Source: Neolewinella lacunae
GTDB lineage: Bacteria > Bacteroidota > Bacteroidia > Chitinophagales > Saprospiraceae
Length of the DNA: 64,000 bases
NCBI RefSeq assembly: GCF_014349155.1
Contig: NZ_JACSIT010000067.1
Span: 62,001 to 126,000 of the forward strand
Reading direction: 5' to 3'
In this document: piece after piece, positions 1 to 64,000 of the stretch
Numbering within the stretch: position 1 is the stretch's first letter
How the letters are laid out: every line of letters starts with the position of its first letter
The notes under the pieces: model-generated
Seen by the model: only the letters and a program-made list of their open reading frames with translations
Told to the model about the DNA's origin: nothing
The model's database searches: none
Made by a program: the position numbers and the translations under genes

Positions 1-3000
1 ACTGGGTGTTGTTGGATACCACGTTGAGCACGCCATCTTTGAAGCCAAAGAAGTAGTACAACTCACTGGGCGACTTGATGTAGAGGTAGAGGCGATCATC
101 ACCGCCGGTGGGCATCTTGATTTCGGCGTGGACTTCCATCATTTTGCTCAGGGGATTGCCCTTGATGCTGGCCAGGCCCGAAAGTTTTTCGGTAGTGACG
201 AAAGACTGGTAGTCGTTGGACCACTGCAGGCTCATCTGGCTGAAGAGGAAGGTGTGCTCGTTGATTTTTCGGGGGACATTGAGGACGGCGGCGGCCAGGC
301 TGGCTTCTGCATCCTGGCGGTCCTTGCCGGCGGGGAAGAGGTTGTGCAAGCCCGCCTGGAAGAAGGCGCGGTCGGTCACCAGGTTCAGGCCCGGTGCGGC
401 GTAGGCGCCGGAGATGAGGTCGGTAGCCATCATGTTGACCAGCTTATCGGGCAGGATCAGGTCGATGGCCATCATCGCTTTCACCTTCACGTCCGGATAG
501 GCTGCGGCCACCGGCCCCTCGATGGTAATGGAGGCTTTTGCCGCAGTGGTGTCTTCCTTGGGCTTGATCTCTTCTTCGAGCAGGAACATGTTGGGTGTGG
601 CCGGGGTTTCCTTTTCCGTTTCAGGGGCTTCTTCTACCTCGGGCTCGGGTTCTTCGGCGCGGCGGGCGGTGGCGGGCATATCCATCGCCACGGTGCCGTA
701 ACTTTTCACGCTTACGTACTTGAGCCGGCCGCCCAGGCCCAGCAGGCCGTCGCCGCTGATTTTGCCCTTGGCATTGTCAAATTGCATGAGGTTGCCCCCG
801 ATGCTTTCCGGGTTGTAGATGCGGGTGCTGTCGCCGAAAAGGAAAACGTCGCGGCTTTCGTCGTAGGTGAACAGGCCGTTGCAGTCCAGAATCGGGTGAT
901 CCTTGCGGAAATCGAGGGTTTGCACCAGGCTGGGATAAATCACCCGGTTGGGTTTGCTCAGGTAGATGCCCGTAAAAAGGGGCAGGCCCTCGCGGTCTTT
1001 AGGTTGCTCCACGCGCAGGGTCAGGTTTTTGCGGTCGCCTTCGGAGCGCACGGTAAACCACTGCGCTCCAGGCAGCTTTTCGGCTTCGATTTTGGCGTAG
1101 CCATCGAAGAGCAAAGTCTTGCTGCCCGCATCCAGGTTGATGGTGCCAAAAAAGCGGGTTTTGTGGTCCACGTAAAACTCGGTGGCTTCGCTGACCTCTC
1201 CGTTGGCGCGGGTGGCGGTAGCCTTTTCGTTGCGGTTGCCTTTGCCGATGCGGGTGCCGACGATGTCCTGAAACTCTACTTCCTGCTCGTGGGTCCCTAC
1301 GTTGTATTCGTAAAAGCCCGAGGCCCGGTATTCCTTGCGGCCCAGGATTTGGACGGTCGCGCGGTTGATTACGTGGTATTCGTTGAGGGTATCGGCCACG
1401 ATTTGCGCGTTGGTCAGCTCCGTGATTTTCGCTTCGGATTCGACCCGGATTTTGCCGTCGCCGGGGATAATTTTAGCGTCGGCGCTTTTGATGAAGGGAA
1501 CGCCTTCTACGTCGAGCATGCTGGTATTGATGTCGTAGGTAGCAGCCGTCCCCGTGAAAGTCAGGTCGTCCTGGTCGGGGTGAATGGAGGTAAAGCGGTC
1601 TTTGCCGATTTCGGCCTGAAAGGTGATGTTACCGCCGGCCATATCCCAGTCGAAGCGGTCAATACTCGTTTTGAACTGGTTGTAAGGGAGGCTGGTGGAG
1701 AGTTCCGTAGAGTTGTTTTCGAAGGAGGCGATCTGGGTGTCAAAATTGACGTCGGCGCGGACGTTAGACGTACTCAGGGCGAGGCGGTCATCGGCATTGA
1801 TGCTTTTAATGGCGACGTTGGCGGTGTCGGCCCTGGCTCCGAAAGTCATGAAATCCATGTCCTTACTCTTCATACTCGCGGCGGCCCAACCCAGGGTGCC
1901 GTTGCCTTTGAGTGCTTCGGGGGTCAACACCAGCCCGCCGTCAAATTCGTGGCCGCCAGCCTTAAACATGGCAAAGGGTGCCTCAGCTACGGAATTGACA
2001 ATCAAAGAATCGCCGTAGGGTTTGAATTCGATGTTGACCTCCGTACCGCTCACCTGGGGCACTACGCGGTCTCCGGCAACGGATTCCTCCAGGGCGAAAG
2101 AGCGTGCGCTGGCGGTGGTCTTATCGAGCTGAAATTTGAGGTCTTCGCTGTCGATATTGGCTTCCAGGTAGGTCAGGCGGCCCTTTCCTTCGAGGCCGCG
2201 ATTGCTGAGGACGACCTCGCCTTCGTACTTACCACGGTCGCCGTAGGCCCCCTGCCCGCCTTCGGGCGTTTGGGTGATGAAGCCGAGGCTGCCGTCTTCC
2301 TGGATGCTGAGGGTTTCCTGCATGTCGGGGAAGATGCCCCCGCTGTAGAGGCGGCCATCCATCTTAACTTGCGAAGCCAGCAGACTATCCAGCCCGTTGA
2401 GGCTGAACGGAGCCAGCTCGAAGTAGAAGCTATCGCGGCGGTAATTGGCCATGGTATCGGCGCCGTCGTAGAAAATGTAGCTGGTCCCCTTGCTTTGCAG
2501 GGAGGGGAAATAGGCAATGTCTTCCGTACCACTCTTGTTGAGGGGGGCATCAATGAGCAGATAGCCGCTCAAGTGCTCAATGCGGCTGCCCGTGCTCTCC
2601 CGTTTCATCCCCTCGCCAATGAAGTCTTTCACCGGGAGGAACAGATCGAAGTAGCGCACCGAATCCATCTCAATGTGGTACGGCGCGTATTTAAAATGAA
2701 AGTTCTTACCGGTAAAGACCATCCCCCCGGCGTAAATCTCGCCCGAAAAGTCAAAATCGCGGTCGCCCGTAATGGTCAGCTGATCGGCCACGGGTTTAAT
2801 CGCAATCTGCTTTTCCCGGTTGAATTCCACGGGCTGCACGTCGTCTACCCGTACCTGCCCCGTATTGAGGTCCAGGACGGCATTGGCATCGGCCGTGCGG
2901 CTGATGAGACGGATTTTGTCGTAGTCAATCTCTTCCCGGCTGGCCCGGACGTAGTGTTCAATTTTGGGCATCAGCAGGGCCGTCTCCGTCTCCGGGTCGT

Positions 3001-4537
3001 AGAGCAGGAAGCCGCGGGTCTGGAGGCTGTACAGCAGGGGGCGGATGTCTCCGACGGTAAAGCGGGGGTTGAATTTCCTGGCAAGGGCGGCTACGCTCAC
3101 CAGGTCATTGCCCCCCTCCGGGCTATTGCGGTAGGCGTAGATGACGTCCAGAGGATTGGAGGCGGCGATGTCCCGCACGAAATCGTACTCCCGTTGGCTG
3201 AAAAAGTCTTTACTCTCAAAAATGACGTCAGACTTTTCCTGAAAAGACACCGTCTTTTTGCCCACTACGGCACTGTCGCCGTTGAGGTGGATGTCGATGT
3301 GGTCAGCGTAAATGTTGAGGTTGTTCAGGCTGTGGAAGAAGGGGCTTTGGTCTGAACTGGATTCGGAGCGGGTCAGCCCCACTACCCGTTCGGGGATGTT
3401 AACCTGCATGGTCACGCTGGGGTGATAGAGCGAGTCTTTACCAACGTAGATGGTCGTCTGTACGCCCTGCCCCCCGATCCGCTCGCCCTGGCGGATGGTG
3501 AAACTCTGAGCGAGGCCTTTGACCGACTTCCCTTCTTCCTTCCCTTTGATGCTGAGGTTTACCTGGGCTTTGCGGCCCTTGGAGCCAATGGCGTAGACGG
3601 TGTTGCCCCGCAATTCAAAATTGCCGAACAGGTCGATGCCTTCCCCTACGTTCTGGATCTCCACGAAGCCGTCGTCCGACAAAAACTGCGGGTATTCCGC
3701 CCCCGCCCGGGCTCCGCCTGGCTGGACCTTATCGGAGAAGGACCCCACCAGGATTTCGTCTTGGAAGTATTCCGGATACTGCAAATGGGCCGAGTCAGAA
3801 GTATAAATAAGCCGCTTGGTATCGAAGGAATAACTTACCAGAATGGCGAAAACGTCGGGTGATAAGCCCTGCCGTTGCCAATCGGTGCGGCCACCCTTGC
3901 CGTAGGCCTGGTCGTTGGCCAGGTCTACCAGCAGTTCGGTCTCCTGAATGTTCAGGGTGTCCTCCCGGCCAATGGCCCGTAATTGCCGCACCGTATCGAT
4001 GCGCATGCGCACACCACCGTCGTAGAGAAAATGGGGCTTGCCGCCAACGACGAACCAGCCCATCTCCGGGCTGTCTCCGCCGCCCAGCTTGTTCGTGGCA
4101 AGGAAACTGTTGGTCGCATTCAGGGTGCGGAGGATGTCGTTGGCCCGGACTTTAGGCGTGGCCAGCAACTGATCAAAAGCGTCGTGAAATTCAGCAAAAC
4201 GCTCATCTTCCATTCCTTCTGTACCGGTCAGGTAAGCCAAAAGGCCCAGGTAGTCGGGGAAGCCGCTGGTGGCGCTCACGCGGAGCTTAGCCAAGGCCAC
4301 GGCCGTTGCGGCGATGCGGCGCTGCTGGTTTTCGGTGAAGCCGCCGCCGAAAAAGGTGCCCGTGAAATTGGCGTAAGCGTCTTTCGCCTCCCGGTTGTCT
4401 GAGCCGTTCATGAAGTCAGCCAATACCTCCGAAAAAGTGGCTAAATCTGCCCCCCCCGCGTCAAATTCAGCCAGGCTTTGGGCGCGGAGGAACGGTGCAG
4501 CGGCAAGGAAAAGCAGGAACGGAAGGAGGAAACGCAT
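1..4537 (-). CDS. Very large exported protein of unknown function (3' end outside window)
   Basis: Open from an ATG at 4537 to the window edge without a stop in the stretches I translated, so at least 1,512 codons; the C-terminus is missing. The N-terminus (MRFLLPFLLFLAAAPFLRAQ) is a Sec signal peptide ending in a cleavable RAQ. I see no catalytic motif and recognise no family. The mature part reads like repeated beta-strand segments of the form LxxxxDxxxFxGxxxxG, with one acidic, proline-rich linker near residues 1285-1310 (EEPEPEVEEAPETEK). An envelope or periplasmic scaffold role is only a guess. The start lies 9 bp after the prmA stop, so it is probably co-transcribed with prmA. Long plus-strand reading frames over this stretch are antisense shadows of its codon bias. 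Confidence 0.8.
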   Translation of the reverse strand, partial: MRFLLPFLLFLAAAPFLRAQSLAEFDAGGADLATFSEVLADFMNGSDNREAKDAYANFTGTFFGGGFTENQQRRIAATAVALAKLRVSATSGFPDYLGLLAYLTGTEGMEDERFAEFHDAFDQLLATPKVRANDILRTLNATNSFLATNKLGGGDSPEMGWFVVGGKPHFLYDGGVRMRIDTVRQLRAIGREDTLNIQETELLVDLANDQAYGKGGRTDWQRQGLSPDVFAILVSYSFDTKRLIYTSDSAHLQYPEYFQDEILVGSFSDKVQPGGARAGAEYPQFLSDDGFVEIQNVGEGIDLFGNFELRGNTVYAIGSKGRKAQVNLSIKGKEEGKSVKGLAQSFTIRQGERIGGQGVQTTIYVGKDSLYHPSVTMQVNIPERVVGLTRSESSSDQSPFFHSLNNLNIYADHIDIHLNGDSAVVGKKTVSFQEKSDVIFESKDFFSQREYDFVRDIAASNPLDVIYAYRNSPEGGNDLVSVAALARKFNPRFTVGDIRPLLYSLQTRGFLLYDPETETALLMPKIEHYVRASREEIDYDKIRLISRTADANAVLDLNTGQVRVDDVQPVEFNREKQIAIKPVADQLTITGDRDFDFSGEIYAGGMVFTGKNFHFKYAPYHIEMDSVRYFDLFLPVKDFIGEGMKRESTGSRIEHLSGYLLIDAPLNKSGTEDIAYFPSLQSKGTSYIFYDGADTMANYRRDSFYFELAPFSLNGLDSLLASQVKMDGRLYSGGIFPDMQETLSIQEDGSLGFITQTPEGGQGAYGDRGKYEGEVVLSNRGLEGKGRLTYLEANIDSEDLKFQLDKTTASARSFALEESVAGDRVVPQVSGTEVNIEFKPYGDSLIVNSVAEAPFAMFKAGGHEFDGGLVLTPEALKGNGTLGWAAASMKSKDMDFMTFGARADTANVAIKSINADDRLALSTSNVRADVNFDTQIASFENNSTELSTSLPYNQFKTSIDRFDWDMAGGNITFQAEIGKDRFTSIHPDQDDLTFTGTAATYDINTSMLDVEGVPFIKSADAKIIPGDGKIRVESEAKITELTNAQIVADTLNEYHVINRATVQILGRKEYRASGFYEYNVGTHEQEVEFQDIVGTRIGKGNRNEKATATRANGEVSEATEFYVDHKTRFFGTINLDAGSKTLLFDGYAKIEAEKLPGAQWFTVRSEGDRKNLTLRVEQPKDREGLPLFTGIYLSKPNRVIYPSLVQTLDFRKDHPILDCNGLFTYDESRDVFLFGDSTRIYNPESIGGNLMQFDNAKGKISGDGLLGLGGRLKYVSVKSYGTVAMDMPATARRAEEPEPEVEEAPETEKETPATPNMFLLEEEIKPKEDTTAAKASITIEGPVAAAYPDVKVKAMMAIDLILPDKLVNMMATDLISGAYAAPGLNLVTDRAFFQAGLHNLFPAGKDRQDAEASLAAAVLNVPRKINEHTFLFSQMSLQWSNDYQSFVTTEKLSGLASIKGNPLSKMMEVHAEIKMPTGGDDRLYLYIKSPSELYYFFGFKDGVLNVVSNNTQ

Positions 4538-4546
4538 AGAAGCGGG

Positions 4547-5368
4547 TTAACTGCGGGAGAAAACGAACGCCCGCCAGTCTTCCCGACGGCGGGTGCTATG
4601 ATGATGGAAGCCAATGGCGGCCAGCCGGGAGAGGAGCAGTTCCTCATCCTGGGCCAGAATGCCACTAAAAAGCACCCTGCCCCCCGGACGTAGCCGTTCG
4701 TACAACGCTTCCCCGGTGGCTAAAATTACATTCCGGTTGATGTTTGCCAGGATCAAATCGTAGGGCGGCCCGGGGGGAACGTCGTGGAGCTCTCCCAGCA
4801 CAACGTGCCGCAGCTCAGTCCCGTTCGCCTGGGCATTCTCAGCAGTATTCTCGGCCGCCGGGCCTTCAATGTCTACCGCATCCACCGGGCCGGCCCCCAG
4901 CCGTTTGGCCAGAATAGCGAGTACGCCCGTACCCGAGCCGTAGTCGAGTACCGACTTCCCCGCCAGGTCTTCTTCAAAAATCAGCTCGCACATCATGTAG
5001 GTGGTCGCGTGGTGCCCTGTGCCAAAGGCCATTTTGGGTGTGATGACCAACTCGTGTTCTACGGCAGGGTCCGCCGGATGAAAATCCGCCCGGATCAACA
5101 GCCGTTCCCCCACGCGGATGGGCTGGAACTGCCGTTCCCATTCCTCGTTCCAGTTTTTGTTTTCGAGCACTTCCCAGGTGTAGGTGAAGGGGAAACGCTC
5201 GCGGAGATCCTCCAGCGCGGCCACCGATTGCTCGTGCTGTTCAGCCAGTGCGAAAGCGTGAAGGCCGCTGTCCAGCTCTTGAAAACTGTCAAAATCGGCT
5301 TCGCCCAGGAAGGCGATGAGCATTTCGTTCAACCCGGGGTCGTTCAAGAGGCTATATTGGTGGTACAC
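4547..5368 (-). CDS. prmA: Ribosomal protein L11 methyltransferase
   Basis: A 273-residue protein that methylates ribosomal protein L11 using S-adenosylmethionine in the cytoplasm. The N-terminal third is the substrate-recognition region. It is followed by the family signature FGTGHHATT (near 120), the SAM-binding loop DYGSGTGVLAI (near 143-153) and the catalytic-side motif LANINRNV (near 208-215), all as in PrmA. Length is close to the usual 290. The start is GTG at 5368, 23 bp below a clear -7 box at 5391-5398; I see no in-frame ATG that fits better. The gene runs straight into the large exported-protein gene (9-bp gap), so the two probably share a transcript although no functional link is obvious. 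Confidence 0.93.
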   Translation of the reverse strand: MYHQYSLLNDPGLNEMLIAFLGEADFDSFQELDSGLHAFALAEQHEQSVAALEDLRERFPFTYTWEVLENKNWNEEWERQFQPIRVGERLLIRADFHPADPAVEHELVITPKMAFGTGHHATTYMMCELIFEEDLAGKSVLDYGSGTGVLAILAKRLGAGPVDAVDIEGPAAENTAENAQANGTELRHVVLGELHDVPPGPPYDLILANINRNVILATGEALYERLRPGGRVLFSGILAQDEELLLSRLAAIGFHHHSTRRREDWRAFVFSRS

Positions 5369-5390
5369 GGCGAAGGCTTTTATTGCGGCC

Positions 5391-5398
5391 CGAAGGTA
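5391..5398 (-). promoter_or_regulatory. -7 promoter box for prmA
   Basis: On the minus strand this reads TACCTTCG, one base from the Bacteroidota -7 consensus TAnnTTTG and identical to boxes in front of several other genes here. It lies 22 bp upstream of the GTG start. No TTG -33 element is visible at the expected distance. Confidence 0.5.
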
Positions 5399-5436
5399 AG
5401 CGCTTCACCAGACTTTGGCTTGCCGCAGCACCATTC

Positions 5437-5483
5437 GGGCGCGGCCGCAGGTGCCGTGGACAGGATAATGAGCAATGGAAGGG
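5437..5483 (+). repeat. Dispersed NotI-core repeat, copy 1
   Basis: Exact core GGGCGCGGCCGCAGGTGCC at 5437-5455, followed by the family's purine-rich tail (AATGAGCAATGGAAGGGCCC at about 5467-5486). It lies in the gap between the PorE-like gene and prmA, upstream of the prmA promoter. Confidence 0.85.
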
Positions 5484-5571
5484 CCCAGGTCGTTAAAGAG
5501 AGGAGGTCAGGCACCCTCTACTAAAGCCCCCCCCCGGAATAGCCCGCAACCAGCAAAGCCAAAACACCGCC

Positions 5572-7551
5572 TTATTCCAATATCCGGAAGGTCGTACGGC
5601 GATTGCGTTGGTGTTCTTCTTCGCTGCACCGCTCGCAGAGGCACTGTTCGATGGGCTGGTCTTCGCCGTAGCCCCGGGCACTGAGCCGGCTGGGATCGAT
5701 GCCCTGCTCCACCAGAAAGGTCACTGCGGCCTGGGCGCGGTCCTGGCTGAGCTGTTGATTGTAGCCAGGTTTACCCCGGCAGTCGGTGTGGGAACCGAGC
5801 TCGATGCGGATGTCGGGGTTGCGTTCCAGAACGGCGCTGAGGGCTTCCAGGGTGGGCTTGGCATCGTCGCGGATGAAGGACTCGTTGAAATCGTAGTAGA
5901 TGTTGTTGAGGACAATCTCCTGGTTGCGGAAGATTTTTTCCAGTTCCAACTCCAGCTCGTAGCGCTGCTCCGGGGCGTCCGGATCCTGGGGGAGGTTCCG
6001 GCTGGAGAAGCTTCCCTCGGCCACCAGGTATTCTTCGCGTTCGGCGCGGAACTGGTATTGCTGATCGTCCACCAAAACGAGGCTCAACACCCCTTCGTCG
6101 TTGGTATTTACCGTCCGGCTCTGCTCACCTACCCGCGCCACGATGCTGGCGTTAGGGACGGGCTTACGGCCCAACACCGCGCTGCTCGGATTACCCGGCT
6201 CGGCGTAGATCTTTTCCACCACCGTTACGTCCAGGATGTTCTTGTACACGATGGGCGTGGGGTCGGGCGGGGGCGGGGGCAGGATCCGTTGTACGAAGGC
6301 GTAAATATCGTCGCTACCCGATCCGCCCGGCCGGGAGCTGCTGAAGTAACCGAGGGTTTTCTCTTCCGCGCCCATCCCTTCGCGGCCCACGACGATGAAG
6401 GCGAAGTCGTCTGCGCCGGAATTTACCGGGGTGCGCAGGTTCTTGGGTGCGGAATAACGGCCGTTGGCCATGGGGTAGGTGCGGTAGATGTCCAGGCCAC
6501 CCATGCCTTCCAGACCGTCGCTGGCGAAGTAAAGGGTATCGCCATCCAGGCTGGGGAATTGCTCGTTGCCCTGGGTGTTGATGGCGCGGTTCATCAGGAT
6601 GGGGTCTTCCCAGGTTCCGTCAGCCTTGCGGTTGGCGACGTAAATGTCGTAGCCGCCCCAGCCATCTTCGAGTTTTGCGCTGAAGTAAAGGCGCTGCCCA
6701 TCGGTGCTGAGGGCGGGGTGCATATAATTGGCACCGGCTTTGACGAAAGGCAGGATTTGGGCGGGAGCCCAGCCTTCGCCCGCCCGTTCGGAGCGGTAGA
6801 GGCCACAGTAGGCGTCCTCCCGCTTGCCGGGTGCGGCGCAGCGGGTGAAGATCATTTCCTGGCCGTCGGCGCTGAAGGCTGGGGTGCCGTCGTGATTATC
6901 GGTGTTAACCTGCACGTCAAAAGCATCTGCTGCTCTGCCATTTACGGGGTCGACAATGAATAAGTCCGTGAAGCCCCTTCCCGTCCAGTTGTACTTTTCC
7001 TCCCCCGTCGCGGCGGCACGGTCGCTGGTGAAGACCAGGCGGTTTTCAAAAGCCACCGGTGCATAGTCGGCCTGGTTGCTGTTGAAGTCGACGGGCTGCA
7101 CGGTAAAAGCCCGTTCCCGGCCTGCCTTTTCTTCTTCCCGCCATTTGATGGCCAGTTCGGCTCCACTGATGTCTTTGCGGAATTCGTATTTGGAGCCGAT
7201 TTCGAAGCCCAGGTCGGTGTACACCTGGATGGCATCTTCGTAGCGTTCCAGGCGCTTCAGGGCGGCGGCCTTTTCCCGCAGGGCATCGGGGCCAGCGTTA
7301 TTGTCGTAGGCCGTTTGGTACCATTCGACGGCTTCCTCGTCGCGACCCGTCTCCCGCAGCGCATGGCCCAGGTTCAGGGCAATTTTTCCTTTCTCGGAGC
7401 GGGAGCGGGCTTTCTTAAATTCCTTAGTGAGCATGGGTACCGCTACGTGGTACTGCTTGCGCTCAATGGCCGTGGTGCCGTCGGTGATCTTGGCCGTGTA
7501 GGTACAGGCCGAGCAAACAACGAAGAGAAACAGGTAGCAAGCGTAGCGCAT
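5572..7551 (-). CDS. PorE-like T9SS lipoprotein (TPR, beta-propeller, CRD, OmpA)
   Basis: A 659-residue lipoprotein from the ATG at 7551 (MRYACYLFLFVVCSAC; lipobox SAC). Longer in-frame starts exist but would bury the signal peptide. Domain order: TPR-type helices (about 30-130), PD40/WD40-like propeller blades (about 165-420, with repeats such as PAFSADGQEMIF and PALSTDGQRLYFSA), a carboxypeptidase-regulatory-like fold (about 445-530) and a C-terminal OmpA peptidoglycan-binding domain (IELGSHTDCRG, DRAQAAVTFL, QRNRRTTFRI). This four-part architecture is that of Porphyromonas PorE, which links the type IX secretion machinery to the cell wall. Equivalence to PorE is inferred from architecture; related OmpA-PD40 lipoproteins with other roles exist. 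Its neighbours are unrelated. Confidence 0.75.
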   Translation of the reverse strand: MRYACYLFLFVVCSACTYTAKITDGTTAIERKQYHVAVPMLTKEFKKARSRSEKGKIALNLGHALRETGRDEEAVEWYQTAYDNNAGPDALREKAAALKRLERYEDAIQVYTDLGFEIGSKYEFRKDISGAELAIKWREEEKAGRERAFTVQPVDFNSNQADYAPVAFENRLVFTSDRAAATGEEKYNWTGRGFTDLFIVDPVNGRAADAFDVQVNTDNHDGTPAFSADGQEMIFTRCAAPGKREDAYCGLYRSERAGEGWAPAQILPFVKAGANYMHPALSTDGQRLYFSAKLEDGWGGYDIYVANRKADGTWEDPILMNRAINTQGNEQFPSLDGDTLYFASDGLEGMGGLDIYRTYPMANGRYSAPKNLRTPVNSGADDFAFIVVGREGMGAEEKTLGYFSSSRPGGSGSDDIYAFVQRILPPPPPDPTPIVYKNILDVTVVEKIYAEPGNPSSAVLGRKPVPNASIVARVGEQSRTVNTNDEGVLSLVLVDDQQYQFRAEREEYLVAEGSFSSRNLPQDPDAPEQRYELELELEKIFRNQEIVLNNIYYDFNESFIRDDAKPTLEALSAVLERNPDIRIELGSHTDCRGKPGYNQQLSQDRAQAAVTFLVEQGIDPSRLSARGYGEDQPIEQCLCERCSEEEHQRNRRTTFRILE

Positions 7552-7711
7552 AGCAGAAATTTTAGCGGGCCCCAAGTTGGTCAAAATCCTGAAAAAGAAG
7601 CGGAACTGCGCTCCGGGGCACCCAGTGAAAAACGGTCGAGCGGGGCCATTGTTGCCAGCAGCATTCCCGCTTGGCAGGTTTTGTGGGCTCCGGGACAAAG
7701 TTCAAAAGCCC

Positions 7712-8512
7712 TCAGCCTTCGGCGGGGAGTTTTTGGTGGTCGGCGGCGAAGTAGGTGGTGCGTCCGGCCACTTTGCACACCGTCACGGTTCCGCCACCCG
7801 CTGGGTCGGGCTGGCCCGCGTGGCGCCAGGTATGCCAGAACCAGTTTTCGGGGTAATCCCGGTAGTACGGAGCGTTTTCGGTTGCATAGGTCATGATATC
7901 GATGATCTGCGCATACACGGCCCGTTTTTCCGCTGCGGTGAGTTGGTCGACGCGGACGGCGGGATGCAGGCGGGTACGGTAGCAAATTTCGTCTGCATAC
8001 AGGTTGCCCAGGCCAGCGACTAGAGATTGATCAAGCAGCGCACCCTTAAGCGTCACTTTACGCTTACCGAGGGCGGCGAGGAAGTAGTCTTCCTCCAGGT
8101 CCAACGCATCCGGGCCGAGGCCGACTTCCTGGATGTAGGCTTCCCGATCGGGCAGGTACAATATCCGAGCGAACTTCCGGGGGTCCTCAAAACCCAGCAC
8201 GTTGCCATCGCGGAAGTACCAGGCGAAGCGCTCGAAACGCCCCCGTTCGCTGGGCTCCTGGTAGAGGTTGAGATCTCCCGTCATCCCGAAGTGCAGCAGC
8301 ACTGCGTGGCCATTGTCGAGGCCGGCAAACAGGTATTTGCCGCGCCGCAGCGAGTCTACTACCGTGCGCCCCGCCAAGACATCGGCAAAGGCAGCCCCCG
8401 AAAGGTTGCGGATGATTTTTTCGTCGTGGACAACAACGTGGTCAATCGTCTGACGGAGCGCCGCTGCGTCGAAATACTGCTGGAAATTATGCACTTCGGG
8501 TAGTTCTGGCAC
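7712..8512 (-). CDS. mutM: Fpg/Nei-family DNA glycosylase with degenerate zinc finger
   Basis: A 266-residue base-excision repair enzyme (DNA glycosylase/AP lyase). The start is GTG at 8512, because the enzyme must expose the catalytic N-terminus PELPEV right after the initiator; the upstream in-frame ATG would abolish this. The helix-two-turn-helix region is intact (TLKGALLDQSLVAGLGNLYA), as is the phosphate-contacting Lys in LRRGKYLF. The C-terminal zinc finger is not: where Fpg has C-x2-C-x16-C-x2-C, the sequence reads AGQPDPAGGGTVTVCKVAG...TTYFAADHQ with a single Cys, so zinc cannot be bound in the normal way. This resembles the zincless finger of NEIL1 and plant Fpg. Substrate preference (8-oxoG or oxidised pyrimidines) cannot be read from sequence. 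Confidence 0.88.
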   Translation of the reverse strand: MPELPEVHNFQQYFDAAALRQTIDHVVVHDEKIIRNLSGAAFADVLAGRTVVDSLRRGKYLFAGLDNGHAVLLHFGMTGDLNLYQEPSERGRFERFAWYFRDGNVLGFEDPRKFARILYLPDREAYIQEVGLGPDALDLEEDYFLAALGKRKVTLKGALLDQSLVAGLGNLYADEICYRTRLHPAVRVDQLTAAEKRAVYAQIIDIMTYATENAPYYRDYPENWFWHTWRHAGQPDPAGGGTVTVCKVAGRTTYFAADHQKLPAEG

Positions 8513-8748
8513 GGCAGGTCGGTTTTGGTACCTGGGGGCAACTGCTACTGAAGGCTTTCGGTTCACTGGGGCTGGGGGGAGTCTCACCAGCTGAGCCGGG
8601 GGTTCTGCGTCCCTTGCTACTTGGTCCCTACCATAGCACCCGCGCCCGCGCCCTCCGCAAAAACCGCCGCAGGAAGTCGATCAGCCTGATCGGGAAGTTC
8701 CATCCCAAAAACTTTCGCTACTTTTCGCACCGTTCAAACGCCCTTGCC

Positions 8749-10677
8749 TTGCCCAACCAGGTCACCCGCCGTATTTATGACTATTTGAAGGACATTCCGC
8801 CCTTCAGCTTCGTCGATAACGAAGAGGCCCTTATGGCGGTGGCCGGACGGGTGGAAGTGCGCTACCAGCCGGTGGGCACCGTCATTTTTCGTCCGGGCGA
8901 GCCACCAAAAGACCGCTTTTACCTGGTCAAGGAAGGGGCCATTGAGCTCTACCACCGCGTGGAGGACGCAGAAAGCCTGGTAGAGCGCCTGGGGGAAGGT
9001 GAAGTGTTTGGCATCCGTCCGCTGCTGGCCGAAGACAATTACCTGTTTGAGGCGCGGGCCGTGGAAGAAAGCCTGCTCTACGCGATCAATTCTGCGGGTT
9101 TTCGCGAGTTACTGCCCCGCTACCCTGCCCTGACGCAGTACCTGGCCACGAGCATGGCCGGCAGTGGTCGTTTTGCCCTCAACCGCCCGGCACCGGTACC
9201 GAAGCTGGGGGATGATTCGCTACAGCCCGACCTGGCCGGGCTGCTCCCCATCCAGGCCAACCGTACGCCCATCACCTGCCCGGCCACGGCCCGCATCGTT
9301 GATGCCGCCCGCGCGATGTCGGAACACAACGTGGGCTCCATCATCATCACCGACCTGCGGCAGCGCCCCATCGGCATCATTACCGACCGCGACCTGCGGC
9401 AAAAGGTGGCCACCGGCCTCGTCAGCAACCAGGAGCTGGTAGGCGAGATCATGCAGGGTCCGGTAGCCTGCATCCGGCCGATGCTGAGCCTCGCCGACGT
9501 GCAGATTGAAATGGTGCGGCGCAACATCAACCACCTGGTGCAAACGGAAGATGGCACCGACAAAACCCCCGTGACGGGCATCATCAGTAAGCACGATATC
9601 CTCGTAGTGCAGGGTAATAACCCGGCGGTGCTGATCCGGGAAATCGGGCGGGCCAAGTCATCGGCCTACCTGCGGACCCTGCGCGAACGCACCGAGCAAT
9701 TGCTGGCCAGCTACCTGGAACGGGAGGTCAGCATTTCCTTCATCACAACGGTGATGACCAAAATCAACGACGAAATCATCCGCAAGTGCATCAAGCTGGG
9801 GCTTGCCCGCGTGCAGGCCGATGGATTGGGCAACCCGCCCGCCCTGTTCGATTGGCTGGTGCTGGGCAGCCAGGGCCGGGGGGAACAACTGCTGCGGACG
9901 GACCAGGACAATGCCCTGATTTTCGAGGACGTCCCCCAGCACCGCTACGCCGCCGTCAAAGACTATTTTTTGCAATTGGCCAGCTACGTCACGGAATTTC
10001 TCAATGACGTCGGCTTCGAGTACTGCAGCGGAGACATGATGGCCAGCAACCCGCGCTGGTGCCTGCCCGTCAGTGCCTGGAAAACCCAGTTCAGCCAATG
10101 GATGCACGAAAACTCGGCGGAAAATATGCTGCATACCTCCATTTTCTTCGATTACCGGGGGGTGTGGGGAGACGGCAGCCTGCCGGCTAAGCTGACCGAA
10201 CACATCTTCCAGGAACTGGAGCGTTCCAGCGCCCGCTTCCTGGCTTCGCTGGCCCTGGCTGCGCTGGATAATCCCAGTCCGCTCACCTTTTTCCGCAATT
10301 TCGTGGTGGAAAGATCCGGCGAACACAAAGACCAGTTCGACCTGAAATCGCGCGCCATGCGGCCACTGACTGACGCCGCCCGCGTGCTGATGCTCGAAGC
10401 CCGGCAGGGGAACATCAACAATACCTTCCGGCGCTTTGAGGTAATGGCCGAACGCGAGCCCCAGAATGCCGAACTTTTCCGCGCCGCCGCCGAAGCCTAC
10501 GAAGTGCTCATCCGCCTGCGGGCCACCATGGGTTTACGGCGCAAAGACTCCGGCCGCTTCCTGAAACCGGAAGAACTCAGCCGCGTCCAGCGCCTCCTGC
10601 TGCGCAATAGTTTTGAACCCGTGAAGGAAATCCAGACCCTGCTGGAAGTGCGCTTCCAACTCAACTTCCTGCGCTGA
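8749..10677 (+). CDS. cNMP-binding/CBS/DUF294 nucleotidyltransferase-like signalling protein
   Basis: A 642-residue cytoplasmic regulator. Domains in order: cyclic-nucleotide-binding fold (about 20-140), two CBS motifs (about 170-300, e.g. VGSIIITDLRQRPIGIITDR and VTGIISKHDI), a DUF294 putative nucleotidyltransferase (LVLGSQGRGEQLLRTDQDNA, the GS...D-x-D signature) and the DUF294 C-terminal substrate-binding-like helices. I chose TTG at 8749 because it gives the usual family length and the standard N-terminus PNQVTRRIYDYL. An upstream TTG at 8614 adds a basic segment that covers a promoter-like TACTTTTC. The stop overlaps the next start (TGATG), so it is translationally coupled to a DnaQ-like exonuclease, a pairing I recall from other bacteria. 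The signal sensed and the target are unknown. Confidence 0.85.
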   Translation: MPNQVTRRIYDYLKDIPPFSFVDNEEALMAVAGRVEVRYQPVGTVIFRPGEPPKDRFYLVKEGAIELYHRVEDAESLVERLGEGEVFGIRPLLAEDNYLFEARAVEESLLYAINSAGFRELLPRYPALTQYLATSMAGSGRFALNRPAPVPKLGDDSLQPDLAGLLPIQANRTPITCPATARIVDAARAMSEHNVGSIIITDLRQRPIGIITDRDLRQKVATGLVSNQELVGEIMQGPVACIRPMLSLADVQIEMVRRNINHLVQTEDGTDKTPVTGIISKHDILVVQGNNPAVLIREIGRAKSSAYLRTLRERTEQLLASYLEREVSISFITTVMTKINDEIIRKCIKLGLARVQADGLGNPPALFDWLVLGSQGRGEQLLRTDQDNALIFEDVPQHRYAAVKDYFLQLASYVTEFLNDVGFEYCSGDMMASNPRWCLPVSAWKTQFSQWMHENSAENMLHTSIFFDYRGVWGDGSLPAKLTEHIFQELERSSARFLASLALAALDNPSPLTFFRNFVVERSGEHKDQFDLKSRAMRPLTDAARVLMLEARQGNINNTFRRFEVMAEREPQNAELFRAAAEAYEVLIRLRATMGLRRKDSGRFLKPEELSRVQRLLLRNSFEPVKEIQTLLEVRFQLNFLR

Positions 10678-11393
10678 TGGAGGGAATGGCCTGGCTCCGT
10701 AAACTACGTGCATCGCTCAAGCGCAACAGCGCCGAGGAGGCTGCCGCCGATTGGCCCGAGTGGTACCAAAGCTACCACGCCATTGCGTCTGCTGGTACGC
10801 AAGCGCCGCTGCCACTGGCCGAAAGAAGCATTGTGGTGCTCGACGCAGAGACCACGGGCCTGGACCCGAAGCAGGACCATTTACTCAGCCTGGGAGCACT
10901 CAAAATAAGTGGCAACAACATCCTGACCAACGCCCAGTTTGAGGCATACCTGCCCGCGCCAGAGGGGTATGCGGACAGCAGCACCGTGGCCATCCACGGC
11001 CTTGTTCCCAACTCCGCCCGCTACGTGTATTCCAACGAAGAGCAGTTGCTGGCCGATTTTCTGGCCTACCTCGGCGATGCCATCATCGTGGGCCACCACA
11101 TCGCCTTCGATCTGGAAATGATCAACCGCGCCCTGCTGAAACAAGGCACCGGAAAATTGCTCAACTCCGTAGTGGACACCGCCAAAGTCGCCGAACGCCT
11201 TCAACCCGTGGGCTACTGGACGCCTAAAGACCAGTTTACCCTCGATAAACTCGCCCGTCGCTACCGCATTCCCCTTTCTGATCGCCATACCGCATTGGGC
11301 GACGCCTACATCACCGCCGTCTTATGGCTCAAACTTATGGCCAGGATGCATGATAAGCTGCAGCGGGAAGTCACGCTGGCGGACTTGCGTTGA
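10677..11393 (+). CDS. DnaQ-like 3'-5' exonuclease
   Basis: A 238-residue DEDDh-type exonuclease of the DNA polymerase III epsilon/RNase T superfamily. The three motifs are present: ExoI DAETTG (near 56-61), ExoII HHIAFDLEMI (near 139-148) and ExoIII HTALGDAY (near 201-208). An N-terminal ~45-residue extension precedes the fold. The start codon overlaps the stop of the cNMP/CBS/DUF294 gene by one base, so the two are one operon. A stand-alone exonuclease of this size paired with a DUF294 protein is not the replicative proofreading subunit; a role in nucleic-acid turnover gated by the partner is inference. Confidence 0.88.
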   Translation: MEGMAWLRKLRASLKRNSAEEAAADWPEWYQSYHAIASAGTQAPLPLAERSIVVLDAETTGLDPKQDHLLSLGALKISGNNILTNAQFEAYLPAPEGYADSSTVAIHGLVPNSARYVYSNEEQLLADFLAYLGDAIIVGHHIAFDLEMINRALLKQGTGKLLNSVVDTAKVAERLQPVGYWTPKDQFTLDKLARRYRIPLSDRHTALGDAYITAVLWLKLMARMHDKLQREVTLADLR

Positions 11394-11589
11394 GGACAGG
11401 GGGAAAGGAGATAGGGGGAAAAGGCTTAAAGGAGAAAGGGCGGGGGAATGCTGCGGAGGTTCGTTTTAAACCACTAAGAACACGATGAAGGACTACGAAG
11501 ATGAGGGGGCACAAAGCCCCGCCAGGCCGCTTGTGTAGTGTCGGGGAGGGTGTAGCCCGACGTTTTCGTTGCTGATTCCCCGGCAGCGC

Positions 11590-12696
11590 CTATTCCTCCA
11601 CCGCGTTCACCAGTTTTGGTACTCCGTTGGCCTTATCCAGCAGCAGCGCCAGCACGCTTTGCCGCTGGCCGGCGCGGTAGAAGGTGATGCGGATTTTTTG
11701 CCCGGGGCGGAAGCGGCTCAGGGCTTCCTGCATGGACGGCGCGGAGTTGATGGGCACCTCGTTAAGGGCCAGGAGGACATCACCGGCCTTTAGCCCGGCC
11801 GCTTCGGCGGATCCGCCAGGCTTTACGCCCGTGATCAGTACGCCCTCGGCCTGCCCCATCCCCAGTTTTTTGGCCTGGGCGTCGTTGAGGCTTTGGATGT
11901 AGAGGCCGAGGACGGCCCGCCGGACCTCCCCGAAAGCCCGCAGGTCGTTCAGCACCCGGAGCACCAGGTTGCCGGGGATAGCAAAGGCAAAGCCTTCGTG
12001 GCGGCCGCTGTTGGTCAGGATGGCCGTGTTGATGCCCACCAACTTACCGTGGGTATTGATGAGGGGGCCACCGCTGTTGCCGGGGTTGATGGCCGCGTCC
12101 GTCTGGATGAAGCTCTCGATGCGGTCTTCGGGTTCCAGCACGTCGATGCTGCGCCCCTTGGCCGAAACGATGCCGGCGGTGACCGTAGAGTTGAGGCTAA
12201 AGGGGTTGCCGATGGCCAGCACCCACTCGCCTACGCGCAGGCTGTCACTGTTCCCGAATGCCACGCTGGGTAACTCCACCTCTTCCACAATTTGCAGGAG
12301 GGCCAGATCCGTGCTTTCGTCTTCGCCGATCACCACTGCGTCGTACTCGCGTTTGTCGCCCAGCAGAACGCGGATCGACTTCGCCCCGTGCACAACGTGG
12401 CGGTTGGTGGCAATCAGGCCACTGGGGTCAATGACTACGCCGGAACCGGTTGTTGAGCGCCCGATCTGGTGCCGCCCCGCGTAGCAGCGCAAAAACACCA
12501 CCGCAGGGGTGACGCGCTCGGCGGCAGTAATAAAATCGGTGGCGGTGGTGCGGTTCAGCGGGGAAGTGGTCTCTTGGGCGGCGTGGGCGGATGTGGGCGC
12601 GGCCGCAGGTGCCAAAAGAAGTCTTTGGAGCGCGAGGGCCGACAGGGCCGACAGCAAACAACAGGTAAAAAGGATCAGTAGGTTATAGGACTTCAT
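11590..12696 (-). CDS. HtrA/DegP-type periplasmic serine protease
   Basis: A 368-residue trypsin-like protease for envelope protein quality control. An N-terminal hydrophobic segment (about 6-30) acts as signal or anchor, followed by an Ala/Pro-rich linker. The catalytic triad is visible as H100 (ATNRHVV), D130 (ESTDLALL) and S208 (NPGNSGGPL). A single PDZ domain follows (about 255-355, GLKAGDVLLALNEVPI); classical DegP has two. The linker codons for LLLAPAAAPTS coincide with a copy of the dispersed NotI-core repeat (12595-12613), so the repeat is being translated. It is divergent from the small membrane-protein gene and no neighbour suggests a specific substrate. Confidence 0.92.
   Translation of the reverse strand: MKSYNLLILFTCCLLSALSALALQRLLLAPAAAPTSAHAAQETTSPLNRTTATDFITAAERVTPAVVFLRCYAGRHQIGRSTTGSGVVIDPSGLIATNRHVVHGAKSIRVLLGDKREYDAVVIGEDESTDLALLQIVEEVELPSVAFGNSDSLRVGEWVLAIGNPFSLNSTVTAGIVSAKGRSIDVLEPEDRIESFIQTDAAINPGNSGGPLINTHGKLVGINTAILTNSGRHEGFAFAIPGNLVLRVLNDLRAFGEVRRAVLGLYIQSLNDAQAKKLGMGQAEGVLITGVKPGGSAEAAGLKAGDVLLALNEVPINSAPSMQEALSRFRPGQKIRITFYRAGQRQSVLALLLDKANGVPKLVNAVEE
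12595..12613 (+). repeat. Dispersed NotI-core repeat, copy 2 (inside htrA-like gene)
   Basis: Exact core GGGCGCGGCCGCAGGTGCC. Read on the minus strand it encodes the Ala/Pro linker just after the signal segment of the HtrA-like protease. It lacks the usual purine-rich tail. Confidence 0.85.
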
Positions 12697-12727
12697 GCGT
12701 TGGGCAAACGATTCAGCCCCCCGTATG

Positions 12728-12759
12728 TTGTTCCACCGTGCCGGGGCACCGTATTTTTG
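12728..12759 (+). promoter_or_regulatory. Promoter of the small membrane-protein gene
   Basis: TTG at 12728-12730, 21-nt spacer, TATTTTTG at 12752-12759: a full match to the Bacteroidota -33/-7 pattern. The start codon follows 17 bp later. Confidence 0.6.
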
Positions 12760-12776
12760 CCTCCCAACTTTATCCC

Positions 12777-12995
12777 ATGACCATGCAACGCGATCCTTTC
12801 GATGGAGACTACATCGGCAACATCTTCGGCTGGCGGGTTTCCCTGATCGGAGCCGTAGTCATCCTGGGCCTGATCGCCTTTGCGGCCTACCGCCACTACA
12901 CACTGGGCGTTCCCGTTGGCTTTGAAGACCAGATGGAAACGGAAGGGGAACGGTATGCGCCGGTTAGCCGTAGGGATAGTTTGGGGGTTCAGTAG
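12777..12995 (+). CDS. Small single-pass membrane protein, function unknown
   Basis: A 72-residue protein beginning MTMQRDPFDGDYIG. One transmembrane helix (SLIGAVVILGLIAFAAYRHY, about 21-40) is followed by a hydrophilic tail with acidic and basic residues. I do not recognise a family. A well-formed promoter immediately upstream supports that it is a gene, and the ATG at 12777 was preferred over an in-frame ATG at 12738 that lies upstream of the -7 box. It ends just before an inverted repeat in front of dapF, so whether it is co-transcribed with dapF is unclear. Confidence 0.6.
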   Translation: MTMQRDPFDGDYIGNIFGWRVSLIGAVVILGLIAFAAYRHYTLGVPVGFEDQMETEGERYAPVSRRDSLGVQ

Positions 12996-13000
12996 TTCAT

Positions 13001-13059
13001 AGTTCATAGTTCATAGCGAGTAGATCTTTGGGAAACTAACGACTAGTGAACTATGAACT
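13001..13059. repeat. 13-bp perfect inverted repeat spanning the dapF start
   Basis: AGTTCATAGTTCA at 13001-13013 is repeated inverted as TGAACTATGAACT at 13047-13059. The right arm contains the first codons of dapF (GTG at 13046). The left arm is extended by tandem copies of TAGTTCA. Confidence 0.7.
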
Positions 13060-13849
13060 GACAAAACAATCGCTCATCGAATTCTTCAAATACCAAGGTG
13101 CTGGCAATGACTTCATCCTGCTCGACGACCGGGAGGGAGACGTGTTGCCCGGAATGGACCAAGGCACCATCGCCGAGCTTTGCGACCGGCACTTCGGCAT
13201 CGGTGCCGACGGGCTGATGTTGCTGCGCCGCCATGCGGAGTACGACTTCGAAATGCTTTACTACAATTCCGACGGTGCGCCCAGCAGCATGTGCGGCAAC
13301 GGCGGCCGCTGCATTGTCCGTTTTGCCCATTACCTGGGCATCCGCCGGGAGGTTTACCATTTTTTAGCCGTCGATGGCCCGCACCGTGCCGTCCTCCTCC
13401 CCTCCGGTAACGTCTCCCTGGAAATGAACGACGTCACCAGCGTACATCAGGCCACGCCCGATGCTTTCGTGCTGGATACCGGTTCACCGCACTACGTCAC
13501 GCTGGCCCATGATCCGTTGCAAGTGAATGTCAACGTTGAAGGCCGGCGCATCCGGCAAGCGGCCCCTTTCGGGATCAACGTCAACTTTATCCGCATCAAT
13601 GGCCCGGAAATCACCATTGCCACCTACGAGCGGGGCGTGGAGGGAGAGACGCTGGCCTGCGGGACGGGAGTTACCGCTGCGGCGATCGTGGCCACGCTCC
13701 AGACCGCTTCTGCAACAGAGGGTCCCTTTCAGTGGGTAGTGCGGGCCAAGGGCGGAGTCCTGAGTGTTCGTGGCCGCTACGCCAACGGCATTTTTACCGA
13801 TCTCTGGCTGGAAGGGCCGGCCGTAAAGGTTTTCTCGGGGGTGATATAG
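13046..13849 (+). CDS. dapF: Diaminopimelate epimerase
   Basis: A 267-residue enzyme that interconverts LL- and meso-diaminopimelate in the lysine/peptidoglycan pathway. Both catalytic cysteines are in place: C83 in SSMCGNGGRC and C205 in LACGTGVTA. The N-terminal KYQGAGNDF and the GIGADGL motif are typical. The start is GTG at 13046, giving about ten more residues than the common N-terminus, which normally begins just before FYKYQGAGND. No ATG lies between, so the 5' end may have been reshaped by the surrounding inverted repeat, whose right arm overlaps the first four codons. No other lysine-pathway gene is adjacent. Confidence 0.93.
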   Translation: MNYELTKQSLIEFFKYQGAGNDFILLDDREGDVLPGMDQGTIAELCDRHFGIGADGLMLLRRHAEYDFEMLYYNSDGAPSSMCGNGGRCIVRFAHYLGIRREVYHFLAVDGPHRAVLLPSGNVSLEMNDVTSVHQATPDAFVLDTGSPHYVTLAHDPLQVNVNVEGRRIRQAAPFGINVNFIRINGPEITIATYERGVEGETLACGTGVTAAAIVATLQTASATEGPFQWVVRAKGGVLSVRGRYANGIFTDLWLEGPAVKVFSGVI

Positions 13850-13920
13850 GCCTTAGCCAGGAAGGACGAAGAAGCTTGTGACCAATTCACTTTCGGCCCT
13901 CTGCACCACCCAACGAGCGC

Positions 13921-14580
13921 TTAGCGGCTGCCGTATTCCGCCACCCAGGCGGTGTAATCAAAGATGGCTTCGCGACGCAATACCTGTTCTTTTTCCACAC
14001 GCCAGCCCCGGGATTGGAGGGCGGCGCGGTAGGCAGCGGGGCCGTGCTGCTGGGGATGGAGCAGGTCGCCCGGCAAAAGACGGAAAATAGGTTCGAGCCA
14101 GGGGTGGCGGTGCACGTCGCTGGTCAGCAGCAGGCGCGTCCCCGTGTGGGCTACGGCGGTGAGTTGGTCGAGGGCGAGGGCCCAGTTGGCCACGTGGTTG
14201 ATGGCGTTGAAACAGTAAATGGCTTCGAAGGGCCCGCCGGGAATAGGCTGTTCGAGGGTTTGGACGGCGAAGTCGGTTTCCGGATACCGGCTGCGGGCGA
14301 AGATGCTCAGGTCGGTCTCGTAGCGGAGCAGGAGGGGATCGAGGGCCGTCACCCGCTCCGTACCGTGGAGGGTGATGAAGATGCCGGCCGGTCCGCAGCC
14401 CGCGTCGAGTACTTTCCGGTGGGGGATTACGGTCCAACCCAGCTCGTCAAGTGTACGCTGCCAGTAGGCACTTTTCTCGGCCAGGTACTGTTCCGGGGGC
14501 TTCGCACGCAGGTAACGTCGCCACCATCGGCGTTCGAGGTACTGGGCTACCCGCCAGCGCAGGGAGGAGGTCTTTTGCAT
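13921..14580 (-). CDS. Class I SAM-dependent methyltransferase
   Basis: A 219-residue soluble protein with a Rossmann-type methyltransferase core. Motif I is VLDAGCGPAGIF (near 57-68), the acidic post-I residue lies in VTALDPL, and motif IV-like FEAIYCFNAINHV follows. It fits the Methyltransf_11 type, which modifies small molecules or lipids; the substrate cannot be told. The N-terminus is rich in Arg and Trp (RRWWRRYLRAK), suggesting membrane or nucleic-acid contact. The -7 box at 14588-14595 is so close to the ATG that the transcript is probably leaderless. It is convergent with dapF. Confidence 0.75.
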   Translation of the reverse strand: MQKTSSLRWRVAQYLERRWWRRYLRAKPPEQYLAEKSAYWQRTLDELGWTVIPHRKVLDAGCGPAGIFITLHGTERVTALDPLLLRYETDLSIFARSRYPETDFAVQTLEQPIPGGPFEAIYCFNAINHVANWALALDQLTAVAHTGTRLLLTSDVHRHPWLEPIFRLLPGDLLHPQQHGPAAYRAALQSRGWRVEKEQVLRREAIFDYTAWVAEYGSR

Positions 14581-14587
14581 TGCCGGA

Positions 14588-14595
14588 CGAAGGTA
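14588..14595 (-). promoter_or_regulatory. -7 box for the methyltransferase gene
   Basis: Minus-strand TACCTTCG ending 7 bp before the ATG at 14580, implying a transcript that starts at or next to the start codon. Just upstream is a purine-rich stretch with GATTGAAG repeated three times (14621-14645). Confidence 0.5.
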
Positions 14596-14707
14596 AGGGG
14601 GAAGGGATTAAGGGATGAAAGGATTGAAGGATTGAAGGATTGAATAAGCTGCCGCACCGGGATACAGACTTAGCTGAGCAGCCTCCGACAGAAAACGGCC
14701 TTAAGTG

Positions 14708-14954
14708 TAGGCTGTCTAATCTAATGGGTTTAACCCGTACGCGCTTTAGGGGCCTGGACCGCCTAGGTTGAGACCCTCTGGGTCGATCCAGCTAATCACG
14801 GTGCCCCCCTGGGTTGAGACCCTCTGTGGGTCGATCCAGCTAAGTAAAATGGCGTATTCTCCTACGGCCCAAAGGGTCTCGACCTATTAAGCGCTTGAGC
14901 CTCCCCGGTTGGCTAAAGTGAGTACGGCTGTGGCCTGGCTAATTAGACAGCCTA
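14708..14954. mobile_element. MITE-like element, 247 bp, with flanking target duplication
   Basis: The ends are inverted copies of TAGGCTGTCTAAT (14708-14720 and 14942-14954). Immediately outside lie GCCTTAAGTG (14698-14707) and GCCTTCAGTG (14955-14964), a 10-bp direct repeat with one mismatch, as expected for a target-site duplication. The interior is non-coding. It holds two near-identical copies of a GAGACCCTCTG...GGGTCGATCCAGCTAA unit (about 14770 and 14815) and an inverted GGGTCTCGACC (about 14874), so it can fold. No transposase is present; it would need one in trans. Confidence 0.75.
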
Positions 14955-14984
14955 GCCTTCAGTGCACCCCAAACGCCGCCGTCG

Positions 14985-14992
14985 TATCTTCG
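14985..14992 (+). promoter_or_regulatory. -7 box for the DUF2027-Smr gene
   Basis: TATCTTCG ending 4 bp before the ATG at 14997, which suggests a leaderless mRNA. It lies just outside the right end of the MITE-like element. Confidence 0.5.
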
Positions 14993-14996
14993 CGGC

Positions 14997-16022
14997 ATGG
15001 CATTTATCATTAATCAGCGCGTACGGATGAAGCGTACGCAAAACGTAGGAACGGTAACCGCAATATTGCCCGGTGGCGTAGTCCAGGTACGTTGGGACGG
15101 CGGCAGTGGGCTGCTGCCCGTGCCAGAAGAGGTATTGGAGGCGGTAGGGGCCGCTCCCCCACCCCCCGCCGCACTGGCCAAGCCTATTCCCGTACCCCAG
15201 CAGGCCAATCAGGGTCCCGAAGAATACGAAGGTGTTCGCCTGGCTTTCGATCCGCAACTGAACAATGAGGCGGAGCCCGTCGCCTTCGAGGTGTACCTGC
15301 TCAATGGTACGCCCCACAAAATCCTGTACGAACTCAAGGTATTAACCGGAAGCAACCGCCGTTGGAGCAAAGCGGGACAACTCGAAGCGGGGGGCAAAAA
15401 ACGCCTGGACGCCGTCGCCTACGGCTGGCTGAATGAAAAATTGAGCTGCGAGCTAGACTGCCGGCCCATCCTCCCCGAAGGACCTGGGCCACGGCATTTC
15501 CAACAGCTCCGGATCAAGGGACAGCAGTTTTTCGATAAGCTCGAGGACGTCCCCGAACTTTACCGGGACGCCCACCTCTACGTCGTCTTCCCCTCGCTTG
15601 ATACGACGGCCACCGCACCTGCGTCAGCGCCCCAGCTCAACACCGGCTCGCTCAGGGCCATCACCCAGCAGGAGCTCAACAAGAAAAGCGTCGCGCCAGC
15701 CAAAAACGTGACCAACTTCGATCTGGCCGAGAAGCTGGAGTTCGAAACCGAGATCGATCTCCACCTGCCTGCGCTGGTGAAAGACCCCGCTGCAGTGCCC
15801 AAACACCTGGTTCTCCAAACCCAGTTGAAACACCTCGACGCCTACCTCGAGCGGGCCGTCCGGCTGGGTGTAGACCGGGTATTCATCATCCACGGCGTCG
15901 GCAGCGGAGCCCTGAAACGCGCCATCCACTCCCGCCTCCACGGCATGCGCTATGTCCGCGATTTCCGCAACGAATTTCACCCGAAATACGGCACCGGGGC
16001 CACCGAGGTGATTTTTGATTAA
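14997..16022 (+). CDS. DUF2027 protein with C-terminal Smr domain
   Basis: A 341-residue Bacteroidota-type protein. The N-terminus is an SH3/KOW-like fold (RVRMKRTQNVGTVTAILPGG), followed by a Pro/Ala linker and the DUF2027 beta-domain. The C-terminus is a Smr (small MutS-related) domain: EIDLHLPAL near 255, LDAYLERAVRLG, and the conserved HGVGSGALK near 300. Smr domains in other proteins bind or cleave branched DNA or RNA; in MutS2 they act in recombination suppression or ribosome rescue. The role of the stand-alone DUF2027-Smr protein is not known to me. The gene starts right after the MITE-like element and appears to be transcribed from its own promoter. Confidence 0.88.
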   Translation: MAFIINQRVRMKRTQNVGTVTAILPGGVVQVRWDGGSGLLPVPEEVLEAVGAAPPPPAALAKPIPVPQQANQGPEEYEGVRLAFDPQLNNEAEPVAFEVYLLNGTPHKILYELKVLTGSNRRWSKAGQLEAGGKKRLDAVAYGWLNEKLSCELDCRPILPEGPGPRHFQQLRIKGQQFFDKLEDVPELYRDAHLYVVFPSLDTTATAPASAPQLNTGSLRAITQQELNKKSVAPAKNVTNFDLAEKLEFETEIDLHLPALVKDPAAVPKHLVLQTQLKHLDAYLERAVRLGVDRVFIIHGVGSGALKRAIHSRLHGMRYVRDFRNEFHPKYGTGATEVIFD

Positions 16023-16100
16023 GAGCGGGGAGTGAACATTGGGCACGTTAAGCGCCTTTGGTTTCGTTGTTAGCGAGAACCCCCACAACCGCAGACTACC

Positions 16101-16886
16101 ATGAAACCACTCCGCTTTTTGCCCCTGCTGTTGCTTCTCCCCCTGCTGGGGTGCAACAAAACCAAGGTAAAGCAACTCGAAACCCAGCTGGAGAGCAGCG
16201 AGCAACAACGGCAGATGCTCGTCACCCAACTCGAAAGTGTCCAACGCACCAACGGCGATTTACTGGCCCGCATGGAAGACCTTTCGGTCATCTCCAAGGA
16301 GGGCGCCACGAGCATCCGCGAGAGCCTGGAAAGCATCAGCGGGCAAACCAGCTACATCCAGGAACTCAACCGCTCCATTGCCCGCAAGGACAGCCTGAAT
16401 ATGGCCCTGGTGATGAACCTGAAGCGGTCGTTGGACAATGTCTCCGACCAGGACGTGCAGGTAGAGGTACGCGGCGGAAAGGTGCACGTCAGCATCAGCG
16501 ATAAGCTCCTGTTTGCCTCCGGCAGCGCCAGCCTGAACGCCGACGCCCGGCGGGTATTGGAAAAGGTTGGCCTGGTCTTAAACGACCACCGCAACCTCAA
16601 CGTCATCGTGGAAGGGCATACCGATAACGTCCCCGTTCAGCTCAACGGCATCAAAGACAACTGGGACCTGAGCACGCGCCGGGCTACGGCCGTGGTGCGG
16701 CAGTTGGTGGACCAGTTTTACGTTGACCCCGCCCGCCTGACTGCCGCCGGCCGCGCGGAGTACGACCCCCGGGGCGACAACGCCACGCCAGACGGACGCG
16801 CCCGCAACCGCCGTACCGAGATCGTCATCACGCCCAATCTGGACGAGTTTTTCGACCTGGCTAAGACGGGAAATACGCCGGGTTAA
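16101..16886 (+). CDS. OmpA-family lipoprotein with coiled coil
   Basis: A 261-residue lipoprotein: signal peptide MKPLRFLPLLLLLPLLGC with lipobox LLGC, then a Gln/Glu-rich coiled coil (about 20-100), then an OmpA/MotB-type peptidoglycan-binding domain (about 125-250; GHTDNVP, WDLSTRRATAVVRQL, RARNRRTEIVI). It likely tethers the outer membrane to the cell wall. The layout is close to the OmpA-type proteins common in Bacteroidota and is distinct from the PorE-like protein at 5.6 kb. It stands alone in its transcription unit. Confidence 0.88.
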   Translation: MKPLRFLPLLLLLPLLGCNKTKVKQLETQLESSEQQRQMLVTQLESVQRTNGDLLARMEDLSVISKEGATSIRESLESISGQTSYIQELNRSIARKDSLNMALVMNLKRSLDNVSDQDVQVEVRGGKVHVSISDKLLFASGSASLNADARRVLEKVGLVLNDHRNLNVIVEGHTDNVPVQLNGIKDNWDLSTRRATAVVRQLVDQFYVDPARLTAAGRAEYDPRGDNATPDGRARNRRTEIVITPNLDEFFDLAKTGNTPG

Positions 16887-17316
16887 TTGGCCAAAACTGG
16901 TGCCAGGCGCCCGGACAGACAAAAAAATAGTGTTGTAACGCTAGCCCGTGCATTTGCATAGGTCGTGGCTTATGGCGACTTTTGGCCCGCCGTATTCATC
17001 TGGGTTGGTTTGCATTAGGCGAAGGCATGGTTAAGGCTGTGCGCAGCGTGCTTCCATTCCGCCCTGGGTAAAAAGCCCGAGGATGGTACGGCAGATTGCC
17101 CCTGTGGTGAGGCACCCGGTGCCCACTACCGCCCAGTGTGCAGATTGCCCGCTGGTGCCCCTTGCTTGTTGTCGATTAGCTGCGAAAACCCTTTGGCCCG
17201 GTCGTCTTCCCGGCCGCCGCCGCTCCCACCCCGATGATTTGCAGGCTTTGGGCAGTCCCTCTCCCCTGCCACCGGAAAGATCCGCCTGGCCATTTTTAAC
17301 CCAGTACTGTTTTACG
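16887..17316. other. Intergenic region upstream of glgP
   Basis: About 430 bp between the OmpA lipoprotein stop and the first plausible glgP start. It contains two similar CAGATTGCCC segments (about 17091 and 17141) but no gene, tRNA or clear promoter that I can support. Confidence 0.5.
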
Positions 17317-17343
17317 ATGACGTCCTCCTTAACGCTTACGGAT

Positions 17344-19872
17344 ATGAAGCTCAAACGCATCTATATTCAAAACCAGCTTCCCGCAGTCCTTTCACCCCTC
17401 CAGCGCCTGAGCCACAATATTTGGTGGTCCTGGAATTTTGCGGCCCAGGACTTGTTCCACCAGATTGACCCCGAGCGCTTCCGGGAGCTGAACTACAACC
17501 CGGTAGCATTGCTGGAAACCCTGGACCCGGCCCGCATCAACGAGCTGGCCGCCGATACCGCCTTCATTGAGCGACTCCAGGCGGTGGAAAAAGCATTCGA
17601 TGCCTACCTGGCCGTGCCCAAAAAAGCGGGCCCCAAGCTGGCCTACTTCAGCATGGAGTACGGCCTCCACATCAGCCTCAAACTGTACAGCGGCGGCCTT
17701 GGCGTGCTGGCGGGCGACTACCTCAAGGAAGCCTCCGACAGCAACGTCGACCTCTTCGCCGTAGGCTTGCTCTACCGCTACGGTTACTTCAACCAGGGCC
17801 TGAGCATGAACGGCGACCAGATCCACCTCTACCCCGCACAGAAGTTCACGCAGTTGCCCGTTGAGCCCGTCCGCAAAGCCGATGGCAACTGGCTGAAGGT
17901 ATCCGTTCCCATCCAGGGGCGCATCGTGCAGGCCAAGATCTGGAAACTCCCCATCGGGCGGATCAACCTCTACCTGCTGGACACTGACCACGAAGACAAC
18001 AGCCAGGACGACCGGGCGCTGACCCACATGCTCTACGGCGGCGACAACGAGCACCGGCTGAAGCAGGAGATCCTGCTCGGCATCGGCGGCGTACGGGCCA
18101 TCGAGGCGATGGGCCTGGCTCCGGAGGTCTACCACCTCAACGAAGGCCACGCGGGCTTCTTGAGCATCGAGCGCCTGAAGAACTTCGTTGCGGGTGGCCT
18201 GCGTTTCCCCGAAGCGGTTGAAGCCGTGCGGGCCAGCAGCCTGTACACCACGCATACGCCCGTGCCCGCCGGCCACGACCACTTCTCAGAACACCTGTTG
18301 CGGAACTACCTCTACAACTACGCGCAGGAACTGGGCATCACCTGGGAGGAATTCGTCGCTCTGGGCCGTAAAGACCCTCACAACCCCGGGGAAGACTTTA
18401 ACATGTCCAACCTCTCCATCGCCCTGAGCCAGCGCGTCAACGGCGTATCCAAACTCCACGGTGAGGTAAGCCAGGAGATGTTCACCCCCCTCTACCCCGG
18501 CTACACGCCCAATGAAGTTCACATTGGCTACGTCACCAACTCCGTCCACTACCCTACCTGGATTGCCCACGAGCTGCACGAGCTTTACAGCACGGTATTT
18601 GGCAAAGATTGGCTGGCCGACCAGAGCAACAAAGACATCTGGCGCAACATCCACAAAATCGACGATAAGGTGCTCTTCGAAGCGCGCCACCGGCTCAAGG
18701 TGCGGCTGCTCGACTATGTCCGCGAAAAGCTGAAGGCCGACATGCAGCGCCGAGGGGAAAGTCCGCGGATGACCTACGACATCCTGAGCAAGATCAACAA
18801 CAATGCCCTCGTGCTCGGCTTCGCCCGTCGTTTTGCCACCTACAAGCGGGCTACGTTGCTGTTTCAGAACGAGGAGCGGCTCAAGGCGTTGGTCAACCGC
18901 GCCGATCAGCCCGTCATTTTCCTCTTCGCTGGCAAGGCCCACCCGGCCGACCAGGGCGGACAGGATCTCATCCGCCGCATCCTCCACGTGAGTAAGAAAC
19001 CCGAGTTTGCGGGCAAGATCATTTTCCTGGAAGATTACAACATGGAAATGGCCAAGCTCCTTACCCAGGGCGTAGACATCTGGCTGAATACCCCCACGCG
19101 TCCTCTGGAAGCTTCGGGTACCTCGGGCATGAAAGCAGCGCTCAATGGATCGGTCAACTTCTCCGTTCTCGATGGCTGGTGGGCCGAAGGGTACCGCCCC
19201 GACGCGGGCTGGGCCCTGCCCCTGGAACGCACGTACCAGGAGCAACACCTCCAAAATGAGCTGGACGCCGAGTTGATCTACCACACCATGGAGGAAGAGA
19301 TCATCCCCACCTACTTCCAGCGCGACGCCACCGGCATCAGCAGCAAATGGATGCACTACGTCAAGCAAATCATCGCAGAAGTGGCCCCCACCTTTACGAT
19401 GAAGCGGATGATGGACGACTACTACGAGCGTTTCTACTTCCCCCTCGCGAAGAGCCAGCAGGCGACCAGCAAATCAAACTACGCCAAGGCCAAAGCCTAC
19501 GCCGCCTGGAAGGAAGACCTGCGCACCAAATGGTCGGGCATCGAAGTGCTGGATAACAACACCTTCGATACGGTCAACTACGCCCTGCCCGTTGGAGAGA
19601 CCTTCAACGCCGAGATTACCATCGATACGAACGGCATTGACGCCAGCTCGCTGCTGCTCGAAGTTTGTTTTTACCAGCGACTGACCGAGGAAAAGATTGA
19701 GTTGCGCCGGGTGGAGGCCTTCGAGCTAAAAAAAGCTACGGGCAACAAAGCGACCTTCGCACTGGCTCTCGATCCGCGCCTGGCGGGGGTTTACGAGTAC
19801 GGCTTCCGTCTGCGCCCGCAGCACGAACTTATGCCCCACGCCCAGGACCTGAACCTGGTGTTCTGGGTGTAA
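17344..19872 (+). CDS. glgP: Alpha-glucan (glycogen/maltodextrin) phosphorylase
   Basis: An 842-residue GT35 enzyme that releases glucose-1-phosphate from alpha-1,4-glucans with a PLP cofactor. The N-terminal DUF3417 region (PLQRLSHNIWWSWN) marks the shorter bacterial/archaeal GlgP type. The PLP-binding lysine is K597 in ASGTSGMKAALNGS, and the core motifs GGLGVLAGDYLKEASD, YHLNEGHAGF and TTHTPVPAGHD are present. I prefer the ATG at 17344 (MKLKRIYIQ); an in-frame ATG at 17317 would add nine residues, and longer starts run into non-coding sequence. With manA and the GH31 enzyme it indicates internal glucan use, though these genes are not clustered. Confidence 0.93.
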   Translation: MKLKRIYIQNQLPAVLSPLQRLSHNIWWSWNFAAQDLFHQIDPERFRELNYNPVALLETLDPARINELAADTAFIERLQAVEKAFDAYLAVPKKAGPKLAYFSMEYGLHISLKLYSGGLGVLAGDYLKEASDSNVDLFAVGLLYRYGYFNQGLSMNGDQIHLYPAQKFTQLPVEPVRKADGNWLKVSVPIQGRIVQAKIWKLPIGRINLYLLDTDHEDNSQDDRALTHMLYGGDNEHRLKQEILLGIGGVRAIEAMGLAPEVYHLNEGHAGFLSIERLKNFVAGGLRFPEAVEAVRASSLYTTHTPVPAGHDHFSEHLLRNYLYNYAQELGITWEEFVALGRKDPHNPGEDFNMSNLSIALSQRVNGVSKLHGEVSQEMFTPLYPGYTPNEVHIGYVTNSVHYPTWIAHELHELYSTVFGKDWLADQSNKDIWRNIHKIDDKVLFEARHRLKVRLLDYVREKLKADMQRRGESPRMTYDILSKINNNALVLGFARRFATYKRATLLFQNEERLKALVNRADQPVIFLFAGKAHPADQGGQDLIRRILHVSKKPEFAGKIIFLEDYNMEMAKLLTQGVDIWLNTPTRPLEASGTSGMKAALNGSVNFSVLDGWWAEGYRPDAGWALPLERTYQEQHLQNELDAELIYHTMEEEIIPTYFQRDATGISSKWMHYVKQIIAEVAPTFTMKRMMDDYYERFYFPLAKSQQATSKSNYAKAKAYAAWKEDLRTKWSGIEVLDNNTFDTVNYALPVGETFNAEITIDTNGIDASSLLLEVCFYQRLTEEKIELRRVEAFELKKATGNKATFALALDPRLAGVYEYGFRLRPQHELMPHAQDLNLVFWV

Positions 19873-19926
19873 AAGCTGGTGGGTACTTTTGCCAAAGTCT
19901 TGGTAAAAACTGATCATTTCACCGTT

Positions 19927-19962
19927 GGGCGGTAGCGCAGGGCACAAGCTGCGCTACCGCCC
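19927..19962 (+). terminator. Perfect 14-bp hairpin between glgP and miaE
   Basis: GGGCGGTAGCGCAG (19927-19940) and CTGCGCTACCGCCC (19949-19962) are exact inverted copies around an 8-nt loop. There is no good T-run (only CCTTTTCC further on), so it may be a weak terminator, an mRNA 3' stabiliser or a control element of miaE, whose ATG is 16 bp away. Confidence 0.45.
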
Positions 19963-19978
19963 CCAACACCTTTTCCAG

Positions 19979-20584
19979 ATGGATACCCCCGCTACCGTTC
20001 AGATGCTTCACCTGCAGTTGCCCACCGACCCCCGTTGGGTCAACCTGGCAGAAATGGACCTGGAGGAAATCCTGACCGACCACGCCTACTGCGAACAGAA
20101 GGCGACCACCAGTTGCATTTCCCTGATCCAGGGCTACCCCGATTACCCCGAGCTGGTGGAGGAAGTAGCGCCGGTGGTCACCGAAGAATGGGGGCACTTC
20201 CGCATGGTTTTGCACGAACTGGACAAACGCGGTCTGAAGCTGGGCCGGCAGCGCAAAGACGAGTACGTTAACGGGCTGATGGGCTTCCTGCAAAAAGGCG
20301 GTGGCCGGGAAGCAGCGCTGCTGGAAAAGCTCCTGCTCTGCGCCCTGATTGAAGCCCGGAGTTGCGAACGTTTCCGGCTGCTGAGCCTCTACTGTGCGGA
20401 CGCTGAGTTGCGAAAGTTCTACCACAAATTCATGGTGGCCGAAGCGGGGCATTACGTACTGTTCATCGAGCTGGCGCGCAAGTATTTTGACCGCGAAAAG
20501 GTCGACCAGCGCTGGCGGGAGTTCCTGGCCTTCGAGAAGCAACTACTGGAGGGAATGGAAGTCAGGGGCGACCGCATGCATTAG
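19979..20584 (+). CDS. miaE: tRNA-(ms2io6A37)-hydroxylase, MiaE family
   Basis: A 201-residue di-iron monooxygenase-like protein that hydroxylates the isopentenyl group of ms2i6A37 in tRNA. The carboxylate/histidine metal ligands of a ferritin-like four-helix bundle are visible: E39, E70 and H73 (EEWGH), E125, E155 and H158 (EAGH). Length matches the family. I start at the ATG at 19979; a TTG at 19925 would put the strong hairpin inside the coding region. The tRNA lysidine synthetase gene follows about 100 bp downstream in the same direction, so two tRNA-modification genes sit together. Confidence 0.88.
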   Translation: MDTPATVQMLHLQLPTDPRWVNLAEMDLEEILTDHAYCEQKATTSCISLIQGYPDYPELVEEVAPVVTEEWGHFRMVLHELDKRGLKLGRQRKDEYVNGLMGFLQKGGGREAALLEKLLLCALIEARSCERFRLLSLYCADAELRKFYHKFMVAEAGHYVLFIELARKYFDREKVDQRWREFLAFEKQLLEGMEVRGDRMH

Positions 20585-20691
20585 CGATCTTTGCTGTCCG
20601 ATGTTTGCCGTCGGATGTTTGCAGAGCGTTACCTGAACCTGTTCGCTGGCAAGGTTACTGGCTCGGGGTCTGGGCAAATTATTCAATTTCC

Positions 20692-22008
20692 ATGGCGGAT
20701 TTAGTCGAGATGTTTCGGGAGGCTGTTCTTCGGGAGCGGCTTTTTACGAAGGCGGATAAACTGTTGCTGGCCTGTTCCGGCGGGCTGGACAGTACAGTTT
20801 TGGCGCACTTGCTGCGGGCCGAGGGTTACGACTACGCCATTGTTCACGTCAATTTTCAGTTGCGGGGTGCCGCTTCGGATGAGGATGCAGCATTCGTCGA
20901 AGAACTGGCGCGGGCGCAGGATGCAAAGTTTTTTGGTACGGCAGTGGACGTCGAAGCCGCAGCACTGCCCGGGGAAAGCACCCAGATGACGGCAAGGCGT
21001 TTGAGGTATAGTTATTTTAAGAAAATTCTGGATGAGTACAAATACGACCTCGTCCTTACGGCCCACCACGCCGACGACAATTTCGAGACCTTCCTTTTGC
21101 ACTTGTTGCGGGGCAGTGGATTGACGGGCCTGGCGGGGATGCAGCCGCGGCGGGATCGCCTGGTGCGACCACTTTTGTCGGTATCCAGGGCGGAGTTGCT
21201 GGCTTACGCCGGGATGCACGGCATCCGGTGGCGGGAGGATGGCAGCAATGCGCAAGATGACTACCTGCGCAACCGCATCCGCCACACGTTGGTCCCGGTA
21301 TTCACGGAGGGTTTTGGCCTGAGCCCTGGCTCCTGGGCCCGGACGGCGGAGCAACTGCGGGGCGAGCAACTTTTCCTGGCCGAGGCCCTGGCGCGGGCGG
21401 CGGCAGCCGGGGCCGGGCAACTGATCCGGCGGCAGGATTACCCCGTTGCGGCCCAGCTACTGACTTTGCTGCACCACCTGCACCCGGGCTTCAGCGCGGA
21501 GCAGCACCGGCAGATGGTGATGGCAACGCGGCCGTTGGTCTTGCGGGGTGAAGAAACCACGGCCTACGTAACCAGGGAAGGCTTGCAATTTTTGGCCAAC
21601 GCCGATCTGGACGCTCCGCTCGCCTTGCCGCTGGAGGTTCAGGCCTTGCCATTTACTTACCAGCACCCCCTGCTCTCGTTGCGGCTGGAGCAGGTGTTGC
21701 GCCCGGAGGAGTTGCGCCTGGCGGACGGCCTCTACCTGGCTCCTTCGTCCTTTCCCCTGCACCTGCGTACGCGCCAAAAGGGCGATTATTTTGCTCCGTT
21801 CGGGCTGGCGGGAAAACGGACGAAACTGAAGGAATACCTGATTGACCGCAAGGTGCCGGCCTGGCTGCGCGATCGCCTGCCGCTCTTGGTGGATGCGGAA
21901 GACAAGATCCTGGCCGTGCCCACTGCGGGCATTGCCGAAGGCTGTGGGGTGGACCCGCAGGATGCCTGGGTTTGGCGGCTGAGCTGGAAGATGACCTACC
22001 CCGCCTGA
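20692..22008 (+). CDS. tilS: tRNA(Ile)-lysidine synthetase
   Basis: A 438-residue ATP-pyrophosphatase that converts C34 to lysidine in the AUA-reading tRNA-Ile. The PP-loop SGGLDST lies at residues 29-35. The N-terminal catalytic domain carries the family's NFQLRG, TARRLRY and TAHHADD motifs and ends with DGSNAQDDYLRNRIR. The C-terminal tRNA-binding domain ends with KGDYFAPFGLAGKRTKLKEYLID. The ATG at 20692 gives the standard N-terminus; an upstream in-frame ATG at 20605 adds an unconserved stretch. The 3' end overlaps the convergent MBL-hydrolase gene by 13 bp. Confidence 0.95.
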   Translation: MADLVEMFREAVLRERLFTKADKLLLACSGGLDSTVLAHLLRAEGYDYAIVHVNFQLRGAASDEDAAFVEELARAQDAKFFGTAVDVEAAALPGESTQMTARRLRYSYFKKILDEYKYDLVLTAHHADDNFETFLLHLLRGSGLTGLAGMQPRRDRLVRPLLSVSRAELLAYAGMHGIRWREDGSNAQDDYLRNRIRHTLVPVFTEGFGLSPGSWARTAEQLRGEQLFLAEALARAAAAGAGQLIRRQDYPVAAQLLTLLHHLHPGFSAEQHRQMVMATRPLVLRGEETTAYVTREGLQFLANADLDAPLALPLEVQALPFTYQHPLLSLRLEQVLRPEELRLADGLYLAPSSFPLHLRTRQKGDYFAPFGLAGKRTKLKEYLIDRKVPAWLRDRLPLLVDAEDKILAVPTAGIAEGCGVDPQDAWVWRLSWKMTYPA

Positions 22009-22886
22009 TCGAGCCAGCGGGCGATGCCGGCAACACTCATGTACGGCGGGTTGGCAACGCGGTAGGCACCGATGGTCTCCTCCCCCACCCCCGCAGCACG
22101 CAATTCATCCTCCACAAAGTTCGTGAACCCGGGTACGATGGCTTCCGTGGTCTGGCCGCTGGCCAAGGCTGTTTTTACGTAGTTGACGTAGTGCGTCAGG
22201 CGTTGGGCAAGTTGGTCGAGATGGTCAGATCCCGCCGCAACGGCACCGTAGTGGGTAAGGTGAAAGTGGCTGGCCCCGAGGCGCTTAAGGCGCTCAATGG
22301 AGCGGGTCCACTCCTCCACGTTGATGTCCGGCGGCGGGCAAGGGGGGACAACCGGGCCGCCCTTGATGCACACCCCGCCAACGTCGCCGGTGAATACCTG
22401 GTCGCCCAGCTGCCAGGCAATGTGGTGGCTGGCGTGGCCCGGCGTATGGTGGGCTATCCAGGTGTTGCCGCCGCGTCGGATTTCTGCACGGTCCTCAACG
22501 GCAGAAATCTGGTCAGGGGCAATGCGCTCCATCCGCCCCCATAGGCGCTCCATGTTGTCCTCCCCGTAAATGCGGGCGGCGGAGCCGTAAAGCCGCGTGG
22601 GATCCAGCATATGCTTCAGCCCGCGGGGATGCACGTAAACGTGGGTGCCCTGTTGCGCCCACCACCAGGCCGCACCAGCGTGATCGAAGTGAATGTGGCT
22701 GAGCAGCAAGGTATGCACCTCCTCCGGCCGGAAGCCAAGCGCGGAAAGGCCAGCCAGCAGATGATCGTGGGTGGAGAAAGGGCCGCACTCCACCAGGGTA
22801 AGGCCATCCGCATCCTCTATGGCAAAAGCAGCAATGGCGGCACTTTCGCCCAGGAAGTGTAAATCAACGGTGTGGATATTTGGCAT
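21996..22886 (-). CDS. MBL-fold metallo-hydrolase
   Basis: A 296-residue cytoplasmic protein of the metallo-beta-lactamase superfamily. The binuclear metal motif is HIHFDHAG (near 64-71), with further ligands in HHTPGHASHH and FTGDVGG and a late His in HLTHYG. The overall form resembles glyoxalase-II-like hydrolases that act on thioesters or lactones. The substrate is not evident. It has its own -7 box (22910-22917) and is convergent with tilS, overlapping its last codons by 13 bp. Confidence 0.85.
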   Translation of the reverse strand: MPNIHTVDLHFLGESAAIAAFAIEDADGLTLVECGPFSTHDHLLAGLSALGFRPEEVHTLLLSHIHFDHAGAAWWWAQQGTHVYVHPRGLKHMLDPTRLYGSAARIYGEDNMERLWGRMERIAPDQISAVEDRAEIRRGGNTWIAHHTPGHASHHIAWQLGDQVFTGDVGGVCIKGGPVVPPCPPPDINVEEWTRSIERLKRLGASHFHLTHYGAVAAGSDHLDQLAQRLTHYVNYVKTALASGQTTEAIVPGFTNFVEDELRAAGVGEETIGAYRVANPPYMSVAGIARWLDQAG

Positions 22887-22909
22887 AATCAGACTTGGTT
22901 AGGGGGAAA

Positions 22910-22917
22910 GCAAGGTA
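22910..22917 (-). promoter_or_regulatory. -7 box for the MBL-hydrolase gene
   Basis: Minus-strand TACCTTGC, 23 bp upstream of the ATG at 22886. Confidence 0.4.
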
Positions 22918-23117
22918 GGCGATTTACGTGGGGTTAGCCCCCAAATCGGGAAAAAAAGGATGCTCCGCACTTTGATCGAGGACAACACCCGGGCTTGTCC
23001 CGCTGCTAGTCCATGCTTTGGAAGAGAAGGAGCGGGAAATACGGGGAAAGTAGCCATAAAGTCGAACATCGGCCAAGGGGAACCTATTAAGAGGAATAAC
23101 ATCAACCAACAGCCAAC

Positions 23118-24218
23118 TTGATCCTCCTGCGCATTCTCGCCTACTTGCTTGGTGCTATCGGGGTGTTCGGTACCCTGGTACCTTTTCTACCCTACGACGA
23201 CTTCTGGATCCGGGGTTTTGACTACCCCCGGCAGCAAATGGTCTTTCTTCTCGGCGTAGCCCTGCTCCTTTGGTGTGGTTCCAACGTAGATTGGGACTGG
23301 TACGACTATCTCGTAACGGGCCTGCTGGTGTTTTGCCTGATCTACCAGTCGGCGCGAATTTTGCCCTACACCCCGCTTTGGAAGCAACAATCAGTAGCCG
23401 CCACCCGGCCCGTGACAGATTCAACAGGCCTGAGTTTGCTCGTTTGCAACGTCCTGCAAACCAACGAAAGCTACGCCAAAGTCATTGACCTTGCCAGGAA
23501 ATGGCAACCGGATTTGTTGCTCACCGTAGAAACCAACCAGGCCTGGGAAGCAGCCCTGCACGCGGGCCTGGATACCGACTACCCCTACCACGTTGATGTG
23601 CCCCTGGAAAATTTTTACGGGATGATCCTGTTCAGCCGCCTGCCACTGATTGATCCGCTGGTAAAGTACCGCATCAAGGAAGACATTCCGAGCATCGATG
23701 CGACCATTGAACTGGGCAACGGCCAGGAAATTGACCTGTACTTCTTACATCCCATGCCCCCCAGCCCTACGGAAGACTACGCCAGTACCGGGCGCGACGC
23801 AGAGCTGGCCTTAGTGGGGCTGGAAGTGGCAAAAAAACAACGCACCGCCATCGTGGCCGGGGATTTGAACGATGTGGCCTGGTCACATTCATCCCGGCTG
23901 TTTCAGCGGCTGAGTGGATTGCGCGATCCACGCCGGGGAAGGGGAATGTATACCACCTTTCACGCCGATTACTGGTTCGCGCGCTGGCCACTGGACCACG
24001 TATTTCACTCAGCAGACCTGGCGCTGGCGGAACTCCATCGCTTACCTCACATCGGATCCGATCACTTCCCGATTTTCGTCCGGTTCAATCACGAGCCACA
24101 CGCCGAAGCACCTGACCTTCCGCAAAAAAAAGAAGGCGACGAAGAAGAGGCGAGAAAGGTAATCAAAAACGGAAGTTCGGGCAAAGACGACGTCCTGATC
24201 GATCCCGAAAAAGATTAG
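23118..24218 (+). CDS. Membrane-anchored endonuclease/exonuclease/phosphatase-family protein
   Basis: A 366-residue protein with three hydrophobic segments in the first ~85 residues (LAYLLGAIGVFGTLVPFL, MVFLLGVALLLW, LVTGLLVFCLIY). They are followed by an EEP (DNase I-like) domain (about 105-325) with ETN, AGDLNDVAWS, PLDHVF and GSDHFPIFV, the usual metal/phosphate-binding sequence motifs. The C-terminus is a charged tail. Such membrane EEP proteins are thought to cleave phosphoesters on the periplasmic side; the substrate is unknown. The start is TTG at 23118 because there is no ATG before the first transmembrane helix. Confidence 0.83.
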   Translation: MILLRILAYLLGAIGVFGTLVPFLPYDDFWIRGFDYPRQQMVFLLGVALLLWCGSNVDWDWYDYLVTGLLVFCLIYQSARILPYTPLWKQQSVAATRPVTDSTGLSLLVCNVLQTNESYAKVIDLARKWQPDLLLTVETNQAWEAALHAGLDTDYPYHVDVPLENFYGMILFSRLPLIDPLVKYRIKEDIPSIDATIELGNGQEIDLYFLHPMPPSPTEDYASTGRDAELALVGLEVAKKQRTAIVAGDLNDVAWSHSSRLFQRLSGLRDPRRGRGMYTTFHADYWFARWPLDHVFHSADLALAELHRLPHIGSDHFPIFVRFNHEPHAEAPDLPQKKEGDEEEARKVIKNGSSGKDDVLIDPEKD

Positions 24219-24250
24219 CAAAAAGTTGCGACAAAAAAGGTTCGTCACTA

Positions 24251-24280
24251 TTGCAAGAACGGTTCCTGGGGCTATCTTTG
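24251..24280 (+). promoter_or_regulatory. Promoter of the S24/LexA-like regulator gene
   Basis: TTG at 24251-24253, 19-nt spacer and TATCTTTG at 24273-24280: exact -33 and -7 elements of the Bacteroidota housekeeping sigma factor. It leaves a leader of about 85 nt before the ATG at 24371. Confidence 0.7.
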
Positions 24281-24370
24281 GGCACGCTGCGGCATTCCGG
24301 AGGGCTCAAGACCTTCGGCACCGCCATCATTCCGCACTCCTCCCTTCGGGGCTTAGTCCTAACACAAGAC

Positions 24371-25201
24371 ATGAACAACGTCGTTTCGCAGCGCTTCATC
24401 AAGTGCCACAATAAGCTGCGGGAAGAGAAACGGGTGCGCTCCAGCCGGGCTTTTGCCATTTCCCTGGATTACCTGCCCCAATCCCTTTCAGAAATCCTGA
24501 AAGGGCGGCGGGATGTGACCGTGGAATTGCTGCGCAAGGCAATTGACAAGTACAAAATGAACCCGGTGTACCTGATGACGGGGGACGGGCCAATGTTCAT
24601 GACCGAAGAGTCCAACCAAAGTTTTCGGGTACTGACCACCATCCAAACGCCGAATGACGACGAGCTGATTGTCCACGTACCCCTGCCCGCGCACTCGGCC
24701 TACGCGGCAGAGCTGGGAGATCCATCTTTTGTGCAGGGCCTGCCTACTTTCGGATTGCCCGATTACAAGTACAAAGTGGGCACCCACCGGAGTTTTGACG
24801 TGCCCGGGGACAGCATGGAGCCGACCCTGTTTGAAGGCGACAAAGTGGTTTGTTCTTTTCTGGAGCCCACCCTGTGGGAATCGGGCATCAAAGACAACTA
24901 CGCTTACGTGGTGGTTACGCGCAGTGACGTGGTGGTCCGGCGGGTAAAAAACCTGATTGCCGAGAGCAAAGAGTTGGAATTGGTGGCGGACAATACTTTT
25001 TACCAATCTTACCGCGTATCCTTATCCGACCTGCGGGAAATTTGGTACGTGAGGGCCAGAATTACCCCTTTCCTGCCTTCCCCGCAGAACATCCAGCGCT
25101 ACGTGCACGAAGAAATGATCGGGCTCAAGGAAACCATCGCCCAGCAGGGCAAGATGATCAATCGCCTTTCGGCGGCCATCGATCGCCTGGGGCAGCCATA
25201 A
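24371..25201 (+). CDS. HTH/S24 (LexA-CI-like) regulator
   Basis: A 276-residue protein: an N-terminal helix-turn-helix-like DNA-binding region (about 1-75, LPQSLSEILKGRRDVTVELLRKAI) linked to a C-terminal S24 peptidase-like domain with the serine motif PGDSMEPTLFEGDKVV (near 151-166), then a coiled-coil-like tail. In LexA/CI proteins a Ser-Lys pair drives autocleavage. Here the lysine position appears to be Arg (DVVVRRVKNL), so self-cleavage may be lost. No Ala-Gly cleavage site is obvious. The ATG at 24371 was preferred because the longer TTG start at 24251 is the -33 box itself. Not flanked by phage genes. Confidence 0.8.
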   Translation: MNNVVSQRFIKCHNKLREEKRVRSSRAFAISLDYLPQSLSEILKGRRDVTVELLRKAIDKYKMNPVYLMTGDGPMFMTEESNQSFRVLTTIQTPNDDELIVHVPLPAHSAYAAELGDPSFVQGLPTFGLPDYKYKVGTHRSFDVPGDSMEPTLFEGDKVVCSFLEPTLWESGIKDNYAYVVVTRSDVVVRRVKNLIAESKELELVADNTFYQSYRVSLSDLREIWYVRARITPFLPSPQNIQRYVHEEMIGLKETIAQQGKMINRLSAAIDRLGQP

Positions 25202-25815
25202 GCAGTTTATCGCTGCGCAGTATTTCCGGCTGGGCGCGGCCGCAGGTGCCAGGTAAGTTAAAGGAGCAATGGAAGGCCCGGCGCTGAGAGAAGCCCAGGC
25301 CCAATAAACCCTTACTCAGTACCCCTAATGCCTGAGCGGTTCTAAAAAAACCACACAGCGGAAAAACGCAGTGCCCGAAAGCTAACCAGCGTGACGTCCT
25401 GCCCCAAAAAGTAGATGACCAGCTACCAACGGTAACTGGCCATCCGGATAACCTACTTCAATAAAAGTTCTCTATTCAGCAGCGTTGCACTGCAGGGAAT
25501 AGATTTCCACTAGCCCGGGCAATAAAAAAAGGGTGAAGCCAAATCATCGGATAGCATCCTGTAGGAATTGACGGTGAAAGTGGTGGGTAATGCGTTCAAA
25601 GTACTATGCTTGGTTTGGTGTTTAGTGCGTTTGGGTGATAGGTTTGGTGAGGGTGGCTTGACTTTAAGCCTAAGTTTGGTACTTGTCTGAGCCGCTTACT
25701 TATTGCGACAGCAAGGTCTTCGATAAAGATACGGACAATGAACTCGTTAAAACAAATATTTTTTTCAATCATTCTTTAAAGCTGCCATTCCCCTGTTCCG
25801 TTGGGGAGCTGAAAA
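25202..25815. other. Intergenic region with repeat copy 3
   Basis: About 610 bp without a supportable gene between the S24 regulator stop and the GNAT stop. It holds the repeat at 25232, a T/G-rich stretch (25600-25680) containing TAAGTTTG at 25671-25678 (a possible plus-strand -7 box with no convincing gene after it) and an AT-rich patch (25730-25790). Confidence 0.5.
25232..25281 (+). repeat. Dispersed NotI-core repeat, copy 3
   Basis: Exact core at 25232-25250 followed by the family tail (AGGAGCAATGGAAGGCCC at 25262-25279), which closely matches the tail of copy 1. It begins 30 bp after the S24 regulator stop. Confidence 0.85.
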
Positions 25816-26349
25816 TCAGGGCTTTCCCTGTGCGGCTCGCTCCAGGTGAAAACGCTGCCAGTGGAACCCATCCCTTGAAAAGTCGCCCTCGGGGAACCGT
25901 CGGAAACCGAGACGCTGCAAGACCCGGTGACTGTTAATGTTACCGTCCGCTGCGCTGGCGACGATGCGCGGTAGCTTACCCGGGCCGAAGCCTTGCTCGA
26001 TCCAGGCTTTGCCGGATTCAGTGGCGTAGCCATTCCCCCAGGCGCTGCGGTGAAATCGGTAGCCTAAGTCTACCGCACCGTCTGGTCCTTGCCGGAGCCC
26101 ACACCACCCTAGCCAGACCGCATCGTCCGTTCGTACTACGGCCCACCTGGCGTACGGCCACTCTTTGCTTTGGGCAAGGTAATCGTGTAAAAAAGTTTCT
26201 GCCGCCTGGGTATTGGCAAAAACTTCATCCTTTGGTATCCAGCGCATGACTTCCGGATCAGCGTTGAGCCGGTACAGTTCCGGGGCGTCAGCCAGTTGGA
26301 AGGGACGCAGGGTTAGCCTGGGGGTGGTGAAGGGGTGGGGGTGCATCAT
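25816..26349 (-). CDS. GNAT-family N-acetyltransferase (RimJ/RimL-like)
   Basis: A 177-residue acetyl-CoA-dependent transferase. It opens with the RimJ/RimL-type N-terminus TPRLTLRPFQLADAPELYRL. The core holds WLGWCGLR and DLGYRFHRSAWGNGYATESG, where the last part is the acetyl-CoA-binding motif A region, and the C-terminus has NINSHRVLQRLGFRR. The acceptor (protein N-terminus, antibiotic or small amine) cannot be predicted. Two ATGs in tandem (26349 and 26346) are possible starts. It is a single-gene unit between two AT-richer intergenic patches. Confidence 0.88.
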   Translation of the reverse strand: MMHPHPFTTPRLTLRPFQLADAPELYRLNADPEVMRWIPKDEVFANTQAAETFLHDYLAQSKEWPYARWAVVRTDDAVWLGWCGLRQGPDGAVDLGYRFHRSAWGNGYATESGKAWIEQGFGPGKLPRIVASAADGNINSHRVLQRLGFRRFPEGDFSRDGFHWQRFHLERAAQGKP

Positions 26350-26562
26350 CGTCGGTCGGTTCTATTACTTAATCAAGGAAGAATTTCATGCCCGTATCGC
26401 ATCCATTGTTGAAAATACAGATGATGAAGGCCATCAGGAAATTTTCAAGTCATTGCTGACTATGAATTTTCAAGAAAACACAAAATCCTAAGTCTTGGGT
26501 TGTTGAACCATACTTTGACGTCCAAGCAAAAGTACCAGTTTCAGGGCCAGCAGACACAAGCC
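26350..26562. other. AT-rich intergenic patch, possible gene remnant
   Basis: About 26360-26490 is clearly poorer in GC than its neighbours and stays open in one plus-strand frame (ending FKSLLTMNFQENTKS and a stop at 26491). There is no start codon or promoter, and the upstream part of that frame is antisense to the GNAT gene. It may be the tail of a foreign gene whose front has been lost. Confidence 0.25.
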
Positions 26563-26982
26563 CTACTCCCCCACCACCTCATAATCCCACGTAACCACTA
26601 CCCCACCCGCTTTGAGCATCAGGCTGACGGAACACAGCTGCTCCATGCTCAGGCGGCAAGCCCGCTCGGCCTTCTTTTCATCCACTTCCCCCACCAGCGT
26701 GTAATGTACGTGAATGGCCGTAAAGAGCCGCGGTTCTTCCTCCCGCCGGGTGCCGGAGACGCTGATGCGCAGGTCTTTGAGGTCCTGCCGCTGCTTGCGC
26801 AGGAGGAGAATGACGTCGATGCTGGAACAACTGCCCACGGCCGCCAGCAACAGCTGCATCGGCCGCATCGCGGAGTTGCTCCCGCCAATGGCCGTGCTGC
26901 CATCCGCCCGTACGGTGTGTCCTTCTTCGTTGGTGGCTTCGAGGTGGAAAGCGTCGTCAAGGCGATGCAGATGAACGGTCAT
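26563..26982 (-). CDS. OsmC/Ohr-family peroxiredoxin-like protein
   Basis: A 139-residue cytoplasmic protein of the OsmC fold, which reduces organic hydroperoxides with two cysteines. C52 in AAVGSCSSIDV is the peroxidatic position and C117 in MEQLCSVS the resolving one; the gap fits the family. It is closer to the YhfA/OsmC-like branch than to Ohr. It lies 26 bp downstream of the 27009-27428 gene and in the same direction, making it the last gene of a probable three-gene operon with a lipoprotein at its head. Confidence 0.88.
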   Translation of the reverse strand: MTVHLHRLDDAFHLEATNEEGHTVRADGSTAIGGSNSAMRPMQLLLAAVGSCSSIDVILLLRKQRQDLKDLRISVSGTRREEEPRLFTAIHVHYTLVGEVDEKKAERACRLSMEQLCSVSLMLKAGGVVVTWDYEVVGE

Positions 26983-27008
26983 GTGGGAAATATTTTAAGA
27001 CCCGAACA

Positions 27009-27428
27009 TCAGTCTTCCAGGACGGGTTGACCGAGCACCACCCGCACTTCGGGGGAAAGGCGAACGATGATCTTTAAAATCAGCGGGTCCTTCAAAGGAG
27101 CCTTGGTTTGCTTTTGCATCCGGTAAGCGGTGCGGATGGCGGAAAAGACCATCGAAATGGCTACTTCCCCTTTGTGGGCTTCGGCGCGTCTGGCCAGGGC
27201 CTCTTCCTTCCAGTCTTCGTGTTTGCCCAGTAGTTCCACGTTGAGGGATGGGCTGATCGCCAGCGCCATCGAGAAGCTGGTAATCTCCAACCCGTAGGCA
27301 CTCAACTGGGGGAAAATCTTCATCCAGTCCTCAATGACCTCCAAAGTCTTTTCCTTGGCACCCTCCCCGACGGTGCCCGCCAGGTCACTCACCCCCTTGC
27401 GGGCCGCATTCCAGATGTCTTCCAGCAT
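27009..27428 (-). CDS. Hypothetical helical protein
   Basis: A 139-residue protein that I do not recognise. It is soluble, mostly helical and charged, with an early KGVSDLAGTVGEGAKEKT segment, a central hydrophobic stretch (LEITSFSMALAIS) and no cysteines or catalytic signature. Its ATG is only 3 bp from the stop of the upstream lipoprotein gene, and OsmC follows 26 bp later, so it is certainly in an operon with them. Co-expression with a peroxidase-like protein hints at an envelope-stress role; this is inference only. Confidence 0.7.
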   Translation of the reverse strand: MLEDIWNAARKGVSDLAGTVGEGAKEKTLEVIEDWMKIFPQLSAYGLEITSFSMALAISPSLNVELLGKHEDWKEEALARRAEAHKGEVAISMVFSAIRTAYRMQKQTKAPLKDPLILKIIVRLSPEVRVVLGQPVLED

Positions 27429-27431
27429 GGT

Positions 27432-28199
27432 TTACTTGAATTTCACTTCGCCGCTCAGTGCATTGACCAACGCCTGGGGCTTGTCCATCAGGTCCAGAAA
27501 GGGAATGACCTGGGTAAGGGTTTTGCCCTCCACGGTGTGGCCCGGGAAGCCCTTCACTTTTTTCACCTTGCCCGGAAGCTCCAGCGTGTAGATGATCGAT
27601 GCATCGCTGAACATCTGCTTCATCATCTCGGCGCCCTCTTCACCCAGGTCGGAATTGGCCATGGGGTTAACGAAGTCGGGAGAAACACTGCTCGTACAGG
27701 TGAATTTTTTTCCCTGGAGGGTATAGCTGCTCAGCATGCCATCCTGGCCACCAAAACCGGCCATGGGGTTTTCTTCTTCGGGCTTGTTGGCCTTGGCCAT
27801 CAACGCGTTGAACTGCGCAATTTGCGCAACATCGTCGAAGGCAAAGAAGGTCTTCACGTAGCCCACCCCTTCCTCGAAGTTGATGTACATGCGCCCGTTT
27901 GCACGCCCCACCAAATCGCGTTCGCCGGCCGACCAGTCCGGGTTCAACGGCCCCAATTGGTCCAGCATCACCCAGGTAGAATCAACGGATTGCTCACCTT
28001 CCGGCTTACCATTTTTGGCCATTTCCTCTTCCATCGCCATTTTGAAGAAGGGATTACTGATCATCTCTCCCAGGTCAACCGTAGCAACCTGCTCGCCGGA
28101 ACCGTCCGCCCGCAAGGTCACCTTGTTTTCAATGGTCAAACAAGCAGAAAGCATAGCGGCCGTGACAATGGCCAGCAGGAAAAGGAGTGGACGACGCAT
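27432..28199 (-). CDS. Lipoprotein of unknown function
   Basis: A 255-residue protein with signal peptide MRRPLLFLLAIVTAAMLSAC and lipobox LSAC, so it is anchored to a membrane after acylation at that Cys. The mature part starts LTIENKVTLRADGSGEQVATVDL, a beta-hairpin pattern seen in many Bacteroidota lipoproteins, and has a central region rich in Met and acidic residues. I know no function. The start at 28199 was chosen because it places the signal peptide at the N-terminus; a longer frame begins at 28343. First gene of the operon with 27009-27428 and osmC. Confidence 0.75.
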   Translation of the reverse strand: MRRPLLFLLAIVTAAMLSACLTIENKVTLRADGSGEQVATVDLGEMISNPFFKMAMEEEMAKNGKPEGEQSVDSTWVMLDQLGPLNPDWSAGERDLVGRANGRMYINFEEGVGYVKTFFAFDDVAQIAQFNALMAKANKPEEENPMAGFGGQDGMLSSYTLQGKKFTCTSSVSPDFVNPMANSDLGEEGAEMMKQMFSDASIIYTLELPGKVKKVKGFPGHTVEGKTLTQVIPFLDLMDKPQALVNALSGEVKFK

Positions 28200-28310
28200 G
28201 ATGATTGGTTTAAAGTACGTAAGAAGCGCTAAGCTACGGCACTTTAAACCGTCTTTCGCCCAGCAAGGTGAAGGTTCTGCCCAACGGGGCATAACGGACG
28301 ACGCAACATG

Positions 28311-28341
28311 GCCCCGGAGTGACCAACGGCCACCCCGGGGC
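28311..28341 (-). terminator. GC-rich hairpin after metK
   Basis: GCCCCGG (28311-28317) pairs with CCGGGGC (28335-28341) just past the metK stop. No T-run follows on either strand, so terminator function is uncertain. Confidence 0.35.
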
Positions 28342-28361
28342 AAATAATCTTTCCGCTGGAT

Positions 28362-29615
28362 TTACAGCCCAAAGGCCGTCTTGACCTTTTTAACGTAATC
28401 GAGCTTTTCCCAGGTGAAAGTCTCCACTTTAACGGTCTTGGTTTTACCGGAACCGTCGCGGAAGGTCAGTTTTTTCGTTTCCGGCTCCCGGCCCATGTGG
28501 CCGTAGGCGGCGGTATCGGAGTAGATGGGATTGCGCAGCTTGAGGCGTTTCTCAATCGCGTAGGGGCGCATATCGAACAGCTCCATGACCTTTTCGGCGA
28601 TCTGGGCATCGCTCAGGTCTACCTTTGCCGAGCCATTCGTGTTGACGTAAATGTTGGTGGGCTTGGCCACGCCGATGGCGTAGCTGACTTGTACAAGCAT
28701 CTCACCGGCAACCCCGGCGGCCACCAGGTTTTTGGCGATGTGCCGCGTGGCGTAGGCCGCCGAACGGTCTACCTTGCTGGGGTCTTTGCCCGAAAACGCC
28801 CCGCCGCCGTGGGCTCCCTTACCACCGTAGGTGTCTACGATGATCTTGCGGCCCGTCAGGCCCGTGTCGCCGTGCGGTCCGCCAATGACGAACTTGCCCG
28901 TGGGGTTGACGTGGTAGGTGATGCCGTCAGTAAACAGGCTCCGCAGGCTCTTCTTCAGGCCCTTGCGCACGCGGGGGATGACGATTTTGATGACGTCCTC
29001 ACGGATGCGCTCCAGCATTTTTTTGTCCTTGTCGAATTCGTCGTGCTGGGTGGAAACAACGATGGAATCGATGCGGATCGGCTGGTGGTTGTCGTCGTAC
29101 TCGATGGTGACCTGGCTCTTGGAGTCGGGGCGCAGATACTTCATTTTCTTGCCTTCCTTGCGGATGGCGGCCAGCTCCCGGAGAATCCGGTGGCTCAGGT
29201 CCAGGGCCAGCGGCATGTAGTTGTCGGTTTCGTCGGTAGCGTAGCCGAACATCATCCCTTGGTCGCCCGCCCCCTGGTCTTCCGCCTCGGCACGCTCTAC
29301 ACCCTGGTTGATGTCGGGGCTCTGCTCGTGGATAGCCGAAAGTACGCCGCAGGAGTTGGCCTCGAACATGTACTCACTCTTGGTGTAACCGATCCGGCGG
29401 ATCACGTCGCGCGCCAGCTGCTGTACGTCCAGGTACGTGCTCGATTTTACCTCGCCAGCCAGCACCACCTGGCCGGTCGTTACGAGGGTTTCGCAGGCGA
29501 CTTTAGAACTGGGGTCAAAGGCCAGGAAGTGGTCGACCAGGTTATCGCTGATTTGGTCAGCTACTTTATCGGGGTGCCCTTCGGAGACGGACTCGGAGGT
29601 AAACAGGTATGGCAT
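28362..29615 (-). CDS. metK: S-adenosylmethionine synthetase
   Basis: A 417-residue cytosolic enzyme making S-adenosylmethionine from methionine and ATP. The family motifs are all present: the N-terminal [19 protein letters not shown], the ATP-binding [12 protein letters not shown], and the P-loop-like [19 protein letters not shown] near 268-286. Length is slightly above the usual 385-400 because of a Lys-rich insertion near 155 and a longer C-terminus. The mRNA leader is only about 20 nt from the -7 box at 29637-29644, so there is no room for a SAM riboswitch. It supplies the methyl donor used by the methyltransferases in this window. Confidence 0.96.
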
Positions 29616-29636
29616 TTGGTTATTTTTTACGGGGCG

Positions 29637-29644
29637 CTAAGGTA
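29637..29644 (-). promoter_or_regulatory. -7 box for metK
   Basis: Minus-strand TACCTTAG, 21 bp upstream of the ATG at 29615. Confidence 0.45.
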
Positions 29645-29741
29645 GCTTGACCGACAATAGTATGGTAGTCAGCGGGCAATTTAGTACCCCACCGGACGGG
29701 CTTTAGCGCTAAATCAGCGTTTTGCGGCCCCTTTTCCTTTT

Positions 29742-29852
29742 GGGCGCGGCCGCAGGTGCCAGGAAGAGTGCGCGAGCAAGCGAAGGAGCGAGTCACCTCC
29801 CTTCCAGTCGTCCCCCCCCCTCCCGACCCCGGAGGGGTCCAACCTCAATAAC
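29742..29852 (+). repeat. Dispersed NotI-core repeat, copy 4, with GC hairpin module
   Basis: Exact core at 29742-29760, a diverged purine-rich tail (GCGAAGGAGCGAG) and then a C-run and a CCCGACCCCGGAGGGGTCC segment that resembles the hairpin module attached to the copies at 31.8, 58.7 and 62.9 kb. It lies between metK and manA. Confidence 0.8.
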
Positions 29853-29974
29853 CCCGGATAAGGGCGCGAAGCGTCCGCAATCCGGGGTACTGCGCGAAGC
29901 GTCCGCAAGCCAACCTAAACTAAAAACCTCCACAACTTACCTTTACCACGAATAAAAGCCGCATACCTATCCAT

Positions 29975-31189
29975 ATGCCCAAACAACCCACCGCCATCGA
30001 AGGCATTCTCCAATCTTACGCCTGGGGCGGCACCCAGTTTCTGGCTGAGTTCCTGCAACAGCCCAACCCCTCGCAAGGTCCCCAGGCCGAACTCTGGCTG
30101 GGTGCCCATCCCAAAGGCCCCGCCAAAGTGGTGGGTAGTGAAACTACGCTGGACGTCCTGATCGACGAAAACCCCCAACAAATGCTCGGCCCCACAGTAG
30201 CCGCGCGCTTTTCCGCGACCCTACCCTTCCTGTTTAAGGTGCTCGACGTACGGGAAATGCTCTCCATCCAAATCCACCCCACCAAAGCCGCCGCTGAGGC
30301 TGGTTTTGCCCGCGAAGAAGCCGCCGGCATCCCCCGTACCGCCGACCACCGCAACTACCGCGACCCCAACCACAAACCCGAACTCGGCGTTGCCCTCACC
30401 GACTTTTACCTGCTCCACGGCTTTCGCAACCCCGACGAAATTCGCCAAACCCTCCAGTCCGTCCCCGGCTGGCAAGCCCTCGAACCTTACCTCCGGCGGG
30501 GCATCCCCGAACTCTACCGCTACGTGATGGAAGCCGGGCAGGACCGCGTCGATGAACTCCTCCATCCGCTCGCTGGACAACTTCGCAACACAAGCGGCCA
30601 CGACCGCAGCACGCCCGCCTTCTGGGCCCGCCGCGCCCTGGAACAGTACACCCGGGAGGGCCACTACGACCGCGGCATCTTCAGCATCTACTGGTTCAAC
30701 ATCGTCCACCTGCGGCCGGGCGAAGGCATTTTTCAGGACGCGGGGATTCCCCACGCCTACCTGGCCGGCAGCTGTCTGGAGCTGATGGCCAACAGCGACA
30801 ACGTCTTGCGCGGCGGCCTAACCCCCAAACACATTGACGTGCCCGAGCTGCTGGCCCACATCGACTGCTCCGCCGTAACCCCGCAAATTCTGCAACCCGC
30901 GCCCGGGCCAGGTGATTGGAAGCACTACCCCACTCCCGCGCCAGATTTTTCCCTCTCCCTCCAGGATGCCACCGCAGGAGACAGGGTCACGGCAGACTGC
31001 CCGTTGGGACCGGCCATTTTGCTGCTGCTCGACGGGCAAGTGAAGCACGAAGCCAGCGGCCTCCAGCTCCACACCCGGCAGCGTGCCGCGTTTTTACCCG
31101 CCGGCGAAAGTTATTCCTTTGAAGTCACGGCGGATTGCCGGGTTTACCTGGCCGCCGTAGGGGAAATGCCCCGGCTACCAAAGCAATGA
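29975..31189 (+). CDS. manA: Mannose-6-phosphate isomerase, class I
   Basis: A 404-residue zinc enzyme interconverting mannose-6-phosphate and fructose-6-phosphate. The zinc ligands of class I PMI are visible: Q99 and H101 (SIQIHP), E136 (NHKPELGVAL) and H260 (GIPHAYLAG). The N-terminal SYAWGG motif and the double cupin layout agree. Length is near that of class I bacterial enzymes. It provides mannose-6-phosphate for GDP-sugar synthesis or feeds mannose into glycolysis. A hairpin overlapping its stop codon separates it from the convergent tRNA-Ser gene. Confidence 0.92.
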   Translation: MPKQPTAIEGILQSYAWGGTQFLAEFLQQPNPSQGPQAELWLGAHPKGPAKVVGSETTLDVLIDENPQQMLGPTVAARFSATLPFLFKVLDVREMLSIQIHPTKAAAEAGFAREEAAGIPRTADHRNYRDPNHKPELGVALTDFYLLHGFRNPDEIRQTLQSVPGWQALEPYLRRGIPELYRYVMEAGQDRVDELLHPLAGQLRNTSGHDRSTPAFWARRALEQYTREGHYDRGIFSIYWFNIVHLRPGEGIFQDAGIPHAYLAGSCLELMANSDNVLRGGLTPKHIDVPELLAHIDCSAVTPQILQPAPGPGDWKHYPTPAPDFSLSLQDATAGDRVTADCPLGPAILLLLDGQVKHEASGLQLHTRQRAAFLPAGESYSFEVTADCRVYLAAVGEMPRLPKQ

Positions 31190-31216
31190 GCCCGGCCGTA
31201 AAACGACGCGGGCTCA
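31187..31216. terminator. Hairpin between manA and tRNA-Ser
   Basis: TGAGCCCG (31187-31194, containing the manA stop) pairs with CGGGCTCA (31209-31216). In the minus direction it follows the tRNA 3' end and is followed by TTGCTTT; in the plus direction it ends manA. Probably a two-way terminator. Confidence 0.5.
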
Positions 31217-31229
31217 CTAAAAATGGTTG

Positions 31230-31314
31230 CGGAGGAAGAGGGATTCGAACCCCCGGTACCTTTCAGTACGTCGGTTTTCAAGACCGGTGCATTAAACCGC
31301 TCTGCCATTCCTCC
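31230..31314 (-). tRNA. tRNA-Ser (anticodon UGA)
   Basis: Minus strand: the acceptor stem GGAGGAA pairs with TTCCTCC, discriminator G, no encoded CCA at once after it. The anticodon loop CTTGAAA gives UGA. A long variable arm (GTACTGAAAGGTAC) and T-arm GGTTCGAATCC identify a class II serine tRNA of 85 nt. Confidence 0.96.
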
Positions 31315-31326
31315 GTTAACGGGGCG

Positions 31327-31357
31327 CAAAGATATACTACGGCCCGATTCCGAACAA
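31327..31357 (-). promoter_or_regulatory. Promoter of tRNA-Ser
   Basis: On the minus strand TTG (31355-31357), a 20-nt spacer and TATCTTTG (31327-31334) form an exact Bacteroidota promoter ending 12 bp before the tRNA 5' end. Confidence 0.75.
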
Positions 31358-31473
31358 GCACCTGCGGCAAAGAAGTTGCAAAATCATTTGCCGCTTGCCG
31401 ACGAATCGCGTTGGACCAGCAAACTTCGGACCCGGTGGCGGACGTTGAAGACAGTAACATTAGTTCAATTACC

Positions 31474-32553
31474 ATGCTCTTCCTACGCTTTTTCGCTGTC
31501 TTAGTCCTCGCCATCTGCTTATTCACCTGCCAGGGGCCAAATCCGCCGGACTCCGTCGTGGACAGCAGTACCCCCGGCAGCAGCGTAGAAAATATGCCCG
31601 GCGATACCCCCGAAATTGTCACGGCTCAGGATCAGATCGCCGATACCCGCAACGACGATCCATCCACCGTAGCGCCAGAAAAATTGCCCGCCCCCGTCGC
31701 CAAAACAGCGGCTAAGACCGGGCAAGCGCCGTCGCCAGCCATTCAGGAAACTGCGGGAAGTAAGTCCCCAAAAGCCGAAGAAAAGCCGACGCCGGCCCCG
31801 TCCACCCCAGCTCCTTCGTCCACACTCCCCCCTTCGGGGGGTCGGGGGGGAGCACCTGCGTCCAGCGCCCCCGAAAGCACGGCCCCACCAGCCCCCATGT
31901 CCCCTGAGATCCCCAGCCACGCACCCTGGAACACGCTCCTGCAAGCCCACGTCAGCGACGCTGGCGTGGTGAACTACGCGGCCCTGAAAAAGCAGGAAAG
32001 TCAGCTCGATGCCTACCTGGCCAGCCTCGCCGCTAACGCGCCCACGAGCGAATGGCCCCGCAAAGCCGCCATGGCCTACTGGATCAACGCCTACAACGCC
32101 TACACCGTAAAACTGATCCTCAAAAACTACCCCGTACAGAAAATAACGGACCTCGACGGCGGCGATCCCTGGAAGGTGAAGTGGATCACCCTGGACGGCA
32201 AAAGCTACAGCCTCAACAACATCGAACACGATATTTTGCGCCCCAAATACCAGGACGCCCGCATCCATTTTGCGGTAAACTGCGCCGCCAAGTCCTGCCC
32301 GCCGCTGCCCAATCAGGCCTTTACCGCCGATAACCTCGAGAGCATGCTGCAGGCCAACGCCCGGAAATTTATCCGCAACGGGCAGTACAACCAAACGAGT
32401 GGCGAACAAATCATGGTCTCCAAAATCTTCGATTGGTACCAGGAAGACTTCGGCGATCTGCGCAGCTACCTCAACAAATACCTGGCCAGCCCCCTGCCCG
32501 AGGGCACCGACATTCGCTTCAAGGACTACGACTGGTCATTGAACGGCAAGTAA
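31474..32553 (+). CDS. DUF547 lipoprotein
   Basis: A 359-residue protein starting at the ATG at 31474, with signal peptide [19 protein letters not shown] and lipobox FTC. A long Pro/Ala/Ser-rich linker (about 20-145) leads to a DUF547 domain (about 150-359) with [18 protein letters not shown], the conserved [12 protein letters not shown] and [13 protein letters not shown], where the CAAKSCPPL Cys/Ser region is typical. DUF547 proteins are common in Bacteroidota and Proteobacteria; their activity is unknown. The linker segment [16 protein letters not shown] is encoded by a copy of the dispersed repeat with its hairpin module (31825-31870), so an interspersed element has been taken into the reading frame. 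Confidence 0.85.
31825..31870 (-). repeat. Diverged NotI-core repeat with TTCG hairpin, inside DUF547 gene
   Basis: CTCCCCCCTTCGGGGGG, then TCGGGGGGGAG and a diverged core GCACCTGCGTCCAGCGCCC. Almost the same sequence occurs at 58736 and 62870. Here it codes for part of the lipoprotein linker. Confidence 0.8.
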
Positions 32554-32559
32554 TTTTTT

Positions 32560-32577
32560 GGGCGCGGCCGCAGGTGC
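32560..32577 (+). repeat. Dispersed NotI-core repeat, copy 5
   Basis: Exact 18-bp core starting 7 bp after the DUF547 stop, directly after a TTTTTT run; a diverged tail (GGCACGGAGCAAGGCAAG) follows. Confidence 0.85.
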
Positions 32578-32703
32578 GCACTCAAGGCACGGAGCAAGGC
32601 AAGTCGACACGCCGCCGCAGCCAAAAGCGAGGTCGATCTGCCCGATAATGTCCGTTTGCTGGTGGAAAAGGCCAAAGTCTGAACAAGCTTTTGGCATCTT
32701 TCC

Positions 32704-32711
32704 TACCTTGC
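32704..32711 (+). promoter_or_regulatory. -7 box for the GH31 gene
   Basis: TACCTTGC, 19 bp upstream of the ATG at 32731. Confidence 0.4.
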
Positions 32712-32730
32712 AGCCCGAAAACTGCCCGCG

Positions 32731-35268
32731 ATGCCCAAAATACCCAAGCTTAAAAAAGCCCCCGTTTTTTCCTACGCCCCCGCCCCCCACCTGGTTTTTG
32801 ACGGCGACACGGCCAATACGGCCCGCTACGACGATGTCTATCGGGAGCACCAACCGGGCGCAGTTTCGGGCATTACCCCCCTGGGGGCCAACACCTACCG
32901 GATAGAAGGTTCGGGAACGCTGGTGCTGCACATTACGGTATGGAGCGAGCGTCTGATCCGCTTCCGCGCGACACTGGGCGCGCCGGGCCGGGACTTCAGC
33001 TACGCCCTCGACCCCGCCGCCCGCCCCGGACTGGTGAAAACGACGGTGCTGGAAAACAAAACGGCCTTTACGCTCCAGACCGCAGCGCTGGAAGTAAGTA
33101 TCTCCAAGGCCGATGGCACGGTCAGCATAACGGACCGCGCAACGGGAACGGTCTTGCACGAGCACAGTTCAGGGCTTTATTTGCGCACTACCCTGCTGGA
33201 GGGCATCCAGCAGGTACGTTTGCAGTTCCGGACCAGCGCCGAAGAGGGATTTTACGGCATGGGCGACAAAGCCTGGGACACCGACCTGCAAGGCACCGAA
33301 TGGTCGAATTATAACGAAGACGCCTTTGCGTTCACCCGCGACCGAAAAACGAACTACCGTTCCATCCCCTTTTTTTACGGCCTGCGCGAAGGCTATGGCT
33401 ACGGGATTTTTCTGGACAATACCTACCGCAGCCACTTCGACTTCAACAGCCATAAGAACCAGGTGGCTACGGTCTGGGCCGACGGCGGAGAACTGAATTA
33501 CTACTTCCTGGCCGGACCGGCCCTGGACGACGTTGCAGCGGCCTACCATCAGCTGACGGGGCTTCCAGAGCTGCCGCCGCTGTGGGCCTTGGGTTTCCAC
33601 CAGTGCCGGTGGAGCTACTATCCGGAAAGCCGCGTGCGGGAGTTGGCCGATACCTTCCGCGCCAAACGCATCCCCTGCGACGCCATTTACCTGGACATCG
33701 ACTACATGGACGGCTACCGCTGTTTCACCTGGAACCACGATTATTTTCCAGACCCCAAAGGAATGATCCACGACCTGCGTGAACAAGGTTTCCATACGGT
33801 GGTGATGATCGATCCGGGCATTCGCGTCGATGAAAACTACTCCGTCTACGCCGCAGGAATGGCCGAAGATGCCTTCTGCAAGCGCGGTTCGGGAGAATTG
33901 ATGGTGGGCCCGGTGTGGCCCCCGGAATGTGTCTGGCCAGATTACACCAAGGCGAGCGTCCGGTCGTGGTGGGGACAGCTCTACCGCGAACTCTACTGCG
34001 AGCAAGGGGTCAGTGGCTTCTGGAACGACATGAACGAGCCGGCGATGTTTAAGGTCAATCGCCTGACCTTCCCCGACGACGTCCGCCACGACTACGACGG
34101 TGCACCGACGGACCACCGCAAGGCCCACAACATCTACGGCATGCAAATGACCCGGGCCAGCTACGAGGGCTTGAAGACACTGCAACCAGCCAAGCGTCCT
34201 TTCCTCCTCGGCCGGGCCAACTTCAGCGGGGGGCAACGCCACGCAGCCCTGTGGACGGGAGACAACGTAGCCAGCTGGGAACACCTGCAAATTGCCAACC
34301 GGCAGTGCATCCGCCTGGCCATCAGCGGGTACAGCATGGTGGGTACCGACATCGGCGGCTTCGTGGACGACCCTAGTCCGGAATTGCTGACGCGGTGGCT
34401 GCAGTTGGCCGTTTTTCATCCTTTGATGCGCATCCACAGCATGGGCAATAACGCCGACGGGGCCGCCGAGGTAGAAGCGGAAGAAGTAAAAAAAGCCGAA
34501 GCCACCAACCGCCAGGACCAAGAGCCCTGGGTTCACGGCAAAGAGCATACCCGCAACAACCGCAAAGCCATTGAACTGCGCTACGAGCTGCTGCCCTACC
34601 TCTACACCAGCTTCCGGCAGCACCTCGTGACGGGCAAGCCAGTCCTGCGGAACCTCTTCTTCCACGACCAACGCGATCCGCTCTGCCGGACCTACAGCGA
34701 CCAGTTCCTCTTTGGCGAAGACCTTCTGGTCTGTCCTGTCCTGAAAAAAGGCGTCAAGAAAATGGAAGTGTACCTGCCCCGCGGGGAATGGTATGACTTT
34801 TGGGAGGGCACCCCGCACCCTGGCCAGCAAATCCTGAAAATCAAAGTCAAGGCCAGCCGTATTCCCATTTTTGTCCGGGCCGGCGCATCCCTGCCCACCG
34901 CCGAAGTGGTGCAGAGTACCAGCGAACTCAGTAAGGCCACTACGCTCCACCTCAGCGTTTTTGCGGCTACCACGGGAAGCAGCAAATTTTACTGGGACGC
35001 GGGCGAAGGGTACGGCCACGCCGCTGGTCAGTACACCGAGCGCACTTACCAACTGACCCGCCTGGGCAAAAAAACGACCTTGGCGCAGAGCATCCGGGGA
35101 GATTTCAACGCCAGCTTCCAAACCATTCAGGTGCGCTTTCTGGGCCTGGAGGAAATCCCGAAGAAAATCCGCGTCGATGGGCACAAGGTTAGCAGTGGAG
35201 TTTCCCGGAGTAAGCACGAACTGGTAGTGCAGGTCCCCTTCGATTTTGAAGAAATTGTCTTGGGTTGA
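32731..35268 (+). CDS. Glycoside hydrolase family 31 (alpha-glucosidase type)
   Basis: An 845-residue retaining alpha-glycosidase. The catalytic nucleophile is D433 in the family signature GFWNDMNEPAMF, and D511 in WTGDNVASWEH is the likely acid/base. The N-terminal beta-sandwich (about 40-260) precedes the TIM barrel (CDAIYLDIDYMDGYR), followed by the C-terminal beta domains (CPVLKKGVKKMEVYLPRGEWYDFW). There is no signal peptide, so it probably acts in the cytoplasm on malto- or isomalto-oligosaccharides, in line with glgP at 17 kb. The exact linkage specificity cannot be told. It is a single-gene unit behind a repeat copy. Confidence 0.92.
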   Translation: MPKIPKLKKAPVFSYAPAPHLVFDGDTANTARYDDVYREHQPGAVSGITPLGANTYRIEGSGTLVLHITVWSERLIRFRATLGAPGRDFSYALDPAARPGLVKTTVLENKTAFTLQTAALEVSISKADGTVSITDRATGTVLHEHSSGLYLRTTLLEGIQQVRLQFRTSAEEGFYGMGDKAWDTDLQGTEWSNYNEDAFAFTRDRKTNYRSIPFFYGLREGYGYGIFLDNTYRSHFDFNSHKNQVATVWADGGELNYYFLAGPALDDVAAAYHQLTGLPELPPLWALGFHQCRWSYYPESRVRELADTFRAKRIPCDAIYLDIDYMDGYRCFTWNHDYFPDPKGMIHDLREQGFHTVVMIDPGIRVDENYSVYAAGMAEDAFCKRGSGELMVGPVWPPECVWPDYTKASVRSWWGQLYRELYCEQGVSGFWNDMNEPAMFKVNRLTFPDDVRHDYDGAPTDHRKAHNIYGMQMTRASYEGLKTLQPAKRPFLLGRANFSGGQRHAALWTGDNVASWEHLQIANRQCIRLAISGYSMVGTDIGGFVDDPSPELLTRWLQLAVFHPLMRIHSMGNNADGAAEVEAEEVKKAEATNRQDQEPWVHGKEHTRNNRKAIELRYELLPYLYTSFRQHLVTGKPVLRNLFFHDQRDPLCRTYSDQFLFGEDLLVCPVLKKGVKKMEVYLPRGEWYDFWEGTPHPGQQILKIKVKASRIPIFVRAGASLPTAEVVQSTSELSKATTLHLSVFAATTGSSKFYWDAGEGYGHAAGQYTERTYQLTRLGKKTTLAQSIRGDFNASFQTIQVRFLGLEEIPKKIRVDGHKVSSGVSRSKHELVVQVPFDFEEIVLG

Positions 35269-35368
35269 GTGAGAAAGCGCGGCCATTAAACTGCTGGCTT
35301 TTTGCGCAGCGGTGAACGGCGGTCGGTCTCCGTTGTTATGCTGGCCAACTTATTAATATCATCGCACC

Positions 35369-35968
35369 ATGTTTACGGGCATCATTGAGGCTACGGCCAC
35401 CATCACGCAGATTGTGCGCGAGCAGGACAATTACCACTTCACCCTTGCTTCGCCGATCAGTGATCAGCTGAAGATCGACCAGAGCCTGGCCCACGACGGG
35501 GTATGCCTGACGGTGGTGGCCCTGGAGCCGGGGATGCACACCGTAACGGCGATCCGCGAGACGATGGACCGGACGCGGCTGGGCGAATGGGCCGTGGGCG
35601 ACCGGGTAAACCTGGAACGGGCCATGCAGGCGGGTGCGCGGCTGGATGGTCACATCGTGCAGGGCCACGTCGATGGCCTGGGTGAGTGCCTGGCGGTGGA
35701 AGAGGCAGGCGGCAGCTGGTACTACCAATTCCGGTACTACCCCTCCCCCGAAAATCTATTGGTGGATAAGGGCAGTGTTTGCATCAACGGGGTATCGTTG
35801 ACGGTAGTGGAACCGGTGGAGGATACCTTCCGGGTGGCGATAATTCCCTACACCTACGAGCACACCAATTTTCAGGCCCTCCGCCCCGGTAACAAAGTAA
35901 ACCTGGAGTTTGACATCATCGGCAAGTACATTGCGCGACAGCTGTTGGCCTACACCCGGCGGGATTAA
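35369..35968 (+). CDS. ribE: Riboflavin synthase, alpha chain
   Basis: A 199-residue enzyme that dismutates two molecules of 6,7-dimethyl-8-ribityllumazine into riboflavin. The N-terminal signature MFTGIIEATATI is exact, and the two lumazine-binding barrels are visible as an internal duplication (LAHDGVCLTVVAL and VCINGVSLTVVEP). HIVQGHVDGLG links them. Length is typical (about 200). The 100-bp upstream gap is too short for an FMN riboswitch and shows none. It is convergent with the ThuA/dehydrogenase gene, with an inverted repeat between. Confidence 0.95.
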   Translation: MFTGIIEATATITQIVREQDNYHFTLASPISDQLKIDQSLAHDGVCLTVVALEPGMHTVTAIRETMDRTRLGEWAVGDRVNLERAMQAGARLDGHIVQGHVDGLGECLAVEEAGGSWYYQFRYYPSPENLLVDKGSVCINGVSLTVVEPVEDTFRVAIIPYTYEHTNFQALRPGNKVNLEFDIIGKYIARQLLAYTRRD

Positions 35969-36052
35969 GGGCGCGCCCGCGGGTGGCCACAGTTTTCGCC
36001 CGCGCAGAATTTCCCTCCGGACCCAATCGGCGAAAAATCCCTTGCGGGCGAA
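35969..36052. repeat. Diverged core and 9-bp inverted repeat between convergent genes
   Basis: GGGCGCGCCCGCGGGTG (35969-35985) looks like a diverged repeat core. TTCGCCCGC (35995-36003) is repeated inverted as GCGGGCGAA (36044-36052) with a 40-nt loop. It may help end transcription of both genes. Confidence 0.35.
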
Positions 36053-36082
36053 TGTCGTGACAAAGGCATCGATCGGGGAAAA

Positions 36083-39000
36083 CTAGCGGCTCAGTTTTTG
36101 GTCCAATTGGACCATTACCCCCATCACTACCATGATTACGCCGTCTGCGCCATCGGGGCTTTTGAAGACGAAGTAGAGATCGTGTTGATCGGTTGGGGAA
36201 GTACCCGTGGGCAGAGTAAGGGGAACGGTCAGCAGTGGCGGAGCGGCAGCGGATTGGCCGGGCATCTGGTCGGTAGTCTTCAGAAGTGGCGACGTGCCCA
36301 GGAGGGGTCCGTCTGGTGTATCGAGGTGGAGTTCTACGGTTCCTCCTACGGCGTTGATCATGGGGACGGGCGCCGATGCAACGAGCGAAATGGCACTGAT
36401 GCCGGCCAGGCTGACGTCGGAGAGCAAGGCGTAGGCACCGGATTTTTCGGGGAGCAGGAGATTACGGCCGCCGAAGGAGAGCTTACGCACGTCCTGGTAG
36501 GCCGTAAAGCTGTGGGGGTTGATGTTGGCATTACGGAGCACCAAAGTTTTCTCGGCACCGAGGGCGGGAAGTCCGTCCGTACCGCGATCGAGGTAGGCGG
36601 CCCGCAGGATAAAGACGCCCATACCGGGGTCGCCTTCGGGCAAGGTGGGCAAATAGCTGCCTTTGAGGGGCAGGGCGGCCTGGTCGGATTTTTTGGCCAG
36701 ACTGAGGATGTACTGTACCATTTCCACGGCGTCGCTGGTGGCCAGTTCGGGGTGGGCAGCCATGGCGGTTTCGCCCCAGACGCCGCTGCCGCCGGCAATG
36801 ATCTTGCCCGTCAGGTATTCTTCGGCGTTGGCGTCTCCGGCGTAGCGGGTGGCGATCTCGGTGTAATTGGGGCCGATGGATTTTTCGGCTACCTTATGGC
36901 AGGAGATGCAGTCATTTTCTCCGATGAGCACTGCTCCTTTACTCAACTTTGCACCTGCGTCCGCGCCCCGGTGGCCCTGCTCGATGATGACTTTGTCGTA
37001 GCCCTCGGCAAGATAATCGATGCTGAAGGCAACCTGGCTGGCGGCGATACCGGCGTCCAGTTTACCGTCTTCGGCGTCCGTCACCTGCACGTCGTAGAGG
37101 ATGGGTTGCCCCGGGACGAAGAAGGAGGCGTTGCCGTTGGGTAGCGTCAGGTCAACGATGGGTTTTTCGTTACCGACGACGATCTCGAGGGCCTGGGTAA
37201 CCTGGCCGCCGTTGCCGTCGTCTACCGTGAGTTCGGCTTTGTAGACCCCTTTTTCCGTCAGCGTGAGTGCCGCCTCTTCGGTCGTGAAATGTTGTTTGAA
37301 TCCGGCGTCGTTGCTGATGTTCCAGGTAAACTTCAGTTCGTCGTTGTCGGGGTCGGAGGTACCGCCAGCGTTAAGTTCCAAAGCCAGGGGTGCGGAGCCG
37401 CCGGCGGTGTTGGCGATGAGTTCCACTTTGGGCGGGCGGTTGCCGGCGTTGTAGCTGATGCGGACCAGGCGGGCGTCGTCGTTTTGGGTGAACCATCCGG
37501 TGCCGTACTCGAGCATAAAAAGATCGCCGTTGGCGGCGAAGACCATATCCATGGGGTTGCTGAAGGTATAGCTGGGCATGAAGCGGTCCATGGACAGCAA
37601 ATTGCCCTCGGCGTCCATTTTTACGGCGTAGATGATGCCGCGCATCCATTCGTAGGCCAGGAGTTTGCCATCGTAGTAGGCGGGAAAGGGGCGTTCGGCG
37701 TTAGCAAAATCGCTTTGGTAATAGACGGGGCCAGCCATGGCGTTGCGGCCACCGCTGCCCAGAAGGGGGAACTCCGGAGAAGCGCCGTAGGGATACCAGA
37801 CGAACGCGGGCTGGGCGGGGGGGAGCTCTTGTAGTCCGGTGTTATTCGGCGAGGTATTGGTGGGAGCGGCGGCGTCCCACTTTGGGAGAGATTTCTCGTT
37901 GGCGAAGTCGTACTTATGGTAGGCTTTGTTGTCGCCAACGAAGTGGGGCCAGCCGAAGTTGCCGGCGCTGCGGGCCTGGCCGACTTCGTCGTGGCCAGCG
38001 GGGCCGCGCTCGGGGTTGGGTTCATTGGCATCGGGGCCGACGTCTCCCCAGTACACGTAGCCCGTTTTCTGGTCTACGGAAATCCGGAAAGGATTGCGGT
38101 GGCCCATGGTATAGATTTCGGGGCGGGTATTGGCGGTGCCGGCGGGGAATAGGTTGCCCTCAGGGATGGTGTAGCTGCCGTCGGCCTCGGGGTGGATGCG
38201 GAGGATTTTGCCGCGCAGGTCGTTGGTATTGGCCGAAGATTTCTGGGCGTCCCAGGCGCTGCGCCCGGGGCGTTCGTCACTGGGGCTGTAGCCGTTGGAG
38301 CCGTGGGGGTTGGTATTATCCCCGGTAGAAAGGTAGAGGTTGCCCGCCGCGTCCCAGTCGATGGACCCTCCAGTGTGGCAACACTGCTCGCGCTGTACGC
38401 CAATTTCGAGCATGATTTTTTCGGAGTCCAGCAGCAATTCATCACCGTTCATTTCGAAGCGGGAAAGGCGGTTGACGGCGGTATCGACCGGAGAGTAGAA
38501 CAGGTAAATCCAGTGGTTTTCGGCGAAGTTGGGGTCTTTGTTGAGGCCCAGCAAGCCGTCTTCGGCAACGGATTCTTTACCGTCTTTGTCCACGTACTTC
38601 AGGCTGACGGGCAGGTTGGCAATTGTTTTGAGTTCGGCAGTGGCCAGGTTGTACAGCCGCACTTCGCCTTTGCGCTGGATGAAGAGGATGCGTTCTTCGT
38701 CCAGCAGCGTCAATTCCATGGGTTCGTCAAGCTTATCGGCCAGGACTTCTTTGGAGAAGCGATTTTCTTCTGGCCGGGACTTCTCGTAGTCGAGTGGCGC
38801 GGGATCATCTCCACCCATGGCGTAATTGATGCCCGCCCAAAGGTGATCGAGGAAAAGGGGCTCGGAGTAGGTCTCATCGGTGTGGCCCATGGCAGTGTAG
38901 AACGAGCGACCGCCGTCAAATTCCTGGTACCAGCTCATGGGGTGAAAATCGGGGTTGCTGCCGCCAACGTAGCTTTCGTTGTCGATTTCGAGCACCGGAT

Positions 39001-39553
39001 GGATGTGCTTCGAAATGTTGCGGAAGGCGTAGAACTCGTCCGTCCGCTTAAAGGTATCGGGCATGCCCTGGGTTGCCCAGTGGTCTTTTTCGAGGACGTG
39101 GAAGGTGCCCTCCTGTAAGTTGCTCGGGGTGCTGGGGTGGTCGAGAAAGTATGCGCCGGCCAGCTGACCGTACCAAGGCCAGTCGTATTCCGTATCGGTG
39201 GCAGCGTGTACGCCCACGTAGCCGCCGCCGGCCTGGATAAAGCGCTCGAAGGCGATCTGCTGGGCGGGGTTGAGGACGTCTCCGGTAGTATTGAGGAAGA
39301 CCACGGCGCGGTAGTTGCGCAGGTTGTTATCGGTAAACAAGTCGGCATCCTCGGTGAAGGTGGCCGTGAAGCCCTTTTCCTCCGCCATTTTGGTCAGTGC
39401 GGCTACACCAGCGGCAATGGAAGTGTGGCGAAAGCCCTCCGTCTTGCTGAAGACGAGCAGCTGGGCCGGGCCCGGCGTGGGCTGGCAGGAGCCGAAGCTG
39501 AGCAGAAGGACGGCCAGCAGGCCAATGCTGAGGAAAAAGGAAGATGCCTTCAT
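36083..39553 (-). CDS. ThuA / PQQ-type sugar dehydrogenase / PKD / cytochrome c lipoprotein
   Basis: A 1,156-residue lipoprotein (lipobox LLSFGSC). Domains in order: ThuA, a glutamine-amidotransferase-like fold (about 30-250); a soluble-glucose-dehydrogenase-like propeller (about 270-680, MGHRNPFRISVD, GDVGPDANEPNPERG); a PKD domain (about 690-795, TSDPDNDELKFTW); a mono-haem cytochrome c (C882-I-S-C885-H886, with a likely Met ligand in GETAMAAHPEL); and a C-terminal carbohydrate-binding-module-6-like beta domain. Such proteins are common in Bacteroidota and should oxidise a sugar in the envelope and pass electrons through the haem. The substrate is unknown. Codons 862-867 (GADAGA) coincide with a diverged dispersed repeat. 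It is divergent from a Nudix-type regulator across a palindromic operator. Confidence 0.88.
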   Translation of the reverse strand: MKASSFFLSIGLLAVLLLSFGSCQPTPGPAQLLVFSKTEGFRHTSIAAGVAALTKMAEEKGFTATFTEDADLFTDNNLRNYRAVVFLNTTGDVLNPAQQIAFERFIQAGGGYVGVHAATDTEYDWPWYGQLAGAYFLDHPSTPSNLQEGTFHVLEKDHWATQGMPDTFKRTDEFYAFRNISKHIHPVLEIDNESYVGGSNPDFHPMSWYQEFDGGRSFYTAMGHTDETYSEPLFLDHLWAGINYAMGGDDPAPLDYEKSRPEENRFSKEVLADKLDEPMELTLLDEERILFIQRKGEVRLYNLATAELKTIANLPVSLKYVDKDGKESVAEDGLLGLNKDPNFAENHWIYLFYSPVDTAVNRLSRFEMNGDELLLDSEKIMLEIGVQREQCCHTGGSIDWDAAGNLYLSTGDNTNPHGSNGYSPSDERPGRSAWDAQKSSANTNDLRGKILRIHPEADGSYTIPEGNLFPAGTANTRPEIYTMGHRNPFRISVDQKTGYVYWGDVGPDANEPNPERGPAGHDEVGQARSAGNFGWPHFVGDNKAYHKYDFANEKSLPKWDAAAPTNTSPNNTGLQELPPAQPAFVWYPYGASPEFPLLGSGGRNAMAGPVYYQSDFANAERPFPAYYDGKLLAYEWMRGIIYAVKMDAEGNLLSMDRFMPSYTFSNPMDMVFAANGDLFMLEYGTGWFTQNDDARLVRISYNAGNRPPKVELIANTAGGSAPLALELNAGGTSDPDNDELKFTWNISNDAGFKQHFTTEEAALTLTEKGVYKAELTVDDGNGGQVTQALEIVVGNEKPIVDLTLPNGNASFFVPGQPILYDVQVTDAEDGKLDAGIAASQVAFSIDYLAEGYDKVIIEQGHRGADAGAKLSKGAVLIGENDCISCHKVAEKSIGPNYTEIATRYAGDANAEEYLTGKIIAGGSGVWGETAMAAHPELATSDAVEMVQYILSLAKKSDQAALPLKGSYLPTLPEGDPGMGVFILRAAYLDRGTDGLPALGAEKTLVLRNANINPHSFTAYQDVRKLSFGGRNLLLPEKSGAYALLSDVSLAGISAISLVASAPVPMINAVGGTVELHLDTPDGPLLGTSPLLKTTDQMPGQSAAAPPLLTVPLTLPTGTSPTDQHDLYFVFKSPDGADGVIMVVMGVMVQLDQKLSR
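36951..36968 (-). repeat. Diverged NotI-core repeat inside the ThuA/dehydrogenase gene
   Basis: Reads GGGCGCGGACGCAGGTGC on the minus strand, one base from the core. It encodes GADAGA in the linker just before the haem domain. Confidence 0.65.
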
Positions 39554-39581
39554 GGACGGAGTAAACTTGAATGATCGAAGG

Positions 39582-39589
39582 CAAAGCTA
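39582..39589 (-). promoter_or_regulatory. -7 box for the ThuA/dehydrogenase gene
   Basis: Minus-strand TAGCTTTG, an exact TAnnTTTG match, 28 bp upstream of the ATG at 39553. Its -33 region falls inside the palindrome at 39602-39630. Confidence 0.6.
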
Positions 39590-39601
39590 AGGGGAATAAT
39601 C

Positions 39602-39630
39602 GGTTATTGTATAAAAAAAATACAATAGCC
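39602..39630. promoter_or_regulatory. 29-bp palindromic operator between divergent genes
   Basis: GGTTATTGTAT (39602-39612) and ATACAATAGCC (39620-39630) are inverted copies with one mismatch, separated by seven A residues. It is the only AT-rich stretch in the gap and overlaps the -33 region of both divergent promoters. It is the natural binding site for the adjacent regulator. Confidence 0.7.
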
Positions 39631-39642
39631 ACAACTTTGCCT

Positions 39643-39650
39643 TACCTTAG
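39643..39650 (+). promoter_or_regulatory. -7 box for the Nudix-type regulator gene
   Basis: TACCTTAG, 38 bp upstream of the ATG at 39689; its -33 region overlaps the right half of the palindrome. Confidence 0.5.
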
Positions 39651-39688
39651 CACCGGTCAACGCCTGGGTTCAGGCTTAAATCAGAACT

Positions 39689-40435
39689 ATGCAAGACGGC
39701 CCACGCTTCCGGCTGCCGGAAAAGGAGGGGTTTATTGAGCAGCTTTCCATCGACTGCGTCATCTTCGGCTACCGCGACCGAAGTCTGCACGTATTGGTGC
39801 CCAAACTGAATTTCCGCGGGGGGCTTTCGACGCTGCCGGGAGGATTTGTACGGCAGGACGAAAGCATCGACGAGGCTGCTCTCAACATCCTGAAGGGGCG
39901 CACGGGCATTGAAAAGATTTACCTGGAGCAGTTTCAGGTTTTCGGTGATCTGGAACGTTCCACCGGACCGTTCATGCGCGACATCGTTCGGGAAAACGCG
40001 GAGCGGCACGGTGAAAATGCGGGAGAAGTAGCCTGGTTGACGCGCCGCTTTGTGTCCATTGGCTACTACGCGCTGGTTAATATCGCCAAAGTGGTGCCGG
40101 TAAAAAGTGAGATTGACGACTCGATTGACTGGCATCCGCTGGAAGCCTTGCCCGCTATGGTGATGGACCACAACAAGATCGTAGCCGAGGCGCTCAAAGC
40201 CCTGCGCAACGACCTGGACCGCAAGCTCATCGGGTTTAATCTCCTGCCCGAGCGTTTCACCATGCAAGAGCTGCGGGAGTTGTACGAGACGGTCTACGAC
40301 CGGGCCTTTACGCGCAGCAATTTCCAGCGGCGGATACTCGACCTGGGGGTACTGGAGCGGTTGGAAAAGAAATTTACCGGCGCGGCCAACAAGGCGCCCT
40401 ACCTCTACCGCTTCATTTTGCCGGATCAGGGCTAA
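39689..40435 (+). CDS. NrtR/AraR-type regulator: Nudix sensor fused to winged helix
   Basis: A 248-residue transcription factor. The N-terminal Nudix-like domain (about 15-155) keeps the fold (LSTLPGGFVRQDESIDEAAL) but has lost catalysis: where the Nudix box has REUxEE, this reads NILKGR. The C-terminal winged helix (about 175-240; FTMQELRELYETVYDRAFTR, NFQRRILDLGVLE) binds DNA. NrtR-family members sense NAD-related ligands, and the Bacteroides AraR branch senses sugars. With sugar-oxidising neighbours on both sides a sugar or sugar-acid effector is plausible here (inference). It probably binds the palindrome at 39602-39630, controlling itself and the divergent dehydrogenase gene. The fusion hydrolase gene starts 21 bp after its stop. 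Confidence 0.85.
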   Translation: MQDGPRFRLPEKEGFIEQLSIDCVIFGYRDRSLHVLVPKLNFRGGLSTLPGGFVRQDESIDEAALNILKGRTGIEKIYLEQFQVFGDLERSTGPFMRDIVRENAERHGENAGEVAWLTRRFVSIGYYALVNIAKVVPVKSEIDDSIDWHPLEALPAMVMDHNKIVAEALKALRNDLDRKLIGFNLLPERFTMQELRELYETVYDRAFTRSNFQRRILDLGVLERLEKKFTGAANKAPYLYRFILPDQG

Positions 40436-40456
40436 TTTTACCAGTGACTCAACGAC

Positions 40457-42601
40457 ATGCATATGCCTACTTTTCAAAAAATTGCCTGTATGGGCATCCT
40501 CTTGGCCAGCCTGGTCTTTAGCGCCTGCGGGGATGCCCCGGACGGCTCCGTTGCGGAGCAGAACCCCGCAGTTGAACAAGGCAAGGCAGCCGAACCTCGG
40601 TATTCGCTCGGGCAGTGGTCTTTTCACCGCGAGCACTTCTCGGGGGACATGAACACCTTCGACTTCATCGCCGCGGCCGACGAGATGGGTTTTGCGGGCG
40701 TGGAGTACGTCAGCCAGTTTTTCCAGGACCAGGTTGAAAATACGGCCTTTCTGGATAGTCTGCGCCAGGCCTCTGAGGCGGCGGGCCTGGAAAATGTGAT
40801 GATCCTGGTAGATGGGGCTGGCAATTTAGGTAGTTCGGATCCTGCTGAACGGAGTCGTTCCATTGCCGTACACCTGCAGTGGGCGCGCGCGGCGCAGCGG
40901 ATTGGGAGTCCGGCCATCCGCGTCAATGCCCACGGCGATGGCACTCCTGCGGAGATCAAGGCCGCCTGCCTGGAGTCCATCGCTCAACTGGCACGCGAAG
41001 CCCGCGAGTTGGGCATCCGGATTGTCATTGAGAACCACGGCGGCATTTCCAACAACGGTGCCTGGCTGGCCGACCTCGTGGAGCAATTGAAAGACTACGA
41101 AGTGGGCAGTTTGGCCGACTTCGACAACTGGTGCATCGCCCGGGAAAACGGGGAACTCTGGGGAGCGCCCTGCGTGGAGGAATACAACCGCTACCAGGGA
41201 ATGCTGGAACTCATTCCCTACGCGGCGTCCGTGAGCGTAAAAGCCTTCAACTTCGACGCGGCGGGCGAGGAGCCGAGCATGGACTACGCCGTACTTTTCG
41301 ACATCCTGCACGCCCGGGACTACAATGGCTGGCTGGGCATAGAATACGAGGGCGATAAACTGCCCTCCCGAGAAGGCATTGAAAACACCTTGGCGCTGGC
41401 GAAAAAACACTGGCCTCGGCAGCCCGTCATCACGCCAGCGGCGGTGGCGCGTTTGGACAGTACGCTGGAAGCCTTCGTTGCACCCGGCGGCGTAGCGGGC
41501 ATCTCGGCGTTGATCTACGAAAAAGGCGAAGAGGTTTACTTCAAGGCCGCGGGCGACGCCGATCGGGCGGGCAAGGTGCCGATGGCGCGCAACACCATTG
41601 CCCAGATTTATTCCATGACCAAGCCACTGACGGCTACGGCGCTGATGCAGTTGTACGAGGCGGGTAAATTCTCCCTGGACGACCCCGTTGCGCAGTACAT
41701 CCCCGAGCTGGCCAACGTGCGGGTGTACGCCGGAGTAGACGCGGCGGGAAAGGTAAAGACCGAAGCGCCCAAGCGGCCGATGACCATCCGCGATCTCACC
41801 CGCCACACGGCAGGTTTTTACAACGGTGGCGACCACCCGGCGCTGAAGCCCATCTGGGAGGCGGCCGACACGCGGAATTATACGCATACCCTGACGGGGC
41901 TGGCGGAAAAACTGGCGAGCATCCCGTTGCTTTTCCATCCCGGGGAACAGTGGGAATACGGTCCTGCGGTAGACGTGCAGGCGTTGCTGGTAGAGCGGAT
42001 CGCGGGCGTACCGTTTGACGAATACCTCCGCACCAAAGTCCTGGATCCGCTGGGGATGCAAGAAACCCGCTACTTCGTGCCGGAGGAAGACCGCGCCAGA
42101 ATGTCCTCCGCCTACCAGCGCGCCGCCGATGGCACTTTGGTGCAGATGCCCGACGCGGAGGCCCATGCCTTTAACATCAATGCACAGGTTTTCACGCCCG
42201 GAGGTTTTGGCCTGACGTCTACGCTCGACGATTACATGACCTTTGCACGGATGTTGGTTAACGGCGGTTCGCTCAACGGTAAGCAAATTCTTAAGCCGGA
42301 GACGGTTCAGTTGATGGCCACCAACCATCTGGCCGATTCCGTCACCCAGCGCATCTGGCTGCCCAGCAAAGGACAAGTGGGCTTTGGTATCGACTTTGCC
42401 GTGCGGATGCGTCCGCCGGTTGATGCACAGGAAAACCCCGGCAGCGTAGGCGAATTTTTCTGGGACGGTGCCGCCAGTACCCTGTTCTGGGTAGACCCCG
42501 CCAACGACCTCACGGCCGTTCTCTTTGTCCAGCTTTTCCCCTACGACCAGATTGGGCTGCACCGGGGGTTTCGGGCGGCGGTTTATGGGGCCAATGAGTG
42601 A
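40457..42601 (+). CDS. Sugar-isomerase-like TIM barrel fused to beta-lactamase-family serine hydrolase (lipoprotein)
   Basis: A 714-residue lipoprotein (signal peptide about 1-23, lipobox FSAC). Residues about 45-335 form an AP-endonuclease-2/xylose-isomerase-like TIM barrel with likely metal ligands in IVIENHGG, LADFDNW and GIEYEGD. Residues about 345-712 form a class C beta-lactamase/esterase domain: the nucleophile S386 and K389 in YSMTK, Y501 in WEYGPAVDV, and the late GGFGLTSTLDDY. Each half is well known alone; the fusion is not one I recall. Both should work outside the inner membrane, perhaps an isomerase/epimerase and a lactone or ester hydrolase acting in sequence. It is in an operon with the regulator (21-bp gap). 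The stop codon lies inside a short repeat. Confidence 0.85.
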   Translation: MHMPTFQKIACMGILLASLVFSACGDAPDGSVAEQNPAVEQGKAAEPRYSLGQWSFHREHFSGDMNTFDFIAAADEMGFAGVEYVSQFFQDQVENTAFLDSLRQASEAAGLENVMILVDGAGNLGSSDPAERSRSIAVHLQWARAAQRIGSPAIRVNAHGDGTPAEIKAACLESIAQLAREARELGIRIVIENHGGISNNGAWLADLVEQLKDYEVGSLADFDNWCIARENGELWGAPCVEEYNRYQGMLELIPYAASVSVKAFNFDAAGEEPSMDYAVLFDILHARDYNGWLGIEYEGDKLPSREGIENTLALAKKHWPRQPVITPAAVARLDSTLEAFVAPGGVAGISALIYEKGEEVYFKAAGDADRAGKVPMARNTIAQIYSMTKPLTATALMQLYEAGKFSLDDPVAQYIPELANVRVYAGVDAAGKVKTEAPKRPMTIRDLTRHTAGFYNGGDHPALKPIWEAADTRNYTHTLTGLAEKLASIPLLFHPGEQWEYGPAVDVQALLVERIAGVPFDEYLRTKVLDPLGMQETRYFVPEEDRARMSSAYQRAADGTLVQMPDAEAHAFNINAQVFTPGGFGLTSTLDDYMTFARMLVNGGSLNGKQILKPETVQLMATNHLADSVTQRIWLPSKGQVGFGIDFAVRMRPPVDAQENPGSVGEFFWDGAASTLFWVDPANDLTAVLFVQLFPYDQIGLHRGFRAAVYGANE

Positions 42602-42841
42602 ATGCGTGAATGGGGCCAATGAGTGAATGCGCGAATGCGTGAATGGGCTACCGCACGGGACAGACGTGGCATTCATTTATTCATTTATTCATTCACGCAT
42701 TCACTCATTCACGCATTCACGCATTCACTCATTCACGCATTAGCTACGCTGCTGCCTACGGCGGTCAATTATTCAATTATTCACTCACAGCACCCCACGG
42801 CGGTCATTCACACATTCGCACATTCACGCATTCACTCACTG
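42587..42841. repeat. Tandem and inverted repeat tract after the fusion gene
   Basis: GGGGCCAATGAGTGAATGCG occurs twice (42587-42606 and 42612-42631). AATGAGTGAATGCGTGAATG (42594-42613) is exactly inverted at 42690-42709 in a run of CATTCACG/CATTCACT units (42670-42740), and similar units recur to about 42840. The tract can form a long hairpin and fills the gap before the esterase gene. It is not a CRISPR array because the units are 8-12 bp and unspaced. Confidence 0.8.
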
Positions 42842-42891
42842 CTCCTTCAACTCAACCTTTCACCTGCGTCCGCGCAAAAAATAAAAAAACC

Positions 42892-43947
42892 ATGATGATG
42901 ATAAAGCGAATTTTTCAAATATTTCCCATTGCCCTTTTGCTGCTCAACTGCGGCACCAGTATGAAGCAAACGGGAGCGAACGGCAGCCAGGCGGCCATGA
43001 AAAGCCATACTTTCACGAAGGTGGCGGACGTAAAATGGGCGGCACCGCGCGGCTTTGACCTGACGATGGACATTTACACGCCGGATACCAAAAAGCGCAG
43101 TTATCCCGTGATTATTATGTACCACGGCGGGGGCTGGCTGATCAATAATAAAAGCATCATGGACGAGGGGGCGGCCTATTTGGCGAGCCACGGAGAATAC
43201 ATCGTTTGCAACGTAAATTACCGCTTGCTGGGTGATCTGGAAAATACGGTGACGATGGACGAAATCGTCAGCGACGCCCTCGGGGCCCGGCTGTGGGTGC
43301 GGGAAAATATCGCCAAATACGGTGGTGACCCGAAGCGCATTATTGTGACCGGAGACAGCGCAGGCGGGCACCTGGCTACGATGGTGGCCACGCAGGGACA
43401 CCGCATGGCCGAAGATGGCGATTTTAATCCACCCAACTATACTTTCCGCCCCAGCTACCTCCCCGCCGACGGCATCAAAGCAAGTGATGCAAACGTACAG
43501 GCCGCCATCATCAGCTACGGTGCCTTTAATCCCTACGCCGAAGGATCCAACAGCTTTGAAAGTGCGAGCAACATCTTCTGGCAACTGGGCGGTGCCCAAC
43601 CCCGGGGCATTATGGGCCGCGACTACAACCCCACCGACCACGCCGAACGCTACAAAATGATTTCGCCCATCCACCTGGTTGATGCCGCCACCAGCCGCAA
43701 CTACCCGCCCATGCTCTTCACCGTGGGTTCGAAAGACAACCTGACGACGCCGGCCTCTATCCAGGCCTACATGGATAAACTGAAAATGGCTGGCCACGAT
43801 GACCTCACTTACTGGGTCCACGAAGGGCGGCCCCACGCCTTCCTCGATTCGGGCAGCAACGCCTTTCTCGGCATCGAGTTCCAGCGCGACGCCGTACCCG
43901 CCCTCAACTACATGCTCGATTACCTCAATGGCCTTTTTTACGCCTAG
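42892..43947 (+). CDS. Alpha/beta-hydrolase lipoprotein (esterase/lipase family)
   Basis: A 351-residue lipoprotein from MMMIKRIFQ, signal peptide to LLLLNC (lipobox LLNC). The hydrolase fold shows the oxyanion motif YHGGGW, the nucleophile S156 in GDSAGGHL, an acid in GSKDNLTTP and the catalytic His in GRPHAF. It belongs to the carbohydrate-esterase-like/HSL-type group. Three ATGs in a row (42892, 42895, 42898) make the exact start uncertain, and the longer frame upstream runs through the CATTCAC repeats and is not coding. Because it follows the fusion gene in the same direction, it may be the last member of the sugar cassette, removing acyl groups or opening lactones. Confidence 0.85.
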   Translation: MMMIKRIFQIFPIALLLLNCGTSMKQTGANGSQAAMKSHTFTKVADVKWAAPRGFDLTMDIYTPDTKKRSYPVIIMYHGGGWLINNKSIMDEGAAYLASHGEYIVCNVNYRLLGDLENTVTMDEIVSDALGARLWVRENIAKYGGDPKRIIVTGDSAGGHLATMVATQGHRMAEDGDFNPPNYTFRPSYLPADGIKASDANVQAAIISYGAFNPYAEGSNSFESASNIFWQLGGAQPRGIMGRDYNPTDHAERYKMISPIHLVDAATSRNYPPMLFTVGSKDNLTTPASIQAYMDKLKMAGHDDLTYWVHEGRPHAFLDSGSNAFLGIEFQRDAVPALNYMLDYLNGLFYA

Positions 43948-43981
43948 GGGCGGCTAACAGAACGTTAAAGGTGGGGCCGCA

Positions 43982-44407
43982 ATGGCGAATAATTGGAGTT
44001 TTTACAGCACCTTGTGGCATCGTCTTGTGTTAAGAACTGGTAAAGACGCGGGCAACCGCCTGCATTCTGCTTTTTTTGTCCCGCTTTTCAAGGTGGTACC
44101 GGCAAAAGCCGAAGCCCGAAAAACCGCGTGTTCTTTATCCCCCTCCTCGTCACCCTGGGCCAGGGCCCGGGTGTTTCCCAACCCCGCCAGCGAACGCTTT
44201 AACCTCCAGTTTGAAGCACCCACGGCCGGCGATTACCTCACCCGCCTGGTAGCTCCCGACGGCCGCGTCGTCCGGGAAATCAAACAGACCATCAGCGGTG
44301 GCAGCGCCAACGTTCAGTGGAACATCGACGGATTGGCCAGCGGCGTTTACCTCTACCAAGTCAGTGGCAACGCTGGCATCCAGACCGGGAAAGTGGTTAT
44401 TCGTTAA
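43982..44407 (+). pseudogene. Orphan T9SS C-terminal sorting domain (gene remnant)
   Basis: Residues about 62-141 of this 141-codon frame are a complete type A T9SS sorting domain: VFPNPASERFNLQF, then VVREIKQTISGG, GLASGVYLYQVSG and the final GKVVIR. In front of it there is no cargo domain and no signal peptide, only about 60 residues of unconserved sequence, so the protein could not enter the pathway. Most likely the front of a secreted protein was deleted. An alternative is a module awaiting fusion. A strong terminator follows, as expected for the true 3' end of a former gene. Confidence 0.65.
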
Positions 44408-44430
44408 ACGAAGACGGCTCTATCGATCGG

Positions 44431-44468
44431 TAACGGCGAAGTGCACAGCGTGCGCTTCGCCGTTATTC
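44431..44468. terminator. Bidirectional terminator between T9SS remnant and rimM
   Basis: TAACGGCGAAG (44431-44441) and CTTCGCCGTTA (44455-44465) pair perfectly (11 bp); TTCTTT follows on the plus strand. The right arm includes the rimM stop codon, so it can end both convergent units. Confidence 0.8.
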
Positions 44469-44972
44469 TTTGCCCAAATCGAGTAGTCCGCCGGGCAGGT
44501 CCATTTCCAGGATGCGTTCGCTTTCGTTCAGTCCCGTAATCAGGTCTTCGTGCAGAGGAATCAGGATGGTCTTTCCCTCGTGATCCAGTTCCGCCAGGTA
44601 ATGCTGTGGATAGTCGATGATGGCATCAATGGGCCCCAGCGGCGGGTACCCTTCCGCGACAATGGTAAAACCGATCAATGCATCGTAGGGCGTATCGGGC
44701 TCCGCTTCCCGCTCACTGACCTGGTGGGCGAGGAGCCACAGGGGCTGGTTGCTGAGCAGCTGGATGGCCTCGCGGCTGTCCAGGCCTTCCAATTTGGCGA
44801 TGATGGATCCTTCGCCCCGTACGTACTCAAGAAAGTGGGGAACGGGAGGATCGCCGATGAGAATGGACTTCGCTTCCAGGAGGTCTTCTTCGTAAAAGTC
44901 TTGTACGCGTAGCTTGATTTCCCCGCGCAGGCCGTGGGATTTGCCCGTCCAGCCAATTTCAACAAGATCCAT
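44463..44972 (-). CDS. rimM: Ribosome maturation factor
   Basis: A 169-residue factor for 30S subunit assembly. The N-terminal barrel shows VEIGWTGKSHGLRGEIKLRV, and the PRC-barrel-like C-terminal half has DALIGFTIV, DYPQHYLAEL and ILIPLHEDLI, as in RimM. The ATG at 44972 gives the standard length; a longer frame would run into the upstream lipoprotein gene. It usually sits with rpsP and trmD, but here it is 19 bp downstream of an unrelated lipoprotein gene in the same direction, so the classic operon is broken in this organism. Confidence 0.93.
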   Translation of the reverse strand: MDLVEIGWTGKSHGLRGEIKLRVQDFYEEDLLEAKSILIGDPPVPHFLEYVRGEGSIIAKLEGLDSREAIQLLSNQPLWLLAHQVSEREAEPDTPYDALIGFTIVAEGYPPLGPIDAIIDYPQHYLAELDHEGKTILIPLHEDLITGLNESERILEMDLPGGLLDLGKE

Positions 44973-44991
44973 AGTGCAGCTATTGATTGTA

Positions 44992-45765
44992 CTAATCCCG
45001 ACGCAAGAAGGTTTGGCGCAGGATGAAGCCTTTTTCAGCCTTTTGGTCCCACGGCAGGTCGATGCAGGCCGCCGTATCTCCGCCGCAGCAGACGCGGCAC
45101 TGGGTATGGCGGGCGTCAATGACCCTTTCGATCAGGCCAATGCCGGGGGCGTAGCGTTCGAAGGCGAAGCGGAGGTCGATGAGGTTATCCGTCTCCGCCT
45201 GGGTAACCAAGACGGTTTCCGGAAAGGTAGCGCCGGTGGCGAGGGTGATGGGCTGGCCGACTTCCGTGTAGCGGTAGTCCCAGCCATTGAAAACGTCGAG
45301 AAACTCGCCGCCCACGACGATGTCGCGCGAAGCATCAAAGGCCGTATGCCCATCCCAGCGTTGGTCCTGGCGGAGGGGGAAAACCAGTTTGGTAAAAACC
45401 AGGTTGTCTTCCTGACGTACGGCGCTAGTGGTGGTCCGGTAAACAGAAAAAGTCTGTACGAAAGTCCAGGGCAGGTTCGAAGATGGCCGCTGCCAGCGCT
45501 CGCCCCGGTAGACTTCCCGTCCGTCTGGTGCCAGGCTGACCTCCACCAGGGTTTCGCGGACTTCCCTCCGGCTGGTGTCGTAAACAACGCCTTGCACGGT
45601 ATTGAACAAGACGATGCTGTCCAGGGCATAGTACACCGGTCGGTTGAGTTCCAGGGGGAAATGGCTGTAGTCGGCAGCCAGATCAGCAGGCACTGCCGTT
45701 TCCTCCCGGCAGGAGGCCAGGGCCGAAAGGGCATAAGCCAATAGGAAAATGATCGTCAGGCGCAT
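44992..45765 (-). CDS. Lipoprotein of unknown function
   Basis: A 257-residue protein with signal peptide MRLTIIFLLAYALSALASC and lipobox LASC. The mature part contains a beta-rich region with many aromatic residues (WTFVQTFSVYRTTTSAVRQE) and a C-terminal Cys pair cluster (TQCRVCCGGDTAAC) that could form disulfides. I recognise no family. Its promoter (CAAAGGTA at 45770-45777, minus-strand TACCTTTG) is so near the ATG that the message is probably leaderless. rimM lies 19 bp downstream and is probably co-transcribed. Confidence 0.75.
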   Translation of the reverse strand: MRLTIIFLLAYALSALASCREETAVPADLAADYSHFPLELNRPVYYALDSIVLFNTVQGVVYDTSRREVRETLVEVSLAPDGREVYRGERWQRPSSNLPWTFVQTFSVYRTTTSAVRQEDNLVFTKLVFPLRQDQRWDGHTAFDASRDIVVGGEFLDVFNGWDYRYTEVGQPITLATGATFPETVLVTQAETDNLIDLRFAFERYAPGIGLIERVIDARHTQCRVCCGGDTAACIDLPWDQKAEKGFILRQTFLRRD

Positions 45766-45769
45766 GAAA

Positions 45770-45777
45770 CAAAGGTA
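45770..45777 (-). promoter_or_regulatory. -7 box for the lipoprotein-rimM unit
   Basis: Minus-strand TACCTTTG, an exact -7 consensus, ending 4 bp before the ATG at 45765. Confidence 0.6.
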
Positions 45778-45845
45778 GTGCTTTTGGGGGGCTCACCCAT
45801 AACGCTCTCCCCTCCGGGAATGATGCGCGCCCGGCCCGCAGTTCC

Positions 45846-47282
45846 TTATCCGTTCCGTTTTTTGTGGAGGGCAATGGCTTCGGCGAGTTGCTCCACCTTG
45901 AGGTTTTTGGCCACAATTTTGCGGTCGGGGCCCAGCAGGTAGAGCTCGGGAGTATTGTCTACGTAATAGGTCTTAAAGATCGAGCGGTTGGTGGGGTCGT
46001 ACACGTTGGTGAAGGCCCCCATGCCGTAGCGCTGTACGAAGCTCTTCCACTTCCCGGCTTCCGTATCGATGGCAATGGCGTAGATGTCCAGGTCTCCCTT
46101 CAGGGTCTGGTAGGCGCTCATCAGTTTGGGCGTTTGCTCGATGCAGTGCTCACATTCGGGGTTGAACATGAAGACGGCGATATAGGGCTTTTTGAGGTCG
46201 TAAAGCCGCTTGGGTTGGCCGTCGATGCCGGGAACCGTGATGTCAGGCCCAGCCTGTCCCACCAGGCTGTGGGCCATCTGGTCGGCGCGATCCTGAAGGC
46301 CCCACACGGTCATGCTGTCCGACCAAAAGGCGCGGTCGCGGGTGAAGTAGTTCTGGATCATATACACGTGGATGGCCTCGGCGTCCATCACCGTGGATTT
46401 ACCGGGTTCGTACTCCAGGGTGATCCAGTTGGCAAAGACCTGGAAGAACTCGGGGTGATCGAGGGTTTGGTCGACCAAAAACTTGCTGGCGGCAATGATG
46501 GAGTCGGCATTTTGCGGCGTCAGTTCTTTGACGTAGCGCTTGAGTTTGTTGATGATAACGGGGGTGCGCAGGAGACGCTTATCAGAAAAGTCTACTTCCT
46601 TCCAGAAGTCGTAGCGGAAGCCGGTCACCTGCGCGGGCTCGTCGAGGCTGCCATCGGGCTTGCGGATATCGCGCAATTGGGGGTTTTGACCGGCCCGTTT
46701 GAAGGAAGTAAACAGGGAGTTGGGGGCTTGGGCGTAGAGGGATTGCAGGAAAGTCTGGCGTTGTTCCACCAGTTGGAGGCGCTCCTCCTGCAGTTGGTTG
46801 TAGGCCTCGGTACCCGCCTGGGTGGCGCGCAGGGCCTCGCCGATGCGGCGGAATTCGTTCTGCTGGGTGTTCTCGAAGGCCAGGGCCTGGTAGAGCAGGG
46901 TGTTGTCGGTGCTGCCCTCCACTTGTATGGTGCCCAGCAGATCGCTGGAGTTGGCCGTCAGGGTAAAGGTTTGGTCGGCATCAATGAGCAGCTGCACACT
47001 CGTGCCGTCGGGGTAGTAGGCGTAGTAATGGCCAGGTTCGTAGGGCGTATCCCGCTTGAAAACGGCGACGTTGCCCTCCACTTCCGCGCTGTCGGCCCGG
47101 AATTGCTGTTCGAGGTACTGCCCGACGAGCAGTGCGCCCTGGGGGTTGGTCCCCGTTATGTCCAGGCGGATGTTGGGGTTTTCCAGGTCGGTCGCTTGCT
47201 GGGCGCTGGCGGCGTTGGAGGAACCACCGTCACCGCAGGCGAAGAGCAGCAAAAGCGTGGGGATAAGTGCAAGGAAACGCAT
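45846..47282 (-). CDS. Thioredoxin-fold lipoprotein (TlpA/ResA-like)
   Basis: A 478-residue lipoprotein (start at 47282; MRFLALIPTLLLLFAC, lipobox LFAC). The N-terminal beta domain (about 35-130) is of the kind found before many Bacteroidota thioredoxin domains, followed by a helical region (about 140-330) and a C-terminal thioredoxin fold with the active site C377-E-H-C380 (MFNPECEHCIEQTP) and the cis-Pro-like TPELYLL. It likely acts on disulfides in the envelope. A longer start at 47306 would add eight residues before the signal peptide. No partner gene is adjacent. Confidence 0.85.
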   Translation of the reverse strand: MRFLALIPTLLLLFACGDGGSSNAASAQQATDLENPNIRLDITGTNPQGALLVGQYLEQQFRADSAEVEGNVAVFKRDTPYEPGHYYAYYPDGTSVQLLIDADQTFTLTANSSDLLGTIQVEGSTDNTLLYQALAFENTQQNEFRRIGEALRATQAGTEAYNQLQEERLQLVEQRQTFLQSLYAQAPNSLFTSFKRAGQNPQLRDIRKPDGSLDEPAQVTGFRYDFWKEVDFSDKRLLRTPVIINKLKRYVKELTPQNADSIIAASKFLVDQTLDHPEFFQVFANWITLEYEPGKSTVMDAEAIHVYMIQNYFTRDRAFWSDSMTVWGLQDRADQMAHSLVGQAGPDITVPGIDGQPKRLYDLKKPYIAVFMFNPECEHCIEQTPKLMSAYQTLKGDLDIYAIAIDTEAGKWKSFVQRYGMGAFTNVYDPTNRSIFKTYYVDNTPELYLLGPDRKIVAKNLKVEQLAEAIALHKKRNG

Positions 47283-47303
47283 GAGCAGTTGATTTTGGCG
47301 ACG

Positions 47304-47311
47304 CAAAGTTA
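47304..47311 (-). promoter_or_regulatory. -7 box for the thioredoxin-fold lipoprotein gene
   Basis: Minus-strand TAACTTTG, exact TAnnTTTG, 21 bp from the ATG at 47282. Confidence 0.55.
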
Positions 47312-47360
47312 GGGCAATTGGGCCAATAAATTCCTGCGGGCGGGCGGGGGAAAGGTCTTG

Positions 47361-47480
47361 GGCTGGGTGCTTCCTCCGCTCCCAATCCCTGGCCTTGCAC
47401 CTGCGGGCGCGCCCTGAATAGCGTGGTTTGAATATGGGCGCGGCCGCAGGTGCCGGGAACGTTGAACGGCGGGGGAAGGG
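47361..47480. repeat. Back-to-back pair of NotI-core repeats (copy 6 and a variant)
   Basis: A minus-oriented variant, GCACCTGCGGGCGCGCCC (47397-47414), preceded by its own tail (TTCCTCCGCTCCC), and an exact plus-oriented core (47436-47454) with tail GGGAACGTTGAACGGCGG, separated by 21 bp. The only head-to-head arrangement in the window. Purine tracts GGGGGAAAGG repeat three times just downstream (47480-47515). Confidence 0.8.
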
Positions 47481-47568
47481 AATAATGGGGGAAAGGGGGA
47501 AAGGGGGAAAGGAATAAACCAGGCAAGCGAAAGCTTATTTTGGATCGAAAAACATCCCGGACAATTAT

Positions 47569-48210
47569 TTAAACATCCAAGCCAATTTGCCTTTTTATCT
47601 GGTCACTTTGGGGCAAATACACCCATTCTTCGGGGACCTGCACCGATCTGATATGCCCCGTTGCAATGTTCTTTTGTTGCTCTTTCGCAAATGCCGTCAG
47701 GTCAATTACCTCTAAAATCATCTCTTTAGCAAATTGCTGCAGCAAATCACCTTTGATGCCCAGTTGTATCGCCTTGCGTTCTTGCTTTTTCCCGAAGATG
47801 TCGTGGTCCGGGTCCCACTGCAAACGAACGGGGAGCCTGGTCAGTTCCTCCTTCCATAATTCGGTCGTTTCATATACGTCTTCCTTAAAAGAACTGAAAA
47901 CACTCTGGCTGAGGATCAAGTCAAAATCCGCTGTATTCATCCAAAGACCCAGTACCCTTTCTTGGTTTTCTTTGGCACACCAACCACAGCGGTACATCAT
48001 CCACAGAAAGTTAGGTTTTATCCAGGACATCCTCGAATAGCTGTAGGCACTGCCGCCTAAATATTGGTTTTTGATAGCGAAATCGGCAATAGCGTGGTTA
48101 TAGGCCTGGTATACGAGGATTTGCCCAGCACGTTGGTGGCCCAGAATGTGCCGGCCTGTTTGCGGGACACTTTCCAGATACTGTGGATATGGGATGGTGG
48201 TGAATTGCAT
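47569..48210 (-). CDS. DUF4291 protein
   Basis: A 213-residue cytoplasmic protein matching DUF4291: QILVYQAYNHAIADFAIKNQ, the invariant-looking SRMSWIKPNFLWMMYRCGWC and QVPEEWVYLP. Function unknown. The ATG at 48210 gives the usual length. The gene is noticeably poorer in GC than the flanking genes and uses more A/T-ending codons, which suggests it arrived by horizontal transfer. DUF4291 genes have a patchy distribution, as far as I know. A -7 box at 48294-48301 could drive it. Confidence 0.85.
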   Translation of the reverse strand: MQFTTIPYPQYLESVPQTGRHILGHQRAGQILVYQAYNHAIADFAIKNQYLGGSAYSYSRMSWIKPNFLWMMYRCGWCAKENQERVLGLWMNTADFDLILSQSVFSSFKEDVYETTELWKEELTRLPVRLQWDPDHDIFGKKQERKAIQLGIKGDLLQQFAKEMILEVIDLTAFAKEQQKNIATGHIRSVQVPEEWVYLPQSDQIKRQIGLDV

Positions 48211-48293
48211 AGGAGGTAGAAAATTAAAGCATACCGATAGGTTGACCGCGTTGGGGAGATGAAGGAGGACCAAAAATAAAAAATATACCTCAG

Positions 48294-48301
48294 CAAAAGT
48301 A
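48294..48301 (-). promoter_or_regulatory. Possible -7 box for the DUF4291 gene
   Basis: Minus-strand TACTTTTG, exact TAnnTTTG, 83 bp upstream of the ATG at 48210. Confidence 0.4.
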
Positions 48302-48705
48302 CCACCCTATTCCGGCACCACCCTTGCCGACTGCCGCGCCGCCAACTGCCATTTTCGTTTGTTTTTTATCCATACGTTGGTGAAGCGCCGGGGCAGCCAC
48401 TCTGCCTGGGCAAAATTCAAGGCTCAAGATGGCGCAAGCTAGTGCTTTTTTGACTTTCAAACTCTTGGTACAGATTAAACGACCAGTTTTTTCACTGCAA
48501 CATATACATCCTTTCAGACAAGCACCTTATCTTGGCACCAGTATATTTATTCAGGAAGCAAATCGCCGCTTACCCATTGCCTATGCACCAGACCTGCACT
48601 TGCCCAGCATCGTCTTCCCTAGGACGACGTTCTAGATAACGAAAGCGCAATTGAGATACAGGACAAGGGCAATTGAAAGCGTTAAAAATAAAACATCAAC
48701 AAACC
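48302..48705. other. Intergenic region before the TonB-like gene
   Basis: About 400 bp with lower GC than average. I see no gene, RNA or convincing promoter. One 68-codon frame (48429-48635) has no family resemblance and was not called. Confidence 0.5.
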
Positions 48706-49338
48706 ATGAATTGGCACAAAAAACTACTTTTCCTTTTGTTTGCATCGCTTTTTGCGGGCCCCATTGGCTTACGCGCTCAGGTCAGTGATGAATTTGGAAA
48801 ATTTCTCGAAGATCATTTCGAGGGCGGAGAAAAAGCATTTTTAAACCAAGTGTATAGCCACATTCGCTATCCCAGGATGGCGCGAGAAAATTGTGGGATT
48901 GGTCATTTGCACGTAAGGTTGACACTGAAGGAGACGGGAGGCTTACAGCAAATTGACTTCCTAAATCCTTTCGGCTTTGGGGTTGAAGAAGACGTTACTA
49001 ATCTTCTTATGAAGACCAACGACGGATGGATCGGGACAGGAGAAAACAAGACCGCAGAGTTTTCTATTTCGTATCAAATAGGAAGCCATCCGAAGTTCAC
49101 TGGTGATATAACAGTATCAGCGTACAAAGTGGGTAGTCCAGATGAAGCTTCAGGCTGCCCGGAAAGCAGGGAAATATTAGAGAAGATAGCCAAAGCGATT
49201 TCCAAGGAAAACTTTAAAAAAGTACGAAAGCTGGCTATGGAATTGCTTCGAAGAGGCGACAAAACGGAAGCGTTTGCAAGGCTCCAGGAAGTTTATGGTG
49301 CAGACTTTTCAAAAATGCCGGAGGGCGATGAGGAATGA
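48706..49338 (+). CDS. Secreted protein with TonB-C-like domain
   Basis: A 210-residue protein beginning MNWHKKLLFLLFASLFAG, a signal peptide ending near LRAQ. Residues about 45-120 resemble the TonB C-terminal fold: IRYPRMARENCGIGHLHVRL followed by LKETGGLQQIDFLNPFG. There is no N-terminal transmembrane anchor or Pro-rich spacer, so it is not a full energy transducer. Many Bacteroidota have such stand-alone domains of unclear role. The C-terminal part is helical and charged. GC is lower than the neighbours, as in the DUF4291 gene. A longer in-frame start at 48673 is possible. Confidence 0.65.
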   Translation: MNWHKKLLFLLFASLFAGPIGLRAQVSDEFGKFLEDHFEGGEKAFLNQVYSHIRYPRMARENCGIGHLHVRLTLKETGGLQQIDFLNPFGFGVEEDVTNLLMKTNDGWIGTGENKTAEFSISYQIGSHPKFTGDITVSAYKVGSPDEASGCPESREILEKIAKAISKENFKKVRKLAMELLRRGDKTEAFARLQEVYGADFSKMPEGDEE

Positions 49339-49387
49339 GCGCGTTGGGCTTTACTTCATGTCAAACCCCAATGCAAACAAAAACATT

Positions 49388-51031
49388 CTACCATCCCTCC
49401 ACCCCCGACATCTCCCACATCCCCAAAGCAATCGGAATATTCCCGATGCTGTTCAGTTGATCAAAAAAATCCTTCAGCGTGAAGGGTTTGCCCTCCATTT
49501 CCCGGATCCGCGCCAGCTCGGCCAGCGCGTTTTCCATGAGGTATTTGCCAGTGATGTAGCTCGTGCCGTAGCCCGGTTGCCGCAGGTAGAGGTGTTGCTC
49601 AAAGAGCAGCAACTCCCGCTCGGTTTTCATCCAGCCGCGCGGGGTGTATTCGGAGTGGATACCGCCTGCTTCCTCCATGGTCAGCTCATTGGCGTGGGCG
49701 TAGAGTGAGCCCAGGCCCCGGGCCGCCCGCTGGGCAATCATAATGTAAACGATTTCGCGTACCCGGGGATCATCGTCGTACAAACCCGCCTGCATGAACA
49801 TCTCCTCCACGGCCGTGGCCATGCCCTCGTTGCGGGAGTCGAAAATGTTGTAAAGGAGGGCACCGCGGCGGACCGGACTGGCGTGCGGCTCCGTATCCAT
49901 CCGCGCCAACTCGAACCAATGGTAAAAATGGGAATAGAGCGGCCGCTGGTCGTAATGGGCCGTAATCCAGAAGAAGTTGCGTCGCTCGGCGGGAACAAAA
50001 GCGCCCAGGTGCTCCCGCAAGGCCGGGGCAAAGTAGTCTTTGACCGTCACGATGTCTTGCTCTTCCAGGAAACGCAGCAGGCTCTCGGCCGCCGCCTCCG
50101 CCCTGCTGGCGTAGGCCTCCGGTGTGTCGGCCGCAACGAGCGGCGGCAGCGCCCGGTTGCGGTGCTCCTCCAGCTTGAGCGACGCCCAGGCCCTGGCGAG
50201 CTCCCGCTTCAGAATCATCACTTCGTCCTCCCAGGTTAAGGGTACAAGATGGACATTCTGGAGGTACCAGGTATAGTTGTCTTTGCCGATGCCGGAGGGG
50301 CCAGTCTTGTTTGCGGCCTCACTTTGCAGCCAACCCACCAGTTCCTCCGTGGCCGCAATGGCGGCATGTACGGCGGTGGCGAGTTCAGCCTCCTGCGCAA
50401 CACCTTCTTTACCAAGGAGTTCCCGCAAGTCATCGACCTGCCGCTGGATGTCCCGGATGCCAGCCACCCAGAGTTCTTTGGCATTGCCCGTCAGGTTCAG
50501 TTGGGCCTGGGCGTTCAGCGGGGGGATCACGCGCAGGTCGCCGAGCAGGCGTTCTTTTTCCGCCGCACTTAGCGGGAAGGTGTAGGTCCACAGTTCCGTA
50601 GTGCCGTGGTTGGTGGGGCCTTCGTGAGCGGGCACGTCGCTGCGGTCGGTCCACACCGCCTTGTAGTAGGCCGGGTCGCGAACCCACGGCTGCAGAATGC
50701 GCTCGTTAAAATCGTAGCCATTCATTTCTGCCCAAATGAGTTGCCAATCGACCCGCTGGGCCACCGTCCAGCCCACAGTGTCCATCGCCAGCAGGCGGGC
50801 CTGGAGTGCCTCGAAGGCCGGGCGGCGCTGCTGGAAAGTTGCGGCGGTGTAGTCGGGGGCACCTTCCCGGAGCGGCGCTTGCTCGAAGGTGCGCCATTCC
50901 GCAAAGAGCGTGAGGAGATCCCGGTAGTCGCGGGTCAAGGCGGCCGCCTGGTCCGCTTGAGTACTTGATTGGCCGCAGCTGGCCAGGAGGCCGACCAGCA
51001 AGGTTACGAAAAGTGGGCAGAGCAGTCGCAT
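49388..51031 (-). CDS. DUF885 lipoprotein (putative peptidase-like)
   Basis: A 547-residue lipoprotein (lipobox LASC at about 16-19). It matches the DUF885 family of predicted helical metallopeptidase-like proteins: [18 protein letters not shown], a central [20 protein letters not shown] where relatives have an EGWALY-type metal motif, and the C-terminal [15 protein letters not shown]. The His of the usual HExxH-like arrangement is not evident, so activity is uncertain. GC-rich like most of the window, while both flanking blocks are GC-poor. A single-gene unit followed upstream by a repeat copy. Confidence 0.8.
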
Positions 51032-51135
51032 CGGTAGCTATTGGTTTGGCTGGACAAGATATGCCGCCGCTTACACAAGGCCACGAAGGAGCATCAGGCG
51101 AGGGAGGCTACTTTTGCAGCGTAGTGTTTTATGCT

Positions 51136-51175
51136 GGGCGCGGCCGCAGGTGCTGGGGAGGTTGACCTCCGTACT
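51136..51175 (+). repeat. Dispersed NotI-core repeat, copy 7
   Basis: Exact 18-bp core at 51136-51153, followed by TGGGGAGGTTGACCTCC, which is partly self-complementary (GGAGGTTGACCTCC). Lies upstream of the DUF885 gene. Confidence 0.85.
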
Positions 51176-51260
51176 GACACCGTGTTTACCACATTACCCG
51201 CAATGTCTCCTTGGTGGGGTGCCCCTGCCAGGCCATCATTTCCCCTACCCGTAGTAATTA

Positions 51261-52265
51261 CTAATTTTTCAAAACGATCCTGAACCTGGCTTTGCCTTCT
51301 TCCAGATGTTTTAGCGCTTCATTGACCTTTTCCAGCGGAAATTCCTCCACAGTTGGGTAAATCTCGTGCCTCACACAAAAGTCAAGCATCGTTTTAGTGA
51401 GCGCAGGGCTTCCTATTGGACTTCCACCTACTGATTTTTCCCCACTAATTAAACTGAATGCGGGAATCGCCATGGGCTCTAGTACCGCGCCTACGGTGTG
51501 CAGTCTTCCTTTCGGAGCTAGTGTTGTGAGGTACGCATTCCAATCCAGGCTCACATTGGTGGTGTTGAGGATGAACTGTAAACTTCCTGCAATCGATGCT
51601 AATTCATCGGGTTCCCGGGAATTAATCACTTTGCTTGCACCCATGGCAAGAATCTCCTCTTTTTTATCCGGGTTGGAACTGAATGCAATCACCTCACAGC
51701 CCCAATGTTTTAAGAATTTAATCGCCATGTGTCCTAAACCTCCAATTCCAATTACGCCAACAACATCCGTTGGTCTTACACCAGCCAGGATAATTGGGTT
51801 AAAGACGGTAATTCCACCGCACAACAAAGGCCCCGCTTTACTCAAATCGATGGCTTCGGGAAGAGGAATGGCCCACGACCAATGCCCACGTACGAAATCG
51901 GCAAAACCGCCGTGCCTTCCTACGATGGTAGATTCACTTTTGTTGCATAAGTGGTGGTCTCCTTCCATACATTGCTGACAGCTCATGCAGGAGGCAGACA
52001 ACCAGCCCAAGCCTACTTTGTCGCCAATTTTCACATTTTTAACAGATTGACCTGCGGCAACGACTTCGCCAATTATTTCGTGGCCAGGCACGAGAGGATA
52101 TTGCGTCATTCCCCATTCGTTGTTGATCATACTCAAATCAGAATGACAAATACCGCAGTAGGATACTTTGATATCTACTTGTTCTGGCCCTAGTTCACCT
52201 AGTTCATACGAGTAAGGTGATAATTTCCCCTTTGGCTCAAGGACCGCGTAAGCATTTACTTTCAT
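51261..52265 (-). CDS. Zinc-dependent alcohol dehydrogenase (cinnamyl-alcohol-type, NADPH)
   Basis: A 334-residue medium-chain dehydrogenase/reductase. Catalytic zinc ligands C37 (CGICHSD) and H62/E63 (PGHEIIG) and the structural zinc cysteines C93, C96, C99 and C107 (CMSCQQCMEGDHHLC) are all present. The Rossmann motif GIGGLGHMAIK follows near 172, with S at the end of beta-2 (AFSSNPDK) favouring NADPH, as in YahK/CAD enzymes that reduce aldehydes. GC is clearly lower than in the core genes, pointing to transfer from another Bacteroidota lineage. A possible remnant of a further low-GC gene lies just upstream (52302-52430). Confidence 0.93.
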   Translation of the reverse strand: MKVNAYAVLEPKGKLSPYSYELGELGPEQVDIKVSYCGICHSDLSMINNEWGMTQYPLVPGHEIIGEVVAAGQSVKNVKIGDKVGLGWLSASCMSCQQCMEGDHHLCNKSESTIVGRHGGFADFVRGHWSWAIPLPEAIDLSKAGPLLCGGITVFNPIILAGVRPTDVVGVIGIGGLGHMAIKFLKHWGCEVIAFSSNPDKKEEILAMGASKVINSREPDELASIAGSLQFILNTTNVSLDWNAYLTTLAPKGRLHTVGAVLEPMAIPAFSLISGEKSVGGSPIGSPALTKTMLDFCVRHEIYPTVEEFPLEKVNEALKHLEEGKARFRIVLKN

Positions 52266-52900
52266 TTTTCTTTTTTTTGTTACTAAAATCTTATTCCCAC
52301 ATCAACCCTTCATCTCAATCACCCTTTTCTCCATCCAAAATATCGACCATGCTACACAGATGCCGATCTGGTACATCAGTATAGCGTAAGATAGCCTTGA
52401 TGTCTTTATGAAAGAATACCTCTGGGAGCTAGCACACGTCGGTACCGCATTCGAGTGAGTGTGTGGCAAACCGTGGCGCAACCTGGGGGTGAGGTTTAGA
52501 TGAATGCGCCTCGGCAAGATAAACCCTTTTGCCGAAAAACATGCACCTGAGGTCCAGAAAAAAGTCCGTCCTCCTCTCCACCCAAAACTCCCCGGCAAAA
52601 CGATCCGCCTTACGCACCAAGCCCTCTTTCCTCCGTAATACCAGTCCCGGGACCCACGCACAGGCACCAAAGGGAAAAAGTCCCGCAAAAGCCTTCTGCA
52701 ACTGCCCACCCCGGAAGCAAATCCAATCGGGCTGGCCCGATGCAAACTTCTGTCCTCCGCCCCCCCATTTTTACCCCCAAAATCCTTCCCAAAGCCGCCA
52801 AAAATGCCTACCTTCGCGGGCGCTTCCTACGGGAAAGTAACGACGCTGGCGTAGCCCCGCGCTGGAACCAACGGGGAGCAAAGCAGGTGTTTGCCCGGCC
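52266..52900. other. Intergenic region with a possible low-GC gene remnant
   Basis: On the minus strand 52302-52400 reads as a hydrophobic tail (SYAILMYQIGICVAWSIF) ending with a stop, without a credible start: perhaps the end of a membrane protein that came with the dehydrogenase gene. The composition changes to GC-rich near 52440. TACCTTCG at 52808 is a possible plus-strand -7 box with no gene directly after it. Confidence 0.3.
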
Positions 52901-52904
52901 CAGC

Positions 52905-52954
52905 CAGGCCCCTCCCCCGCTCCTCAAACGTTCCCGGCACCTGCGGCCGCGCCC
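52905..52954 (-). repeat. Dispersed NotI-core repeat, copy 8 (minus orientation)
   Basis: Exact core on the minus strand at 52936-52954 with the full tail GGGAACGTTTGAGGAGCGG (minus strand, 52918-52936). The stretch after the core on the plus side (CTATGAACTATTGACTAC) resembles the inverted repeat in front of dapF. It lies 48 bp upstream of gyrA. Confidence 0.85.
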
Positions 52955-53002
52955 TATGAACTATTGACTACTAACGACTTACGCTTTACCAGATAACTTA
53001 AT

Positions 53003-55588
53003 ATGCCAGATAAGCAGCGCATCATCCCGGTCAACATCGAAGACCAGATGAAATCCGCCTACATTGACTACTCGATGTCGGTGATCGTGAGCCGGGCCCT
53101 GCCCGACGTGCGCGATGGCCTCAAGCCCGTCCACCGCCGGGTCCTTTTCGGGATGAACGAGCTGGGACTGAGCTTCCGCAGCGCCCACAAGAAGTCCGCC
53201 CGCATCGTCGGGGAGGTCCTCGGTAAGTACCACCCCCACGGCGACTCCTCCGTCTACGATACCATGGTCCGCATGGCCCAGGAATGGTCCCTTCGCTACC
53301 CCCTCGTGGACGGGCAAGGGAACTTTGGCTCCATGGACGGCGATAGCCCCGCTGCTATGCGCTACACCGAGGCCCGCATGCAGCGCATCAGTGAAACCGT
53401 CCTGGGCGACCTGGACAAAGACACGGTAGACTTCCAGCTCAACTTTGACGATACGCTCAAGGAACCCACCGTAATGCCCACCCGTGTGCCGCTCCTGCTG
53501 GTCAACGGTGCCTCGGGCATTGCCGTCGGGATGGCCACCAACATGCTGCCCCACAACCTGACGGAAGTGGTTGACGGCATCATGGCGACGGTGGATAACC
53601 CCGAGATCACTATCGATGAGTTGATGCGCCACATCAAAGCGCCCGACTTCCCCACCGGCGGCATTATTTATGGTATGGACGGCGTGCGCGAAGCCTTCCG
53701 CACCGGCCGCGGCCGCGTGGTGGTCCGCGGACGCGCCACCATCCAGGTAGATGACCACGACCGCGAAGCAATCATCATCAGCGAAATCCCCTACCAGGTC
53801 AACAAAGCCACCCTGGTTGCCAAAATCGCCGAACTGGCCAACGAAGGCAAGATTACCGGCATCAGCGACGTCCGCGACGAATCCGACCGCGACGGCCTGC
53901 GCATCGTCATCGAAGTGAAGCGCGACGCGATGGCCAACATCGTCCTGAGCTACCTCTATAAGTTTACCCCCCTGCAATCCAGCTTCGGCGTCAATAACGT
54001 CGCGCTCGTCCGCGGACGCCCCATGACTCTGAACCTGAAGGACATGGTGGAGGAGTTCATCGACTTCCGTATCGAGGTCATCCAGCGCCGCACCGTTTTC
54101 GAGCTCAATAAAGCCCTGGCCCGGGCCCATATCCTGATCGGCCTGCTGGTCGCCCTCGATTACCTGGACGAAGTCATCGCCCTCATCCGCGCCAGCTCAA
54201 ACCCCGACGACGCCCGCGAAGCCCTGATGCGCGGCGACTTCATCGACGACAAAGACGCCTTCTGGAACAAGTTCCGTGCCCTCGTCGAAGAAGCCCAGAC
54301 GGCTGAACTCGTCGTCCTGGAAGGCGACGTACTCAGCGAAGCCCAGGCCCGCGCCATCCTCGACATGCGCCTCCAGCGCCTGACGGGCCTGGAGCTGGAC
54401 AAAATCCGCGACGAATACGCCGAGATCCGCCACCTGATTGACGACCTCCGCGACATCCTGGGCAGTGAGGCCCGGCAGCGCGCCATTGTCAAGGAAGAAC
54501 TCCTCGACATCAAAACCCGTTTTGGCGACGAGCGCCGCTCGGAGATCAGCCACGATACGGCCGACATTTCCATCACCGACATGATTGCCAATGAGGATGT
54601 GGTAGTCACCATCAGCAAACTAGGTTACATCAAGCGCACCCCCGTCAGCGAGTACCGCGCCCAGAGCCGGGGCGGCCGCGGCAGCCGGGGCAGCCGGACA
54701 CGGGATCAAGACTTCGTAGAGCACCTCTTCATTGCCAGTAACCATAATTACCTGATGCTCTTCACCGAGCAGGGACGCTGCTTCTGGCTCCGGATCTACG
54801 AAATCCCCGAAGCCGGCAAACAAAGCGCCGGCCGCGTGATCCAGAACCTCATCGCCATGCCGATGGACGATACCGTCCGGGCCTACATCAGCGTGCCGGA
54901 CCTGACGGACGAGGCCTTCCTGGCCAACCACTCCATCATTTTTGCCACCAAAAAGGGCGTGGTAAAGAAAACCAGCCTGGAGCTGTACAGCCGGCCCCGT
55001 GCCAATGGCATCAACGCCATCACCATCAACGAAGGCGACCAACTGCTGGAAGTACGACTCACCAACGGCAGCAGCCACGTATTCCTGGCCACGAGCAAGG
55101 GCCAGGCCATTCATTTCGAGGAAGAGAAAGTCCGCAACATGGGACGTACGGCCACCGGCGTGCGGGGCATCAGCCTGGACGGGGAAGATGACGCCGTCAT
55201 CGGTATGGTGACGCTCGACCACGTCGAAGACGCCGATAAGACCATCCTCGTCGTCAGCGCCCAAGGCATGGGCAAGCGCTCCGACTGGGAGGAATACCGC
55301 ATCACCAACCGCGGCGGCAAGGGCGTCCGGACGCTGAAAGTAACCGAAAAGACCGGCAACCTGGTCGCCATCAAGGCCGTGACGGAAACCGACGACCTCA
55401 TGATCACCAACCGCTCCGGCATCGTCATTCGTACTTCCATGGACGAGCTCCGCGTCATGGGCCGCTCCACCCAGGGCGTCCGCCTGATCAAGCTGGAGCC
55501 GGGCGACGAAATTGCCGACGTGGCCATCGTCTCCACGGTCGAAAACCTGGAAAGCGAAGCAGAAGAAGTGAAAGGCGAAGAGGAATAG
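53003..55588 (+). CDS. gyrA: DNA gyrase subunit A
   Basis: An 861-residue type IIA topoisomerase subunit that cuts and religates DNA to introduce negative supercoils. The catalytic tyrosine is Y121 in [10 protein letters not shown]. The quinolone-resistance-determining region reads [10 protein letters not shown] with Ser82 and Asp86, the sensitive-type residues. The GyrA box QSRGGRG starts at Q554, which marks it as gyrase and not ParC; the six-bladed C-terminal domain follows, ending in an acidic Glu-rich tail. A TPR-protein gene lies 179 bp downstream, an arrangement I recall in other Bacteroidota. A repeat copy sits just upstream of the start. Confidence 0.97.
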
Positions 55589-55767
55589 CCTGGCTATGGG
55601 CCCGCAATCCCCCAATTTTACCGGCTTTGCGGGCCCCTTGCTTTACTTTTAAGAGACTTTTAACGACTTTTGCCCCGTTCATTAACGTTGTTTAGTTACC
55701 CTGGGCGTCGCCTGAGCGTCTACAGGGTGTTCAACCGAATCAAGAAAAACCAACTCAAACTACCATC

Positions 55768-57093
55768 ATGCGCAAATTATTTCTCAGCGTATTTGTTCTC
55801 CTCCTCGCCGTTTCAGCGGTGACGGCCCAAACCGGAGCAGATGCGCTCAAAGCTGCTAAAAAGTCTTTCGATTCCTACAATCTGAGCAAAGACCAGGCCC
55901 AGCTCGTCGAAGCCGCCAACATGATCGAAAAGGCCATGCAGGATCCCACCGTCGCGGCCGATTCCAAAGCACTGCTGGAAGCTGGCGACATCTACTCCGC
56001 TATTTTCAACACCTACCTTCAGTCACGGGTGCTCGATCCCGCTACCGCTGAAGTTGTAGTACCCGGTGCCGCCGTGAAAGCCGCCGAAGCTTACGTGAAA
56101 GCCTACGAGAAGGCCGACAAAAAACCAGCCCAGAAGGCGGCCCTCAACGGCCTCCAGGGCGTACAGGGTAACATCTCCAACGAAGGCATCTACGCCATCC
56201 AGGACAAAGACTACACCAGCAGCGCCAAGGCTTTCCAGACCAGTGTAATGGTTGATAAGTTCCTACGCGATAACGGTGGTGAATCTGCGGTAGATGAGAC
56301 GAAGCTGCAGGACGAGAAATACTACGCTGGCCTTTCGCTGGTGCTCAACGAAGAGTTTGCGACTGCCAAGCCTTACTTCACTGAGCTCTACGCAGCCGGC
56401 TACGATGATGCCGGTCTTTACGACGCGCTCTACAAGATCGCCATGGCCGATGGCGACAAAACTGCAGCAGCCAAGTACCTGACCGAAGGCCGTACTAAGT
56501 TCCCCGAGGAAACTTCTCTGCTCTTCACCGAGATCAACTACTACCTTTCCGAAGGCCGCCTGAATGAACTCACCGGCAAACTTCAGGAAGCCCTGAACAA
56601 GGAGCCGGAAAACGTAAGCCTCTACGCCACCCTGGGCCAGGTGTACGAAAACCTCTACAAAACGGAAAGCGAAGCCGGCAATACCGCAAAAGCTAACGAA
56701 TACTTCGACCTCGCTAAGGCCAAGTACGAAGAAGGCCTGAAGGTGGACCCCAGCGCCGCTAAACTGATCTACAGCCTCGGTGCCATGATCTACAACCGCG
56801 GTGCCGCCATGACGCAGGAACTCATCGAACTCGGCAACGACTTCAGCAAAGAAGGCCAGAAGAAGTACGAGATGATGAAAACGGAAGTGGATGCCGAGTT
56901 TGAAAAAGCCCTCCCCTACTTCCAGAAAGCGGAAATGGCTGACCCCAACGACCTCAACACCCTGATCGCCCTCAAGGAAATGTACGCCCGCATCGATGAG
57001 TACGAAATCTCTGGCGAGTTCAAAACCCGGATCGAAAAAATCCAGGGTGGCGAAACCATCACCAAGTCTTACTTCAAAGAAAAAGGCATGTAA
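55768..57093 (+). CDS. Secreted TPR-repeat protein downstream of gyrA
   Basis: A 441-residue protein with a cleavable signal peptide (MRKLFLSVFVLLLAVSAVTAQ is cut after TAQ). The mature part is a series of TPR-like helical pairs (about 100-430; e.g. YAGLSLVLNEEFATAKPYF, LYATLGQVYENLYKTESEA, YEEGLKVDPSAAKLIYSLG). Such proteins act as protein-protein scaffolds in the periplasm; the partner is unknown. The very regular codon use and strong terminator (57134-57171) suggest high expression. Its position after gyrA seems conserved in the phylum, but a functional link is not established. Confidence 0.85.
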   Translation: MRKLFLSVFVLLLAVSAVTAQTGADALKAAKKSFDSYNLSKDQAQLVEAANMIEKAMQDPTVAADSKALLEAGDIYSAIFNTYLQSRVLDPATAEVVVPGAAVKAAEAYVKAYEKADKKPAQKAALNGLQGVQGNISNEGIYAIQDKDYTSSAKAFQTSVMVDKFLRDNGGESAVDETKLQDEKYYAGLSLVLNEEFATAKPYFTELYAAGYDDAGLYDALYKIAMADGDKTAAAKYLTEGRTKFPEETSLLFTEINYYLSEGRLNELTGKLQEALNKEPENVSLYATLGQVYENLYKTESEAGNTAKANEYFDLAKAKYEEGLKVDPSAAKLIYSLGAMIYNRGAAMTQELIELGNDFSKEGQKKYEMMKTEVDAEFEKALPYFQKAEMADPNDLNTLIALKEMYARIDEYEISGEFKTRIEKIQGGETITKSYFKEKGM

Positions 57094-57133
57094 TTACCGC
57101 GCCGGCGGCTAAATCCCTCCGGCAGCCAAGCCT

Positions 57134-57171
57134 ACGGGGCCGATTCGCAACTGCGGGTCGGCCCCGTTTTT
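57134..57171 (+). terminator. Intrinsic terminator after the TPR gene
   Basis: ACGGGGCCGA (57134-57143) pairs with TCGGCCCCGT (57158-57167) over a 14-nt loop and is followed by TTTTTATTT: a textbook rho-independent terminator 40 bp after the stop. Confidence 0.92.
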
Positions 57172-57191
57172 ATTTGCCTTACCTATAATTT

Positions 57192-57238
57192 GGGCGCGGC
57201 CGCAGGTGCCGGGTAAATCCTGAGGAGCGGGGGAAGCC
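57192..57238 (+). repeat. Dispersed NotI-core repeat, copy 9
   Basis: Exact core at 57192-57210 with the tail GGGTAAATCCTGAGGAGCGG, then GGGAAGCC. It lies just after the terminator of the TPR gene, in a gap that otherwise holds nothing. Confidence 0.85.
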
Positions 57239-57363
57239 AATCCGGTGCGCAAATGGTGCCCCGGTGGACAGTAGAACCGACCTAAGCCCGGTTTGCCGCC
57301 AACTTTCCCCTGCAATAAGAATGGAAAGTGGCATATTTCCAGGCAAGCGTTCCATGCACCCAT

Positions 57364-58629
57364 TTACGCAAACAAGGACAGCTGCCCGGTATCTACGTGA
57401 CGGCCAGAAGCGCTTCGCTCGTGGAGCACCCGCCAGCGGATGACCGAGGGATCAAAACCGAGTTGCCGGAAGTCCTTATCAGCGCAAAGGATGAAGTACT
57501 GAGAGCGTTTCCAGACGACGCCAATCTTCTGGAGATGTTCCCGGCGCAGGGGCTGAAAACGGCGGGATTCGACAATTTTACGCGCCGACTTCACGCCCAC
57601 GCCGGGAATGCGGAGGATCATTTCCAGGGGGGCGGAATTAACGTCGATGGGGAAGAGGTGGGGATTGCGCAGGGCGTAGGCGAGCTTGGGGTCCAGGTCG
57701 GGGTCGAGCATGGGCTGGGCGGCATCGACGATTTCGCTGGCGGAGAACCCGTAGAAGCGCATCAGCCAGTCGGCCTGATACAGACGGTTTTCGCGGCGCA
57801 GGGGTGGCGCGCTCAGCGTGGGCAGCCGGCTGTCGTTACTGATGGGGACGTAGCCCGAGTAGTAAACCCGCTTGAGCGATTGGTCGTGGTAGAGACTGGT
57901 GGCCAGTTTCAGGATGTCGTGGTCGGTCTCCGGGCTGGCCCCGATGACCATCTGGGTAGACTGCCCGGCCGGCGCAAAATTGGGCGTGTGTTTAGACCGG
58001 ACCAGGGCACGGGACTCCGCGCGGTAGCCATCGATGGACTTTTTCAGGAAGTTCATCGGGGTGTACACGTCCTGATAATTCTTCTCCGGGGCTACTTTTT
58101 GCAGGCTCATTTCGCTGGGCATTTCCAGGTTGACGCTCAGGCGGTCGGCGTAGAGACCCGCCTCGTGGATCAGCTCATCGCTGGCCCCGGGGATGGCCTT
58201 GAGGTGGATGTAACCGTTGAACTTATGCTCGGTGCGGAGCAACTTCGCAATCCGGACGAGGCGTTCCATCGTGTAATCCGCACTCTTGAAAATGCCGGAG
58301 CTCAGGAAAAGCCCCTCGATGTAGTTGCGCTTGTAGAAATTAATGGTCAGATCAACGACTTCTTCTACGGTAAAAGCGGCGCGTTTGACGTCGTTGCTCT
58401 TGCGGCTGACGCAGTAGGCGCAGTCGAAGATACAATGGTTGGTCAGCAGGATTTTGAGCAGAGAAACGCAACGACCATCCTGGGTGTAGGTGTGGCAGAT
58501 GCCCATGCCCGTGGCGTTACCGAGCCCGTCGGGGGTGTTTTGCCGTTTGCTGCCACTGCTGCTGCAGGAGACATCATATTTGGCAGCGTCGGCCAGGATT
58601 TTAAGTTTTTCTCCGGTTTTCTCATTCAT
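57364..58629 (-). CDS. Radical SAM protein of the putative DNA modification/repair type
   Basis: A 421-residue protein. The radical SAM cluster ligands are C66, C70 and C73 (CIFDCAYC), preceded by a conserved N-terminal Cys-containing region (GICHTYTQDGRC). The C-terminus has a helix-hairpin-helix DNA-binding motif (RIPGVGVKSARKIV, near 345-358) as in the family annotated as putative DNA modification/repair radical SAM protein. In many genomes this gene is paired with a uracil-DNA-glycosylase-like/DUF4130 partner; none is next to it here. The chemistry and target are unknown. It shares a compact divergent promoter region with ridA. Confidence 0.88.
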   Translation of the reverse strand: MNEKTGEKLKILADAAKYDVSCSSSGSKRQNTPDGLGNATGMGICHTYTQDGRCVSLLKILLTNHCIFDCAYCVSRKSNDVKRAAFTVEEVVDLTINFYKRNYIEGLFLSSGIFKSADYTMERLVRIAKLLRTEHKFNGYIHLKAIPGASDELIHEAGLYADRLSVNLEMPSEMSLQKVAPEKNYQDVYTPMNFLKKSIDGYRAESRALVRSKHTPNFAPAGQSTQMVIGASPETDHDILKLATSLYHDQSLKRVYYSGYVPISNDSRLPTLSAPPLRRENRLYQADWLMRFYGFSASEIVDAAQPMLDPDLDPKLAYALRNPHLFPIDVNSAPLEMILRIPGVGVKSARKIVESRRFQPLRREHLQKIGVVWKRSQYFILCADKDFRQLGFDPSVIRWRVLHERSASGRHVDTGQLSLFA

Positions 58630-58633
58630 GCGT

Positions 58634-58671
58634 CAAATTTACGCTTTTTTGTTTGCAAAACATTATCTTTG
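58634..58671. promoter_or_regulatory. Compact divergent promoters of the radical SAM gene and ridA
   Basis: Minus-strand TAAATTTG (58634-58641) and plus-strand TATCTTTG (58664-58671) are both exact -7 boxes, facing away from each other around a shared palindromic TTTGCAAA near 58651. The -33 regions overlap, so the two genes should compete for polymerase. Confidence 0.6.
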
Positions 58672-58735
58672 ACACATAAAGTAAAATAGATGACATTATG
58701 TTTACTCTCCTGGCTTCCCCCGCTCTATTGTCCGC

Positions 58736-58781
58736 TCTCCCCCCTTCGGGGGGTCAGGGGGGAGCACCTGCGGACGCGCCC
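58736..58781 (-). repeat. Diverged NotI-core repeat with TTCG hairpin, upstream of ridA
   Basis: CTCCCCCCTTCGGGGGG, then TCAGGGGGGAG and the variant core GCACCTGCGGACGCGCCC. If the ATG at 58698 is used it is translated in frame as LPPSGGQGGAPADAP, nearly the same peptide as in the DUF547 linker. Confidence 0.8.
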
Positions 58782-58801
58782 GCCAAAGCGATGGAAGGCC
58801 G

Positions 58802-58809
58802 TACCTTAG
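58802..58809 (+). promoter_or_regulatory. Second -7 box, directly at ridA
   Basis: TACCTTAG ending 5 bp before the ATG at 58815; would give a leaderless ridA message. Confidence 0.4.
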
Positions 58810-58814
58810 TGCCC

Positions 58815-59189
58815 ATGAAAATCATCCAACACGACGCCATCCCCGTACCCGCCGGCCACTACAGTCCGGTGGTAGAGCACAACGGGACACTGTACATTTC
58901 GGGGCTCCTGCCGCGGCGCGAAGACGGCAGCATCCCGGAAGGCATCGCCGCCCAACTGGAACTGGTGCTGGCCAAACTCGAACACCTTTTGCTGCACGCG
59001 GGCAGCGACCGTCACCACGTTTTGCAAGCCAGAATTTACATCCCCGACGTCAGCTACTGGGAGGCCGTCAACGCCACCTACGCTGCCTTTTTCGGGGGCC
59101 ACCGGCCCGCCCGCTGCGTGGTGCCCAGCCGCGATCTTCACCACGGCTGCCTGGTAGAACTGGAAGCGGTGGCCGCCGTCATCGCCTGA
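58815..59189 (+). CDS. RidA/YjgF family enamine/imine deaminase
   Basis: A 124-residue cytosolic protein of the RidA fold, a trimer that hydrolyses reactive enamines and imines from PLP enzymes. The N-terminus MKIIQHDAIPVPAGHYSPVV, the core LYISGLLPRREDGSIPEG and the C-terminal VVPSRDLHHGCLVELEAVA agree with the family. The conserved catalytic Arg of classic RidA (in the CxR or PARxxV region) is represented by RPARCVVPS. The ATG at 58815 gives the family length. An in-frame ATG at 58698, 27 bp below an exact -7 box, would add 39 residues encoded by a dispersed repeat. Confidence 0.88.
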   Translation: MKIIQHDAIPVPAGHYSPVVEHNGTLYISGLLPRREDGSIPEGIAAQLELVLAKLEHLLLHAGSDRHHVLQARIYIPDVSYWEAVNATYAAFFGGHRPARCVVPSRDLHHGCLVELEAVAAVIA

Positions 59190-59278
59190 TGACCGCAGGC
59201 ACCGGAGGTGAAATCAAGGGGAAAGGCCTTCAAAATATTTTAAGAAAATGTTGAATGAGTACAATTGCCATCAACCCA

Positions 59279-59321
59279 AATAAAACAGCCGCCCAGGATC
59301 TTCCCGAGCGGCTGTTTTATT
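59279..59321. terminator. Bidirectional terminator between ridA and the M36 protease gene
   Basis: AATAAAACAGCCGC (59279-59292) and GCGGCTGTTTTATT (59308-59321) are perfect 14-bp inverted copies with A and T runs on opposite sides, so the hairpin works for both convergent genes. Confidence 0.92.
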
Positions 59322-59342
59322 CTAGCCAAGTTCTACTCCCGT

Positions 59343-61571
59343 TTATTGCTTTACAAAACGCTGCGTACCCCGCTCGCTTTCCAGCAGGTAGACGCCGGGA
59401 GCCAGGTCGCCCACGGGCAGACGCTGCTGCCCTTCCACGACGGTCCATTCTCGGAGCAATTTACCGTTGATGTCGTAGAGGCGCAGGCGTGCTTCCTGGC
59501 CCGGGGCGATGCCGGGCCACTGCACAAACAACTCATCCGCCACGGGATTGGGGTAAATTAGCCATTCTTCGCCGACGGCCCACTGCACGTTCACCACCTG
59601 GGAGAAGCTGAAAGTACCGTCGTGGTCTGTCTGCCGGATCCGGTAGGTATTGCTGCCCGCCTGCGGTGCGAGGTCGGGGTAGGCGTAGCTGCCGCTGGTT
59701 TGCGACGGTACATTGGCCAAAGCCTGGAAGCTGCGGCCCCCATCCACTGATTTTTCCACGGTAAAGAAGGCATTGTCGGGCTCCGCCGCCGTGGTCCAGG
59801 TTACGACGATGGTTTTATCCTGGGGAGCTGCCGCCACGCTTAGCCATTCCACGGGCAAGGCCACGAAGGGCGGCAGAATATAGCCCCGGGCAGTCAGGAT
59901 ACTGTGGATGGTTTGGCGCGTGGCATTGTCGTAGCCCAGCGCACCGGAAGCATTGAAGACCGCTACCGCCGCATCGTTCTGGTTGGAGCTGCTTCCCGTC
60001 AGGGCAATGCCTTCCCAGAAGACGCGGTCGGCCAGGGGTTTGCCGATGGCATCGAGCACCTGGATCATCGCCGTGGCCCAGATTTGGCCATCGTTGTGGA
60101 TGCCTCCAGTGAGTTGGGTGGGATAAATACGGGTATCGTCCGTCCGCCGGCCGGGCCAGAAGGGGTTGTGCCCGTCCCAGTTAAAGACAAAGTTGTAGGA
60201 AGGGTGAGAAGGAGCGAAGGAGGTAACGGAGCGGTTGTAGGAAACGGCCCAGTAATCGCCACTGCCCTCGCTCAGGCCCTGGTTGTTGGAAAGGTTGCCG
60301 CCCGTAATCCAGTCGTGGAGGCCATGGCCCAGTTCGTGGTGTACCACATCGGAATCCTCGGCATCGTCCACGCCGCCTTCCCCGAAGTAGAGGCATTCGC
60401 AGCCGCCGGAGTAGCGGGAGTTGTCCGCACCGTTGAAGCCTGCGGGGTCTACCCGCACGCCCGTAGTGTACCCCCGGGGCCGGACGGTGACGCCCAGCGT
60501 TTCGTTGAGGTAGCGCATGGAGGCATCGATGTGGTAATAGACGCTGACGGCCTCGAAAGCGTCGTCGCTCCGGTTGGCCGTCCAGTTGGGACTGGTTTGG
60601 GAAAAGATGCCCTTCGCCGGGGCTTCCAATTCCACCACCTCGGCCCAGGGCCCCTTGAGCAGGTAATTGGTTCCATCGAAGGTGATGTCCAGCAGCGTCA
60701 CATTAAACTGTTGGGCGAGGAGCTCAGGCGTGTTGCTGTCGTTGCCATCGACCAGTCCGGTAGCACCGTACACGGAACCGGAAGAAGAAAGGGGATCGGG
60801 GTCAAAGACCTTGCCGGTGCCGGAGACCAGCATGGGGGCGGGGGTGTAGCTGGGAGGCTCGGAATGGTCGTGGTCGTGGTTGCGGTAGTAAACGGCGATG
60901 TCTTGGGCGCGCAGCACCTCCCCGTTTTTGGCGTCGATGAACACTTCCCAGTCGCCCGCTGGCGTAACGGCGCTGACGGCGATGCGGTAGGCCAGGCGGG
61001 CGCCCTCGGCACGGGGCAGGATGAGCAGCTCTTCGCTGGAGCGGCTGATGGTGCCCGCCAGGCGGAGGTGGCGGTAAGCGAGGTCTTTGGCGGCGCTCAG
61101 GCTGATGGCCGGGCGCACGTCGGGGACGTTGCTATCGTACTGAAAGTTATTGTGGACGTAGTGCACCTCCCCCGTGGGCGTGTAAGAAACGGCAATTTCT
61201 CCCTTGTGGACGGGCAGCCCCTCGTAGCGCTGGGCGAGGCGAACGGTGGTACCCGCCGCTCCCTGCCGCAGGAAAGCAAGTTCAAGATTGGCCAGGTCGG
61301 CGTTGCTCAGCCCCAGTTGCCCGGCGCGCGCGGTGAGGTATTCGCGGGCGTTTTCCTCCGGCGTTCCGTTGCCGACGCGGTAGTTCGGTTGGTACAGGGC
61401 CAGGGGGAGGCCAGTGCGGGCATCGTGGCGGCCATCAGGTCCCTGCACGGTGCTCTTTTCCGGGGGTAAGCCAAAGGTTTGGTCTTGCACCGGAACTGGT
61501 TTTTGGGCCAGCAGCGTGTATGGCAAAGACAAGGTCAGGAGAAAAAATACCAGGCGAGTAGGTCGACGCAT
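59343..61571 (-). CDS. M36 (fungalysin-type) metalloprotease secreted by T9SS
   Basis: A 742-residue zinc protease. Signal peptide (about 1-22, ends LLAQ); a fungalysin/PepSY-type propeptide (about 30-230); the catalytic domain with H412-E413-L-G-H416 (VVHHELGHGLHD) and the third ligand in LSEGSGDYWA; a fibronectin-III-like domain (about 570-660, PVEWLSVAAAPQDKTIVVTW); and a C-terminal type A T9SS sorting domain (YPNPVADELFVQW ... LAPGVYLLESERGTQRFVKQ). It is exported by Sec and then by the type IX system, and probably digests extracellular protein. It has an exact -7 box at 61599-61606. Confidence 0.92.
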   Translation of the reverse strand: MRRPTRLVFFLLTLSLPYTLLAQKPVPVQDQTFGLPPEKSTVQGPDGRHDARTGLPLALYQPNYRVGNGTPEENAREYLTARAGQLGLSNADLANLELAFLRQGAAGTTVRLAQRYEGLPVHKGEIAVSYTPTGEVHYVHNNFQYDSNVPDVRPAISLSAAKDLAYRHLRLAGTISRSSEELLILPRAEGARLAYRIAVSAVTPAGDWEVFIDAKNGEVLRAQDIAVYYRNHDHDHSEPPSYTPAPMLVSGTGKVFDPDPLSSSGSVYGATGLVDGNDSNTPELLAQQFNVTLLDITFDGTNYLLKGPWAEVVELEAPAKGIFSQTSPNWTANRSDDAFEAVSVYYHIDASMRYLNETLGVTVRPRGYTTGVRVDPAGFNGADNSRYSGGCECLYFGEGGVDDAEDSDVVHHELGHGLHDWITGGNLSNNQGLSEGSGDYWAVSYNRSVTSFAPSHPSYNFVFNWDGHNPFWPGRRTDDTRIYPTQLTGGIHNDGQIWATAMIQVLDAIGKPLADRVFWEGIALTGSSSNQNDAAVAVFNASGALGYDNATRQTIHSILTARGYILPPFVALPVEWLSVAAAPQDKTIVVTWTTAAEPDNAFFTVEKSVDGGRSFQALANVPSQTSGSYAYPDLAPQAGSNTYRIRQTDHDGTFSFSQVVNVQWAVGEEWLIYPNPVADELFVQWPGIAPGQEARLRLYDINGKLLREWTVVEGQQRLPVGDLAPGVYLLESERGTQRFVKQ

Positions 61572-61598
61572 AGGAGTAAAATTATTTCAATAATTGGG

Positions 61599-61606
61599 CA
61601 AAAGTA
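61599..61606 (-). promoter_or_regulatory. -7 box for the M36 protease gene
   Basis: Minus-strand TACTTTTG, exact TAnnTTTG, 27 bp upstream of the ATG at 61571. Confidence 0.55.
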
Positions 61607-61685
61607 CAGCGGGGGCTGCGGAAATTTTAGCACCTTGTTCCAACACCAAAGAAAATGAGTCTGACTGCCGTAAAGACGACGATAA

Positions 61686-61731
61686 GGGCGCGGCCGCAGG
61701 TGCTGGGGCTGAGGATAAGGGAGCGGGGGGA
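61686..61731 (+). repeat. Dispersed NotI-core repeat, copy 10
   Basis: Exact 18-bp core at 61686-61703 with tail TGGGGCTGAGGATAAGGGAG, then CGGGGGGAGG. It lies between the M36 protease gene and trxB. Confidence 0.85.
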
Positions 61732-61772
61732 GGTCAACCCTGCCCCCAAAATGCTGTTCAAACCTTTGCTAA

Positions 61773-61805
61773 TTTGGCTTCCCTAAGCGGGAATTTCTAC
61801 CTTCG
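61773..61805 (+). promoter_or_regulatory. Promoter of trxB
   Basis: TTTG at 61773-61776, 21-nt spacer and TACCTTCG at 61798-61805, 20 bp upstream of the ATG. Confidence 0.6.
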
Positions 61806-61825
61806 CCGTCAAATTCAACATTGCC

Positions 61826-62764
61826 ATGGGCACAGAACCTCTCAAGACCGTCATTATTGGCTCCGGCCCCGCTGGCTACACTGCGGCCATTTACGCAGCG
61901 CGTGCTTTGCTCAAGCCCGTATTGTATACCGGCAAAGAACCCGGTGGCCAATTGATGATTACGACTGACGTGGAAAACTTCCCCGGCTACCCCGACGGCG
62001 TCATGGGCCCCCAGATGATGGATGACCTGAAGCGCCAGGCCGAGCGCTTCGACACCGTGGTGAAGCACGAGTTGATTGAGCGCGTTGATTTTACCGGGCC
62101 AATCCACAAGATCTACACGGAGACCGGGGAAGAAATCCTGGCCCACACCGTGATCGTCTCCACCGGCGCGAGTGCCCGCTGGCTGGGATTGGAAAGCGAG
62201 CAGCGCCTGATGAACCACGGGGTAAGTGCCTGCGCGGTTTGCGACGGCTTTTTCTACCGCGGCAAGGAAACGGCCATCGTGGGGGCCGGGGACAGCGCCT
62301 GCGAAGAAGCCCTCTACCTGAGCAACCTCTGCCCGACGGTCCACATGCTCGTGCGCCGCGACGAAATGCGCGCCAGCAAAATCATGCAGGACCGCGTCAT
62401 CCAGCAGAAAAACATCAAGATCTACTGGAACACCGAAGTGGAAGAAATTCTGGGCGACGACCACGTCACCGGCGTGCGGGTGTTCAACAACCAGACGGGC
62501 GAAAAGCAGGACATTGCGGTGGCGGGTTTCTTCATCGCCATTGGCCACGTCCCCAACACTTCCATGTTTAAGGATTGGCTGGACATGGAAAGCACGGGCT
62601 ACCTGATTCACCAGCCGAACACGACCAAGACCAACGTTCCGGGCGTCTTCGTTTCCGGCGATGCGGCCGACCACGTTTACCGGCAGGCCATCACCGCCGC
62701 CGGGACGGGCTGCATGGCGGCCCTTGATGCCGAGCGCTACCTGGGCAGCATCGGGGTGATTTAG
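61826..62764 (+). CDS. trxB: Thioredoxin-disulfide reductase
   Basis: A 312-residue FAD/NADPH enzyme that keeps thioredoxin reduced in the cytoplasm. The FAD-binding GSGPAGYTAAIYAARA lies near 14-29, the redox pair is C136-A-V-C139 (SACAVCDGF), the NADPH site is GAGDSACEEALYL and the C-terminal FAD motif is GVFVSGDAADHVYRQAITAAGTG (shortened here: GVFVSGDAADHVYRQA). Length and order match low-molecular-weight TrxB. It has a good promoter and no partner gene nearby; the thioredoxin-fold lipoprotein at 46 kb is in a different compartment. Confidence 0.96.
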   Translation: MGTEPLKTVIIGSGPAGYTAAIYAARALLKPVLYTGKEPGGQLMITTDVENFPGYPDGVMGPQMMDDLKRQAERFDTVVKHELIERVDFTGPIHKIYTETGEEILAHTVIVSTGASARWLGLESEQRLMNHGVSACAVCDGFFYRGKETAIVGAGDSACEEALYLSNLCPTVHMLVRRDEMRASKIMQDRVIQQKNIKIYWNTEVEEILGDDHVTGVRVFNNQTGEKQDIAVAGFFIAIGHVPNTSMFKDWLDMESTGYLIHQPNTTKTNVPGVFVSGDAADHVYRQAITAAGTGCMAALDAERYLGSIGVI

Positions 62765-62840
62765 CGCTGGTTGGGACTTTAGTGTACTGGAAATCTTCCC
62801 CTGTGGCGGCGTAGCTTTCGGCGCTTGACCTACCCTGCTC

Positions 62841-62915
62841 TCCCCCTTTGGGGGTTGGGGGGCCAACGAACTCCCCCCTTCGGGGGGTCGGGGGGGAGCA
62901 CCTGCGGCCGCGCCC
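62841..62915 (-). repeat. Dispersed NotI-core repeat, copy 11, with two hairpin modules
   Basis: CTCCCCCTTTGGGGG with TTGGGGGG (62841-62863), then CTCCCCCCTTCGGGGGG with TCGGGGGGGAG (62870-62897), then the exact core on the minus strand (62898-62915). It is the clearest view of core and hairpin module as one composite element. Confidence 0.85.
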
Positions 62916-63473
62916 TGCTGCTACTGGCTAACTGCTAATTTTCGGGCCTTGCACACTAACGCGGCAGCGGCTGTCGTTTGCCAAGCACCTTCCCCCACCC
63001 AGTTATAATTACAAGCTCGAAAATTCCGACTCATGCTGCTGCGGAGTGCCTGGCTTTTGTCTTTACTAGTCAGATCTCACTGGTCACCGTTTGGTGCTGA
63101 AACTCAAGATCCCGGGCCGCAGTGGCTACGGGGAAATCCTTGCCCGACGGGCCGGAGGCCAAGAAAAGGTTTACGGACGACGGGACAAAACCACTGCACT
63201 ACGATTCCCCACCGCTCCCTAAAGGATGGAGCGCCTTAACACCCCGAAGGAAAATTTCGTAGTACTTTTGCCCCGCTTTATCAACCAAGACCGGCCATCC
63301 GTTCACGCGGACAGCTGGCGTTTCTCCCCGGATTTGCTACAGATCCAAACATTTTGAACCTGATAACAATAGTGGGCACTGGCGACCGTTTTGCAAGCAG
63401 TACGGCGGTTCACCCTGGCCTGATATCGTTAAATTCGTAATCCCATGTCCGTACCGCGCCGGACGGTTAAACA
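62916..63473. other. Long leader region of the PorP/SprF-type gene
   Basis: About 560 bp without a supportable gene. TACTTTTG at 63263-63270 is an exact -7 box for the plus strand and would leave a leader of about 200 nt before the ATG at 63474. CTACTGGCTAACTGCTAATT (62927-62946) is the same kind of short-word sequence found next to the repeat before gyrA. I see no riboswitch. Confidence 0.45.
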
Positions 63474-64000
63474 ATGTTTATGAAGTACGCCCGACTCTTA
63501 GGTCTGGGGATTGTATTGTCGCTGATGAGCGGCAATGGCCTCTTTGCTCAACAACTTTCGCTTTTCACCCAGTACCGGGAGAATGCCACCATTATTAACC
63601 CTGCGGCCATGGAAAGTGATTTCCTGACCTTTGGTTACAACATGTCTTTTGGGGCCAACTACCGCAGGCAGTGGGCCGGGCAGCAGAACACCCCGGAGAC
63701 GCAATCGATCCGTTTTTCCTACATCAATTCCCAGGCTTCGGGAGTGGCCCTCACCGGGGGTGGCTACCTGATGAACGACCAGACGGGGCCTACCGGGTTT
63801 ACGGGGGCTTACGGTCGGGTGGGAGCCGTCATCAGCCGGGACCCGGAAGAAGGGGGCATCAGCGTGGGGCTTTCCGCTGGCTACGTGGGCTACAGCGTGC
63901 GGGTCAGTGAGCTGGTTTTTCAGCAAAACGGCGAACCGCTCAGTGGGACGGACATCGGACAGGGGCACCCCGACATTGGCCTGGGCGTTTATGCGTACCG
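63474..64000 (+). CDS. PorP/SprF-family T9SS outer-membrane protein (3' end outside window)
   Basis: The first 175 codons of a protein cut by the window edge. It starts MFMKYARLLGLGIVLSLMSG (a second ATG at 63480 is equally possible), a signal peptide ending NGLFAQ. The mature start QQLSLFTQYRENATIINPAA is the hallmark of PorP/SprF proteins, and the rest alternates as outer-membrane beta-strands (FGYNMSFGANYRRQW, GVALTGGGYLMND, SVGLSAGYVGYSVRV). In Flavobacterium SprF pairs with SprB to deliver type-B-CTD cargo; partners are usually adjacent, so a large surface protein may lie just outside the window. Confidence 0.88.
   Translation, partial: MFMKYARLLGLGIVLSLMSGNGLFAQQLSLFTQYRENATIINPAAMESDFLTFGYNMSFGANYRRQWAGQQNTPETQSIRFSYINSQASGVALTGGGYLMNDQTGPTGFTGAYGRVGAVISRDPEEGGISVGLSAGYVGYSVRVSELVFQQNGEPLSGTDIGQGHPDIGLGVYAY

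Follow-up and report, generated by a model that had tools for sequence, protein, structure and literature searches.

An inverted-repeat element between a methyltransferase and an Smr gene

We analysed a stretch of 64,000 nucleotides of Neolewinella lacunae DNA (the window), to whose positions the coordinates given without a contig or locus refer. In this window a methyltransferase gene on the reverse strand (13921-14580, PF13489) and an Smr-domain gene on the forward strand (14997-16022, PF01713) diverge from a gap of 416 bp. The right-hand gene had been described as DUF2027-Smr: its Smr domain was recovered, and DUF2027 gave no match at E<=0.001. The gap contains an element of 247 bp (14708-14954, no strand assigned) with perfect 13-bp inverted ends (13/13), the left terminal inverted repeat being TAGGCTGTCTAAT at 14708-14720 on the forward strand and its partner lying at 14942-14954 on the reverse strand. 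It is flanked by a 10-bp target duplication, the left copy of which (GCCTTAAGTG, 14698-14707) has the YTAR centre TTAA and the right copy of which (GCCTTCAGTG, 14955-14964) is identical to it at 9/10 positions. The original prediction of a 247-bp MITE-like element with inverted ends and a 10-bp, one-mismatch flank repeat was therefore correct to the base. Exact 13-mer inverted pairs with a spacing of 100-2000 bp number 48 in the window, and the MITE pair alone carries a 10-bp flank repeat with at most one mismatch; 50 order-1 Markov simulations produced 164 inverted pairs, 0 of them with such a repeat at <=1 mismatch.

The interior had been called non-coding, with duplicated units, and both statements held. 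No open reading frame of at least 60 aa lies within 14708-14954, and one spurious frame (14952-15317) touches the last bases of the element. The internal duplication consists of a 22-nt and a 20-nt repeat, 46-48 bp apart, which define unit 1 (14759-14795, forward strand, with the repeat stretches 14759-14780 and 14776-14795) and its duplicate, unit 2 (14805-14843, forward strand). The word GGGTCTCGACC, at 14874-14884 on the reverse strand, is the inverted partner of these units in a predicted long imperfect hairpin. The predicted RNA fold of the element reached -114.5 kcal/mol, with 0/200 shuffles as good, and was strong on both strands (z -4.47 and -3.93), giving a long imperfect hairpin either way.

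Other repeats were also seen in the window. The word GCGGCCGCAGGTGC is a second, very abundant repeat, present 11 times in the 64 kb: at 5441, 12599, 25236, 29746, 32564, 47440, 51140, 57196 and 61690 on the forward strand and at 52937 and 62898 on the reverse strand. In the sister genome G008 a close form of it is found upstream of the Smr gene, and at 42593-42838 of the window words of the AATGAGTGAATGCGTGAATG type are repeated in both orientations.

The orthologous gap lacks the element in 14 sister genomes

The Smr gene had a match in 21/21 genomes of the genus, and the divergent methyltransferase-Smr pair was found within the fetched stretch in 15/20 sister genomes, the other five having no methyltransferase in that stretch. 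The gap could be measured in 14 of them, since the 15th (L165) had a partial Smr match. In these 14 genomes it spans 75-247 bp, compared to 416 bp here, or 159 bp once the element and one copy of the duplication are subtracted. None of the 14 measured gaps contained a pair of MITE ends, and two of them had a single 8-mer at one mismatch. Thus, the comparison with the empty locus that had been proposed shows the element to be missing from all 14 sister genomes with a measurable gap, and in none of these gaps was the same sequence kept as a conserved RNA or regulatory region. The insertion is known from Neolewinella lacunae alone and should not be taken for a conserved regulator of the Smr gene. 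Downstream of the MITE, a TATCTTCG word that we take to resemble the Bacteroidota -7 box is intact at 14985-14992, with 4 bp between it and the start codon.

The element is one of dozens in this genome

We searched the whole genome of the strain (5.8 Mb, 154 contigs) for related sequences. The window element belongs to a family (family A) with 14 near-full copies of 244-247 bp that are pairwise 95.5-100% identical, besides which shorter and rearranged ones occur, and it is one of dozens of MITEs in this genome. By reading, the number of internal units is one in a 199-bp copy (L016, C95:12090-12288), two in the copies of 244-247 bp and more in a 271-bp copy. Because it is 95-100% like the other copies, the copy in the window is probably young. 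Family A had a match (E<=0.001) in 0/20 of the other genus genomes, two of which are 88% and 55% complete. The original reading of a MITE with a target duplication is upheld by these dispersed, near-identical copies with 10-bp duplications of their own, together with the orthologous gap that lacks the element in 14 sister genomes.

In the loci that we read, four non-autonomous families (A to D) share the same terminal bases. Family B elements are 194 bp and longer (L046) and hold CACTAAGG words; family C elements are 199-226 bp long with TAGGCTGTTCC ends; family D elements are 143 bp long with TAGGGTGTGTAATCTGA ends and were found in L169 (two copies), L184, L188, L194 and L199, on contigs C51, C62, C82, C120 and C134. 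The families are also nested in one another: family C elements with TAGGCTGTTCC ends lie within two family A copies, with the duplications GGGTTAAACC and AGATTAGACA, and in L004 a family A element lies inside a family B element with the duplication CCCTTAGTGC, the outer B pair having no duplication. MITE copies were seen at the ends of contigs C66, C86 and C97 and at N runs in L018, L078 and L199. Since the assembly is broken or gapped inside MITE copies, the copy numbers are probably lower bounds.

Target duplications and site preference

The curated set of complete insertions in this genome comprises 38 elements (families A to D plus one parent element), a set chosen for having a duplication, which is 10 bp long in all of them, perfect in 29 and with one mismatch in 9. 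It was obtained from 35 rows by removing C123:4285 (two mismatches) and the overlapping composites C133:40366-40664 and C134:213984-214703, and by adding the 6 family D insertions. Outside the set are end pairs without a duplication, such as L022 and L060 in this genome; L178 and L202 in the sister genome G017 likewise have none. A 141-bp element in G001 has a 9-bp duplication, offset by one base.

The palindromic centre YTAR was present in at least one duplication copy of 30/32 insertions of families other than D, compared to 0.37% of window positions; these insertions are not wholly independent, several of them having landed in the same CACTAAGG-type sequence. The targets of family D differ, with YTAR in 1/6, and by reading 4 of the other 5 insertions of this family have a GGTSRAGACG-like sequence on one strand. 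The insertions show an intergenic bias: an open frame of at least 150 aa spanned 5/14 of the empty sites, compared to 370/400 random window positions.

Elements with matching ends and a transposase

The ends had been expected to identify the parental insertion sequence, and this was borne out indirectly. No IS with exactly TAGGCTGTCTAAT ends was found. The exact TAGGCTGTCTAAT sequence had hits in 14 of 119 other genomes of the family (13 of them single; two in G095, on different contigs), so that no pair was formed. In 11 loci that we read, the longest frames (at most four per locus, of at least 150 aa) included no recognisable transposase. What the ends did lead to is a set of four transposase-bearing elements with related ends, one of them resident in this genome. 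The resident element shares the first 8 bases of the MITE end, and one end of the G008 element is identical to it at 15/17 positions.

The resident element, found via TAGGCTGTTCC, spans 2765 bp (C99:1380-4144, L110) and has the duplication GGTCTAAACC on both sides. It pairs with family C through the TAGGCTGTTCC ends; with family A it has only TAGGCTGT in common, the first 8 bases being exact. An IS4-type IS interrupts its transposase, leaving pieces of 205 and 274 aa, and neither the protein nor the profile search found another copy of this transposase in the genome. The insert encodes a protein of 383 aa that is over the cut-off for PF01609 and, at 134.6 bits, under the cut-off of 152 for NCBIfam IS4_2; read from the sequence, it has CACACCGCTATACATT ends and the 9-bp duplication GTGAATGAT.

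In the genus, TAGGSTGTSTAATCTGA at <=1 mismatch had matches in 7/21 genomes, and end pairs surrounded the transposase in three sister species, G008, G019 and G020 (in G019 with the second end at <=2 mismatches). The G008 element is 2949 bp long (L197, 578-3526), with the duplication GTCTTTATCA, which has no YTAR centre, and the right end TAGGGTGTCTAATCTGA, which is the one identical to the MITE end at 15/17 positions; a second transposase frame, IS256-like by reading, lies between its left end and the transposase. The G019 element (L209, 947-2468; 1522 bp; duplication TGCCTAAACG) surfaced by its ends, not being among the protein matches listed, and was then shown to hold the transposase. The G020 element (L173, 1501-2986; 1486 bp) has a duplication matching at 8/10 positions. 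None of the three is intact (insert and stop; frame break; decay), so that every parent, the split resident copy included, is now defective. By HMM search, pieces of one and the same transposase were recovered from each of the four. Thus, TAGG[C/G]TGT ends and this transposase occur together in four genus genomes, with a perfect 10-bp duplication in three and an 8/10 one in the fourth. In G017 there were 49 end matches, and among the loci opened L181, L183, L187, L191, L195 and L203 are elements of 140-165 bp with YTAR duplications.

We also considered as parent a resident IS with a 547-aa DDE_Tnp_1 transposase, presumably of IS1182 type. It was rejected, as the GAGGCTGTTCC word is internal to the sequence common to the copies shown and not at their end. 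This IS gave 20 matches of equal score (L083-L102), all near contig ends, and in L086 and L101 its copies are directly adjoined by the GCGGCCGCAGGTGC repeat.

A transposase family with DDE, D(2)H and E(6)K signatures

The transposase is a DDE protein of about 480 aa. In 15/15 sequences we found D142, D213, D232-x2-H235, E402 and K409 (L127 numbering), which correspond to the DDE triad, a D(2)H and an E(6)K motif; the D-x2-H follows the second D by 19 residues in 9/15 and by 24 in 6/15. None of the Pfam or NCBIfam cut-offs was reached, the best weak transposase hit being IS5_2 (6.1e-8, 32.5 bits, compared to a cut-off of 140); PHROG gave no match better than E 0.065, and a sequence search of solved structures gave none at E<=1. 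The predicted fold, of low confidence (mean pLDDT 53.2), runs strand-strand-strand-helix-strand-helix-strand, followed by a helical insert and the helix with the E. In Foldseek comparisons with the PDB the first match was Hermes (E 1.8e-3, TM about 0.2), and there was none at E<=0.001. The model suggests an RNase H-like core for the transposase, and no more.

A protein search of 396 genomes of the order gave matches in 9, our own genome included, and a profile search of 395 genomes of the phylum gave matches in 3, including our own genome and one weak match. Scans of GTDB contigs added 2 MAG loci and those of viral contigs 2 loci; three further viral-contig scans gave no additional locus. Ends of the TAGGCTGT type are present at L112, L116, L117, L127 and L128, and TAGGGTGT ends with 9-bp duplications at L131 and L133. 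L112 and L127 have both ends and no direct duplication, L116 and L128 run to the contig edge, L118 has one end only, and at L121 and L132 (the latter a weak match, E 2.6e-5) no ends were found. L115 contains an element of 1485 bp (819-2303) within a second end pair (735-2370), with the duplication GGTTTAGAGA on the outer pair. For L133 and for the element nested in L115, a shift of one base at the end changes the call between 9 and 10 bp. The flanks of L117 (AGACCTCCGAGG / CCTCGGAGGTCT) and of L127 (CCCTATACCC / GGGTATAGGG) are mutually inverted, as if a palindrome had received the insertion; those of L117 additionally form a 9-bp direct repeat with one mismatch.

Relatives were also present in 15 plasmid records (Persicobacter 6, Nostoc 5, Thiodictyon 2, Calothrix 1, Gloeothece 1), of which we opened 11 loci. 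The matching gene was labelled 'hypothetical protein' in 10/11 and no gene was listed in 1/11. TAG[G/C][G/C]TGT ends were found in 9/11 loci and a perfect 9-bp duplication in 7/11, five of them cyanobacterial, one from Thiodictyon and one from Persicobacter. The exceptions are L136, which has other inverted repeats only, L143, which has none, and L135 and L138, which have TAG-type ends without a duplication. In the tree, the cyanobacterial and Thiodictyon sequences group together (100/100), as do the G008 element and the sequences of Saprospiraceae and Bacteroidia MAGs (100/100); the deepest forks are weak.

Discussion

Judged from the sequences compared here, the window element is a MITE, and its ends are very probably recognised in trans by the DDE transposase, of about 480 aa, of an IS of about 1.5 kb with TAGG[C/G]TGT ends. 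This transposase would mobilise the MITE and integrate it, through a stagger of 10 bp, at NNNYTARNNN sites that lie for the most part outside long reading frames, and repair of the gaps would leave the 10-bp duplication. What is moved has no gene in its interior, which is made up of one to three copies of a unit of about 48 bp and would form the predicted long hairpin. As far as present activity can be deduced from the genome, the MITEs may now be stranded because the sole transposase copy found in it is split by another IS.

A true MITE could instead be moved by an unrelated resident transposase, such as that of the 547-aa, the IS4-type or other DDE_Tnp_1 elements. The PF01609 search returned 51 matches in this genome, no transposase was found between exact family A ends, and the ends of the resident ISs were examined only in part. 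However, one end of the 547-aa element reads GGGGCCGTCTAAAAAG, the IS4-type insert differs in both its ends and its 9-bp duplication, and it is the combination of TAGG[C/G]TGT ends and the unnamed transposase that recurs in four genomes of the genus, so we hold this explanation to be improbable. Still harder to credit is that the stretch before the Smr gene is a conserved RNA or a regulatory region and resembles a transposon in looks only. Its position and the strong predicted fold of both strands would suit such a region, but this reading is contradicted: Rfam gave no match for 14400-15200 at E<=1, the 14 measurable gaps are without the element, and the sequence is dispersed at unrelated loci with target duplications.

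It is also conceivable that the MITE has since been co-opted at this site, for instance as a terminator, or as an insulator that separates the methyltransferase gene from the divergent Smr gene. The predicted hairpin and the intact TATCTTCG word downstream would fit such a role, but a copy so similar to the others is probably young, and we regard co-option as unlikely. A MITE mobilised in trans by the TAGG[C/G]TGT-ended IS is therefore the reading that we prefer.

The MITE is ordinary in kind, and its chief interest is the transposase family to which its ends point, which appears to be unnamed. By 'unnamed' we mean by Pfam, NCBIfam, PHROG and the literature covered, which was mostly at the level of abstracts with few subscription papers and in which no description of the family (its MITEs, 10-bp targets or end sequences) was apparent. 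We lean, with some reserve, towards the parents forming a single IS family of Bacteroidota, Cyanobacteriota and Gammaproteobacteria, with a D(2)H and E(6)K DDE transposase, ends of the TAGG[C/G]TGT type and targets that are palindromic. Its branches would differ in the length of the duplication (9 bp on the seven plasmids named above, mostly 10 bp with a YTAR centre in this genus), so that the stagger would have changed within the family. If true, a family with 9- and 10-bp staggers would allow a test of what sets the distance between the two points of strand transfer. Where a transposase has no library name, annotation misses its ISs and MITEs. The intergenic repeat studied here pointed the way to such a family, with members in three phyla, that was 'hypothetical' wherever a gene was listed in the 11 plasmid loci opened.

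ISMae2, of the ISfinder ISNCY group, is a cyanobacterial IS of about 1.4-2.4 kb with a 9-bp duplication. It resembles the present family in size and duplication length. In the literature as far as it was accessible, ISMae2 had a passing mention only, and ISMae24 is a different IS. The likeness to hAT elements is limited to Hermes as first Foldseek match (E 1.8e-3) of a poor model.

The prokaryotic Mutator-like (p-MULT) transposases, as described in the source, combine a DDE triad with C/D(2)H at 11-19 aa after the second D, an 8- or 9-bp duplication and a terminal cytosine on the inverted repeats, and the groups named include IS256, ISH6, ISLre2, TnGBS, ISKra4, ISAzba1 and ISMich2 (PMC3942029). 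As in the p-MULT proteins so described, the D-x2-H lies at 19 residues in 9/15 of our sequences, whereas the 24 residues of the other 6/15 are beyond the 11-19 range; a helical insert before the E helix is likewise predicted, by a weak model. Compared to their 8-9 bp, the duplications are of 9 bp in 7/11 plasmid loci and of 10 bp in the 38 curated insertions, and in contrast to the terminal C of that description our ends start with T under both 9- and 10-bp assignments. Because the ends lack the terminal C and no NCBIfam cut-off was reached, we did not file the family under p-MULT.

For the MITE itself, the nearest case that we saw in print is a P. gingivalis MITE that holds a minisatellite (PMC4596501), likewise a Bacteroidota MITE with internal tandem units. 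The MITE interior described here can also amplify as a minisatellite: at L057 (C121:138849-139151) a tandem array of three units of about 98 bp consists of MITE interior, in a locus in which no MITE ends were found.
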